From NCBI GenBank assembly GCA_023053545.1, contig JAKZAN010000002.1, positions 7,870,790-7,934,789 on the forward strand: a stretch of DNA of 64,000 bases, read 5' to 3'. Shown here in pieces: positions 1 to 64,000 of this stretch (position 1 is the first letter of the stretch; the number at the start of each line of letters is the position of its first letter). This DNA comes from Lepidurus packardi. Taxonomy: Eukaryota > Arthropoda > Branchiopoda > Notostraca > Triopsidae. Both the position numbers and the translations under genes were made by a program. A model generated the notes under the pieces. It worked only from the letters and a program-made list of their open reading frames with translations. It was not told the origin of the DNA and did no database searches.

Positions 1-1550
1 CCGATGAGGGTTTCCCGTATAGAAATATCGTCTTGATCGGGGATGCGTTGGAGTAGATTGCTTTGGAATTGGTTGGTGTTGCGGTCGAAGGTGAGCTCGC
101 TGGTAAAAGTACGAGTCCCTGTCCGCGGACGCGATGGTCGCTCATCCTCATTGTCGTCATCGTTGACGAAAACCGGACGAGAGACCGGGCGGCTAACGGG
201 TCGTTGTTGGGAGTTCTGATTGTTGGACCCAAAACGAGCGACTTCATCATCGAAGTTAAATCGTTGGGAAGGCGTAGCGGGTGTGGTTTGGGCGATGGCG
301 GCGCGGGGAGGGGTATTCAGTCGGTTAGGGGAAGGGGTAGCGCTGCCAAAGAACACTTCTTCTTGGGGTTGTTGATGTTGCTGCTGTTGCTGCTGGGTTT
401 GAGTTCCAGTGTTGGTATTCTGAACGCGGGTCTTCGTTACGACTTTACGGGTAGGAGGGTTGGTGCGTTGGGGGGTTGGATTGACGTTGAATTGTTGGAG
501 AATGGTCGCCTCGTCTTCTTCGAAGCTGCTAGCTTGGGCCGGTACTGGTCGGCGAGCAGGGATGTTGGTATTGACTGGTCGGCGAGCGGGGATGTTCAAA
601 GGACGGTTGTCTTCTTGGTTTTCTTCTTCATCGTTGTTGTGGCGGTTGGGGTCACAAGGGTTGCCAGAGACGTAGGTGAACTCACGACGAACGCCTTCGG
701 GGTCGATGTAACCGTACTTGCCGCGGACGACGCAGTCTACGCCACGAGTTTCCTCTTTGAAGGATCCGTCTTCATTTTCATAACCGAAAGTGAAAGAACC
801 GTCAGCGTTCAAAGTGTTGTAACGACGGATGGTGCCAATCACGTTTCCACTCTTGGTGTCTTCTTCCTCAAGGCTGTCCACATTCGAGGTAGCTACGGGA
901 CGGGCCCGGGTAGTGGTGGGAGCAGGAGTGACTCGTTGCTGGGTAGCCGTGGTACGAGCGTTGGTAGTGGGTCGGCGAGCAGCTGTAGTTATTGCGGCCG
1001 CTGTCACGCGTGGGATGGTGGTTCTGCGTAGAGGAGGCGCAGTTACAGAGGGTACTGGGATAACAATGGGTTCCTCTTCCAAGACGATTTCCTCCTCGAT
1101 AACTTCTTCAAACTCTTCTTGTACTTGGGTAGAAGGTAGAGGAGTCGTGGTGGTGGTTGAAGCGGTGGTAGTAGTGGTAGTTAATGTACGCGATCGGCCA
1201 CGCGGAATTGCTGGGACTACCCTGGAACGAGTTCCTGGCCGTTGCTGGCCTAAAGTGAGATCCACTACCGCTGCTGCTACCAGCAGGATCACCTGTAATA
1301 CAAAGTGATTTCTTTACTTTTCATAGCTAATTACGTCTTTTAAAATAACTACTGGCTCAATGGAATAATTTAGTCAAATTACTTGGGCTTGTAAAAACTT
1401 AAAATATATATCTTTTTTTAAGTTTAGGCTTAAAAATTGATTCTAATACACGATTAATTAATATAGGTTTAGTTTTTAGAATTTTGCACATAAATTCCTA
1501 ATAGTATTTTCTAAAGAGGGAGGTGAACTTACGAGTGTTTTGGGTATCAT
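1..1550 (-). CDS. Secreted cuticle protein with chitin-binding (RR-like) domain, partial
   Basis: Extracellular structural protein of the exoskeleton. Exon 1 is 1533-1550 (six codons from the ATG, then GTAAGT). Exon 2 runs from 1292 to the window edge and stays open, so the C-terminus lies outside. The joined N-terminus MIPKTLVILLVAAAVVDLTL is a signal peptide split by a phase 0 intron, a layout common in arthropod cuticle genes. Residues about 160-217 form a Chitin_bind_4-type domain: DGSFTFGYENEDGSF, then GKYGYIDPEGVRREFTYVSG, then a Cys-Asp-Pro-Asn. A Thr/Pro/Arg-rich linker precedes it. After it come a doubled NIPARRPV motif, a Gln tract (about 370-390) and acidic stretches. About 436 residues are visible. 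Family assignment is firm; the subclass (RR-1 or RR-2) is not decided. Confidence 0.88.
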
Positions 1551-1702
1551 GCTATGTTTTGAAGTTCCGCAAGGCACTTGCAAAGTGTCCGTATCTCTTG
1601 GTAGTTGGTACAGTTGGAGTAATAGGGACCTCGAGTTCCTTGCTATGTTGCACACCTTTGTTCTGAATCTGGTCTGAACACATCGTCTAGCTCCGTTCAG
1701 TG

Positions 1703-1710
1703 CTTATATA
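1703..1710 (-). promoter_or_regulatory. TATA box of the cuticle gene
   Basis: The minus strand reads TATATAAG here, about 150 bp upstream of the cuticle ATG. A TCAGA initiator-like match lies about 32-35 bp downstream, near 1671. A TATA plus initiator promoter fits a strongly and periodically expressed cuticle gene. Confidence 0.6.
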
Positions 1711-3287
1711 GGCACCACGCCCAGCACGTTTTGGGTAACCAGTCGCTCGATTGCAAGCCAAAAAAGCCTTGAGGGGAATTGTATTAAAGCTCTTTTTCGT
1801 TTAGCATCTTTTTTTTTTCGTGCTTTTCTTTTGCTGTATCAGACCATCAGTACGAGTTCCGTCCAACCAAATGACCATCAAACTACTTGTTTTGCTCTGT
1901 TGCAACCTTTAAGAAAAAAAGATCTCTGCCATTTCCTGTATTTCCAAGTCAAACCAAAAGAACCTGATCCGGAACTTCAATTTTCTTTATCCTGATCTAG
2001 CTCCAATTTTCTTTGTGTTAAAAAAATAAATTGTATTAGCTTTTTCTTTGTTTTTGTAGGTAGTACATAGTTTCGTCCAAAAACCTTAAGGACCCCATGA
2101 TGGAATTATGGTTACATTCGCAGGAGAAAAGGAGCCTCTGGTAAATACGGCGTAAAGAAAATACAAGGAAACAAAATTGGTGAATAAATAAGATGTGATA
2201 CTTTCTCCTTTTTTATGGACACTATTTTAGGATGGAATTAGTGCACGCACTTGAAGGACTTATACAGTCCATGTGTCTTAGTTTGGTGGTTTCTGCTGGT
2301 TTCCAGATGTCCACGTAAAGGGAAGAGTAAAGATGAAGCAAGAAGTCGTTCTTGACCTATAAGCGAAAGTTATGCTGTCGTCTCTCTTCCTGTTGCGGTG
2401 ATCCAGAGCTGTTGGTTTGGGTTGTGAGGACCTACCTTAGCCATGGTCCAATTTCCAAGAAGAGTGACCTTCCTTCCGTTGAGTTTGATTTCATTTCTGC
2501 GCTGGAACTTGGACGTTAACACAAACTTAACGCATATGGCACGCCTTGTACTGTCTTCACGAGCTACGTTTCAAGGATACACCTTCTATGTGGACGAGGA
2601 TCGAGGATAGCTTTCATTGGATTCTTTGAGATTGCATTGGGTTCTTTACAGAATTTTAGAAGGTTACCTGTTATTTTGTGACTTAATCAGAATTGGTTTC
2701 TACCTTTATTTAGGTAAACGACGTGGGAAGTTGAAGTGAGAGCGAGTTTTTGTTTGGTTGGGCGGACGACTTTGCTTGTAAAGCAAACTTTCTCCTACCT
2801 TTTTGTAATAGCATAAAAATTGCCGCTCATTTGGATATGGGTATGCCTACAAGGAATGAAGGCAGGCGATTTTGAATCCGTGAAGCCCGTCCCTATGTGT
2901 CCTTGTATTCTTGGTTGGAATAGAGCCTGCAGCGAAATGTTTGAGAGGAAAGAGCGAAAGTGAAAGTTCAACTCACTTCAATTGTGCGTTCAGGTCCCCT
3001 CTATCCTATCCCCCAGGGTGGACGAACTAGATTTGGGGAAATCTACTTTTTTACTGAATGCGTATTACGTCGGAAGTACGATTATGAGACTAACCCACAC
3101 ATATACTACGACTACACGGTTAAGCTTCGTAATTTGTCTTTATTTTAGTTCTCATCTTTCCTGTCAGTATTTTTTTATTTTCTCTGCGATTTCGAATTGA
3201 CTAACAAGTCGCATTCCTGAGTTAGTAATTAGACAATTGAAAGTGGTATCCTTTGTCATTAAAATGTAAAGGTTTGATCAAAGTAAG

Positions 3288-3401
3288 GTAGTTTAAATAT
3301 AGGAACACAGTGTATAAATTTTTTATACATGTTCTTACAGTAACGTAATTTAAATATAGGAACACAGTATATAAATTTTTTATACGTGCTCTTGCTGGTC
3401 G
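3288..3401. repeat. Two-copy 57-bp tandem duplication
   Basis: Units 3288-3344 and 3345-3401 share the core TTTAAATATAGGAACACAG followed by TATAAATTTTTTATAC, with a handful of substitutions. It is AT-rich and non-coding. Confidence 0.85.
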
Positions 3402-5167
3402 TCAGCATTTTGTTTGCTAACACTCGTCGTGGGATTTAAAGTGCATTTCAAACCTCGAAAATTACTGTTCGGCTAGAGCACAGTACTTTTTTTTGTAGAA
3501 AATCAAGAAAAACAGGACTGAGTCCGATTCGGAAATTGTTTACTTTTACTTTCAAAACAGGAGAAAGAACGATTGAAAGGAACTTGTTTTACTCGAAATT
3601 CATTAGGTTTGATAACCCCGGAAGGACTTGTTTACATTCTATGACTTGATATTTTAATCTCGCATATATTTAGTATATTGATACTTCATGTGCCAATTGC
3701 TGTTTATTGATTATAAATTCTAACCGATTAGAAATATATAAGTAGTACAAATCGACACAGTATTAGAATAACAAAAGTAACACTTGATACACTTAATAAT
3801 TAATTAGGCTTAATAGGAAAATTTTCTTATATGGTAGAAAGTGTTTTGCTCAAAAAGGAAGTTATCAAACTGAGATACCGGTGACACTCCAAATATTAGT
3901 CTTTTTTAATTTTCACATTTTGTATTCCTGAAATGTAATTTTTATTTCAATTAGGAACGAAATTGCCTAAGAATAGTATAATTTGTTTTTCCTCTAGAAC
4001 CAATAAAAACTGAAACCTATTTTACTTAAAAACCACAGAAATAATGACTTCCCGAATATAATGATCACTCAATGCGAGATTTTCAATATGCTAATGCTTA
4101 CACGGGTATTTGATTATATTTTTCGGTCGCTATTTTTAAGCAGATTAATTTAATTCAACTTCATTGATTAGGCTTGAAAGTATATATCAGATACGTAAAA
4201 GATGCCCCAGTGTCGTAGCCTTGAGAATCTGCATACAGTTTTGGTTTAGCTTCAAAGTAAGCGTAAGAAAGGCCTTGAAATTACATTGTCTTTTAAAGAA
4301 TTGATAGGCATATATAGTAAATATGTGATTAAGGAATTTTTTGTTATCGTACCTTTGGAGATAACAAATACTTTTTTCTTATCCTAACGTCTTCTTTATT
4401 TCACCATATGCTTTATAGGCTACTCGTATGCTCGCTAAAATGATACACTACACCGAAAACCGCAATGAATTGCACATACATGTACTACTTCAATGCGTAC
4501 ATACTTATCGTAGAGACGTACCGTACATAAATCTCACAACATTATGGGTAAGCAAAACTTTGGAGAGGTTTTGGTACTTAACGGACCTTCTTTCAGCCAA
4601 ATATCCCTTCGCATAATTTGCATATGAGAACAAATTCCCATCTTTCCAATAAAACTTGTAGTTGTATTGATTTGCATAAGCTTTCATAAGAATCAAGTTA
4701 AAGAATCAAGGATCAAGAACCAGGAGAAAGTTTAAAGTAAAACATGTAATTTATTTGAAATAAAACTTGAGGATCTGGAATAAAATTTGAAATAAAACCA
4801 AGCCATGCGATATAAAATAATATTTCTTAATTGACTTAGACGAGTGTTATGCAAATCAATTAAAAAATTATATTATGACTTTAAAATTTATTGCTTGATT
4901 TCGGAAGATTATTCCGAAAAAGATCAAGACGTATGGGCATAATTCCAACTGAGCTTTACAAGTATTTGCTCAAACCCCCCTCCCCCCGACACAGAAGTAC
5001 CCACCCCTGCACGCATAATGTTGAAGTAGGCGGCACTAGCAGTGTTTCCAGGTTTGGCGATTTCCTGCCAAATATGGCGACTTGGAAACATGAATTAGCG
5101 AGAATTTTATGTCGATTATCGGTGGAGGCAAGTTCACTGTCTCTGTGCTTTTCTTAAAATTAAAAAG

Positions 5168-5293
5168 AACTCTTTCTTCACCGAAGAAAACCCTTTATTT
5201 AGGATATCCTTACTTGCTAATTTCCTTTACAACTCTTTCTTCACCGAAGAAAACCCTTTATTTAGGATATCCTTACTTGCTAATTTCCTTTAC
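5168..5293. repeat. Perfect 63-bp tandem duplication
   Basis: Units 5168-5230 and 5231-5293 are identical over 63 bp, so the duplication is recent or a gene-conversion product. No gene is apparent across it; a short ORF reads through only because 63 is a multiple of three. Confidence 0.95.
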
Positions 5294-5422
5294 ATTCTCT
5301 TTTCCAAATCAAAGTAAAATCTGGGTTATAAAGTCGATGGTCAATTCGACCAACTAAAAAATAATGGCTTCCAGCAACAGATGTTGGCAGCATTTACAAC
5401 TGACTCTCTATAAGTAATGTTC

Positions 5423-5564
5423 CGCGTAGCAGCTCTTGGAGGCAGGTCTACAGCAGGAAGATGTTGTTCTAAAGGTAACCGATGTGACACAGGTGAAAGA
5501 AAAGAAGTGCTAAGCGTAGCGTATCAGCTCTTGGAGACAGGTCTACTGTAGGAAGATGTTGTGC
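5423..5564. repeat. Spaced direct repeat of about 50 bp
   Basis: The motif CAGCTCTTGGAGGCAGGTCT with the following AGGAAGATGTTGT block occurs at about 5423-5470 and again, diverged, at about 5514-5564. A unique spacer of about 43 bp separates the copies. Non-coding. Confidence 0.75.
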
Positions 5565-7314
5565 TGGAATCCACTTATACATACTACCATAGCTTTAATT
5601 TTCCTAATTGATCTCACTCAATCCCAATAAACATCCGCTTTCTCAGCCAGCGAAGATTGAACGTAAACTATGAATAGTTAACTGTCATGAAAGCCACGCA
5701 CTTAACCTTGCATTTGGCAGTTAAAAGTAAACAATATCAAAACACTTTTTGCTTGTTTTTCGCTTTGTTAATAGTTCCCTGTGAATGTTTCCAAGTTAAT
5801 CATCTTCAGTCTCCTTCATTTTGCAGTTAGTTCAATTCAAACAGTTTTTGTGAAATCTTTTTTTTTTATCTCGCGTTCTCCATAATCATAATAAGATATT
5901 TACTCCTCTTTTCGAAGAAAACCCATAAAATTTCAAGCACCGGTTTATGAATTTTTATATTTAATCTTATAACTGATTGCCAAGTCTAGTCCCTTTGACT
6001 GAAAATAGAAAAACAGTTATTTAACCTCCTTGAAATTTTCTGCTATGAAATCATGAAATTAGCATATTTGGTATGAACACCAAAACGTGTCCGGACAAGT
6101 TGAAGAGACGAATTCACAAGTTTGTTGCACCGTAAAGCACCCCCGTAAACGCTAGTTGCTTCCAAGCAAGCAGTCAGTGAAGACGTGCATTTTCCAACGA
6201 TGTTATTTAAGCTAGTAGTTAAGCTTTATAACAATGTGTAAAACGTTACGAATTGGATTAAGTTATCTTCGAAACAATTAAAGTGCGCGTTTAAGGTGTT
6301 TGGCAAAGGCAGGTCAGGTCTACACCAGTTAAAATAAAGTGTGGTGTTAAGTGTACAATCTACTTCATCCATGGCTTACATCATCCTTTGCAGTCGACAA
6401 GGTTTGCAACTTTAATCTGCTAAGCTGATACACTGCTACTTGGAGGTAGCTACTTAACCTTATGTGGGATCAAGAGAGCCAGAACTAACAGGTATGCCAG
6501 GAGTTAAAGTGTTGTTGACCGGTTAGGGCTTTGCCGCAACTTTTAATTTCCTGGGCGGAGAAAAGTCTTTGTTGTTGCCACTTATTAGTCTTTAATGGGA
6601 ACAACAAAGCTATTCTGTGGTCAACGGATTTGGATCTGGCTCTTCGTCATCCATTGAACAAATTACTTAAATTATACTTTTTTATTTAGACCGTTGCTTC
6701 CTGTGGGTCCTAGGCGAGCTTTCTTACATTCCGTGGTGTTTTCAAGACTGTCAAAAGAAACAAAAGCCAAAGTCAACTTTTTGAAGTAGGAAGGTTGGCG
6801 AGATCCGAGGTAAGAACATTTTTTCTTTCCCCAAGTCGTTGGTTAAAACATAAAAGTTTAATTTTGAGTAAATTTTCCTTCTCTTTTTCATTCTTCCTAA
6901 CATGGTTCATGAAGAATGTTGAAAATTCAAAATACTATTTTTATTTTTGTTGAATTTCAATGCTAAGATGAAAAATTTTATAGAAGTTTAAAGAGATTCA
7001 GAAAGTGTTTTTGTTTTTGACTAACTTGTTTCCTACTTCACGATTCGTTGCACCAGGACCTTTGGTAACATTGACCGACTAAAGTGGGTGGGAGATCGTG
7101 ACAGGTGGAGGGGGAAGACAATTGGATGTTGCGGCGTTCATACGATGTCCGGAAGTGAAAAAAGGAAGAAGTGAGGTCGGCCAATGCCTGAAACGTGTGC
7201 AACTTGTATATTTTTTGTATTGTCACCGGAAGTCTACAAACGCGAATCTGGACAAGTTTTATCCTTCTCGAAAGTGAAGTGGCTCTTCATCCGTTCTCTG
7301 TTTTCACATTCGCT

Positions 7315-7630
7315 ATGGGGTGCTTTCCTCTACGGATGTGTTTGTGGGCCTTGACACTTATTTGTAAGTTTTAAACATGTGTTATGAATTAATTCCATAT
7401 ATACTGATATATTTTCTCTTTTCTTCCAGTTTTCGGTGGCGAAATGAAGGTGAAGAGAACACGCAGTCCTGTGTCAAGAGGGCCTAACGTCCTAACATCT
7501 AACAAAGTTAATTTTAGTTTAAAGGACTTAGGACCTTCGGGGTGATGTTAGTAACACTTTAAATTTACATTTGTAACTTTTTATTATCGATTGTTTTTCT
7601 TTCAGGCAAGTAAATAGAAGCTTGTTTTAA
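7315..7630 (+). CDS. Candidate small secreted peptide gene (tentative)
   Basis: Exon 1 (7315-7363) encodes a hydrophobic N-terminus, MGCFPLRMCLWALTLI, and ends at a consensus GTAAGT in phase 1. Exon 2 starts at 7430 after a good pyrimidine tract and CAG, and continues in frame with FFGGEMKVKRTRSPV. It reaches a TGA at 7543-7545. Alternatively it splices at 7542 (GG then GTGATG) to a third exon starting at 7606 after TTTTTCTTTCAG, ending at TAA 7628-7630. Either way the product is about 54-60 residues: signal peptide, a KR dibasic site, then a short basic peptide. No family is recognised. The split signal peptide is the main support. A non-coding transcript is the chief alternative. Confidence 0.38.
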
Positions 7631-9708
7631 AGTCAGTCGAAGATCGATCACAAGATTTTGTAGCCATTTCCAAGATCACTTCAAAGGACAGTAAGAAGCA
7701 GATTTACATTTGATGCTTTTTGGATTGTTGAGTTTTCATTTAAGTTTCAATTTTAAGTTTTTTCACTTTTCCCAAGTCACGCTTTTGAAAATGCGAGAAC
7801 ACAGAATAATAAACTACCAAACGCAGTGCCCAATCATGTTGCCCGTTCCTAATATTGCCATGGCCCTCTGTTGGAACTTGCCGCCACACGAACTTGCGTA
7901 GATGACGGAATTAGACCAGCCATTTCGTTTCGGAAAGAAATCCAACTTCACAAGTTCTTCTGTCAAATTGTCCTTGTGTCTGTACTGCCAAGACCATACC
8001 GCAATCAAGATTATACTGATTGGATACTGCAGTTTTAATGCTGGAAGAACTTGTGCAAGATCTGTGACTGCATCGTCTCTTGGTAATATATTGCCATGTG
8101 TTTAAAGGAATTTCAGACCTAATTATTTTCCTTAGGTGTTGTTTAACGTTCGTTGCTTTCTGGTTCGGAATACAACAAAAGAAGTAGACTATTGAATGAC
8201 CCTATAATAAGATTCCTTGCTGCCTTCACATACCAATGGATCTTCTGGCCGTGAATCGGTTTTAATCGTGAATATGTTTATATGCAGTTTCTGCAAATCA
8301 GGCTTCAAGATGATCTTTAATGAATTATTTAAGAAATTTAAAGATTGATTATTAAAGTTTTGTGTTTACATTTCAAGTTTAGCACTTCCAAGTACGGCTG
8401 CTGTACTTCAAGGCAAGATTGGCAAATTTTAAGGGTTCTAGTGTTCAGCATAGTAGCTTTTGAGTTCGACTTTTTGAAGTTCGAGTTCGAATTCTAACCC
8501 TCGTTTTCCCATTTTTTTGCTTCCTTGTAAAAATTGTCCCTCTCAAACATACATTAGCATTACAATTGTCTAAGTCTATTTTTTGTTTTGTCTTCTTAGC
8601 TCCAAAAATTAGCTGTTAAATTACGCAAATGATTTGTTTGGCTCCTGACCCCCTGAATTCCTTATTTGCTATTCTAAAACGTTACCCGCAAAATCTACTT
8701 TCCAAAAAAATGTCCTTTTTGTTGTACGATTTGTAATTTCTAAATACAAGAGAAAATTCGGGAAATTTTGCGAGAATTTTCAAAAAATCCGCTGAAAGGG
8801 GTGCGGCCTCTTAGAAAAGGACGAGTCCTATTGGTTGATTGGATCGAAAAGTGGGCGTGGCTCCTTTTCGAGCTGGGAAAGCGTTTTCAGGGCTTTTCTC
8901 CATAAGGAATAATGCTGTATCAAGGGGGTCCCCTTCAAAAATCGTGAAAAATTGAGAGCCTCGCCCCTTTTCCCTGTTCCCAAATCCCCTGTTCGATTTC
9001 CTATCCCCGATATTCGAGCTCGTGATCCAATTTCGAATATAGGTATAGGAACCTTGCTAGGAAGGCATAAGGTACAGAGACACGAAGCATTTAATATTTC
9101 GTTTTTTTTGACGAAATAAAGTGCTTCGACCGGGATTCGATCCGAGGACCTTACGTTCCCCACGTCTGCATGTTATCCATTCGGTCACACGCTTATATTA
9201 CACATGTATTGAAACTTCTATACGAGCAAAGTAGATAACAAGCTGATTATGGTGTATGTGTAAACATCTATCTTTTTTTCGATTGATAAAGATTATACGG
9301 TTCGCCTATAGCCATACCTTATATTCTCTAGAGGTTTTCAGTATATCGTATTTATTTTTATGTATTTAAAAATGTAATAAAACATCCTTACTTAATTTGG
9401 TTAACGAGTCAAAATCGTAAAAGAAAATAAATACAAGGTTTGCTTTAATTATTTTTATTATAAACTCGCAAATTCAATACAACTTTTCAATGACAACCAA
9501 TGGTCGCTATGGACTGTAAACTTAACTGCCAGTCACGTCCAGTAGTTATGCCTTGAAGACACTGTAAACAGTGGTTTAGCGACTTTAGGTGCGCTTTTTG
9601 CGAGCTAATTTAAGAAACCTGGCAACAGTGGGCCCTATTTCTAAGTAAACAAACAATGCAAAACACACTCTATTTAGACCGTTGAGCAAGTATTTAGGTA
9701 TAATTCTA
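7631..9708. other. Intergenic stretch with a tRNA-like repeat
   Basis: About 2.1 kb without a convincing gene. It contains short unsupported ORFs and the tRNA-like repeat near 9121-9196 described separately. The last 100 bp are presumably the promoter of the downstream membrane-protein gene; no clear TATA box is seen. Confidence 0.45.
9121..9196 (-). repeat. tRNA-like sequence, probable tRNA-derived SINE head
   Basis: On the minus strand the segment has an A-box-like TGACCGAATGG and a B-box-like GGATCGAATCC at tRNA-like spacing, i.e. a degenerate RNA polymerase III promoter. The acceptor stem does not pair properly and no clean anticodon arm folds, so it is not called a functional tRNA. Downstream on the minus strand come a T-rich then A-rich stretch and a body of about 250 bp that may belong to the same element. 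The element's ends are uncertain. Confidence 0.45.
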
Positions 9709-11069
9709 ATGTCGGCTTTATCTCGACAAATTTGCCTTGCCATCCTTAAAATGCGCACAAGATCGATGATGGCTTTAACAATGGGTTTTTTGGCTGGTCT
9801 GGTGGTAATCTGCATTGTAGTAGAATACAATGAACCCGCGTCAATTCATACACTCGTTACAGAAACCCACAAACAAATTACCAATCTCAAGGCTCTCAAG
9901 GTAAAGCAGGATTCTAACCGTCTCCAGGTCAGTACAACTTTTATCTTCCCTCTTCTATGTGACAGCACAACCTTATGGTCAAAGAGGAGAAAAGACCCAA
10001 ATTTGAAGATAGCAAAGAAATGTTCGAGTCACTAGGCTTTTCCACGAGTCCTATACTATACCCTTCGCACACATGGACGAACGTCACATCCCCCATCATT
10101 GTGTCTACTGTAAGTATAAATTCCTTATTATACATTCATACAAACGGCCTTAGCTAAATCAAGTACCTTTTCTTTGCAGGTAACCACAGCCCAAGTTGCT
10201 TACATCACCGCTTTTCTCAAGAACATCCTAACGTTCTTGCCTGGGCGCAACGTTTTCCTCTACCCAATTGGATTAGGGAGCTATGACCGTCATATCGTAA
10301 TATAGATCTCCCCATGTTCTATTAGAACTAAATAAAATTTGTATTTCAGGTCGAGGAGCAATGCAATACTTCGCTATGCTCCATATGTGACATAGATTGG
10401 AGTACATTTCCTCCACACGTGTCAGAATTTGACAGTCTAGCCTATCGTCCCATCGTAATCCAAGTAAGTAGTTAAGATGTCTCTTAAGGTACTCACAACT
10501 ATCCAAAACTAACCTTCCTTTCTTGCTGCCTTAACAAGGACGCCTTAAACAAAGTCGGTGCTGCTTTATGGCTTCCTCTAACGCTGCGGCTAACCAGCAA
10601 TGATGTCGTGGACTGGGAACGCAAGGCTCAAAACACCAGCCACGTTCTAGCCTGGCCATCAGAGCACCCCACTACTGCCCTAACGCACCCTAAAATGTTC
10701 CCTTATTTCAATACCGAACCTGAAAATTTCTTCTTCCTTACCATGCTTACTCTAGAAGACGGCCCACTACTCCTCTACAACACAGCTCGCATCCACACGG
10801 ACGTCATGAAACCCTGGCTCCAATGCGTCCTGACTCCCAATTGCCTCAGTCCGTTAGGAGCTCAAAACTCGGGCTGCGAATTCGACAAACGACCGCGGTA
10901 CCGCTACTCCCGCTGCCACAAAAACGATGAAGCTCCCCTCGCTGTCTCCCTAGGCTTAGCCTACGACTTCAACGAAAGTCACTACTTGTCCTGGTCCTCC
11001 AACCAATGGTTTACCAAAGCCAATCTGGACGAAACTACCGTTTTCGCCAACGAAACGCAGATGCCCTGA
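9709..11069 (+). CDS. Type II membrane protein, DUF1647-like (glycosyltransferase-like)
   Basis: Five exons: 9709-9927, 9966-10109, 10180-10296, 10350-10463 and 10539-11069, all joined in phase 0, giving about 374 residues. The ATG at 9709 is the first in frame. A short cytoplasmic basic segment precedes one membrane helix (MMALTMGFLAGLVVICIVV), so the bulk is lumenal, with several N-glycosylation sites. The pattern AYITAFLKNILTFLPGRNVF, then IGLGSYDRH, FPPHV, AYRPIVIQDAL and GAALWLP is that of the metazoan DUF1647 family, thought to resemble nucleotide-sugar transferases. Cys pairs in PWLQCVLTPNC and the CHKNDEAPLAV segment also fit. In the relatives I recall, the Asp after the LW hydrophobic strand is a likely metal ligand; here the segment reads ALWLP, so catalysis is uncertain. 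Family assignment is from pattern memory. Confidence 0.72.
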
Positions 11070-11416
11070 AGCAAAAAAAGAAGAGGGGGGTGGGGGGGAA
11101 TTCACGTTTGGGCCTTATTACTATTATTATTAATACTTGTTGATTTTACTATCGTCCCCCTTTCCCCGGAACGTGAGGATAAAACACGCTAGTCTTTGAT
11201 CTCACACTCACCAGTCAGGCAGACGAAATACATGCAAAATACGTTAAAATTTAACATTCGTTGCGCAGGCGTGCACTTTCCAGGTCAGAAGAGTTCCACG
11301 TTCTGCTCCAAGACCTATTCACAGTCGTCACTCACTGGTAGAAAGAAGTCGACGAGAAAATTCTAAAACCCAGACTAATTTGACTAAAACAGTAATAAAA
11401 ATAATAATAATTAGAA
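11070..11416. other. Short intergenic gap
   Basis: A G-rich run (11081-11098) follows the upstream stop codon. The rest is presumably a 3' UTR and the promoter or 5' UTR of the small membrane-protein gene. No other feature is seen. Confidence 0.4.
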
Positions 11417-11725
11417 ATGGCTCCAGTTAACCGGACTACCCAGGCGGTAAATGGCACTTTGGACTGGGTTTTGTGTTGGGACAGTTTCAACAATGTGACG
11501 AGCTTGAATGACAGCAGTGTTGAAAATTGCACTGGTAATTACGAAGTGTTTCTAGATGACGAAAACGGAGACAGCGAATGGACAGTGCAAATGCAGCGCC
11601 TACACGAGTTCCATATTATCAAAGCTATTGTTTTAGCCGGCGTTATAATCATCGTCTTGTTGTCCACCTGCAAAATGACGTTCCATCTGTTCGTCCAATA
11701 CGCCGACAAACAAGAGAAGCCCTGA
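11417..11725 (+). CDS. Small single-pass membrane protein, unrecognised
   Basis: One exon of 102 codons with a strong start context (GAAATGG). The N-terminal half carries five NXS/T sequons (NRT, NGT, NVT, NDS, NCT) and two cysteines and is acidic. One membrane helix follows at about residues 69-90 (AIVLAGVIIIVLLSTC), then a short basic tail ending DKQEKP. With no signal peptide and the sequons before the helix, an N-outside (type III) topology is likely. It lies 347 bp downstream of the DUF1647-like gene on the same strand but has its own start. No family is recognised. The sequon density and clear helix favour a real gene over a chance ORF. Confidence 0.55.
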   Translation: MAPVNRTTQAVNGTLDWVLCWDSFNNVTSLNDSSVENCTGNYEVFLDDENGDSEWTVQMQRLHEFHIIKAIVLAGVIIIVLLSTCKMTFHLFVQYADKQEKP

Positions 11726-12382
11726 TAGGAAATCCAAGCTTCGGGAAAGCGATTAAGAAAGTGGCGACCTAAGCTTCCCGGATGTTTACGCCACGATGTT
11801 TACGCCATGTTTGCGTTTTCATATGCTTCAGTTTTTTAAATTTCGCAAGAAAAATTGCGGCAGTATAATATATAATGACATCTCCGGAGGCTTCCATCCA
11901 GTACATTATAAAGAAGGGAACATACGACGAGAGATTCTAGGTTTGCATCGAGCCAAATAGTTTGCAAGTAGCTGTGATGACGAAAGGCGTGAAGAGTGAC
12001 AGAAAAGCGAGTATCTAAAGTTGGCATTGTGAAATTCGTTCCTCTCCAACGGAGAAAATGCAGCTACTCAAGGGCGTTCCAATAAGCGCATGGCGGCCGC
12101 ATCCATATCCCACTGCGTTTCATGTAAAGCGGCTTCACACGCATTCTTTGGTGCCAGACCGAGCCTGCGAGGGAAGAGAAGAAAAGAAACAGCGAGAACC
12201 AACCAAAAATAAAATTAGAGACAACAAACACGTAGTATGTAATTTTATTCTCTCCCCATCTCCGATCATTTGGGTTGCTTTCTTGTCGAAAGCTTCCCTT
12301 TCTTCCGCATTGACACATCCCATCTCTCCGAGGACACAACCACAAAGGCGTGTGACGGGGAAAACGATGCCAAAATAGACAT
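11726..12382. other. Intergenic gap between convergent genes
   Basis: About 660 bp separating the small plus-strand gene from the end of Ack on the minus strand. Overlapping ORFs of 106-122 codons on both strands at 12058-12482 look like chance openings in this less AT-rich patch. It probably holds both 3' UTRs. Confidence 0.4.
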
Positions 12383-17070
<4,688 letters not shown>

Positions 17071-17865
17071 TTCGGAAGCCAATTTGTAATAACTTCAGCC
17101 AGTTAGTCACTCACCAAAGTCGACAGTCTACAAAATAGTTTACATGGATACATTTGATTATGCAAAACAAAGATTGCGAGGGTGTTTCCGTTCACCAGTG
17201 ACAGGAAATCCCGTCCCCCTTTTCAAAATATGCGGCGTCCATGTTGGACTACTTGTTCGATGTTCGACCTTGATGAGCTGTACTCTGATTGGCTTGAGGT
17301 AAACTTGCGCCAACTTCGAATCTTCTTCGGCTTCTTTGTTAAAGACATTTCAATTTTATTATAGCTTCTAATTATAACTCGCTTTGGGATAAGATAGTAA
17401 AAAAAATCTTCCGAATAAGAAAAAACCGATTAAGATTTCTAGCGTATTCTTCAAAGTACAGTACTCCAAGCCTACATACATACATCTTGCAGGATTGGAT
17501 TTGGGCTTCCTGAACTTTGTTAAGTAACACTCCAGTTACAAGAAAGTAAAAAAGCACCAGCTCTATTTCTAGCGGTTTTCACTTGACTCTCGCCAATAAA
17601 TCCGGAACCGGATTATAGGAACAAAACCTTTTCAATTAAAAATCAAGTCTTCATTTTTGCAAAGATGTAGGATATGCATGGCCCAAGGCTGTTTCATCTA
17701 CATTTGCCCACTGTATCTCGTTCCCCAAGCCATCCTTATTTAATTATGTGCAATTTCCCTCCACCTACAGTAAAAGTAACAGGTTTTAGTAAACATATCC
17801 TTAAAAAGCTAAATAGTTCATGTATTTTACTTGTGTAAAAAAAAATAGAAAAAAAAGGTTTGTTT
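17071..17865. other. Intergenic gap between two minus-strand genes
   Basis: About 800 bp holding the 3' UTR of the ATPase gene and the promoter and 5' UTR of Ack. Short ORFs here have no recognisable content, and no TATA box is evident. Confidence 0.4.
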
Positions 17866-20800
17866 CTATTTCCCATCCAATTGGGCAGGATCTAAGGTAA
17901 TACTTCCAGTCAGCAATCCTCCTTCATTCTCCCATCGTACATTGCGTTCTTCCGCCGCTAGATGCTCGTTATTTAAGGGCGGCCAATTGGAAGCCGCGAT
18001 TTGCTTTTCCACTTCCAAGTACTTGTCTTTTGGTGGTCGTTTGCTCAGGTACCAAGTCGAGTTCAGGAAACGAAAGAGCCACCGATCTGTGACGAACGCC
18101 TCGCAAAAGAAGGCCACCACGGCGTAAACTGCGCTTATCCCAACCAGCATTATGCGGAAATCCATATTCTCTGGTACTTCCAACTCCAACTGAGAGACAG
18201 CGAAGGGGGGTGGAGTCAAAACCACCACCGCTGATATCACCGTCATCACAATGATGGAGCCGAGGAATATGAGATTGGTGTACAAGGGTTTTCTGTACGG
18301 AAAACCTTTGGAGAAGGCCACCGCTAGCACAATGTACTGGAACATGGAGGCAGAGAAGATGGCATAGTTTTCCTGGCAGGCGAGTGGCGGTTCCAAGAAG
18401 TGTTTGCCGGTGGTGTTGTATGGAACGTACCACTGCTGATTCTGCAGCGTGGCGAGGCTGATTACTTGGCCCAGGGCCACCAGGATGAGTTGGAACAACA
18501 AGGAAAGCAAGGGCGGTAGGGCGACGAGTGACGTCATAGGAGGTTGGGGCACTAAGGGGCCGGGGTGAGGTTCATTGCGGCCCATGACAAAGGCGAAAAT
18601 GGTGATGAGGAAGAGGTCGATGTAGAGGAACTCAAAATCGGTCAGATTCGTGCCAATGTCGTACAGAATCATGACCGATATAAACTGCGTCAGCGAGTAG
18701 GCGGCCATATACTTGAAGATGCCAAAAGAGGTCACCAAAGCAGCCCGGCCTTGGCGAATCAGTTGGGGGACGCAGGCGATGGTCGGTTCCCGCGAAGTGA
18801 AAGGAGAAGCTACCGAAGCTTCTGTTTCGGACAACGAGATTCCAGCATGGGCCGCTTTTAACGCGCCGCAATCATTCGCTCCGTCTCCACACATGCCTAC
18901 AAACAGTTTAAATGGTGGTATCAAGGATAATTTAATACAGTAGATGCCGCTTATTGTCATCACGTTTGTCAAGTAAATATTGATTCTATTAAGCGGCCAT
19001 TTTAACAACCGAAAATCGGTTACTGCATTGTTTAAACCAAAGAAACAAAGTACCGTCTACTTTTGACCCCTTCCCACACGTTTCCTTTTTCTAAATTCAC
19101 TAGAACCATTATTGTTTATTTCGTAACGATTTTTAAAATTTTTAATAGAGATCATTTAAATCAACCCTTTTCTTGTTTTCGCCATTTTTATATAACCACA
19201 CGTCGAAAGCACAACTAACATTGCACCTTTGAAGCCTACTCCTACCCTTAAGTAGGGTTCTGAAAACGATATCCCTTCTAAATTTCCCAGTCAATTACAG
19301 GAACTGGTCATTGAATTGAATAATCTGCCCATTTACTTGACCGGGGAGTTTAGAAGGGATTTCCCCCAAGCGTAGTAGTAGGCTGGAAATGACACGATTG
19401 GTCAAAACGACGTAAAAGCAATGTCATTGGTCAATATGCAAAGTCCATGTAGCAAACACTGCTGTAGTTTCGTTACTGTACTGTGAAGATTCTTTTGAAA
19501 TTGATTCTAATATCCGAAAGTTTGATGCTAATAACCGGTTAAAATGCTGCAAATTTGATCACATTGAATCGGTCCTTTAAAATTTGAGTCCATAAAGCGG
19601 CTGATTCTAACGACCAGTGATCACAATAAGTGGCATCTACTGTACGCGAGACTTCTAAAAAGTGCTTACCAACAGAATACGTAAGTTGTTGGAGTTCTTG
19701 GACAAGTTGTTGCTTCTGATCTGGACTCATCCTGGCGAAAACCGTGCCTTTAACCACAACCCGCGGTAATAGGTCCGGAAAATACTCTCTGAGCACCGCC
19801 CATGTCTTCCCCGTAACGGCCAAATGGAACGCCATATCCTTGTGTGATGCGGACTCTACATCCAAATAAACTTGTTCCGTTGTACCTCCATTTTCTTCAC
19901 CGCCCGTCTGCAAAAAAAAACAAGTTTTCAATACTCCACAGAATTACTAAAAACGTTCTCTTGTCTAAAAAGAAGAACCTACCGGTAAATGTGGCTGCTC
20001 AGCCAACGTATATGACAAAGTCGGCGTGTCTCCAATTTGTTCACTCTGCAGCAAAACCACCTGGTGGTCGGCCCCCACCATCCCACAATCCCTGGCCACA
20101 CTAATAGCAGTAAGCAAATTGTCCCCAGTCACCATAATACATCGCACTTTGGCGTCCATAAGCTGTCCGATCACGCCAGGCGTGTCTTCTTTGAGCCGAT
20201 TCTCTAGAACTACCAAACCCAATAACTGCAAGTCTCTTTCCAATTCTTCTCTCTGTGCTCGCTGCGATTTCAAAAACGAGGAAAACTCTAGGGACCGGTA
20301 CGCCAAAGCAATGACGCGATACCCTTGCTGCGTGTACTGCTGCAGCACGTGAAAGAAGTTATCCGGAATGGAAGACGTATCCGCTAGCGAAGTAATCATT
20401 TCCGGTGATCCTTTTGCAAAGAAATCGTAGTGCGTCTGTCCCGGTTGTTTGCATATGACTGACATGCGCTGCAAAGCTGAAGTAAACGGAAACTGGCGTA
20501 TAATCCCCACCGTCACATCCACCAGATTACTGTCTGGGTCCATTTCTTCCAACTCCGGTTGAGAGTCATGGAAACCGTTAGCAGTTGTACGGAACTTGAC
20601 CACTGTGGGCGCTACCAAATCGTATTTGGAGTTATCTTCCATGGAAGGCTCCTCCAAGTACCACCCTGTGCTCTCAAACATCTAAATATTCATGTGTTTG
20701 TTAATATATCAGGAAAAAAACGTGCTAAATACTTTCTGGTCCAAAGGATCTCCACTGAGCTTGTCGTCAATCAGCGTCAAGGAATGGCAAGTAGCCATAG

Positions 20801-23800
20801 CCATGGCCAAACGCGAGACTTTTCCTTCGCCTGGTAGTTTCAAGCTCGAGAGTTTCTGGGGGTCTCTGAACGGCGGCAAACATCGTTTGTCCTTGACAGG
20901 GACCACGCCCCACATATCCAATCCATCTTCTGTCAATGTTCCTGTCTGGCTTAAACAAAAAAGTCTCGTTTCTTGTCGATGTAAAAAAGTTTTAGCTCGG
21001 AACTTTGTTGAATACTTTGTCAAAACAGACGCAGTTGATGGAGCCTGATACGTTGATGGTTCTCGGGCTAATGCAATAAATCTGGAGCTTTTTAAGCCGT
21101 GCTTGCGCCAACATAATGCCCATGGTCATTGCGGCGGGCAAGGCAGGCGGGACAGCAATGGTCACGAGATCCATGGAATGTAAGGCCACATTTTTCCCCG
21201 TTTCGCCATTCACCAGTTGCACCACCATAGTATAGACCAGCCCCATGGATGCGATTGATGCTAAAGCGCCGACAAAACGGTAGGAATCGCGCTCAAAGCG
21301 GAAATCGACAGGCGGAGGGTACATAATGGATGCTACGAGTCCTCCTTTGGCAGTCATAAATCCAGTACGCACCACCACGGCTAAAACCTATAAAAACAGC
21401 ACGGATGAATACAAGAACCTTAAAAGGAACGTCTTTTTTGGTAAAGAATTGTGTGTTCTACCATATCGTTGCCGTAGTAGCGTGTCTGGACCACTTGCGT
21501 GCCACAAAATAGAGTGTGACGTGAATGTTCTTTGACGTCATAACACAGATCAGGCCGGTTCGGCAGCGGAGTTTTGGTAACTGGGACGCTTTCCCCCGTT
21601 AGCATCGCCTCGTTGACAATGCAATTGCCTGATAGAAGCACAGCATCACAATGCAGCACGCAGCCTTTCGGGGGAAGTACTAACACGTCACCGGGGACCA
21701 ATTCTGTTGTGCTAATGGCTTCTTGGACTCCCCCGCCTCTGGAAATGGTCATGACATCCGAGCCATGCACTGTGCTGCGCAATTTGTGCTGATTCTAGGA
21801 GTCAGAAATGAACGAGAAAATTAAGGTCAAGTAAATTTTATGATCGATAGACTTACTCGACGCGTTTGGATGATGGAAGAAATGACTCCAGAGGCTGACA
21901 TAAACACGATAACCCCCGCGTAATAATAGTACTCGATATTGAACCAAAGGATAACAGAGAAGACTTGGAAGATGTAAAATGGGTTGAGGACTTCCAGCAG
22001 CAACAACTGCATAATGGATTTCACAGGAACGATGATCAAATTAGAGCCATAAATCACTCTCCTGTCGAGAAAACGACCAAATAGGTTTTATTTTTTTTCC
22101 ACGAAAAATACTGTATAATTCATTTTTACCTAGACCACTGCTGCCAAGCTGACAAGCCGGTTTGTTGATGAAAATGAGAAGTAGCCACGCCTACATCCCA
22201 ACCCCGTACTTTCCGAAACTCGAGCAACTCTGGGTCCCACACATAACGCATTTTCTTGCAAGTAAACGTCCGAAATGACTCCATTTCTGTAGGACAAAAT
22301 ACAGGTTTTCAAGAATACATACAAAATAACTGACAGAAATTAAATTTCCTTACCAGCAAACGCGCCGCCACTGGTCGGAACAAGTAAGTGCCTCGGAGCA
22401 TCCATATCCACCGCTCCACGATCGTCAACAGGCGTGTCTGGCATCAAAGGAGGCGGGTTTTTTCTTAGTGCTGCTTGCAACGTCACCGTTGTGATATCGC
22501 GAACGTAATACCGCTTGTACTTTTTCTGAAACAGCTCCTAGTAATCAGAAAATACGATATGTTGATGTACTTAATGAAAATTTAAGAGTATCGCCAGAAA
22601 TTTTTACCACGACAAGAATTTTCGAAGCAACAGGCAAGGCACAGCGTCGGTGCGTACTCCATAACATCAATTCAGGCCACCAATGGAAAATCAGCCTCAA
22701 GACGCCACCTGTGAGAACAATTCCTGTCCACACCACCAAAGTCCATATCAAACTGCGTTCATAGCCATAAATTTCCTGCGAACACCAGAATGTCAGATTC
22801 CAAAACAAGATCAACAAGAAAATATAAACATACTAATGGTTCGTCTTCCGAGGAAGTCACATAACTGGGATGCTTGAAAGTAGGCGGAGTCGTGGAAGTC
22901 ACCTTTTCACCTGCGAAAATTCCAGAAAGAAATGACATTAACATCTCGAACTTGGAAAAAAATCTAATAAACCAAGTCTAATCCCAATAAAAAAAAAATC
23001 GTGAATATTAGAAACACAAAACGGGACCTGATAATAAAATTCGCGTTTGATCCTTCGCCATTTCCTCGACGCCATTGCCAGCCGTCTTTTCATACGCATA
23101 GCGCTTGCCTCTTTGACTCTCGCCACGCTTAGACCAACAGCCACTGGGCGACATAAGCACCGCCCCTTTTTTGTTTGCCTTTTCTCCTCCTATTCTTCTT
23201 TTGATCCGGATTAGCAATTTTCCCAAGTTTCTTCCTTCAACTCCAACTTAAGCTTTCCAGCCAAACACACAAGCGCTTTTTGGCTTGCGGTGCAAAAGTT
23301 TGACCCAAATGAAAACACGGTAAAAGTCCAAACGTTTCAAAATAATCCAAAAATCAATGAAATAAAAAAGACGGATTGCGAAAACCGATTGTGAGCCAAG
23401 GCCACCAGCAGCAGCTGAGCTATAAACACGTGGTCTCTTCCTAGTCCTTTTCCTGGCTGATCATACTTTCAAGAAGTCGTTGGAAGCAGAGCAAGGTATC
23501 CCTCACGGGCACGTTTAAGGTCCTTGCATTACACCCACTTCGTATTTCGAGTAACTTATCGCTACTTTTTTATCAGTGAGTTAAAAATGAAAGTCAAATT
23601 AAGCAACCAAAGTCACGAAAAGATCCGACCCCGCCTTTTCGAGAACTTCCTGCAACGATACCTCTAGATTTTCCCCGCGATAAAAACAAAATATATACAA
23701 AATTCCCTCTCTTTCACAAGCGTCTGGTCACAAATGCAATACGTGAAGAGATAAAAACTGCCGATTTTTCTAAGAACCACTTAACGTGGAACCCTTTGCT

Positions 23801-24353
23801 ATGTCTCCTCCAAAATACTTGCTTAACTCTCACCAGCCCAAGTTAACAAACTGGCAAAGAACGAAAGGGCACTGCTGGTCGACTGAGTGGAGCCCCGGAT
23901 CGATTTTAGGCACTACTGCCCTAGCCCAACCCACCATCTTACCCCACATGTGTGTAACATGCCGCGCAAGAGTCCCGGAAGACAAGCGTTTCCTATGTGC
24001 CAAGCTAAAGTGACGTCAGAAGGGCCCCGCTTCACATTTAGATCTCCGAGTTCGTAACTTGACCAAGGGCGCATGCCTCGCATAGTGAACGTAGAAAAAC
24101 TGACTGAAAGCGGGCAAAACGGACTCCCTCCATCATACATTTCGGAGCTCAAACACGTTTCTCGCTCGCGCTGTTTTTATCGTTCCTCCCGGGAAGGAGG
24201 GGAAAAGGGGGCGAACGCGGGATGGGACACAGTTCCCATTACCGAAGAAAACTTCGCCTTACCTGCCAAAGAAGCTGCGGAGGCCCCGCCCAGCGTCCCG
24301 AGAGCCATCGCATCCTCCTGAATCCGCAATTTGGCAGCCCAACGAGGAGGCAT
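17866..24353 (-). CDS. ATP13A2/3: P5B-type ATPase (ATP13A2/ATP13A3 family), lysosomal polyamine transporter
   Basis: Twelve exons: 24263-24353, 22834-22910, 22608-22775, 22354-22537, 22130-22286, 21857-22061, 21462-21794, 21016-21387, 20733-20945, 19983-20681, 19670-19907, 17866-18896; 1255 residues in one frame, close to the human family length. P-type hallmarks: LTGESVP actuator loop (~360), the P5B signature PPALP in membrane helix 4 (~483), DKTGTLT phosphorylation site (~528), KGSPE in the nucleotide domain, MVTGDN (~792) and GDGANDC (~916), then six C-terminal membrane helices. The N-terminal EIYGYERS segment is the family's membrane-associated start. Relatives export polyamines from late endosomes and lysosomes. 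The chosen start (Kozak GCCATGC, upstream in-frame TGA, strong GTAAGG donor) is preferred over an alternative first exon at 23028-23154. ATP13A2 cannot be told from ATP13A3 by eye. Confidence 0.93.
18938..19642. mobile_element. TA-flanked Tc1/mariner (pogo/Tigger-like) MITE, 705 bp
   Basis: Occupies the intron between exons 11 and 12 of the ATPase gene. The ends read CAGTAGATGCCGCTTATTGT at the left and, inverted, CAGTAGATGCCACTTATTGT at the right, each bordered by TA (18936-18937 and 19643-19644). CAGTA termini and a TA duplication are the style of pogo/Tigger elements. Internally a second inverted pair (GCCTACTCCTACC with TCCCTTCTAAA, about 19232-19286, against its complement at about 19345-19385) would fold into a long hairpin. 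No transposase ORF. Confidence 0.85.
23028..23154 (-). other. Possible alternative first exon of the P5B ATPase gene
   Basis: An ATG at 23154 opens 42 codons starting MSPSGCWSKRGESQRGKRYA and ends in phase 1 at GTCCCG. It therefore joins exon 2 in exactly the same frame as the main first exon at 24263-24353. The donor is weak and the start context poor, so this may be coincidence. If used, it would swap the cytosolic N-terminus for a more basic one. Confidence 0.3.
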
Positions 24354-25857
24354 GGCTCAGAATTCGCTATTATCACAACACGTAAACACTGGCAATCTTC
24401 CCAAAACCAATCCTATTCGTCCGTAATTGTACTGTGCGTACAGCAGCGTGTTTTCGGCAGTAATTTCCAATCACATCTCCAAACAACCTTGAAAAGAATC
24501 AATCAGATTAAAAGTCAATCAAATTGATTACTTATCCAGGCTTCTATATATCTAAAATAACTCTACATAAAAAAAAAATCCAATTTGGGCAACAAAAGTT
24601 TTGGCGCCAAGAAAATTCTACCTTATCTTATCTCCTGAGCAACCTTTCTCCTGCGAAGAGAATGTTTGCTATAACTTTAAATTGTCGTTATAATTTCTAA
24701 GTGCACTGATAAAAAAAAAGATCAGTGCTAATGCTACGTAACGTAGCAATAGCTTTGACCTACAAAAAAAAAGACTGAATACAAACCCTACGCTAAACAG
24801 ACAGAAAAGGGCATGAACATTAGGACAATACAATTTGTTTCTTTTTACTTTCATGTCCATTATAACAACACAAATAACACAACAAGGGAAAGCATTCCCT
24901 CGCCTTCATTCCAAATTATCCACTTTCTCTTCCTTTTCCTTTCCTTTCGCTGTTGGCAATTTAAAGTCCCTATTTAATCCTTGGGTTGGAAAACAAAACA
25001 CTAAGCTAACCTCAACGCGTCCAGGATTCGGATAAAATATTGCAACTTGGGGGTGTCCAAGCCATTAATTCAGATACGAGACACGACTTCCCAAGAAAAA
25101 GAAGACTATTTACGACCCCACAAAACAGTGTGATGTGGTTAAAACCAAAAAGCGGACTCGTTGATCAGGATTTGTTATTCAAATCCAGGGCGCCGGACGT
25201 AATGGGAATGCACTACGTACCGAAAGACAATGAAAGGCAACAAACACACAGTTCTACCGAGTGCCACATAGTAAATTACACTGAAGGCAGCTTTACGATA
25301 GAGAGCATTTACCCAAACACACGGATCCGTCCTACCTGGGCAAGAGCCTGTCTCGCTGATTTACAACCGACTATCCTATCTTAAGGGCCTGTCCCAGACA
25401 ACACTCGAGTTCCCTAGCCTTACGATACAAACTCGGTAAGAGCGTACTTCACAACCTCACAATTCGCTTTCTACAATTTTTACTTTCTAATTTCAAGGCA
25501 GGTATGGTGTTTTTGTTTACGCTGATTCACAAGCTATTTTTCTTATTTCCTAGACTTTTAAACGTCATTTAAGGGAGGGGTTAGAGGGTTCAAACCGCCA
25601 CAAGAGTGAAAATTTGAATTCAGGCGAGCGGAACTTTTCATGGTTGGGACAATAATGAATTTCCCGGTTCACACCAGGAGTACGAGGAAACGCGCCGCAC
25701 AACGTTATCGAAACGTTTAGGTAGGGAGGCTTTACGTACAGTATTGTTTGTGAACGGTTTACCGAACAGTCTTGATCAGAAGCGCACCAATTTAAGTAAA
25801 GTAAGAGAAGGCAAAAGTGGGGTAGTTTACATTTAAAAGGTGGGGTTAACTTTAAAT
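24354..25857. other. Divergent intergenic region (ATPase / H2B variant)
   Basis: 1.5 kb between the minus-strand ATPase start and the plus-strand H2B variant start, so it should contain both promoters. A 114-codon ORF at 25040-25384 lacks an ATG start and any recognisable domain and is not called. No histone-type TATA/CAAT array is visible upstream of the H2B start, which fits a variant rather than a replication-dependent cluster gene. Confidence 0.45.
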
Positions 25858-27453
25858 ATGGCACCTGGACGGTCGACTGGCGGAAAAGGTAAAGGTAAAG
25901 GAGCCATGAAGTATAATCAGGCTAGTATTAGTTCGGGTGAAAAGCGTCGAAAGTACCGAAAGGCGAAAGAAGGCCCGGGTTTCGCGACTTATTTGTACCG
26001 CGTGTTGAAACAAGTCCATCCCGAGCTGGGAATCACGTCCAAAGCTATGCAAGTCATGAACAGTTTCATGAACGACGTGTTCGAGCGCATTGCAGGCGAA
26101 GCCTCGCATTTGGTAACGTACACGGAGAAATCTACCTTGACCAGCCGCGAGATCCAAACAGCAGTGAGATTGCTTCTTCCGGGCGAATTAGCCAAGCACG
26201 CAGTTAGCGAAGGCACCAAGGCTGTCGCCAAGTACACTTCTTCAAGGTAACAACCTAGCATTCCAAATGCTTTTGAAATTTCTGTCAAAATCATTATATA
26301 ACTTCCCGGATGCTACGTGTTCTATATTTATAAATTTTGTTCATTTTATTTTTTGGGGTTTTTTGACAGAGCGGGAGATACACCAGCTCGACGACCTCGT
26401 CTTTTAGCTCCACCCCGTCCCGTGATACATCCACGCCCCGTATTCACCCAAGCAGTACAGGAAACACGTCCCGCAGGTAAGTTAAGAGACTTGAACGCGA
26501 GAGATGGTCCATATCAACATACTGTAATGCGACTTTTGTTTCATTCTAACAGAAAAAGAAGAGCACAGAAAAAGACCTACACCATCACATGAATTGACCG
26601 AGGAGAAAGAAGAAGAACCAGCGAAAAAGAAGGAAAGAACGACAAAGGAAGTAGTAAACCCCGCCCAAAAAGCTCCCCCTAAGACGGTGCGAATGTCCAG
26701 TACCGAGTCACAGAGGAAAGCTAGGAAAGAAAAAGAAATTCCAGTCTCTCCTTCTGATGATGATAAAGAGGAAGAAGCTACTCAGTCCTACGGCATAACT
26801 CCTTCGCCCGCCCTCCTGGCCCCTCCTCCTCAGTTTCCGCGCACCGGAACTGTCAAGGATAAAGCTAAAGGCGTTTCGCAAGTTTCGAGGCAAAATTCCC
26901 AGGCCGCTGACAAAGGGGAAGAATCAAAAGCGCAGAAAACAAGGGAAAGACCTAAACTGATGCGGCAAATGTCGCAAGATGATTCGGCAACCAGGGAATC
27001 CCACAGATTGCCTTCTTCCGAGCGTGAAACACCCACTCTAGAACGCGTAACACGTCAACATTCCAATCGTACTGCTGCTGCCCCTCGCAAAGCTTCTCCT
27101 GAATCACAAAATGAGTCTCGAACGCAAAACGAGTCTACACAAACGAGTGCGAATACGACCGGGGAATCGCAGGGAACGCTTTCAAGTAATAGTACGACCG
27201 ACTCGGAGTTCCCAAGTACTCAAGATTTAAGGGATTTGGGTATGGATCCTGATCAAGGCGATGTAACCGCACTCGTACGTGTCAAAGTGACCAAGGTGAT
27301 ACTTAAACTAAGGGACAAATGGAGAGCAATGCTCAAATCCGTCTTTTATAGGTGACTGAAGCTATTATTACGCGAAGGTCGGGAGAGGGCAATCATGCAG
27401 CCGAGCATGATGAACCGGAACATGAAACGGAAGACATGCCCAGAAACGCTTAA
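25858..27453 (+). CDS. Histone H2B variant with long SQ/TQ-rich C-terminal tail
   Basis: Exon 1 (25858-26246) encodes a complete H2B: basic tail, then the histone fold with [20 protein letters not shown] and [20 protein letters not shown], and the AVSEGTKAV segment with the lysine equivalent to the ubiquitinated K120. Exons 26370-26476, 26553-27274 and 27352-27453 continue in frame, giving 439 residues, so about 310 follow the fold. The extension is disordered, rich in Lys, Glu, Ser, Thr and Pro, with Pro/Arg repeats first, an acidic patch ([11 protein letters not shown]), then at least ten SQ/TQ dipeptides. The fold diverges from canonical H2B (TYTEKST for HYNKRST). Introns and absence of a histone 3' stem-loop suggest a polyadenylated replacement-type gene. 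If intron 1 is retained, translation stops at TAA 26247-26249, yielding an ordinary-length H2B ending TSSR. Confidence 0.85.
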
Positions 27454-27786
27454 ATATTCTGTGTTTATTCATCTAAAATTTCAAGTTTTTTGTTTTACTA
27501 TTTGGTTCAAACTCGTGAAAATTTGACGCTGAATCTGGACTAACTAATTCTGAAGACTTGCTAGGCCCAGTTTTAAATTCTAATTAATATTTTCAAAAAT
27601 TGACAAGTAAATAAAGGCACACTTACCCCAATTTCAGTAAAATTCCCACTAGAGAACAAAGCGAAACGATTCTGTTCCCGAAACGATTAAAACTCCATAA
27701 AATTAAACACCTAATAGAAGTATTTGGTTATAAACTGATCAGCATTCGATTTGACAAAAGTATTTACGTTATAGCAAACTCTCCAG
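27454..27786. other. Convergent intergenic gap
   Basis: 333 bp between the stops of the H2B variant (plus) and the Cdc20-like gene (minus). AT-rich, with AATAAA-like sequence (AAATAAAGG near 27609), consistent with polyadenylation of the H2B transcript. Confidence 0.5.
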
Positions 27787-29529
27787 TTAACGAATTGAAC
27801 CCATGGTCAACACCGAATTGCGCGTTTTGATGTTCTTCTTAGTTTTGCGTGGTGGCCAGCACTTCCACAAGATTGAAAGTTCATCTTCACCCAATGAAGC
27901 CAGCGTAGTTCCTTCTGGATTGACTGCCAAACCTGCTACTTTCTCCGTATGCTCTGAAAACAGACACAGTGTAGTATTGAAACCTAGTTTGTGGACCGAA
28001 AAGACAAATTTAGACATTACCAGCAAATTTGGCTACAGGTTCGGGTAAGCTCTTATTCCACAAGAGGACACCAGGACAGCTGTTGCCATGAGCAGACGCC
28101 AGTTCTTGGTATTGGGCATTCCATACCAGAGCTGTTACTTCAGACATGCTTGTGCTGGGCTTTTCCAAGGCGCGTAAATGCACCGTGTCGGCCGGTTGAC
28201 CAGTTAAACCGGACCAGAGGCGGATGGATGGTGAAGGGTCACCCGAGCCCGAAGCAAATACATTGGTGAAGGGACACCAGGCTAAGGCTTGGACTTGGCT
28301 TTCGTGAGCTGAGAAATCCAAGAGGGCGTGGTTATGGGCGCGATAGTCCCAGACACTGATCCGACCGGTTTCATGCCCACAGACTAACAAATGTTCTGAC
28401 GAGCTAAGGCAGAGGGCAGAGATAGGCGAGGTAGTGGCCAAGGCGCTAATAGGGTTAAAATTGACTGGGTCCAAATAGTGCACTTTGCCAATCGAAGCGC
28501 TAGACAGCATTTTAAATAAAATATTTAAAATATAATATATATATTTTATAATATTTATTATATAATATTTTATTTATATATGCTTACCAGGCGAGGATTT
28601 TCTTCTGCCATACTACACTGCTAATATAGGGCGTTTGGAGCGTATAGATGCTTTTTTTCTTATTGACATCCCATATTTCTAAGACTTCCTCATTACTAGC
28701 GGCCAACAATTGCGGTGAAAAACCTGCATTCCAGGCCAGGCAGGTAAAGAACCACAAATTCTTCACGGGCTTCAAATGCTGCACAGAGTACTGGTTAGTG
28801 GGATTGCATATGTAAATCCCTTCAGCTAAAGAAACGGCCATCAAGGGCGAAGGATCCCAAGCTATACATTGCGGTGCTGAAATCAAAATTTCCTTGAAAT
28901 ACGTTTCAATTCATTGTTCTTTTATGATTTGGGTTAATTACAAACAGTAAAATACCTTCTTCGATGATTCCAGGGGCAGCCATAATGCGCTCCGGCATAA
29001 GATGAACCTTGCGGTTCTTGCTGAACTTGACATTGGGGACCACTTGTCGATTCGATTTCAACGTAAAGGGCAGAACACGGATAGGACCGAGAGAACGAGG
29101 CGATTTGGGACTTTCAACGTTGAACATATAGTGGTGAGAAGCTTCGACATCCAAAACGCTACGATTCGGGATGTAGCGGTCTGAAATCCGCTGACGTGAC
29201 CTGGGAGTAAGAAAAGGAGTACTTTCTCCTGTAGGCGTCAAATAAGGGGAAGCTAGACCAGGACTAATCGAGAAATTATGCGGTGTTCGAAAATTAGGCG
29301 TTTTGGGAGTCCTGAACATAGGACTGCGGATTCCCAACGTCAACTGCAGGCTTGAATTACTGACACAATGATTAGGAGTGAGGAATTGGGAGTACTTCCC
29401 AGGACTATTACCTAGGAAAATATACAACTTATTATGCTTTTTTAAATAGAAAAACTGCTTTTACTTACTTAAGAGACGCAAATTAGAAGACGTCTTCTGG
29501 GGGGTTCTTATGGAATAGGGTGAACTCAT
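27787..29529 (-). CDS. Cdc20/Fizzy-family APC/C coactivator (divergent, cortex-like)
   Basis: Five exons: 29469-29529, 28956-29411, 28588-28876, 28021-28499, 27787-27953; 483 residues. It would recruit substrates to the anaphase-promoting complex. The N-terminal region (~1-97) is Ser/Thr-Pro-rich, with repeated RTPKTP/LTP-type sites that look like CDK targets. DRYIPNRSVLDVEASHHYM (~98) is the Cdc20-type DRFIPNR segment, followed by a MPERIMAAPGIIEE stretch like the conserved linker before the propeller. WD40 blades follow, including SVWDYRAHNH, QVQALAWCPF and VAGLAVNPEG, and the protein ends in Ile-Arg, the IR tail that docks on Cdc27/APC3. The DRYIPNRS form points to Cdc20 or cortex rather than Fzr/Cdh1. 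Low similarity in the linker and first blades suggests a fast-evolving, possibly meiotic (cortex-like) paralogue; that is inference. Confidence 0.85.
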
Positions 29530-30960
29530 CTTGCAAATGCTTTTTTCTTTTGAAAACTTTGTAAGCTTACGATTGCTTAAGTAAAACTTACTTTATTAGA
29601 ATCACAATTATATTTTGGATAAAAACACAATACACTTAATTTGATGATAAAAACTCACCAGTAAACATACGGACACTTGCGAGCTTTGACACGCATCTCA
29701 ATCAAACATGGCGGCTTGGCGGGAAATAAAAAAACTTTCAACAGTCACTTGTCAACAGAAGCAACACTAGCCACCCACGTTTACAACAACAGCTTCTCCG
29801 GTTGGAAACCCGGTGGTCAAAAGTTACACTACTATGTCACAAAGTTGCTACACGTTATCCGGAAGACAATGACAAAGAGGTGTCACCTATCGCGCTGAGG
29901 ATATTTACCGGAGAACCTTAGTTGAAAATTCGAGTTGAAAGTTCGTATTTGGATTGTAAATTAATTAGGTTACTTAGCTAGCTTAGGTTTCGCTCCATTA
30001 ACTGAACTACTGAAAGTGACACAACAGCGTGAGTAGTCCTGGTCGAAAACTGACATAATAGTGTCACTTTTGGCACCAATATACATTACACCTAAGCTGC
30101 GTTTTCTTTGACGCGCGTTCTTACCGAGTCCGACTCCGTCCCAAGTATAACCACTTCTGTAAAGCTCGCTTATAGTTGTAGTCGCTTATAGATGTAACAT
30201 TTCCACCGATATGAAGTTCCAGAAGGATCTGAATTAAAAAAAGCTGACCCTGCCGATATACTTTGATAGCAGTTAATCGCTAAAGGCAATGCTTTTATTT
30301 CCATTAATCATGAGAAGTTTACGTTTAGAATAGGGTTGTTTACAAACTGACGGTTGCGAAAGCTACAAACCGTTTTATTTGGTATGACGCGTGCGAGCAA
30401 CGTGTCCAAGAACCGTGCTAAATAAAACGACTTTAGCGCTTGACGCGAACGTTCTCACTGACGCGGCTGAACGCGATCATAGCTAATAAAACGAAGTCCC
30501 CATTTCAGGAGAACGTGTTGGTTTATAACTACTGTTACTGAATTGGCTCATAAGGCTTGGCAGTGAATTTGTTATAATTCATGGAAGCTTACGATGGAAA
30601 AGCGAGTAAAATGCGCGCTCCAGTATGCCCCTACCTAAAACTATCTGCTTGCTGTTCGTTAGGGGTGTAAGCAACGTGAGGGGTAAGACCAGCGGATCGC
30701 TAGGTTCATGAACGGCGAACTTTTTAAGCCGTGAACTCCATTGTTGTTGTTACGTAAACAGCACTGGGAGCAAGCTATAAAAGTGCTGAACTGATCAAAC
30801 GAGTTCTTTTAGCTGAACAGAACTTCGATACGTCCACGTCGTCTCTTCTTAATCTTAAACTAAAAGTAAGTAAAACCAACATAGTTCTTATCCAAGAGTA
30901 CACGGAATCTCTTTGTTAGTGTCTGTCGTGGCTTTGGTTGAGCCCTGTCAAGGAAAAACG
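29530..30960. other. Divergent intergenic region (Cdc20-like / C1orf50)
   Basis: 1.4 kb with the promoter of the minus-strand Cdc20-like gene and, near its right end, a TATA box and probable 5' UTR of the C1orf50 homologue. At 30371-30493 CGTTTTATTT, its inverted copy AAATAAAACG and a further TAATAAAACG occur, a possible remnant of a small inverted-repeat element. No coding exon is seen. Confidence 0.45.
30776..30783 (+). promoter_or_regulatory. TATA box of the C1orf50 homologue
   Basis: TATAAAAG in a GC-flanked context 178 bp upstream of the ATG. A GTAAGT donor at 30866 and a TTTGTTAG acceptor ending at 30919 suggest a tiny 5' UTR intron between it and the start codon. Confidence 0.5.
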
Positions 30961-31528
<568 letters not shown>

Positions 31529-31613
31529 GTCATATTTGTATTCCAAACGTGAAAAGAATATTGAAAGAAAACTGCCTCTTTGCTTAAAAGCTCGATGTTT
31601 TTGCTACCCTAAG

Positions 31614-34600
31614 TCACTCTGGCAATCGTCTATAGAAATACAAATAGCCCAGCTCTTTTGGTGGATTCTCGGATAACGCCACTTTCTCATCATTAAAGAT
31701 AATCCATTTGCCGTCGACTTTCATATGGCAAACATAATGACCCACATGGGTAGAACTGCCCATATGAGACACGAAAGCAAATAGTTCGTACTCTAAAAAC
31801 GGGGCAAAAATTTCTCAGAACATGTTCAAATAATTTCAATAATTTTAAAACAATTTCTTACTTCCCATTCCATCTTCGAATTCTTTTTTGACACTCTCAA
31901 TGGCAGGCTCTTCAGCAAAAGCAATTTCATCCGGATGGGAGAAGATCCAGTCTGTAGCTCGTTCGACGTTATTATCCGTATTCCGTAAGGCTGTCACGGC
32001 CTGAGATCGCGCAAAACCCATGGCTTCCAGCATAGCTACCGCGTCTTCGTTGGCTACGAAATTGCCCAACGTTTTCTTGCCTTGAAGACCTAAACCAGGG
32101 GGCATAAAGGGGGCCTCAAAGTCTGGATCAGCCATATGCTCCATGAGCCAGTTGGTGGCAGCTTCCAAGCCTTGATTTTCCGTAAAATACGCTGCTTTCT
32201 TGCAGGATTCCAAAGGAAAACCCATTTCGGTTAGGGACTGGAGGATGGCATCATCAAAATGCACAGCTGGGACATCCCCGCCATCTTCGGGCAGCATTTC
32301 CTCCTTAGGTTGTGGGCCCCGACCGCGCAAGAAACTGATGTCTAGGATATCAGGAACTTCCATAGCCACATCGAGTTTGACAGGTGTCCAATCGGCTCCG
32401 TAGGTGAACTTGCGCAGCTGTAGCATGAGAATACTGGGAAAAGTGGCTAACCGGGTGGTTCTAATGTAAAAATCTTGGTTTTTAACAGCACTCTTGTTTG
32501 AAATGAACAGTTTTACTTTAAAGCTGTCGTTTTGGCCTTTATAGCAGTGCTGTAGAACTGCTGCAGCAATTCAGGTTCTACTAAAGCTTCCAAGCACGCT
32601 TTTAAGGGTATTCTGGGCCTTACAATGTCCTCCGGTTTCCTAAACATAAATACAGACACAAATTAAGTATTAAAAAAAAAAAAAAAATTTATAAGGTATT
32701 AGCTTTTACAGTTTATCGCCTCGCTGCTCGATTTCAGCTTTCTTGGCTTCAAATGCTTTTACTTCAGCTTGATTGATGGCTTTATCCAAAGGCAAAACCA
32801 ACGCCAGATGATACTCTGCTCGATGCGTGTACCGAACTTTGCTGGTACTTTGACAAACGACTCGCTCTTCTACTTGGAATTTAAAGCACATGTTTGGGTT
32901 CTCGCCTTCATCTTTCTGGCACGCCCTCTGGAGCAAAAAGGATTATAAACCGCAATGGACAATATAAAAATTTGACTTACATCCACCATGTTCACTAGAT
33001 GGAAAAAGAATTCAGCTGCGTCTTGCTGTCGCTTGGTAGAAAACTCGGGGTGGCCCTTCCCAATCAGCGTTTTAAACATGATGGGCTTAATCCCAGGGCC
33101 AATGTCTTTCTCATCTCCTTCTGGTGGGTGTGAGTAGCGTCCAGACAGCAATCCTGTTCCTAATTTGGCCCTAACAAAATAATTCCGATTAAACCCAACA
33201 AACGCACACATAAACCGCATACGTACATCTGAGCGGTGAAATCATTGGACGGATCCTGTGTTACTTGACTGAAAATTGTGTCAGCTTGCTTTACGTATCT
33301 ACATACAAAACAGGGTCAAATTGCAAGTAAATTAGGAAAGAAAAGTTCGATTTTTACTTGTCCTGAAAATCTTTTATGGCGAAAACAACTTGGACGACAC
33401 TATTGAGGTAACATGAATTGCCCAGATTCACCATTCCGGTCAGTCCAGGACCTCCTACAGGTTGCAAAACACTCCCGGCTTCTTGAATAGTACTCCACTC
33501 ACCCATTCGCTGGTTCAAATCTATCTCCAACTCAGCCATGGATTTGTCGGTCTTCTTGAGGTACGCCATGTTGATGCCAAAATGTAGCAAATGCTGTTCC
33601 AAGTACGGATCTTCTACCATGTCATCTTCAGCGTAACTGTATACGTCAGCTTGTCCTTCGGAGGTAATTGTACCCAATTTAACGGCCAAAGGGTAACCTG
33701 CGAAAACAGAAATTTTAGCAAATGAGAAGGCAGGATAACAAAAACCTTACCCGTCTTCTCATAATGCTGTACTGCGTGGTTGTTGCCGCCCGTACCATCG
33801 AAGTACTTTCTGCCGCAGAGAATGGTACCATCCGTTAGATTCAACCACAAGTTCTCAGTTTTATCGCAATTAACGCATTGCCAGCCCGTAGGAGGTACTT
33901 TTACACTATTATCCAACTGTTTTAAGTCAGCAGCGTACTTTGAAATGACGCGTTTCTCTCCATCCCAGGTAGTTTCGAGACTCTCAATTTCTTGGCGTTT
34001 TGTAGCTGAATCTGCTGCCAGGACGGCGTCCACAGCTTCCTGAACGTTGAGGGGCAGGTCAGGGCAAGGTAAAGAGATTTCTGTCTTCTCTGGCCAGACG
34101 ACAAGCTGGTATGCCTCTTGGTAGGTGTATTTCTTGGCCGTTTCACTAGGGAAACCGCCTTCCAAACCAATAGCTAGTCGTGTTATCTTTTTTTCTGGCC
34201 CTTCTTCTTGCTTTTCGTCCACTACCTAGGGATTGCGTTGTTTCAGTATAGTTTGGCAAACAGGTGGGGATGTTGTAGTGAATTATATTTACTTGGGCTT
34301 TGGTCCGTTTGATGTTTAAGAAGATTGAGTTGCCTGTCTTGCGGTAATATCGCTCTACATGTTCTGCACCTAAGCCCCAAAATGTGTTCATGCACACAAA
34401 CAATCCTTCGAGACTTTCCTAAAACAAATAAACAGTCAACTAAAACAAACAGTCATCTTCAGCTGAGTTCAGAGTTACGACAGTGCTTATTATGTTTGGT
34501 CTATTAGGTCAAGCTCTGGAATAGAAGCATTAACACAACCTACCGGATTATCAAAGGAAAATACACATTCTTCTTTATGAACTGGATCTCGGGAAGCCGG

Positions 34601-34657
34601 TTTGCGAATTTTATTAGCGTTTTGCACGATTTTATCCAAAACGCCGGCAAACGCCAT
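31614..34657 (-). CDS. USP5: Ubiquitin C-terminal hydrolase USP5 (isopeptidase T)
   Basis: Ten exons: 34544-34657, 34293-34418, 33751-34225, 33358-33697, 33227-33298, 32981-33170, 32710-32927, 32517-32639, 31862-32460, 31614-31792; 811 residues, one continuous frame, near the usual length. It disassembles unanchored polyubiquitin chains. Seen in order: N-terminal region; ZnF-UBP domain (~170-235, [19 protein letters not shown], then [10 protein letters not shown]) that binds the free ubiquitin C-terminus; catalytic Cys box [10 protein letters not shown] (~335); QQDAAEFF; two UBA domains (~620-660, [16 protein letters not shown], and ~690-730, [12 protein letters not shown]); His box HVGHYVCHM (~770); and the closing GYLYFYRR. 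All catalytic residues are intact. USP5 is favoured over USP13 because the catalytic and UBA segments match it best, but arthropods usually have one such gene. Confidence 0.94.
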
Positions 34658-35074
34658 TTTTACTGTTTACAGATGCTTTACAAATTCCGGGTATAAGTAA
34701 AATGCGAACCGGTCCGTCAAAGGAAATGGTTTTACAGTTTCGCATTTTACCAGCACCCTTCCCTGAATCTATTACTTTCAAAAATGCGCCGCTAGATGGT
34801 AGAAGAAGCGCTTTGCTAACACTAAATTCCCCATCACACATTTCTTTCGAATTCACTTCAGATTCAGGCACCATAATCCCCAAACATGTAATGAAAAATT
34901 ATTACTTCTGCAGCGCAATTTGGTATGACTGGAGAAAAAATTAAGAGGATCCAAAAGACGTTTTCGCTCCCTCATTGAACAAAGAAATGCGATTGTTCTT
35001 CTAAAGTTTAAAAGAGAGAAAAATGAAAGAATATTGGGACACGATGCGGAAGACCTTTTCTCTCTTCCTGGTTG
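34658..35074. other. Gap upstream of USP5
   Basis: 417 bp between the USP5 start and the stop of the next minus-strand gene; it should hold the USP5 promoter. ORFs of about 80 codons open on both strands (34632-34944) but show no recognisable domain or splice support, so they are not called. Confidence 0.4.
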
Positions 35075-36947
35075 TTAAGCGTAGAGGGAAAAAGATCGAC
35101 GACGGACATTAGCGTGAAAGTAGTTTTCAATGAGTTGCTCAAAAGCCGCAATTTCAGCCAAGGCAGTCGGATCGATGGCTTTTCTATCCGTTTGTAGAAA
35201 ACTCGCTTTGTCTTGAGACTGCCTGGCACTGGAACCATTGCCGCCATTAGTTCCTGTATTTCCTGGCCAAGCCTCGGCCTGCGGCGTCAGCAGCAACGCA
35301 TCTGTAAGGACAGCAGCTTGTTTGTCGTCATAAAACATGGGCTCATCAGTGTAAAAAATGCCAAGACCATGCTGGAGCTGTGTCGTATGGGTTGGCAAGG
35401 GTACAACCCAATCTGAATGTTCCGCTTCCTCATCTTCATCCCGCCCGCAGTTGTCGGACATGGAAAAGTTGCAACTTGGCCGATGACGACGTCCATAACT
35501 TTTGCTGCATGAAGCAGAACGACTCCTGGGACGGAGCAATCCCGAAGATATATCTGCCAAACTGGGCCACTTGAACAGCCACTTGGATCGGCTACTCTTT
35601 GGAGAAACCACCGCCGCCAATTCTCGGTTCAGTGAGTCGGGAATCGAAGGCACGGAACAACTTGATTGGGTGACAATAATCTCCGGAACTGACAATTGTC
35701 TCGTCTGAACTTTATCTCCTGCAATAAACGGCCCCCCAGGGAAAGTTTTATTATTCGTGCCGTTTCTTTCTGGTAAGTAAAAGGATACCATACGAAATTT
35801 CCCAAAGTTTTAAAACTACAAAAAATGACTTACTGAACTTTCTCAGCGTGCCGAATCGATTTTCATAGGCGACTTCTTGCAATCTCTTCCTTTCCACCAC
35901 ATCTTGAGCCAGCTTCCGCAAACTGTGATCCACTCGGCAAAGTTCTTCTTGCAAACTCCGTAATTGGCCCACATACGATTTCTCGACGTGGCCCTGCTGC
36001 AGTTTCCGTTCAATACTTTCTGCCTTGGAATCGAGAACACAAACATGAGGAAAGAGCTCGAAAAGAAAACAAAGTAACTCAATGAATAAAATCCACTCGC
36101 TTTCTCTTTCGTCTGGGTGAAACTCACTTTAAGTGCGGTGGAGATCTTGCGCTGACGTAACTGAGTCAATTTCCTTTGACTTTCCTGTTCTGCCGCTGTT
36201 TGCCTGCGATTCCACATTGTCGCAGAAGGTAAACAAGGTGTCAACAGAGATCGGGCTTGCTCTTCCATGACCAAGTTTTCCTGGATCCACACTGTCTGGT
36301 CAAAGCGAACCTTAGCAAGTCAGATTCCCTAGCTCGTAAAAATAAAAAACGCTCTCAATACTACTACTACACCGCACCAACCTCAATCCCCCTCCCCCTT
36401 CTTTCAAAGTTTACCTTGACATGCTTTCCCAAACCTTTTGCTCTTGGGGATGCTCTAGGTATACCACGCAGGTACATTACACGTATAAGCGCACGCACAA
36501 ACATACGCTCACTTAACCGATAAAGAAGTTAAGTAAAGAGAACCCGAAACGTGTCCTTCACTCTCCCAAGATAACCAAGTAGATAACCAGAACTCTGGTT
36601 AGAAACGGAGAATTGACACATAGTCGACAAATCCCATTAGATAACTTCAAATGGAGACATATTTCACTAAGCGCTCGGTTTAACCTATATGTGTTAAACA
36701 ATTAGCAACTACATTTGTCATTGGGACAAAAACCACCCAAATGCTCAATCCAGGAGATAATTAAAAATAGAGAAGGCTTAATCTTCGTGGTTGCAGGCCA
36801 CCACAACAAGGACAGAGAGCATATAAGGCTTCAGGCTACCATTAAGTCGTATATCGCATGTCTTGACTGCGTTTCAGCTTCTCCTGGACGGGGATCTACC
36901 TCCTTGTAACTTAATGAGGACAAAATGTTGCTCCATCCAGTTGTCAT
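35075..36947 (-). CDS. Unrecognised coiled-coil protein
   Basis: Four exons: 36900-36947, 36128-36310, 35834-36023, 35769-35075 (read right to left); 371 residues. Exon 1 (MTTGWSNILSSLSYKE, Kozak GCCATGA, donor GTAGAT) joins in phase 0 to VRFDQTVWIQENLVMEEQAR. Residues about 40-140 are strongly helical and charged (ESQRKLTQLRQRKISTALK; SLQEELCRVDHSLRKLAQ), a likely coiled coil. The rest is Ser-, Arg- and Asp-rich with low complexity (RSRSASCSKSYGRRHR; GRDEDEEAEHSDW) and ends in a helix followed by NVRRRSFSLYA. No signal peptide or membrane segment. I recognise no family; a cytoskeletal or adaptor role would be speculation. It is head-to-head with the gene at 37190, 242 bp apart. Confidence 0.7.
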
Positions 36948-37189
36948 GGCAATTGATTCCGCTCTCCTCTAACTACTACATGTTCTCATTGGAATCTTCT
37001 CTTCCCTCGCTCAGTCTGGTGCATTTCATTAAGCGTCTAGTATCGCTAGTGCTTTCGAGTTACATAAACTGGGTTCTCCGAATCAGGACTCCACTTACGC
37101 TGATTTGAGGTATTGGCAAAAGTCACTACTTACAAACAACCGCATAGAAAGTATAATTTGTGTTATCAGCTTTAGAACTCATCGGTTCC
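36948..37189. promoter_or_regulatory. Short shared promoter region between head-to-head genes
   Basis: 242 bp separate the ATGs of two divergent genes, so both promoters must lie here or overlap the genes. No TATA box is obvious. This is inferred from the exon models, not from a motif. Confidence 0.4.
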
Positions 37190-39954
37190 ATGTCGGCTCA
37201 AAACACAGGGTGTCTATTCTACGCAACTTACGCTTCTAAGAATCGCTCTTCCTCGGAATGGTCCGCCTCACTGAGGAGACCCAAAAGCCCACCCCCAACC
37301 GGTACCGGCAGTCGATGGCCGACTCAAACTACACTCTTACGAAAGGACTATGAACGCGGGCAACGTTTCCGATCATTGGCCGTCCAAGGTGCCGAAAAGT
37401 ACCGGTAAGTAGAACGGGTATATAGGCGAAATTAAAATTTACCTGAATTTAGGTCAATACTTGATTACCTCACAATGTAAAAGAACTTGCTGGGGATATA
37501 CTTAAGGTTAAGAATTTATTTCCCCATAAAAACACTATTTTCTTTGCAATGAGAAACAACATAGCATAGTGAAACTAGACTGTTCTTCTCACGAATTAAC
37601 GTTTTCCATCAGTCAAACAAAAGCAATGGATAAAAGCGTTCCTCACAATCAAGGAAAGCGAAAAAGGCTTCCCCTTTTTGTGTCGCTCGCAGTTCACTAT
37701 TATTAAAAACAATAACCCACAATTTTGGGCTCTGCAACTTTTAATATAATAAGAGTTACAAGAAATTAAACTTGGTTTTGGGTGTGAATTTCCAATTAAT
37801 TAAAAGGAAACACCTCTTTGTAGTTAAACTAACTAAAACAGCGAAACTGGGGCGTATACCCAAGCAGCTTTTTAATGCATGAAAACCCGAGGAAAACAGA
37901 GACGACGCAATTATCCATTATGTCTTTATTTCTCTCCTGTTATGTCAAGACTGCTGCAGCAGAGGGAGCAATTGGAGGCTCAGCAAGAGAACCTACGAAG
38001 AGAAAAGGCCTTAGAGCAACGTCGTCAAACACAGAAGCAGCTCTGCGAACGTTTTTTGCGTGCTCCATTACGCCTTTTGACCCGTCTTCCAGCCCGGGCG
38101 TCCGTCACCCCACGGAAGCCCATTCTCAGGACGACTGAGGCGGCCGGTGGTTCTGACAAGTCCCTCTGTCTCCGCGTCCGTTTTGACGGTGAACCAGTCA
38201 GTCCGGCTTTTTCCTATGGCAATGGGTGTGTCCAAGTGGAGCGCCCCGAAAGCCTCACAGATTCTCTTTCGCCTGAACCACCCACAACTCGTCCAAGTTG
38301 GCTGGAGCAACAAGTCGCCAAACGCCGCACGTGGAACTTGCTGCCTCAGGTGGCCGAATCTCCCAAGTCCGACCATGCCTTCGCTCGAGCACCCGTGTAT
38401 TTTGAAATCGAGCCTCCTCGCCACGACAGCTCCATCCCGTCAGACGAATCAGGGTCCAAAGAGCCTTATTCGGGTTGGTCGTCGTTTCCTGGCTGCCTGA
38501 AACGCAACTTTGCTAAACGAAGAACGCAATCGAGTGTGAAAAAACTGGAGAGGGACGCAGGAGCCGTAGTAAAAAGCCGTCCGATGGCGAGACGGAACCG
38601 TGTACATCCTATGAATTCCGCGGGACTGCCTGGGGCGGATATGATGGCGGCGAATAAAATGAAGGTAGTAGCGCGAGAAGACGGATGTCGCCGGGCGGAA
38701 ACATACCAAGACGGATGGGGGGCGATCGTCCTCGGGGACAGGGGCGGTCGTTCATCTTCCACCATGGCTGCAGTTATAAGGAATGGCCTCCGCTGCATGG
38801 CAACAACTCCATCAAGCCACATGGCGGAAGGGATTAATTGCTGCCACCAGGACGAAGAAATACGCCCAGAGAATCATCCAAACCGGAAGGAAAGTACAGG
38901 GCACGACTCGGTGGGGGTCAACGCCCCTGATGTTGCAAAGGATGAGTTCAAAGATCAACCAAAATCACTGCCATCACCGCAAAGAATTTCCTTAACAAAG
39001 CTTGACATTACGAATGGCGGGACGGTTAGCCCGGAGGACTCCAAAGCCATTGATCTACCGGTTCTAAGCAGGGGAGAAGAAGTAAACGCGGATTCCCTCG
39101 GGAAGGGGACGCACGACTTACCAGCTCCAACAGCACATGGCACGCAAAATCCCGAGCTGATATCAGATCAACTCGTTACTTCACCTGAACAGCGCTCGTC
39201 CTCTCCACTCCTCGACGGCAGCGAGCGAGAAATCGCACAAGAGGCAATGGTCCGCGTCGCAGAAACGTCAATCCCGGCTTCTTGGCCTTTTTCTGTTCCA
39301 GAAGACGGCTTAACGACAAAAACGTTGACGAAATTTGCACAGAACTGCGCACGAGTATCGAGTCACACACTCAGCGACTCTGATTCATCGTACGATAACA
39401 AATTGCGGAAGGAAGAGGCCAGCGAGTTAGGATTCTCTAACAGCGTCATCCAAGATTTGGACGAAACCTCCCTCGCTGTAATTTCTGCCCCCGGCACTCC
39501 ATCAACTACCCCACTCGTTAACCACACCCCAACGAAGCCCCTCGTCGGCCCCCAAAAAGTCATTAAAGATACGCTCAACCAGCAATTGCGAAGCCATTGC
39601 TGCCGTGAAACTTCTGAGGTTCGGCATTCTTTGCCGCAATTTCTGCTACTTCAGGAAGAACAATTCGACGAAGCAGAAAAAGAAGCCAGAGAAGAACAGG
39701 AAGGGGTGGAGGAGGACGAAGAAAGCTCCCAATTTTCTATTCCCATTCAGGGTGTCCCAGCTGCAGCACGTGGCGAGCAGGACGGAAGAGTCCATCGCAA
39801 AGACAGTAATTTGCACCGCTGCATCCACCAGGCCGTGCTAAATCGTTTGCTGCCGACGTCCTTGGTCACCGGACTGGCCGATTTGGAACAGCTGCGTCGT
39901 CGTTTGCGCACGTGGCGTAAGTCGGGAAGTATGCGAGTCTCCGCGGAAACCTGA
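37190..39954 (+). CDS. Large unrecognised protein with N-terminal coiled coil and RVxF motif
   Basis: Exon 1 is 37190-37404 (MSAQNTGCLFYATYASKNRS to KYR, donor CGGTAAGT, phase 2). Exon 2 is 37950-39954, after a long pyrimidine tract and TATGTCAAG. Total 739 residues. The junction continues a helix: EKYR then LLQQREQLEAQQENLRREKA, predicted as coiled coil to about residue 115. LCLRVRFDGEP (~150) contains RVRF, a match to the PP1-docking RVxF motif. The middle (~250-600) is low-complexity and poorly ordered, with a Glu-rich patch near 600. The C-terminus (HQAVLNRLLPTSLVTGLADL and LRRRLRTWRK) is helical and compact. A consensus GTAAGT at 39918 could splice out the last ~12 residues to an unseen exon. 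No family recognised. Confidence 0.72.
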
Positions 39955-42900
39955 ACCTTCCCTTAGACTAGTGTCTCATCGCTTCCAGTACCGCTCAGGC
40001 TCTTACCCGCTGACTTACTGCGCATAGTGTGGGCCCATTTCTTGTACCATTGCTGGCTACTTCTACGAGATCTACTTAACTTGTGTGAGTTAGCCTCTTG
40101 TCTAGCAAGGGCTCAAACTGATACCTTAGTTTGCTAGTGATTATGGCTCAAAGCATCCCGAGCCAGGAACGATTCCCTACATGACGCAATTCCTGCTGCC
40201 CTCCTTCCCCTCAAAGTGCTGCAGCAACTTCCCCAAAGTGGTCTCGTAATCCTCCAGCAAAACGGAGCTGATATCCCTTGCTATATGGCAGCCAACCGGA
40301 TAATACTTTTTCCATAGTGAGTTTTTAAAACTTGCATACCTTGACTTATTGGCTTAGTATTTCCACGGAAATACATCAGAAATAATCCGAGGTAGCTCGA
40401 TGAACAACACCAAGGAGATTTTATTAATGGCTTGGAAAACCTTCTAAAAAATGACTGAAAAGAACCCAACACCTTGGCATGGGCAAAGTCATTTGTTTTG
40501 CTTTTTTAAAAAGCAGAAATTCAGGAGTCACTACTTTCTATTTTCGTTATGGGCAATTTCTGTATTTTTTGTCCCCAAAGGAAAACAAGAAGCAGGAACA
40601 AAAGATATCCAGCCGAGCGTGCTACGACCGATAACATTATTTATAAACAAGTTGTGCGGACTAAAAAGTTATTGTGTTTGTGGACTTGGGATGGGATATG
40701 ACATGGAAAAGATGAAACGTAAATAAAGGAAAGCTGTGTGCCAATTCCGCATTACTTGAGCCTCTCCCTTCTTCCCTTCGTTTTTTATCTTTTACTTAGC
40801 TCAGCAGAATCCAGACCCCTCATAGCCTTCAAATCCAGCGAATTTCTTTCCTTCTAAGTCTCCCAAAAAGCCAGCAATGCAAATCGCTGCTTTGCTTTGC
40901 ATTTCGTTCGTTTTTTTTTATGTCATGTACAACTCAAAGAAGGGAAAAACAAAGAGAAGATGGGGAAAGAGTACTGGGAGAGCCTGTTTCTGCTACTAAA
41001 ACCCACAGGACCCGCTTATGAAGCTCAATTTGCATAACAATTATGCGCCACTGCACCAGTCCATACTTGAAAGATAGAGATTCAGTATTTCTACCGACCC
41101 GCAATTACTGCGGCCGCTCCCATTGTATTACTGCTCGAGTGTGAAGCTCTCAACTAAGTTTTCGGTATCTCTATTTTTTTGGGGAGGGGAAAAAAGAGAC
41201 ACAAATCTTAAGCTAAAGGCAACATACACCACAGAAATGAAAGTTTAAAAAAGAGTCGAGGCGACGGAAACTCCACGTCGTTATGCAAATCTGCTCCGAG
41301 TGTGTAGCGCTCTGGAAGCAAGAAACTACTACCCAAACCCTCTTTCTCCTTTTCTTCTTGGTCGCCTTATACAAAAGATTATGCCTCGAGTCTCCACAGA
41401 CCCGCAAAAATTAAGCAGGCAGTGGTTTTCATTTCTCTGGAAATAAAAAATAATATAAAATCTCGTTATTTTTTCTGGCAGTACTTTCCTTATTTTTCTT
41501 AAGAAAACCCCCAAAATTTTCCTCGACCCTGCAAGATAATATTGCGCACCAAAATACTGGGAAAAGCCATATAGCTCAGCATGCTATTCTGACTTGTAAT
41601 GAGCCATAAGATATACCTCCCAAGCCCTTGACAAAAGCTTACACTGGTTTCATTAGTAGAATTAAAATCGATATCTATCTCACACAATCCATCCCTGGGT
41701 TGGGGGGACTTGGACTGTTTTCCCAATGGACGCTAAACTGGACGTCTATAGTACGCTAAAAAGACAAGGGTGGTTGAGGTAGGCCCCACCCTCTCACCCT
41801 CTCCACCCGAGAAAAGTTCCTTCTGCCTGCATATTACTGGGTAGTGTACTGGATATGCTACAAGGCCATAAAAAGATATCTCGAAAAACTGTCACGAACA
41901 AGGCTGCAGCAGACGGGAAATTTTCATCTGCGACACGCCAGTTAAGTAGACCTTCACCAGCACAATTCCGATAACTGCAGCTCACCCAAAATTGACCTTT
42001 GGTAATAGCCCACACTTCTGCGAAACAAATTCGGGGCCGAGAAGCTTTGTCGGGAAAGAAATAAGGCAATAAAAAAGCGAAGAACGGGTCGTGTGGTATA
42101 CGTGAACTCCCTCTAACTTTTTTTTATAGGAAACCCTATCCCACTTCCTATAAAATTATTTAATCCCACGGGTCACATACATGCAGTCTTCTGTACTACT
42201 GTGCGGGAACCTCTTGGATGCGCAACTTATTTCTAGTTGAAAGGAGGAAAGAAATTCATTGCCCAACAGGTCCTGAGCTAAAAAGCTGTTTTACAGTTAA
42301 GTCCTAGTATCTACAGTAATTCCATGGATCTTACCCTACATGTGCGAGTAGGGGCAAGGAAAGTTTCGTCTGAAGAGTAGATCCGAGTAGAAATCCGATT
42401 AGCTTAGCGAATAACGCTGCATCTTTGGCTTGGTGGAACGAGAACTTGGACAATGAAAGTAAACAAACCGGAGAAAAAAGTCTTGATTGGACCCTTGCAG
42501 CAAAAACAAAAGATTCCTTGATGGGTAAGCTTGGCAAATCTAGCAAGGGTAATAATAACTCTTAACACGCCTAGCGACGCATATAAACACGACGAAAAAA
42601 AAGCAGCAACGCGTTCCTGGAATTATAAAGAGCTCCGTCGAAAATATATCTGGCAAAAAAAAAAATAAAAAATCTATAAATAATAATTGGGCAAACTCAT
42701 CACGTTGGCTGGCCATATGCAGCTCCAAGAAAATACAAGTAAGCTCCTAGGAAGAACCAATCTTTTTACAGTATGGTATACCAACTAAGGGCCCGAGTTA
42801 TCGCCAATAGGTGCCTCCAGCGCCGTGGTATTTACCGGCTAAGAAGTACCACATACCACCTCTCGATTTCCACCCACTTTCCGCTTCAGGGCATTCCACG

Positions 42901-45900
42901 TATTCCATAAAGGCTAATGCTTCAGTACGCAACATTTACGTTCGGAAATGGAGTCTCGATTAAATCAAGAAAACTCTTTGATCCTGGGGGGTGGGGTACG
43001 CAGTTATAGATCCTTCTTCCTTCCCAGGCCAAATGCGCTTATCAATGCAACAACACAGAGCGATCTCCTTTACATGTAGTCTCCTCTGTATGCAATAGTA
43101 TGACCGTATTGAAAAATTTCCAGGTCAGTCGTCTTTCCTTTCGTCTCCTTTTCAAAGGCAGATGAAGAAAGTCAAGTTTCTTGCAGTCCCTAGCGACTCA
43201 GTCTGGATTCTTTCAAAAAGTTTCTGTATTCGAAAGTATTTTTTCCCAACGAAAGAGAAAAGAAATCTACCGTATATAAAAACTACAGAAAGGAAGGGCT
43301 TTGATGTGTTGACGGGCAGGAACGCAATGAAAGAAAATTCCGTGCCTTGGAGCAGGAGATTTTCTTCCACAGGGTGGACCCGCTTTCTTCATTTGTTCGT
43401 GGGAAAGATCCGAAAGTCCGCCGCTGTCGGTGGCTTGAATAATGGATTATATTCCACCTTTTAATGGTTTACGTTTCACGACTCCAAAGCTTTGCGCCTA
43501 AACCAAGGCTTCCTCCATAGATGAGAGACGTTTTAACCGCGGAAATAAATTATAAGTTTTCACTTACTAAATTGAATAGGGGGAAAAATGTTCAGCTGCA
43601 AGACAGCAAAAAAAAGTACTACAAAACCATTTTTTGGGTGAGAGAGGTGTTCTAAAAAATAGATATCACGGGAGAAAAACTTTTCAAACTTTTCAAATTG
43701 CTAGAAAGAGAAAGTCACACACCAGGGTTTTTACGCATTAACGCACTTTCAAATCCCAGTCCCCAGTCACGCTTGTCTACTCACACGCCAGAAAGGGACA
43801 GGAGAATCCTAGAAGGCGTAGCTTGTAGGAATTGATCAAAAAGAGCGGACGGAAAAAAAACAGGGGAAATTATAGCTGTATCTGCTTGCGTAGCTTCGAA
43901 AATTGTAGTCTGTAACTGAATAAATGATTGACGTCAAGCGTCAACACTCGGAGCCAATAGCTTTTCTATCCATTTTTCATTTTTAAATTTTTTCTCTCAG
44001 GCTGGCAACATGCAAACTGAGGTAACGCTATTCCAGTGTCATTAAAGCGCGGTTACTGATTCGAGAGTCGAAGCGACAAGATTGACGTGTTTGGCAGCTG
44101 AGGCCCAGGCCGACAGCTTTCTTAACTTTCATGAGCCTATACATACACACAACAGAACACGAATAGCACGTGGAACCATAAGAAGAGTAAAAGCCCCGAC
44201 AGCTTGCCAAAAGTAATCATGTAACGCTCAGACTAAAAGCCTGGGCTTCCTTTACCAGTCCATTTACCTTTTATTGGTTTCTGTATGAACCTTGCCTTTC
44301 GCGGGAACAACACGAAGAAAACAGGAGCGATTGCATCGGCGTAGTTTAGTGTGCATTTTTTTTGTATGGTTGTTTCGTTCCCAAGAGTAATAAAAAAGTG
44401 AATAATGAGGCGATATCTCCTAGCTAAAAGTAACCGAGTACCCCTACGCCTATACCTCCTTAATACCAATAAGACTGCTCCCCCGGCATAGTAGAAACCA
44501 ATTAAGGTGAAGCCCTTCGCTCAAATGTCAATTTAATGTCCATCTCAAGCTACTCCCACTTGGACACGTCTTCCGTATACACGGTAGCAGCCACATAAAC
44601 GGACTCCTAGTCCTAGTACAAGAAGCCCCGAAGTGAGGGAACGAGGGAAATAAAAAAACGGGGAAATCCCCAACGGACTTTACTGCCAAAAGACCTAACA
44701 GTGGAAACCAGCCTAAAGCTTCAAAAGAAAAGTACCACCCCGAAGCCCCTCCCACCCCTCGAGCACTACAGCTCCGGCTCCTAAGGAATCTTTTTCTCTC
44801 CCAAAATGAACAGATCTAAAGGGTATCAACTTCTGTCCAGTAGCAAAGCGCAGCGAGGAAAGGGCCAGAGCACAAAATGGCGACGCTAGCGATTTCCTCC
44901 CTTTTGTTTCTGTATCCAGGATTCCTATCTCAGAAGAAGAGGGTCTGGGACCGCCGATTTGCCCACAAATGGAGGCCCAACTCTTTGCCTTTGGAATGCT
45001 TCCTTTTCCTAGCGCCTTTTGTTTCCGAGTATTGCTTTGTCTTTACAGGCGGCCAGGGAAAGTTGTGTCGATCCTAGGGGAGGCCTCGGGATAGAGGGCG
45101 TGCATGGAGGCATAAAATTGGGGCGTACGTGTTCTGGCCTTTCAACTAGCTCATTCCCTTCATCCCAATTTCTGCTCTTCTAGCTGGAAGAGGGTGGAGG
45201 TTGTGCGGGATGAGAAGAGCCACAGAGTCAAAGCATAACTAAAAGTTTCCTCAACAGTTGCACTGGGGAAATTTGGGGAAAAGCACTCGACAAACTTCCT
45301 GAAAAAGGACTTCTTAATGAACATGTTGTTTATTGACTATTTATAAGCCTGAGCGAAAAGCTTAATAGGCTTAGATAGGGCACACACAAGTTACCACCCT
45401 CCTCCTACACCCAACACTAATGCACTTTTGAGAAACTGGCCTAGAAAATGTTTTTTTTTTTATCGTCTCTTTCCTTTGGAAATTTGGTGGAGAAGAAAAA
45501 GCCCTCGAAAGCATCTGCACGTCATTAATAATCTAACGATTACATAGCCGAACGTCGAATGTCATGCTAAACTCCTCCCACCACACCATGTCCCTCCCAT
45601 TATTCCGGTTGATCGAGTAACTACACACCCTTTAAAAGGGGTGGTTGCAGCCAAGTACTAGCTGACTAGCCGGTAATGGACCTAGCCTTCATAAAGACCC
45701 CATACCGGACCAACAACATTATGCTATCCTAGCTACATCAATTACCAAGACAAAGCAACAAAAAAGGGAGAAAATCGAAGCCGTAAAACACATGCAAGGG
45801 ACCATTCCTTTACCCATGTTTTCTCTAGACCTGGGGGGTTAGGGTGGGTATGGGTATATAACCGCAGGGCACAACTACGAGCCATAGGGATTTATATATG

Positions 45901-48586
45901 ACCATTCGTCTTCCGGTGGAGCCGGCCGGCAGGAAAATCTCAATCAGACGAGGGAATTAACCTCGCAAGTATTAGTCCAGAACTACCGGCTGAAATTACC
46001 TCCTTTAAAGATCATAGACCCAGGATGTGATCCCTACACAGAACCTGCACAGCCCCCTTCAAGCAATCCCTAGGAAAATTAAACGGAGGAAAGGAAACGC
46101 GATCCGGTAATAAGTTATCCATTACGAATCCTGTGCGGCGCAGGGAAGGTTTCCGTTGAGCGGACCAATTAAGAGAAACTCGTATTCACACTTACGCTTC
46201 TCCGCCCTTTCAACTCGCCTATAACGACGCTGTTATAAATTCGTTGCAACATTTTAGGAAATCCATGCGAAAGTCTGTGCTGGTTAATTACGCACTCCAA
46301 ACTTCATTAAATTATGCTAATATATAGAAGAAACTTTATGCCTCTGTTCTATCCATCCATCAATCGTCTTACATAGCTTCATTTCGCCTTGAGAAGAACC
46401 AAAAAAAAAACTGCGAAGAAATTAAAAGCAAATCCGTCCCACCCCGAAAGCTTGCTTGTCATTCAGAAACAGTAACCGGCCCTTTTTCGAGCCCCGTTTG
46501 GGGAATCATCAAACAGCAACCGTCACTTCCGTCTGTGTCGTTGACGTTGACAGAACCAGCCGAAAGGAAAATGCTTCATGGATATACAATGCCATAGAGA
46601 AAACGGACAGAACTACTATTGATTTCTGACTATATCTGCTACCTTAAAGACGTTTTGTCACGCGAAAAGTCAATTCGCACCCAGCACACGCAGAACGAAA
46701 GCTTTAGGAAACGTATCCTAAACCCGCTCCCGTATTACGCTGCAGGCCTGAAAAAAGTCCTTACGAATCCAACGCGGGGTCCAACACGCATCCCTGTTTT
46801 ACCACCGGGCAGCAGTAATTTCCTCCAGGCTTGACTTCAAGACTCTGGAATCGGACGATTAAGACGGTAATTTTTTTGCGCCGGAGCTTGAACTTCATAT
46901 ACTTTTAAATTCCTTTCGAGAACTTTGTCCGATTATTTCTCCAGGGTTTATAAGCCAAGTTAACCCGAACACTTCTTGAAGAGCTTTTTTCCCTCTATTA
47001 AGAAGCTATACTGTATACACTACACCCTGTCCACGCCAACCGTCTTGCTGACGTCAGAGAAATCGTTTTATCGGTATCTTTATATTTATGGCTCCAAAGT
47101 AAAAATCCGTTTAGCTCCGAATTTCAAGAAAAGAAATTCAGTTATATAGCCCAAAGCTAAAACGCCACTCCTGACCCATACCCCAAACTTCCCCAGCCCT
47201 ACAGGCTATAGAAATACTTTAACTGCTAAGTAAAGTACTTTTTTTTTCTCTGACCAAACCACTACCGGAGTTGGCCAGGAAACTAGTTTCTACGTTTTTT
47301 ATTGCAGCTTACTTCAGAGCAAAAGTCTTGACATGCTAATACATCCTTCAGCACTTTATATTTCGGAAGTTATATCTTTCATGTATATACGCATTAGAAA
47401 ATACGGCGGCGCGGAGTTTTATAGACGAAAAACCGCAATGTTTTCTTTCCTCTCCCTTTTGCCTTTAGTAAAATTTATTGGCTAGAAGGCTGATATAATC
47501 TGTGTAAAGAAAGCGAAAACCCTGTTCCAACGTCATTTTTGCTTTTCTTGGGCCCCAAAACAACCCAAAAAGGGTGGGAAAAGAACGGGGTTAAGCTATA
47601 GGAAATTATGGCAAAGGAGTTTCCGCCTTCCCAATAGCCAAGTACACAATTTTATGGCCTGTGGGTATTTCTGCAGCTCCGTGACTGCGGGGCAAAACAA
47701 TGACCAAACACTAACCAATTCCGCCAAGGAGATGCCCCAACTCGACCCTCTCCGTTAAAAGCGCATGTCGTATAAATTTACCCTCTTAGATTCCCTTTCC
47801 TTCCTTTATGTTTGCTGGTACTACACATTGCTGGTACACAATTAAAAGGAGCGTAACAAAAGCGAGTGAGAGAGAGAAAGAAACCTCCTCCATCCACCAC
47901 CCCGACCCTGCTGTGAGTTTGTGGGTTAACGAGAGAGAAAAAAATACCCATTAAATCGGGAAGGGTACCACTGCTACCCTTCCCAGAGGGTGTCTAAGCC
48001 TCCTCCTTACCCTTTATTGAAAACTTATTTTGTGTCCCGAACCCGTCTCTTTCGTGTGGTTAGCCTTCCACAACACACAACACGCTAATCCATCTTCCTC
48101 AAGTGGGCGGACCACTAATGAAAACCCCCCAATCCCCTCACACCCTCTCTTTGGCTGTGTTATACAAGATTTTCTTCGCGGTGTGGGCTGCTAGGACACC
48201 ATATTACTCGCCGAATCGAGCCGAGACCTAATCATTCTTTCTTTTTTAGGGTTTTATTTGGTGTTTCATATCCCTCCCCGAAAGAATCAGCAGAGAACGA
48301 GAAATGGCGAGAAACAAGAGCAGAATCTTGATCTCCAATTTTCCTCTCTGTTAGATTTCTTTCCCGGGAAGGTGACATGGTGAGCCAATACGTATAAATA
48401 TAATCCCCCCTTTCTCTCTTCAATGCGAAGAAAACGAAGAAAAGAAAAAAAAGGGAGGCAAGTGATCCTAGTGATTCTCGACTTACTTTTCCACTGTACT
48501 AAATCTCCACGGTCGCGAGCTCATCTGACTGTAACTTGAGGCGAGAGCTGACGCCATCTTCGCCGGATCGAAAATGCAATACGTTC

Positions 48587-48613
48587 TTTTTTCTTTTTTT
48601 AAAAAAGAAAAGA
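48587..48613. repeat. A/T inverted repeat
   Basis: TTTTCTTTTTT followed directly by AAAAAAGAAAA (one extra T at the centre) gives an 11-bp perfect inverted repeat able to extrude as a hairpin. It stands within non-coding DNA and no terminator role is implied. Confidence 0.7.
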
Positions 48614-50610
48614 AAACCTTTTTGTATAGAGAATTATTGCTAAAGCTAGGAATTTCCTATACTCCAGCGCGGTATACAGGTTCTGAGGCTCTTCAACCCG
48701 GAAAAATATTATCTGGGATGACAAGGAGTCTCCAGTGAAACGTGAAAAAACTTGGGCTTGGGGTGCACCCAATGAAAACTAAAAAGAAAAAAGAAAAATC
48801 AACTTGCGCAGGAGGGATATATAGCACTCGCAGAAAATGTCTATTGACGACATCGAACAACAGGACCAGTTCGGTTTCTTGTAACTCTTTTTCTCATAGA
48901 AAATAAATAAAAAGAGTGCGCTCCCCTTTCCATTTCTTTTCTTTTCTGCAGCTACGAGCACCTAAAAAGAGATACAAAAGAAGAAGCCTGCAGCGGAAAA
49001 TAAACATACCCCAAGCCTACTAAAGTAAATACAACCTACAACAACGATACTCAATGCAAAACGGGTCGCTAGAAACATACTTCTTTGGCTCGTCCCAATA
49101 AATAAATGAACGGGAAAAAAGTATTTTGAAAATAACAAATCTAAACAGCTTATGTATGCGTTCTAATTTTACATCTGGACGACCATAAGCTAGACGTAAC
49201 AGACAGCCTTATATTTCCCCGTCAATACTTTTATTTTATTATGTGGGGGAGGGTAAGAAGAGGGACTTGTTCATGTAACACAGTACTTTATTCAAAGCTG
49301 CCGGGATGCATTACACACCCTAAAGAAGCCCCCGAGGCGACCAGCTTTTAAGGGTGAAAGCTGTTCTGTTGGCTCTGTTCAACAATATGAGGAAAAAGCA
49401 GACTCAAGAAAGAAAAAAAGTTACGGGCTCTCGACAGGTCCTACTTGGAAGTTGCAAACTCAATTTCTTGGGACCAAAACACTTTTAAGACCTAATTGCG
49501 CTGGAGTAACCCTGGAAATAAACGAATTGGAGCCATTCCGCGTGTAGAGATTTGACATTTCTGGAAGAAATTTTGTTAAAAAATAAATAAAAACGACAAA
49601 AAAAACTGCTACGCTATTATGGCTTATTGCTTTTTTCTTCAAATTTCCTCAAACGAAACAATAAAAAAGAATTGGTCTGCAATCTAAGTTATGGGAACGA
49701 ACAAAAAGAACCCATTTATTCCTTGACGGGAAAAGTACTGGCCGAAAGTACCGCCAATCTCTGCAGCACTTGTTATTCGCACCAGTCGAGATAGGAAATA
49801 AACGAATTATGGTCCTTTCACAAATATGGGGTTTTTTAAAACATGTACCCCAGCAAACCCAAAATTCCTGACACAGGCACAACTCACTGCACTTTATTCA
49901 AGATCTCAGCAGGAAATGCCAAGTAAAATGGGCCCACAGCCTAAGTTATGGGATGAGACATTTTCCTGCTACTGGAACTACACTTCTGTTGGCCCCTATT
50001 TGTGTATACCTAACCCCATCCCCAGAAATAACCGAATATTCAGCAGATTTGCGTCAGAAAAAGAAAAAAGGAAAACCACGGGGAAAGAGAAAAAAGCCAT
50101 ATTTCTAAATCATCCCAGAGATTTTGGATGATTCTAAAAACCTTTCGCTTCCCCTAACTTGCTTTCTCGGCCATAAACAAGCATGAGCAGATAAAAGTAA
50201 GGACCTTGGGTCAGTATTTCTACAAAAGTGTGATGGATGGGTTTAAGCCATCCATTTCCCCTGAAAAGATCTGTATCAGCCAAGTATTGCCTCGCTCCTC
50301 TTCTTTCGTCAGAAAGTTTTGCCTCTCTCCGCACATGATCCCAATCTAGCGCGAGAAGAAGGAAAAGCAATTCCCGTCTAGTGCACCGAAGTCCGGCTAC
50401 CGCTTTTGTTTCGTTTTGCGGCAAAGAAATAAACCCAAGCATGTTAACTACCCCAACAGCTTTGATTACCTATCACGTGCTGACTTGGGAGGGAAATGAT
50501 CCCTTTCCGCCCGTTACGGGCCCGCCATATCATCTCCGACCATATCCTACGGCTTCAAACTTACCTCCCGCCTCAGGCCACCCTTTTATTTCTTTCACCG
50601 GGAAAAGAGA

Positions 50611-50688
50611 AAGTTTTCGAACAGCTAGAGCAGCAATTTTCACTGCGGGAGCGCCTCAAACAAACCACGAAGAAACGGGAACAATAGC
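50611..50688 (+). other. Coding-like fragment, possible exon or gene relic
   Basis: The frame reads VFEQLEQQFSLRERLKQTTK and ends at TAG 50685-50687. The amphipathic, heptad-like content looks like real protein. A pyrimidine-rich tract with AG dinucleotides (CCCTTTTATTTCTTTCACC...AAAAG) lies just upstream, but no complete gene model can be built. Confidence 0.25.
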
Positions 50689-51769
50689 GAAACTTACTCA
50701 GGCTTCAAGAACCCCTTTACCCCCCGGGTCCGGGGCAAAAGCAGCGATTGTCTCTTGTGTCACACAGGCAAACGGTTTTAGCCCACCCAAAAACCTTTGT
50801 TAGGGTTTACCCGTCAAGGGTGAAGAAGCGCCTCATTAGCCCTCTACTGTCTTGGGCGACAACGACAAATGGGAAGACTTTAGTTTACAAAACAGTCTTC
50901 TGTCCTCGCCTGGCAAGCGAAAAGAGCAAAAACGACCTAAGAAAAAAGAGCTTAAAGCTGTTGAAAAGCAACAATTCTGATGCTGGAAAGGGAACCGACG
51001 CGCACACTTATTGCGGATAAAAAGGGTGCAGTTCAGAAACCGTCTCATACTTTACAAAACAAAAAGCTTTTCTCTCACTAAAACTCCATCCCGATGAGTC
51101 CGCCAGCCAAAAAGTTATCAGAGAAAGACAAGCCTGGGCATCCAAAAGGCATTTTCTGTTTCTCGGTTCTCCGTTTTAAGGTCAGATATAACCACCAGGG
51201 ACAACGAAGGGCGTGTCCCGACCCCTTTTCCCATATCCGAAGCTCTCTCGGTCTCTTTCATGCTTGTTTTTCCTCCTTTTGGGGCTGTGAAAACCAAGGA
51301 ACAAAATATAAGTACAAAAAGAAAATTCAGAAAGCAAAAAGAAGGCAAAAAGCCACAACCCGAGCGTCACGGTAGTGTGGAATCGTCTCTATGGCTTGCA
51401 CACCATCAGCAAAGTGAACCGAAGCTCATCGGTAGAAAGACAGCAATACAGACGCGACAGAAAATAGAGTAGAGCAAACAAAAAGCGAAGAAAACGGCTA
51501 GCCTATTCATTCCTTTTCCCTCCCCAGTGGATGAACTCGGATTTGGCCGAAACTCTAGACGCTTGGGGAGTATAGGAAGTTTCGAAACGAACCCTCTTTC
51601 AAAGAAAAAAATTAGCTGCAATCAACCAGAATTTTAGTAAACCGCCTCGAGTGGTTGGGAAAGCGCACCCTAGACGCTTCGTTGTTACCCTAGACGAACC
51701 CTTGGCGCTCCTTTTGGAGGCGTCGAGTAAAACGGAGAGGGACTTAAGCCGCCAACTCCTTCAGACGAC

Positions 51770-51898
51770 ATGTCGAGCAACGAGGAATTCTTAAGCCAGG
51801 ATTGTCATTCGCCCCAAGCCACACCCATCAACAAAGCTCGGGATCTGCATCGTTTTCCCTCGGAACTTTTGCGGAGATCCACTTGGGAATTACTTTAA
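51770..51898 (+). other. Coding-like small ORF (43 codons)
   Basis: ATG 51770 to TAA 51896-51898 reads MSSNEEFLSQDCHSPQATPI then NKARDLHRFPSELLRRSTW. The frame is open a little upstream (GEGLKPPTPSDD), so this may be the end of an exon rather than a free-standing gene. No family recognised. Confidence 0.28.
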
Positions 51899-52034
51899 GA
51901 CTTAATCTCTGTCTCCAAACCCTATTATAATAAGAACTTTGGATACTTTCTTCTTTAAAATATGACTCTTAATTGGCCTAAAAATAAGCTGTTGCTTCAC
52001 AGTTTCTTCTTCACTTTTTTCCTCTCCCTTAGCA

Positions 52035-52159
52035 CGGAAGTATCTAACACAGAGTCTGAACCTGAACCACCGTATAAAGGTTTACATAGTAGGATAACAA
52101 GGGCAGCTTCCAATGCAAAGGTTTTGAACCGACTTCATCAGTCTCAAGAGGATCTGTTG
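52035..52159 (+). other. Candidate coding exon (strong acceptor)
   Basis: A long pyrimidine tract ending CTCTCCCTTAG (to 52034) precedes an open frame reading STEVSNTESEPEPPYKGLHS and SNAKVLNRLHQSQEDLL. It reaches a possible donor GTACGA at 52160; the frame stays open to 52306. No partner exon in phase was identified, so it could be an exon of an unmodelled gene or a relic. Confidence 0.3.
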
Positions 52160-53098
52160 GTACGAAAATTTACACGAGGGCTGGATTCACAGACTCGCCC
52201 ATCGTCACCTCAGCTAGGCATTCGTATTTCCATATTCCACTACAAAAAGGGTTCGAGAAGAGAACAAAACATTCACAAAACGGGGGACTGGCGTCTTTTT
52301 ACCTGAACTTTTCCTGAATCTACTCTTGGGACTGAGAAAGTCTGTCCAAAACCACACTCGAAGATTACCTTGTTATCCTACTGGTAAACCTTCACACTGT
52401 GGTCTGAACATAAGGACTATAGTGTTTCGAACAGAACTCTAGTTTAAACTCTAGTTTTAGATTTACTCCAGTTTGATACAGGTAATAGTACAGTAGATGG
52501 AATAATGAGATTACACAAAAGCTACCAAGCGGATTGGTACCTAAATGCCCTAAATGGGATTCGGGGTGTTTACTGAGTGCCGGCGGCAGGATAGGTGCCA
52601 TGATAGGGGCCAACACCCGAGGCACTATGAGTTTGTTAGCTATTTGGAAACGGGTGCCATTCGTCAGAGACCACTCGGGTTTCTAAGTTACCTTTGCATT
52701 ATAAAAAGGCTTCAAGAACCATAGTTTAGCCCCCTGGCTGGGGCTAGTATACACACATATTTGCAACAATACCAGCTTGAAGCGATATATACAGTATACC
52801 GAGAACACAAAGTTAATCAATTCGCTTCCATCTCGGACTCCCTTTCGGGAAAAACGAATAGCAAAAAAAAAAAAAGAAGAAGAATGTCAAACAATTGCTT
52901 TTCCAAGGGTGCAAGGGAGAAAAAAGTATCTTTCTCCAACTCCAACGTCACTTTTGACGAGAAAAAGTCAAGAAGTCAAGAACATGCGCTAAACTACCTC
53001 GATTGAAACATATGTGTATGTGCAGCTCACACATGTTTTATCCTTTTCCCTTCTATCTTTATGATATCATTTTCTACAGGTACGGGCCCGTGTGTCCC

Positions 53099-56000
53099 AT
53101 GGCTGCTGCAGAGCTCGCGGATTTATTACACCATCTCCTCCTCTTCCTTCTCTTTTTGGTCTGCTCCCATCACCTGGCTCCGCTAATTTGCCCCAGCACC
53201 TTGTTTGCATCAGCAGCAGTAACGACAGGTAAAATGTCTTGGATCAGTAACTACGGACGTCACATTACCTTTCTCTCTTTCCGTAACTGACGGTTATTCG
53301 CTCCCTCTGGGCACAAAAAGCTCAAAATGACATTACACGCTTCTTCTCTTTTCATTTTCGTTTTTCCGTTTTCTTTCCAAGTATGTCATTTCCCTGAAAA
53401 TGTGAGCTGAGCGAAGCTTTTAAGTCAACAACGGCTGACGTGACATCGACTCGCGACTTACACTCGGGCACACTAATCCAATTAAGGGCGACAGCTGAGA
53501 GACGTATGCAAATCGCAATGCTCTCCGGCGTGGAGTTTTACCTTTGACTCATTTCTTTCCATCTTTCCCCTCGTGCCTTTCAATCACAAAACAGAAATAA
53601 AAAACTGCCAGGAGCCTCTCTCTTTCTCTTCAAGTCTTGTCCTTCATCCCCATCAAGGCTAATTTCTTGAAACACTACCGACCTGAGGGAAGCTAAAATT
53701 TCATTTGGCCCCTACCTGAGTTCCTTTCCAATATTCATTCACCACAGTACAAAGGCATACCTGTGAAAAAAATGGTTTATACTGTAAGATAAGTCCAGTA
53801 ACTTTTAAATACATCAGGAAATTTCTGTTCTGCTTTCCTAATTTTGTATCGCCATCTACAATATTTCCTTTGCATTCATGTACAATAACTTAGAATTGTA
53901 CACAAACGTATGCACTTTCCTGTACTGTATGTTTGCTTCAACGACAAGCTATCTATGGGGTACGCGCTATGCATCCCCCGGGCTATGAATGGGAACTATA
54001 CGCTTGGCCCGTACTTGTACACTCCACTTGGCTTGTACTTGGCTTGTGCACTCCAGCTTCGAATCAGTCAACAGTCAACAATCAACAATTTGATACGAAC
54101 TGAAATAAGACAGAATCATATGGCCGGATTCAGTGAACTGATGTTGAATCAGTTACTAAACCAGTCAGGTTAAAAGAAACGTTATCTATTTCTGTCAGTT
54201 TTTATTTGCCAGTACATAACGATTGCCGTGACGGCAGTGAATGACGTCAAAAGTTAAAACGATATATAGCATTATTACCCGAACATCTAGAACACCGAAA
54301 CCTATCATACCAAGGAGGCAAAAAACTAACTGGTTCGTGACAACTAAACGCGAACTTTACTGCTTTCGAGAGTATTTGACCTCCAACCTTTTCAGTCAGA
54401 CAATTAGTTAAGCGCTATTCTATAAAGCCTACACACCCACGACGACACATCGAGGGAATCACGACGACACATCTGGTAACCCAAGCACAACATATTACTG
54501 TACAGTACAGGGGGGGAAACAATGCTCCTCGCCATTGTCGATCCTTACACCTTGTGGGTGTACTCACTCAGAACTTCCATTAGCTTAGCTAATTAATCCT
54601 GAGTGGCATACTCATTACTCGTTAGTCATTATAGTACTTTCATGATCAGCCCTCGAACTCACCTCCTATTAGGCAACAATGGGGAAACTCTGCTGTTTCT
54701 CTTAGAGATCAAGTTTTGGCTTTGAATGCTCCCCAACCAACCTCCAAACTTAAAAGGGTTTCCGAAAGGATGAATTTATATAGTTCACCTTCTTCTCCTC
54801 TGAAACCCTCCCACTTCAGATTCATACACACACACAAGTATACATGGAGATGAGCATAAGTATCAAAGGAGTACAGCGATGGCAACAGTGTTAAAAGCAA
54901 GTCCCTTTATATCTAGGCGAGACACGAGGAAAATCATTAATGAAGGTTGTCCTCAAGCATCCCCGGCACGCAGCTATCACGAAAATCTTCCTCATTTGTG
55001 GCCATGCAATTGTCTGAAACTACTGCAAACTATCTGTCCATTGTTTCCAGCTCCACCAACACCAAGTGTTCTCTTTGCACACACAGGAGCACATAGATAT
55101 GCCAAGGTAGAAATTTTCAACGAAAAAGGCCTTTCTTTTCAGATAAATCAAAGACAAGATGCCACAACAATCACTGCGACAAGTTCCAAGAAGATGGCGT
55201 GTGCCAAACTGTTCCCCAAGGGGCACCCACCTATACTTTTGGGGCAATGCTTTTCAGTTATACAAGAAAAACACCTTCTTTTGAGGAGGCGTGCCCCTAG
55301 AGGGTTGTCACTGGCCACAAAGCACCACATTTGCCCCAAGTTCCCTTAAACTTGTCGTTTATCGGCCTATAGAGAAGGAAGAAGATCCGCCATCGTTGGC
55401 TATGTTCACTACCCAAATCTTATTGGAAACTATAAAACCGCAAGACCTCAATAAAAAATCCTCGTCGTAATGGCTCCCGGCCATAATTTGAAGGGATGCA
55501 AAGAGCTAAAAGAGATGCTTCATACCCTCATCACCCCCCGCTTTGATCCCGTGGAAGGTAAAAACGGGGTACCAAAGGGGGAGGTGTATCTTTTAGGGTC
55601 ATCGAGAATATGCTCGGCTTGGCCTTAATGGCTATTGAACCGCTGCACAAAAGGGTCAAAACCCACGCAACCTAAACAAAGATTTTTTTTGGCCCGGGGC
55701 ACACGCAACACAACCCTTGGCTTGGCCACGCCCCTCTTAGGGTCTCTTCGAGGCCGCCAACATCGGAGTTCTTTTTTTGGAGTGATTTTATAAAAGAAAT
55801 AAATGGCTAAACGTCGTCTACAGTTAGTGAGTGGGAAAAGAAACAAGACAGAAGATGTATTTTTTGGGCACTCGGCTTTTCTGTTCGTGTTTGTTCGGTA
55901 TTGTGAAAGACCGGTGCGGTTTCCTCAAGGGTCCCGTTTGTCACCCGGTGACGGGCAAAGCCAAGCTGCGCTCATTTTCTATGCATTGGCTTTATACATA

Positions 56001-59000
56001 CGTATGTATGCCTGTTCGCGAACGCTCTCATCGGCTTCCGTTTTTTTTTCCTGTTCCCATTTCTTTGGGTTGGGCAGTACTTCACCCTCGTGCTGATACA
56101 TATCCTTCGAAAATTATGTTTTTGGCGTCACAAAAACCCTTGCCACCTATCTGCTATCTATCCGAACAGCAAACATTCCAGCCTTCTTTTCTCTCCCTCA
56201 ACATTTCGGCAGAGTAAAAAAAAGGCAGGTAAAAACAGCCCAAGTAATCCAAGGCCGGAAGCCGGGTGAGAAAGTTCCAGCAGCTCCCATTCAGGCCCGC
56301 GGCGAAGGCGGACGATAATGAGCTTTTAATCTGCCTAAAAGATCAGTAAATGGCCGCCTTTTTCTTTCAGAGGGTCCCTTTTTCCTATTCAGGAGACTAA
56401 TATACGACCCCAAATCAACTTTACTTCATTATTGCCTGCCTATGCAGCATAATCTACAAGTCAACCCTTTCCCACGGACTAATAAACAAGCCAGCATCCA
56501 GGCATATAGAGCCCCGCCGGCAGAAAATCAATCGCAAGAGTATGCAGAAATAACAATCCTTTTCACTCAAGGTGAAGAAAGAAGACACATAGAAACCCGT
56601 ATGGCTCCTTTATACTCGTCATTCAAACGTCACACCCACATATCCAACTTCTAAAGGGCAGTATACATCCTGTTTCCTTTTTTTGTAAACTGAAAAGGTT
56701 AACCACACCAAAACCCAGTAATTACGGTCACATTTGGCCCCTACTTGGCTGTGCGTTTTTTTGGAGACAACTAAATGCGTTTGGTCATAACCAGGAAACA
56801 AACAGCTATATGTTTGGTGCGAGCTTTGTGAGCCTCTAAACAGTCTAAAGCCAGAGCAGAAAATCAGAGAGCTACAGTAACCAAGACACGCAACCACAAA
56901 CCCCCAATCAAAACCACCCTTTCGAGTAACCGCTGGCGTACACATTACATGGCATGTTCGCGCTCAATAAATCCACAAGCAGCTCCTAGCTTCTGAAAAC
57001 CGTTCATCCCCAGTGTTCAAGAGCACTTATATACCTTCTATATAATGACCCGGAAAGCGAGTGCGCTCCCATAATATGTAGTTCCATACCCTAAAACCCT
57101 ACCTTTAAGCATTCTTTGGCTTTTATCCCTCTTAAAAGTCATATCGTCTTCTCGGCACAACACCATTTATCCCCTTTTAGTACTCTTTTTGAGCCCTTGA
57201 ACTCAACGTTCAACCCAGAAACAACAACATCCTTCCTTTACCTCGCACATCCAAAAGCGCCCTAAAGTCGTCCCAGGAGACGCTGGTGCTGCCCCTAGAA
57301 ACACGAGTGGTAAACGTATAGCCAGTACAGTGTCGATACCCACCCGTTGAAAAAAAAGCCATGGAGAAGAGCTAAGCAACTACCCGGCAATTTATCACGA
57401 CTTAACAATAGACACGGAAGAAGACACAAACAAACGAAATAAAAGTTTCAGTGCCCTCTTCTGGGGGACTACCTGCTTTTGTAGACTAATAAACATATTG
57501 GACTACAAGAGCCCCGCCCAGTACTTCTATTTACTTTCATCTCTCCCGTCTCTCTCTCTCATTCCATATTTATCTTTTCATGGAAATCTTCAACAGTTTT
57601 CGTAGCTGTCATAATCCCCCCTGCGGCTTCAAAATGTACGTTCCCATTTAGCCCAGGGCACGGGGGGCAAACCCAATGGTCAAGGGCCATTGTAGTATTC
57701 TCATGTACTTCTTTTACGTAGCTCACAGCCTATTAGATTTTATTGAAGGAAATTGTGAGCGGATCTCCACGTGACAGGTTGGTAATGAAAAGGGAAGAAT
57801 ATATACTATGATTTTCCGGTGGCTGTTGCTTACCCTAGTAATCTTTGCCAGCTGTCAACGTCGCAGTAATAGGCCATATAGTTGCCACTTCATTGTCAAA
57901 ATGTCTCTTTTGTCCTCCACTTTAGACTGCGAACAATTTCAATACTGGACAAACTTGACAACTTCTTTTTTTGCAATTATTTTATTCTCCCCCTCGTTTG
58001 GAGCAGAAAAACTGGCAACGCTGCATTATTTCTTCTGTGTACAATGAAACCATCTAAACCATTACGATAAACAACTCAGTTTTCAATTCTTCATCTCTCT
58101 TCTTGTACTCTTGATTCCCTTGTATCCATGACACAAAACATCCAAATTCGTAACTTCTGGAGTTTTGTTCTTAAATCTGTTTTAAAAATAGAAAAGTCTT
58201 AATCATATTCCGACTTTTTGACTCATTTTAACCAAGACACAAAAGTGTAATCAATCGTAAACACAGCCTTGTAAATATCAATAAAACTTTAGAAATTCCT
58301 GTTCCAGCAGAAAGTAAACAGTTTTATCAAAGGAAATTGTTCCTATTCTTCAAACCGGGGCAGGAAACGGAGATAATCTAATCGGCGTGATAAAAAACAA
58401 ACGAGCTGAATGCTGAGAAACAAGAATTCTAGCCTTTAGACCTGCTCTAAGAAAAACACGAAATAAATAAAACTAGTACGTATTTTTTTTGGTATGCCGC
58501 GTGTGAGGATTGCCAATCCTGTCTCCCAGCCGCCAACCGGTTGACGATGCCAGACTTCCAAAACATTTCTTTTGTATGTCCTTTCTTAGTTGCAGCTCTG
58601 CGTGAGTACAACTTTCTGGATAGGTATCGACTGAGGATCCAGCAAAAAAAAAGAAAGAAAAAAGAACAGAATGTGTACATAAATATATGTATTTGGAGGA
58701 AGAACGTGGCTATTGCCATGCTAAAACTGCTCGGAGCACAACCTAGAAAGTATTTCTAGAAAAGAGGGACAGACAGAAGAGAAAGAGGGATGCTGACGGA
58801 TGCTTTCTTACAAGTTTCGCACCCTGGAGGGACAGAATTCCCTTCCTTCCTTAACAAGGCACAGCATAGGGTAAAAAGCGAACGCGCCATCGATTCACTG
58901 CCTTTTTAGTTTTGTCGCTGTACAATCGGCAGTTACTAACAACTTCCCTGCATTGGGAATCATGAAGAAATACTGCACTTTAGTCTTTCCCAACATTGAT

Positions 59001-62000
59001 CGCCTTTTGTTTCTGCAGATACTTTCACTTGTGTGCGAAAATAAAAGAACAAGTATTGCGAAAGCAACTGCTACAGATACCATCGTATCGAGGCCAATCT
59101 TCATTGAGAAATAATAGACGTACTTTTGTTTAGGAAGTACTGGCAAATCTTCAGCGAACTAATTCACGCGTAGGTGTTAGTGCTAGTGGGTTTACTTCCT
59201 AAATAACCCCTGTTGCCTTGATTGCATTTAAGATCCTTCCAAACTTTGAGGGAGGGAAATCTTAAGAATGTAATCGAAAAAAAGACAATTCACTTGCTCC
59301 GTCAGCTGGGTCTACTCCTTCTGCAGAGAGTATACTCGAAGGCCAGTACAGGTCCCAAAAAAAATATTTGCTAAGAGGGCCGCAGCTGGCGATCCAAGCG
59401 TGTAAATGACACAGCGCTCGTCTTTTTTATTCGTCTCAAGATACCGAAAGTCAATCCGCGACTTCCCCACACTTTATCAGACGAGAGCTAAGGGAGCTGT
59501 ATTTCTTATCGCTATGCTTGCCCTCACCATCTCTTTCCGTCGTTTCGGTGTCTTAAGCTCCATTATTTCACATAGAACAAGAAAGAAAAAAATTACGAGA
59601 AAAAATGAACGAACGCACCTTTTCTCACATGTCGAGTCAGCGCCAACGCTTGCTTGATAAATAGCCCTAACTTTTCTTCCGGTTCAAGACCTAGAGTTTA
59701 TCTTCAAAAAAACGCCTTTTCTCCTTCTTATCTAAAAAAAAAGTTCTTTAAATTTTTGCCAGTGCCTCAAGGTACTGGCACCTTCCTATAACGAGCGTTT
59801 CTAATCAGAAACCTGAGATCTAGTGGTCTATACCATGAAAGCGAGTAATTTCCAGCATCTGCGTCATGAAAGGCGTTTTTGAACTATTGGGATGGTTTTC
59901 CGCCCTCGCAGAAAGCAAGCAAAAAGTACTGGCAAAAAAGGCTTCAGGATTTTTTTTATGACAAAACGTTCAAGCAGACTCTTAGTTCCTTTTCGCCACA
60001 CGCTTCTGACAGAAAACGAAACTTGAGCGATCCCAGATGCAAAATGCGATCCTGGTTCTCATATTGGATCGGTGACAGGATTAAGACTTGCACAGCAGGA
60101 GCTTTTGCTGTGAGGAGGATGACGACAATCCCGGAACGACAAAACTCACACCTAAATAATGGACAGTCGTTCTTCTCGGGTTGCCCTCCCCATGACTCGG
60201 TATCACATTTGTTCATGAATACGTCTTCCTCAGCTTGGCAAGTTCAACTATAAACTCTGATGGCACTCCAGATAAGTTTCGCTGGCTTCCAATTCAGGAC
60301 TACTAACTTCAGTTCTCCTCCCATGTCCCCATTTCCTTCCGCCAGGAACTTAAAACGCGCTTTAAGCCCTCAACCCACGGTTGTAGCACACATCAATTGC
60401 TATAAATCCAAGAAGCCACAGCAAGTTTTACCCTTCTCATCCTCTTCAAACCAGACGCCATAAAAAAGTTATAATTCCTTTCCACATAAATCCTCACAAC
60501 GCTATTATGTATCTAAAACAGCACTTTGGAAATGTCGATAAGCTGTAAACAGTTGGAATTATCTACCAGGAGTGGGAAAAGAATATTCGAACAGCTTTTA
60601 AACACATGTGACCCCATTGCCAATTTTATGGATCGTAATGGGTTCGGACGACGGACGTTGTTTATGAAAAGGAGGGGTCAAGAGGCGCCGCCCCCTTTGA
60701 AAAGCTCCATCATGGGGAAAAACATAACTTATTTTACTCTGGAAATACTCCAGTAAAGCGTGCACCCATACTTCTTTCTTGTCGTTAAATACCTACTTGC
60801 CTTGAGAAAGATGACAGAAACGGGATTTCCGAATGCCGACCTCATGCCATTCAATAATTTCACAAACGGCATAGCAAGAGAAGAAAAGCCTACTTTCAGC
60901 TCAAAGTCAGGAAGGATATTAGAGAGAATGGAAAAAGAATGACATGCATGCTGTACAGATGGCTCGGAAACGAAATAACGCAAGGAAGGAAATTCAGCGA
61001 AGTTTGGGGAATGAATTGTCTGTCTTTTGTTTAGTAAAGAAAAAAAGAAAGAATAAAAAGGAAACAAAATCGAGAGAAATTTATACGAGAGAAAAGGCAG
61101 CTTGGACTATATAGCTTGCAGGGAGTCATGAATCAAAGTTTCCGCGTGGCTTTTAACTTTTTCCGTGCACTCACACCACCCCAAACGATCCAAAGTCAAA
61201 AATCAAAGTTGAAGAATTGTCCCTGTTCGCTCGGGCTCCGACTGAATAAGAAATAAATCAGGGGAAAACGATGGAAACAGATGAGGGCATTTCTTTTTTC
61301 TAAAGACAGCAATAAAGCCGTTAAATTTCGAATAAATTTTTTAATTTACTCGCTTTTTCTGTTTTTAAGAATCTTAACGATGTTTATTATCAATTCCTAC
61401 AGGACCAGGCGCTATGCTACCTTTGTCGCCCCGGGCAATGGGTACTACCTGGCCTTTATCCTCGCTCCAGGGCATAACCTGGCCTCCTGATTGGGACGCG
61501 TTACCGGCCAATGGGACGGAAGCTAAGGTCACGGCATTGCGAGGTGACACGGCTTTCCTGCCCTGTAAAGCGTACGGCATTGGACAGCGAACGGTAACTA
61601 CGTTTAACTGCTAGAAACTTTAAGAAAATTTAGGCTCCCGTATACCTTACTTATTGATGCGAAACAGTCACAGATGGCAATGATGTCTGTCATTGTTTTG
61701 CGAAAGCCTTGCGTAAGAAAGTAAGAAAAAATACGACAGCTAATTTCCGGCAAAGTTTCTACGCTTGGTTTGCTTCTGAAAAGTACAATTTGTCAACACA
61801 GTTTGCTGTATGACATTTGCACAAAGTCCCAAATCAAGTCGTCAAACTTTCGGAAAAAGATTTCTCGAAAATGGCCTGTCAGATTTGAAAGCAGGACAAA
61901 TTTTTAGGTAACGTATTTATCATAGTTGCAAACTTCATTTGCATATTCATAGTTTACTAGTCATTTGAAAAAATTGTGCATTGGTTATCAAAAAATTCTT

Positions 62001-63811
62001 TTCATTAAATGCACTGGTTTGCTCAAAAAGTCGTTCCAAATTCCTCATGCTAACAGGCTATACCGAGCTAAGGCTTACGGGAGCCTTAAGACTGCAGTTC
62101 TTCTGTATTAAAAAAAGAAAGGAAAAAAAATGTTTTTGTCTAAAGAAAGTAATTAAATAAATAGGTGTCTTGGGTGAGACGGAGAGATTGGCACATACTG
62201 GCTTCCGGGAGTACCCCTTACACTGCCGACGAACGTTTCCAGGTTCTCCATAGACCCGGATCGCCGGATTGGCTGCTCCAGCTGCGATACGCACAGTCCC
62301 GGGATGCCGGTACCTACGAGTGCCAGGTAGGTTACAATCGTTTTTCGTTAATGTAATGAAAACGATCTTTTCAGGTGGCAAATGAAGAAGGGTGCTCAAA
62401 TATCATTCAGAAAAGAAGACCTAAAGATCGCTAGAAATGAGTGTAATAGGAAAATCATCGCATTCATATGAAATTTCCCTTGAACCCACAATTACCCACA
62501 ATTAAGACCACTATAATATCCTCGCTTGCTTCGCTGTGACAGTTATTAGGTCGCGACTCTAATTCCTACACAATAACGATGGGAGACCTCCTGTTGTCGA
62601 CAGTCTTCTCGGATCCCATTAATCAATCGTTTAGCAACATCCTTATTGATCCTTTTGGTGTGCCTTACTTTTTTTTCTCCTCACATAATGAACCCTGTCT
62701 TTTGTCATAAATCCTGCTTTCAACGGTGGCGAGACATATACAGCCTAACTGCAACTACAACCAGGAAACAGCTCCTACTTTCTGTTTCAGAGTTAAACAA
62801 ACCCATAAATTCACTCCAGACTGGAACCTTTAGTTTGCTAACTAAATCGCATTACATGCTCAACATGAACAATAACGACACAGCAACACACCTACCAACG
62901 CGTCTCTCACCACAATAACATTACGCAGGCCAGATTTGAGCCCAATACAGCTTATTATTTGTCGTACAAAAAGGCTTCAAGAAGTTTCATGTTATCCTTC
63001 CAGGCAAACAGGGTTTTTGGCATGGTAATCATAGGTGGCGAGTCGTTAACCTATCACTAACAGAACGGATACGCTATGGGTGCCCATTAATAGAAATATA
63101 AAAAAATACGTATGACAGACATAAAAGTCAAGTTTCGCAGTAGGATGTGCCCCATAACTTTGTCACAGGGAAACGTTGCATGACACGAAGAGAAAAAAGA
63201 AAAAGAGAGAAGGCAAAATTCATTTCTGCAATTCCGATACTATGCTAAATAATACTAGAAAAAATAAATTTTTCATTCACGCTTTCCTGACATATAACTC
63301 ATAACTGACGTATCTTGTATATATTATTTCCCTGGCCATCGGGCTCTACAGATCTCCACGGGTCGAGGCATCGTGTCACATTTCGTTCATTTAGAGGTGG
63401 CTACGCCCACTGCAACAATCGCCGAAGGTACCGAGTACCACGTCGATGCCGGCAGTCCCATTTCTCTCAACTGCCTCGTGGAACAGGTACTGTTTTCGGT
63501 ACTTATTTCTATCATACTCCTTTTCCTATGTCTGTCAAGTAAAGTAAACCCATTACAAAGTTGCTTGATTGGTCACTAGGTGACGTCGCAGCCTCAGTAC
63601 GTGCTCTGGCACCATAATGGGCGTTTGTTAAATCCAGAGGACAAAGGGGCTGGGCAGCAGAAACTCCGCCTCCAAGTGACGACTTCGCACGCCACCAACC
63701 GCAGCCTCAGCACGCTGACCATTCACCACGCCCACTTTTCCGATTCGGGCAATTACACTTGTCAACCGTCGCTCGCTCAATCGGCGACTGTTTCAATTTT
63801 CGTCTCGTTAG
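53099..63811 (+). CDS. dpr: Dpr-family two-Ig-domain neuronal cell-surface protein, partial
   Basis: Exons 53099-53228, 61403-61593, 62165-62326, 63352-63486 and 63580-63811 join in frame (283 residues visible); the C-terminus is beyond the window. The first exon has a CCCATGG start and a hydrophobic LLLFLLFLV signal core, and ends in phase 1, matching exon 2. A CTACAG acceptor at 53079 shows that at least one 5' UTR exon lies upstream. Ig1 contains AFLPCKAYG, then VSWVRRRDWHIL, DERFQVLH and DAGTYECQ. The dpr-typical ISTGRGIVSHFVHLEV links to Ig2, with Cys in SLNCLVE, YVLWHHNGRLL and SDSGNYTCQ. Dpr proteins bind DIP Ig proteins in synaptic partner matching. Which paralogue this is cannot be judged. 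Intron 1 is 8.2 kb. Confidence 0.87.
53229..61402 (+). other. Long first coding intron of the dpr gene
   Basis: 8.2 kb between the signal-peptide exon and the first Ig exon. It holds several ORFs of 80-156 codons without recognisable domains (for example 54879-55349 and 55831-56217), a 22-bp direct repeat at about 54439-54475 (CACGACGACACATC twice) and the palindrome TACTGTACAGTA near 54497. No exon or RNA gene is convincing. Regulatory elements are likely but cannot be located by eye. Confidence 0.5.
61633..62085. mobile_element. PIF/Harbinger-like MITE (copy 2), 453 bp
   Basis: Lies in a dpr intron. Terminal inverted repeats start GGCTCCCGTATACCTTAC at the left and, inverted, GGCTCCCGTAAGCCTTAG at the right (15 of 18 match). 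TTA borders each side (61630-61632 and 62086-62088), a 3-bp TWA-type duplication characteristic of PIF/Harbinger. It shares its interior with the copy in Ack. No coding capacity. Confidence 0.85.
62327..63351 (+). other. dpr intron between Ig1 and Ig2 exons
   Basis: About 1.0 kb of intron. No repeat or exon stands out. The plus-strand ORF at 62646-62918 has no splice support or recognisable domain. Confidence 0.45.
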
Positions 63812-64000
63812 GTAAACCTTGTTGGCATTTATCTCTCTATTTTCCTTTACAATGTGCAGCTCCCTAGTTTAATATTTATTGGATCTAGCGTACACTAGCT
63901 TTTTATTTTTCCACGCCAAGATGGAAAACCTTTCAATATCTACGTTTTCCTTATTGGATCTGAACCCCTTTGTAAGACAAACGCTTGTGCCTTATGGGCC

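Follow-up and report, generated by a model that had tools for sequence, protein, structure and literature searches.

The window analysed here, a stretch of 64,000 nucleotides from the Lepidurus packardi assembly, contains an H2B histone fold whose reading frame can be followed well beyond the point at which H2B proteins end, and it poses the question of whether this is one gene encoding an H2B with a long C-terminal tail and, if it is, what such a tail might do. The original prediction of an H2B fold continued in frame by a tail across three introns is borne out when the frame is rebuilt from the sequence: on the + strand, 25858-27453 accommodates four exons and three GT-AG introns, with a coding length of 389+107+743+102 nt = 1341 nt specifying 446 amino acids plus a stop codon, and residues 131-446 constitute a tail of 316 amino acids. 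Splicing and translation of the gene are predicted from the DNA, with the following features.

Exon 1, 25858..26246, + strand: residues 1-129 plus two bases of codon 130, covering the N-terminal tail and the entire histone fold.
Intron 1, 26247..26369, + strand: 123 nt; 29% GC and 44% T, versus 51% and 59% GC in the adjoining exons.
Exon 2, 26370..26476, + strand: first part of the tail, basic and proline-rich, containing a single TQ.
Intron 2, 26477..26552, + strand: donor CAG/GTAAGT (8.59 bits; the slash marks the splice site), acceptor ttctaacag.
Exon 3, 26553..27295, + strand: bulk of the tail, probably disordered; 10 of the 11 SQ/TQ; 247-codon open frame.
Intron 3, 27296..27351, + strand: 56 nt, GT-AG, 38% GC, weak donor.
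Exon 4, 27352..27453, + strand: acidic C-terminus and stop codon; protein end MPRNA.
AATAAA polyadenylation signal, 27610..27615, + strand: 157 nt 3′ of the stop.

Base composition separates the exons (49-59% GC, 16-20% T) from the introns (29-38% GC, 27-44% T). One frame of exon 3 runs for 247 codons without a stop, and the other two are interrupted by 10 and 18 stops; for a sequence of this base composition the probability of such an open frame is 7e-6. Two of the three frames of exon 2 are open, and only the phase used connects to the uninterrupted frame of exon 3. In exon 4 both of the alternative frames contain stops, and the one used stays open as far as the terminal stop codon; we estimate that frame agreement across the tail exons would arise by chance in about 1 in 9 cases. 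In an unspliced translation, retention of intron 3 would give a protein terminated by TGA at the exon 4 border.

PF00125 matches the H2B part at 68.6 bits (cut-off 26.4), and the best matches among solved structures are single-H2B chains (E ~1e-44). A 15-residue motif of the C-terminal helix, compared across 10 sequences, is conserved in the variant, as is K125, which we take to be the ubiquitinated lysine position of H2B; fold and helix together place the predicted protein among the H2Bs. The core shares 67 of 88 residues with the genome's own canonical H2B, and the codons differ at 57 third positions versus 13 second positions, with a dN of 0.21 (NG86; dS is not computable), so that the core is under strong constraint and has long been subject to selection. 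This constraint argues against a decayed copy of canonical H2B, which we consider unlikely. The core substitutions N89T, K90E and R91K fall in loop 2, a DNA-contact loop. We compared 330 core segments from 234 database proteins; even the 15 most similar to the variant match it at 69-70 of 89 residues and canonical H2B at 84-87, so the variant is an unusually divergent H2B.

The boundary between core and tail lies at a stop codon: the first bases of intron 1, GTAA, overlap an in-frame TAA (26248-26250) at the canonical H2B stop position, and unspliced exon 1 ends in KYTSSR-stop at the exact place of the canonical end, KYTSSK-stop. The canonical end AAG TAA already holds GTAA, and the variant reads A AGG TAA, giving the donor AAG/GTAACA. 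Because the lysine-stop sequence AAGTAA already contains GTAA, a donor that overlaps the stop codon points to an easy way for H2B genes to acquire tails, and it may also explain the spurious tails of some database H2B models. Scored with an approximate donor matrix, donors 1, 2 and 3 give 2.96, 8.59 and 2.81, respectively, and two GTs within exon 1 (after 25888 and 25894) give 3.91, above donor 1. On the same matrix the lysine-stop site of canonical H2B, treated as a donor, scores 3.69 versus 2.96 for donor 1 of the variant, which gives no support to the idea that donor 1 is an improved version of that site.

Retention of intron 1 would yield a tail-less H2B of 130 residues, a normal length, with R at residue 130 in both forms, and this structure could serve as a regulated switch, intron 1 being kept in some cells to give the 130-residue H2B and removed in others to give the tailed form. 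The canonical length and KYTSSR end of the retained form, the shared R130 and the weakness of donor 1 all fit such a switch, but intron 1 contains no + strand AATAAA, and its retention leaves the stop upstream of exon junctions, an arrangement that normally triggers nonsense-mediated decay. We regard it as the least probable of the readings weighed here.

A weak donor that overlaps a stop at the canonical H2B position is also what would be expected if the H2B ends at the TAA at 26248-26250, the junction being a prediction artefact and exons 2-4 belonging to another transcript or being untranslated. The codon usage of the tail, which is not convincingly coding, favours this account as well. Synonymous codon use in the tail scores -0.065 per codon, which exceeds the noncoding expectation (-0.136 +/- 0.036) by 2 sd, falls far short of the coding one (+0.123 +/- 0.031) and is nearer to the former. 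Of the five wrong tail frames, three (-0.060, +0.003 and +0.045) outscore the frame used; the score of exon 1 is +0.119. Seven exons from the window, five Pfam-supported and two presumed, served to train the codon model, and its noncoding GC was set by hand. Set against an artefactual junction are the 247-codon frame of exon 3, with its 7e-6 chance of openness, and intron 1, which is T-rich and, at 123 nt, hardly long enough to house a second promoter. ATG is missing from all frames of exon 2, and in exon 3 it first occurs in frame 140 nt in, at 26693; both likewise speak against a separate transcript. We can also reject an antisense histone as the source of the tail, since there are 7-13 stops in the reverse frames and no six-frame match at the genome's own histone loci, and this lack of a match counts against an artefactual junction too. 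Overall, we consider termination at 26248-26250 with an unjoined tail improbable.

SQ/TQ clusters are preferred sites of ATM/ATR kinases, and the tail contains eleven [ST]Q (at residues 156, 218, 242, 274, 281, 306, 350, 356, 361, 371 and 388), with eight packed within 115 residues (274-388) and five within 39 (350-388). The original prediction had counted at least ten, eight of them in about 130 residues; both counts hold, the extra site being VFTQ at 156. When the tail from residue 130 onwards (317 aa) was shuffled 20,000 times, SQ/TQ averaged 3.77; the fraction of shuffles reaching 11 was 1e-4, and the fraction with 7 in 100 residues was 8e-4. Eleven of the 19 glutamines in the tail are preceded by S or T (binomial P 3e-4), exon 3 has 10 [ST]Q versus 3.9 expected, and SQ has the lowest Poisson P among all tail dipeptides (0.010; TQ, 0.051). 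The maximum per 100 residues is 7 in the variant and at most 4 in 15 of the 18 other window frames of at least 150 aa (three overlapping frames were left out), a small local background that is partly unproven as coding and is not a proteome. The strict definition of an S/T-Q cluster domain, three in 50 residues (PMC3564818), applies five overlapping times, with a maximum of five in 50. Clusters of this sort are widespread: in the text portions of the same survey, the loose definition takes in 25% of the yeast proteome, and the strict one 436 yeast and 2,193 human proteins (PMC3564818).

The tail has a net charge of 0 and falls on the disordered side of the charge-hydropathy line. An AlphaFold prediction of exon 3 alone gave a mean pLDDT of 49.9 and one 5-residue helix, from a single sequence without alignment, a setting in which ordered proteins too are often predicted with low confidence. 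The tail is thus probably disordered, and we reject a known domain, since the only Pfam matches at E<=1 are to two histone-fold families and lie in the core. DNA-packing sperm H2B tails carry basic SPKK-type repeats; here the tail has no [ST]P[KR][KR] and one [ST]P.[KR], and with no SPKK-type repeat and zero net charge it is rejected as a DNA-packing sperm tail. There is no SQ[E/D]-hydrophobic C-terminus, and by its end motif the variant is not of the H2A.X type.

A database search with the whole protein gave 1,103 matches, of which the best 120 cover 15-38% of the query, and a search with the first 144 residues gave 7,989, of which 120 are listed. The 234 proteins compared, drawn from the best 120 matches of each search, include no orthologue of the variant core; the best core identity among them is 70 residues, and the same sequence shares 84 with canonical H2B. 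Daphnia magna, Artemia and Tigriopus are among the matches listed and show no counterpart of the variant gene there, so the gene would be lineage-restricted, fast-evolving or unannotated elsewhere. The original prediction had also proposed searching for homologues of the tail, and none was found at E<=0.001 in a set of 4,606 candidates whose lengths ranged from 0.55 to 1.75 times that of the query.

Other tailed H2Bs are found among these 234 proteins. In the 26 listed that have one core match and at least 100 further residues, 0-3 SQ/TQ follow the core, and several of the long-tailed database H2Bs turn out to be artefacts of gene modelling or to be fused to other histones. Thirty-nine of the 234 have one H2B end motif and at least 15 further residues, and at their stop position 23 have K and 11 have N; K or N in 34 of 39 fits splicing at AA/GTAA of the lysine-stop codons, with the limit that other kinds of fusion also give K, and it lends some weight to an H2B that ends at its TAA. 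The same can be said of the tails of P0094 from D. magna and of P0095 and P0104 from Tigriopus, which are annotation artefacts because they match antisense H4 (60.6, 46.5 and 50.0% identity, respectively). These antisense-H4 tails are the strongest general warning against accepting tailed H2Bs without RNA evidence. Spliced H2B isoforms of human and mouse are listed as putative in the relevant part of one account (PMC5223428). We nonetheless consider that the Lepidurus H2B variant is probably real and lineage-restricted.

The class of gene to which the variant belongs can be judged from its surroundings. There is no Rfam Histone3 stem-loop in 24500-29500, the positive control being two in the canonical histone repeat (L019), and the sole matches to a loose stem-loop pattern are at 23763 and 46478, with 0.69 expected by chance. 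The tail is found once in the genome, in a search that lists dozens of canonical H2B copies. Three predicted introns, no nearby stem-loop and no second copy of the tail are not the attributes of a replication-dependent histone gene; given these and the AATAAA, the variant is most likely a replacement-type (replication-independent), polyadenylated H2B variant gene.

Several other loci were noted in passing. The canonical histone repeat unit contains a 5S rRNA gene (L019:3820-3938, 104.2 bits). A dispersed H2B (L021, G000:C4:5176500-5180500, - strand 1876..1349) has its TAA stop changed to TAC, and its frame extends via the former stem-loop region into a 52-residue tail; in a dispersed divergent H2A/H2B pair (L026, G000:C3:771000-774500, 915-1854) the H2B is broken inside the fold and is probably a pseudogene. 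Single-exon H2A.Z-like frames occur on two small contigs that may be contaminants (L022 and L023, on C248 and C330), and there is a split H2A.Z-like gene on C5 (L032). The convergent neighbour of the variant (window 28010-29460, - strand) is by appearance a divergent CDC20/Fizzy-type WD40 gene, one exon of which matches PF24807 at 81.6 bits (below the cut-off of 200) and PF00400 at 37.6 bits (above the cut-off of 27).

An ordinary H2A.X is present in the assembly (L030, G000:C2:4237000-4239800, 1076-1537, - strand), ending in GKQQSQEY. We therefore reject the tail as a stand-in for a missing H2A.X, and the variant would be an addition to this protein rather than its replacement.

The best explanation, to which we give an even chance of being correct, is an intron-bearing H2B variant whose frame passes through the stop-overlapping splice donor into a 316-residue disordered arm for multi-site phosphorylation and docking. 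The histone fold would most likely pair with H2A and enter nucleosomes, and the tail would project from the nucleosome beside the H2B C-terminal helix; incorporation into nucleosomes and disorder in vivo are both what the sequence would lead us to expect. Because SQ/TQ is the outstanding over-represented motif, ATM/ATR-type kinases would be the leading candidates for writers; conceivable readers are FHA or BRCT proteins, and damage, replication stress or the germ line could provide the occasion. FAT segments (9 matches) and FHA segments (31 matches) occur in the assembly, identified at the domain level and in some cases on small contigs. The STQDL at residues 387-391 of the variant is similar to the T68 site of CHK2.

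A putative DNA-damage function of the tail can be stated more fully as a multivalent signalling arm on a lineage-specific H2B, written by ATM/ATR, read by FHA/BRCT proteins, acting beside H2A.X, possibly in the germ line, and arisen from a stop turned donor; in this complete form we find it rather improbable. If true, it would provide up to 11 SQ/TQ sites per H2B and up to 22 per nucleosome. The role of damage-kinase substrate is normally shared out among H2A.X and adaptors like MDC1, and an SQ/TQ-clustered H2B would place a many-site substrate directly on the nucleosome. The suggestion of a damage- or meiosis-responsive mark is supported as far as an H2B-type histone with a strict SQ/TQ cluster is concerned, but an H2B damage mark as such is not new.

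The main rival to a phosphorylation and docking arm is that the H2B variant evolves rapidly in the germ line or sperm, as one of those that gain long tails of poor conservation; its tail would tune packing or deposition, and the SQ/TQ cluster would be incidental and have no damage role. The divergence of the core (67/88) and the lack of a relative among the matches listed fit rapid turnover of this kind, which mammalian H2B variants also undergo, and the C-terminal tail is extended in mammalian H2B.W, which has been reported from human sperm, according to parts of two accounts (PMC8857922, PMC11742582). Hydractinia has five H2B variants, four of them specific to male germ cells, as described in part of another (PMC5011920). 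A charge-neutral tail without SPKK-type repeats is not readily reconciled with this proposal, however, nor is an SQ/TQ excess that composition alone does not give, and we regard it as possible though unlikely.

H2B variants are described as the least characterised class of histone variants in part of one account (PMC11742582), and no H2B with such an SQ/TQ tail was found in the portions consulted of the open-licence literature on H2B variants and extensions. The mammalian H2B.W resembles the Lepidurus variant in being a divergent H2B with an extended C-terminal tail (PMC8857922, PMC11742582, in part), but it is without introns (PMC8857922, in part), whereas the variant has three predicted ones. 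The vertebrate H2B.K and H2B.N, given in the same portions as the sole intron-containing H2B variants, share this feature with it; they have one intron location in common, whereas the three introns of the variant all lie beyond the fold, and H2B.N has a shorter C-terminal tail (PMC8857922). Extra C-terminal sequence on a histone is also seen in macroH2A and in the bdelloid H2Abd, H2Abd1 and H2Abd2. All of these belong to the H2A family. The addition in macroH2A is a folded domain. The bdelloid tails extend 28-43 residues past LLPKK and are without the H2A.X SQ end, as part of one account describes (PMC2642717). The variant resembles the S/T-Q cluster domain proteins in having at least three S/T-Q in 50 residues, and the text portions of that survey mention no core histone with a cluster (PMC3564818).

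H2A.X and H2Av are likewise histones in which an SQ on the C-terminal side serves as a damage mark, but they are of the H2A family with a single SQ[E/D]-hydrophobic end, whereas the variant is an H2B without such an end. Budding-yeast H2B has T129 at its C-terminus, in a TQ context. Phosphorylation of this residue depends on Mec1 and Tel1 (PMC9967470, in part), and phosphomimetic and non-phosphorylatable H2A/H2B mutants leave growth rate unchanged (PMC11630823, in part). An H2B S/T-Q as a damage-kinase target is the point of likeness to yeast (PMC9967470, PMC11630823), with the difference that T129 is one site on an ordinary H2B and the variant has 11 candidate sites on a 316-residue tail. The original prediction took the design to be undescribed; the yeast mark, as presented in part of its source (PMC9967470), is a known precedent for an H2B damage mark, and it is the many-site H2B tail that would be new.
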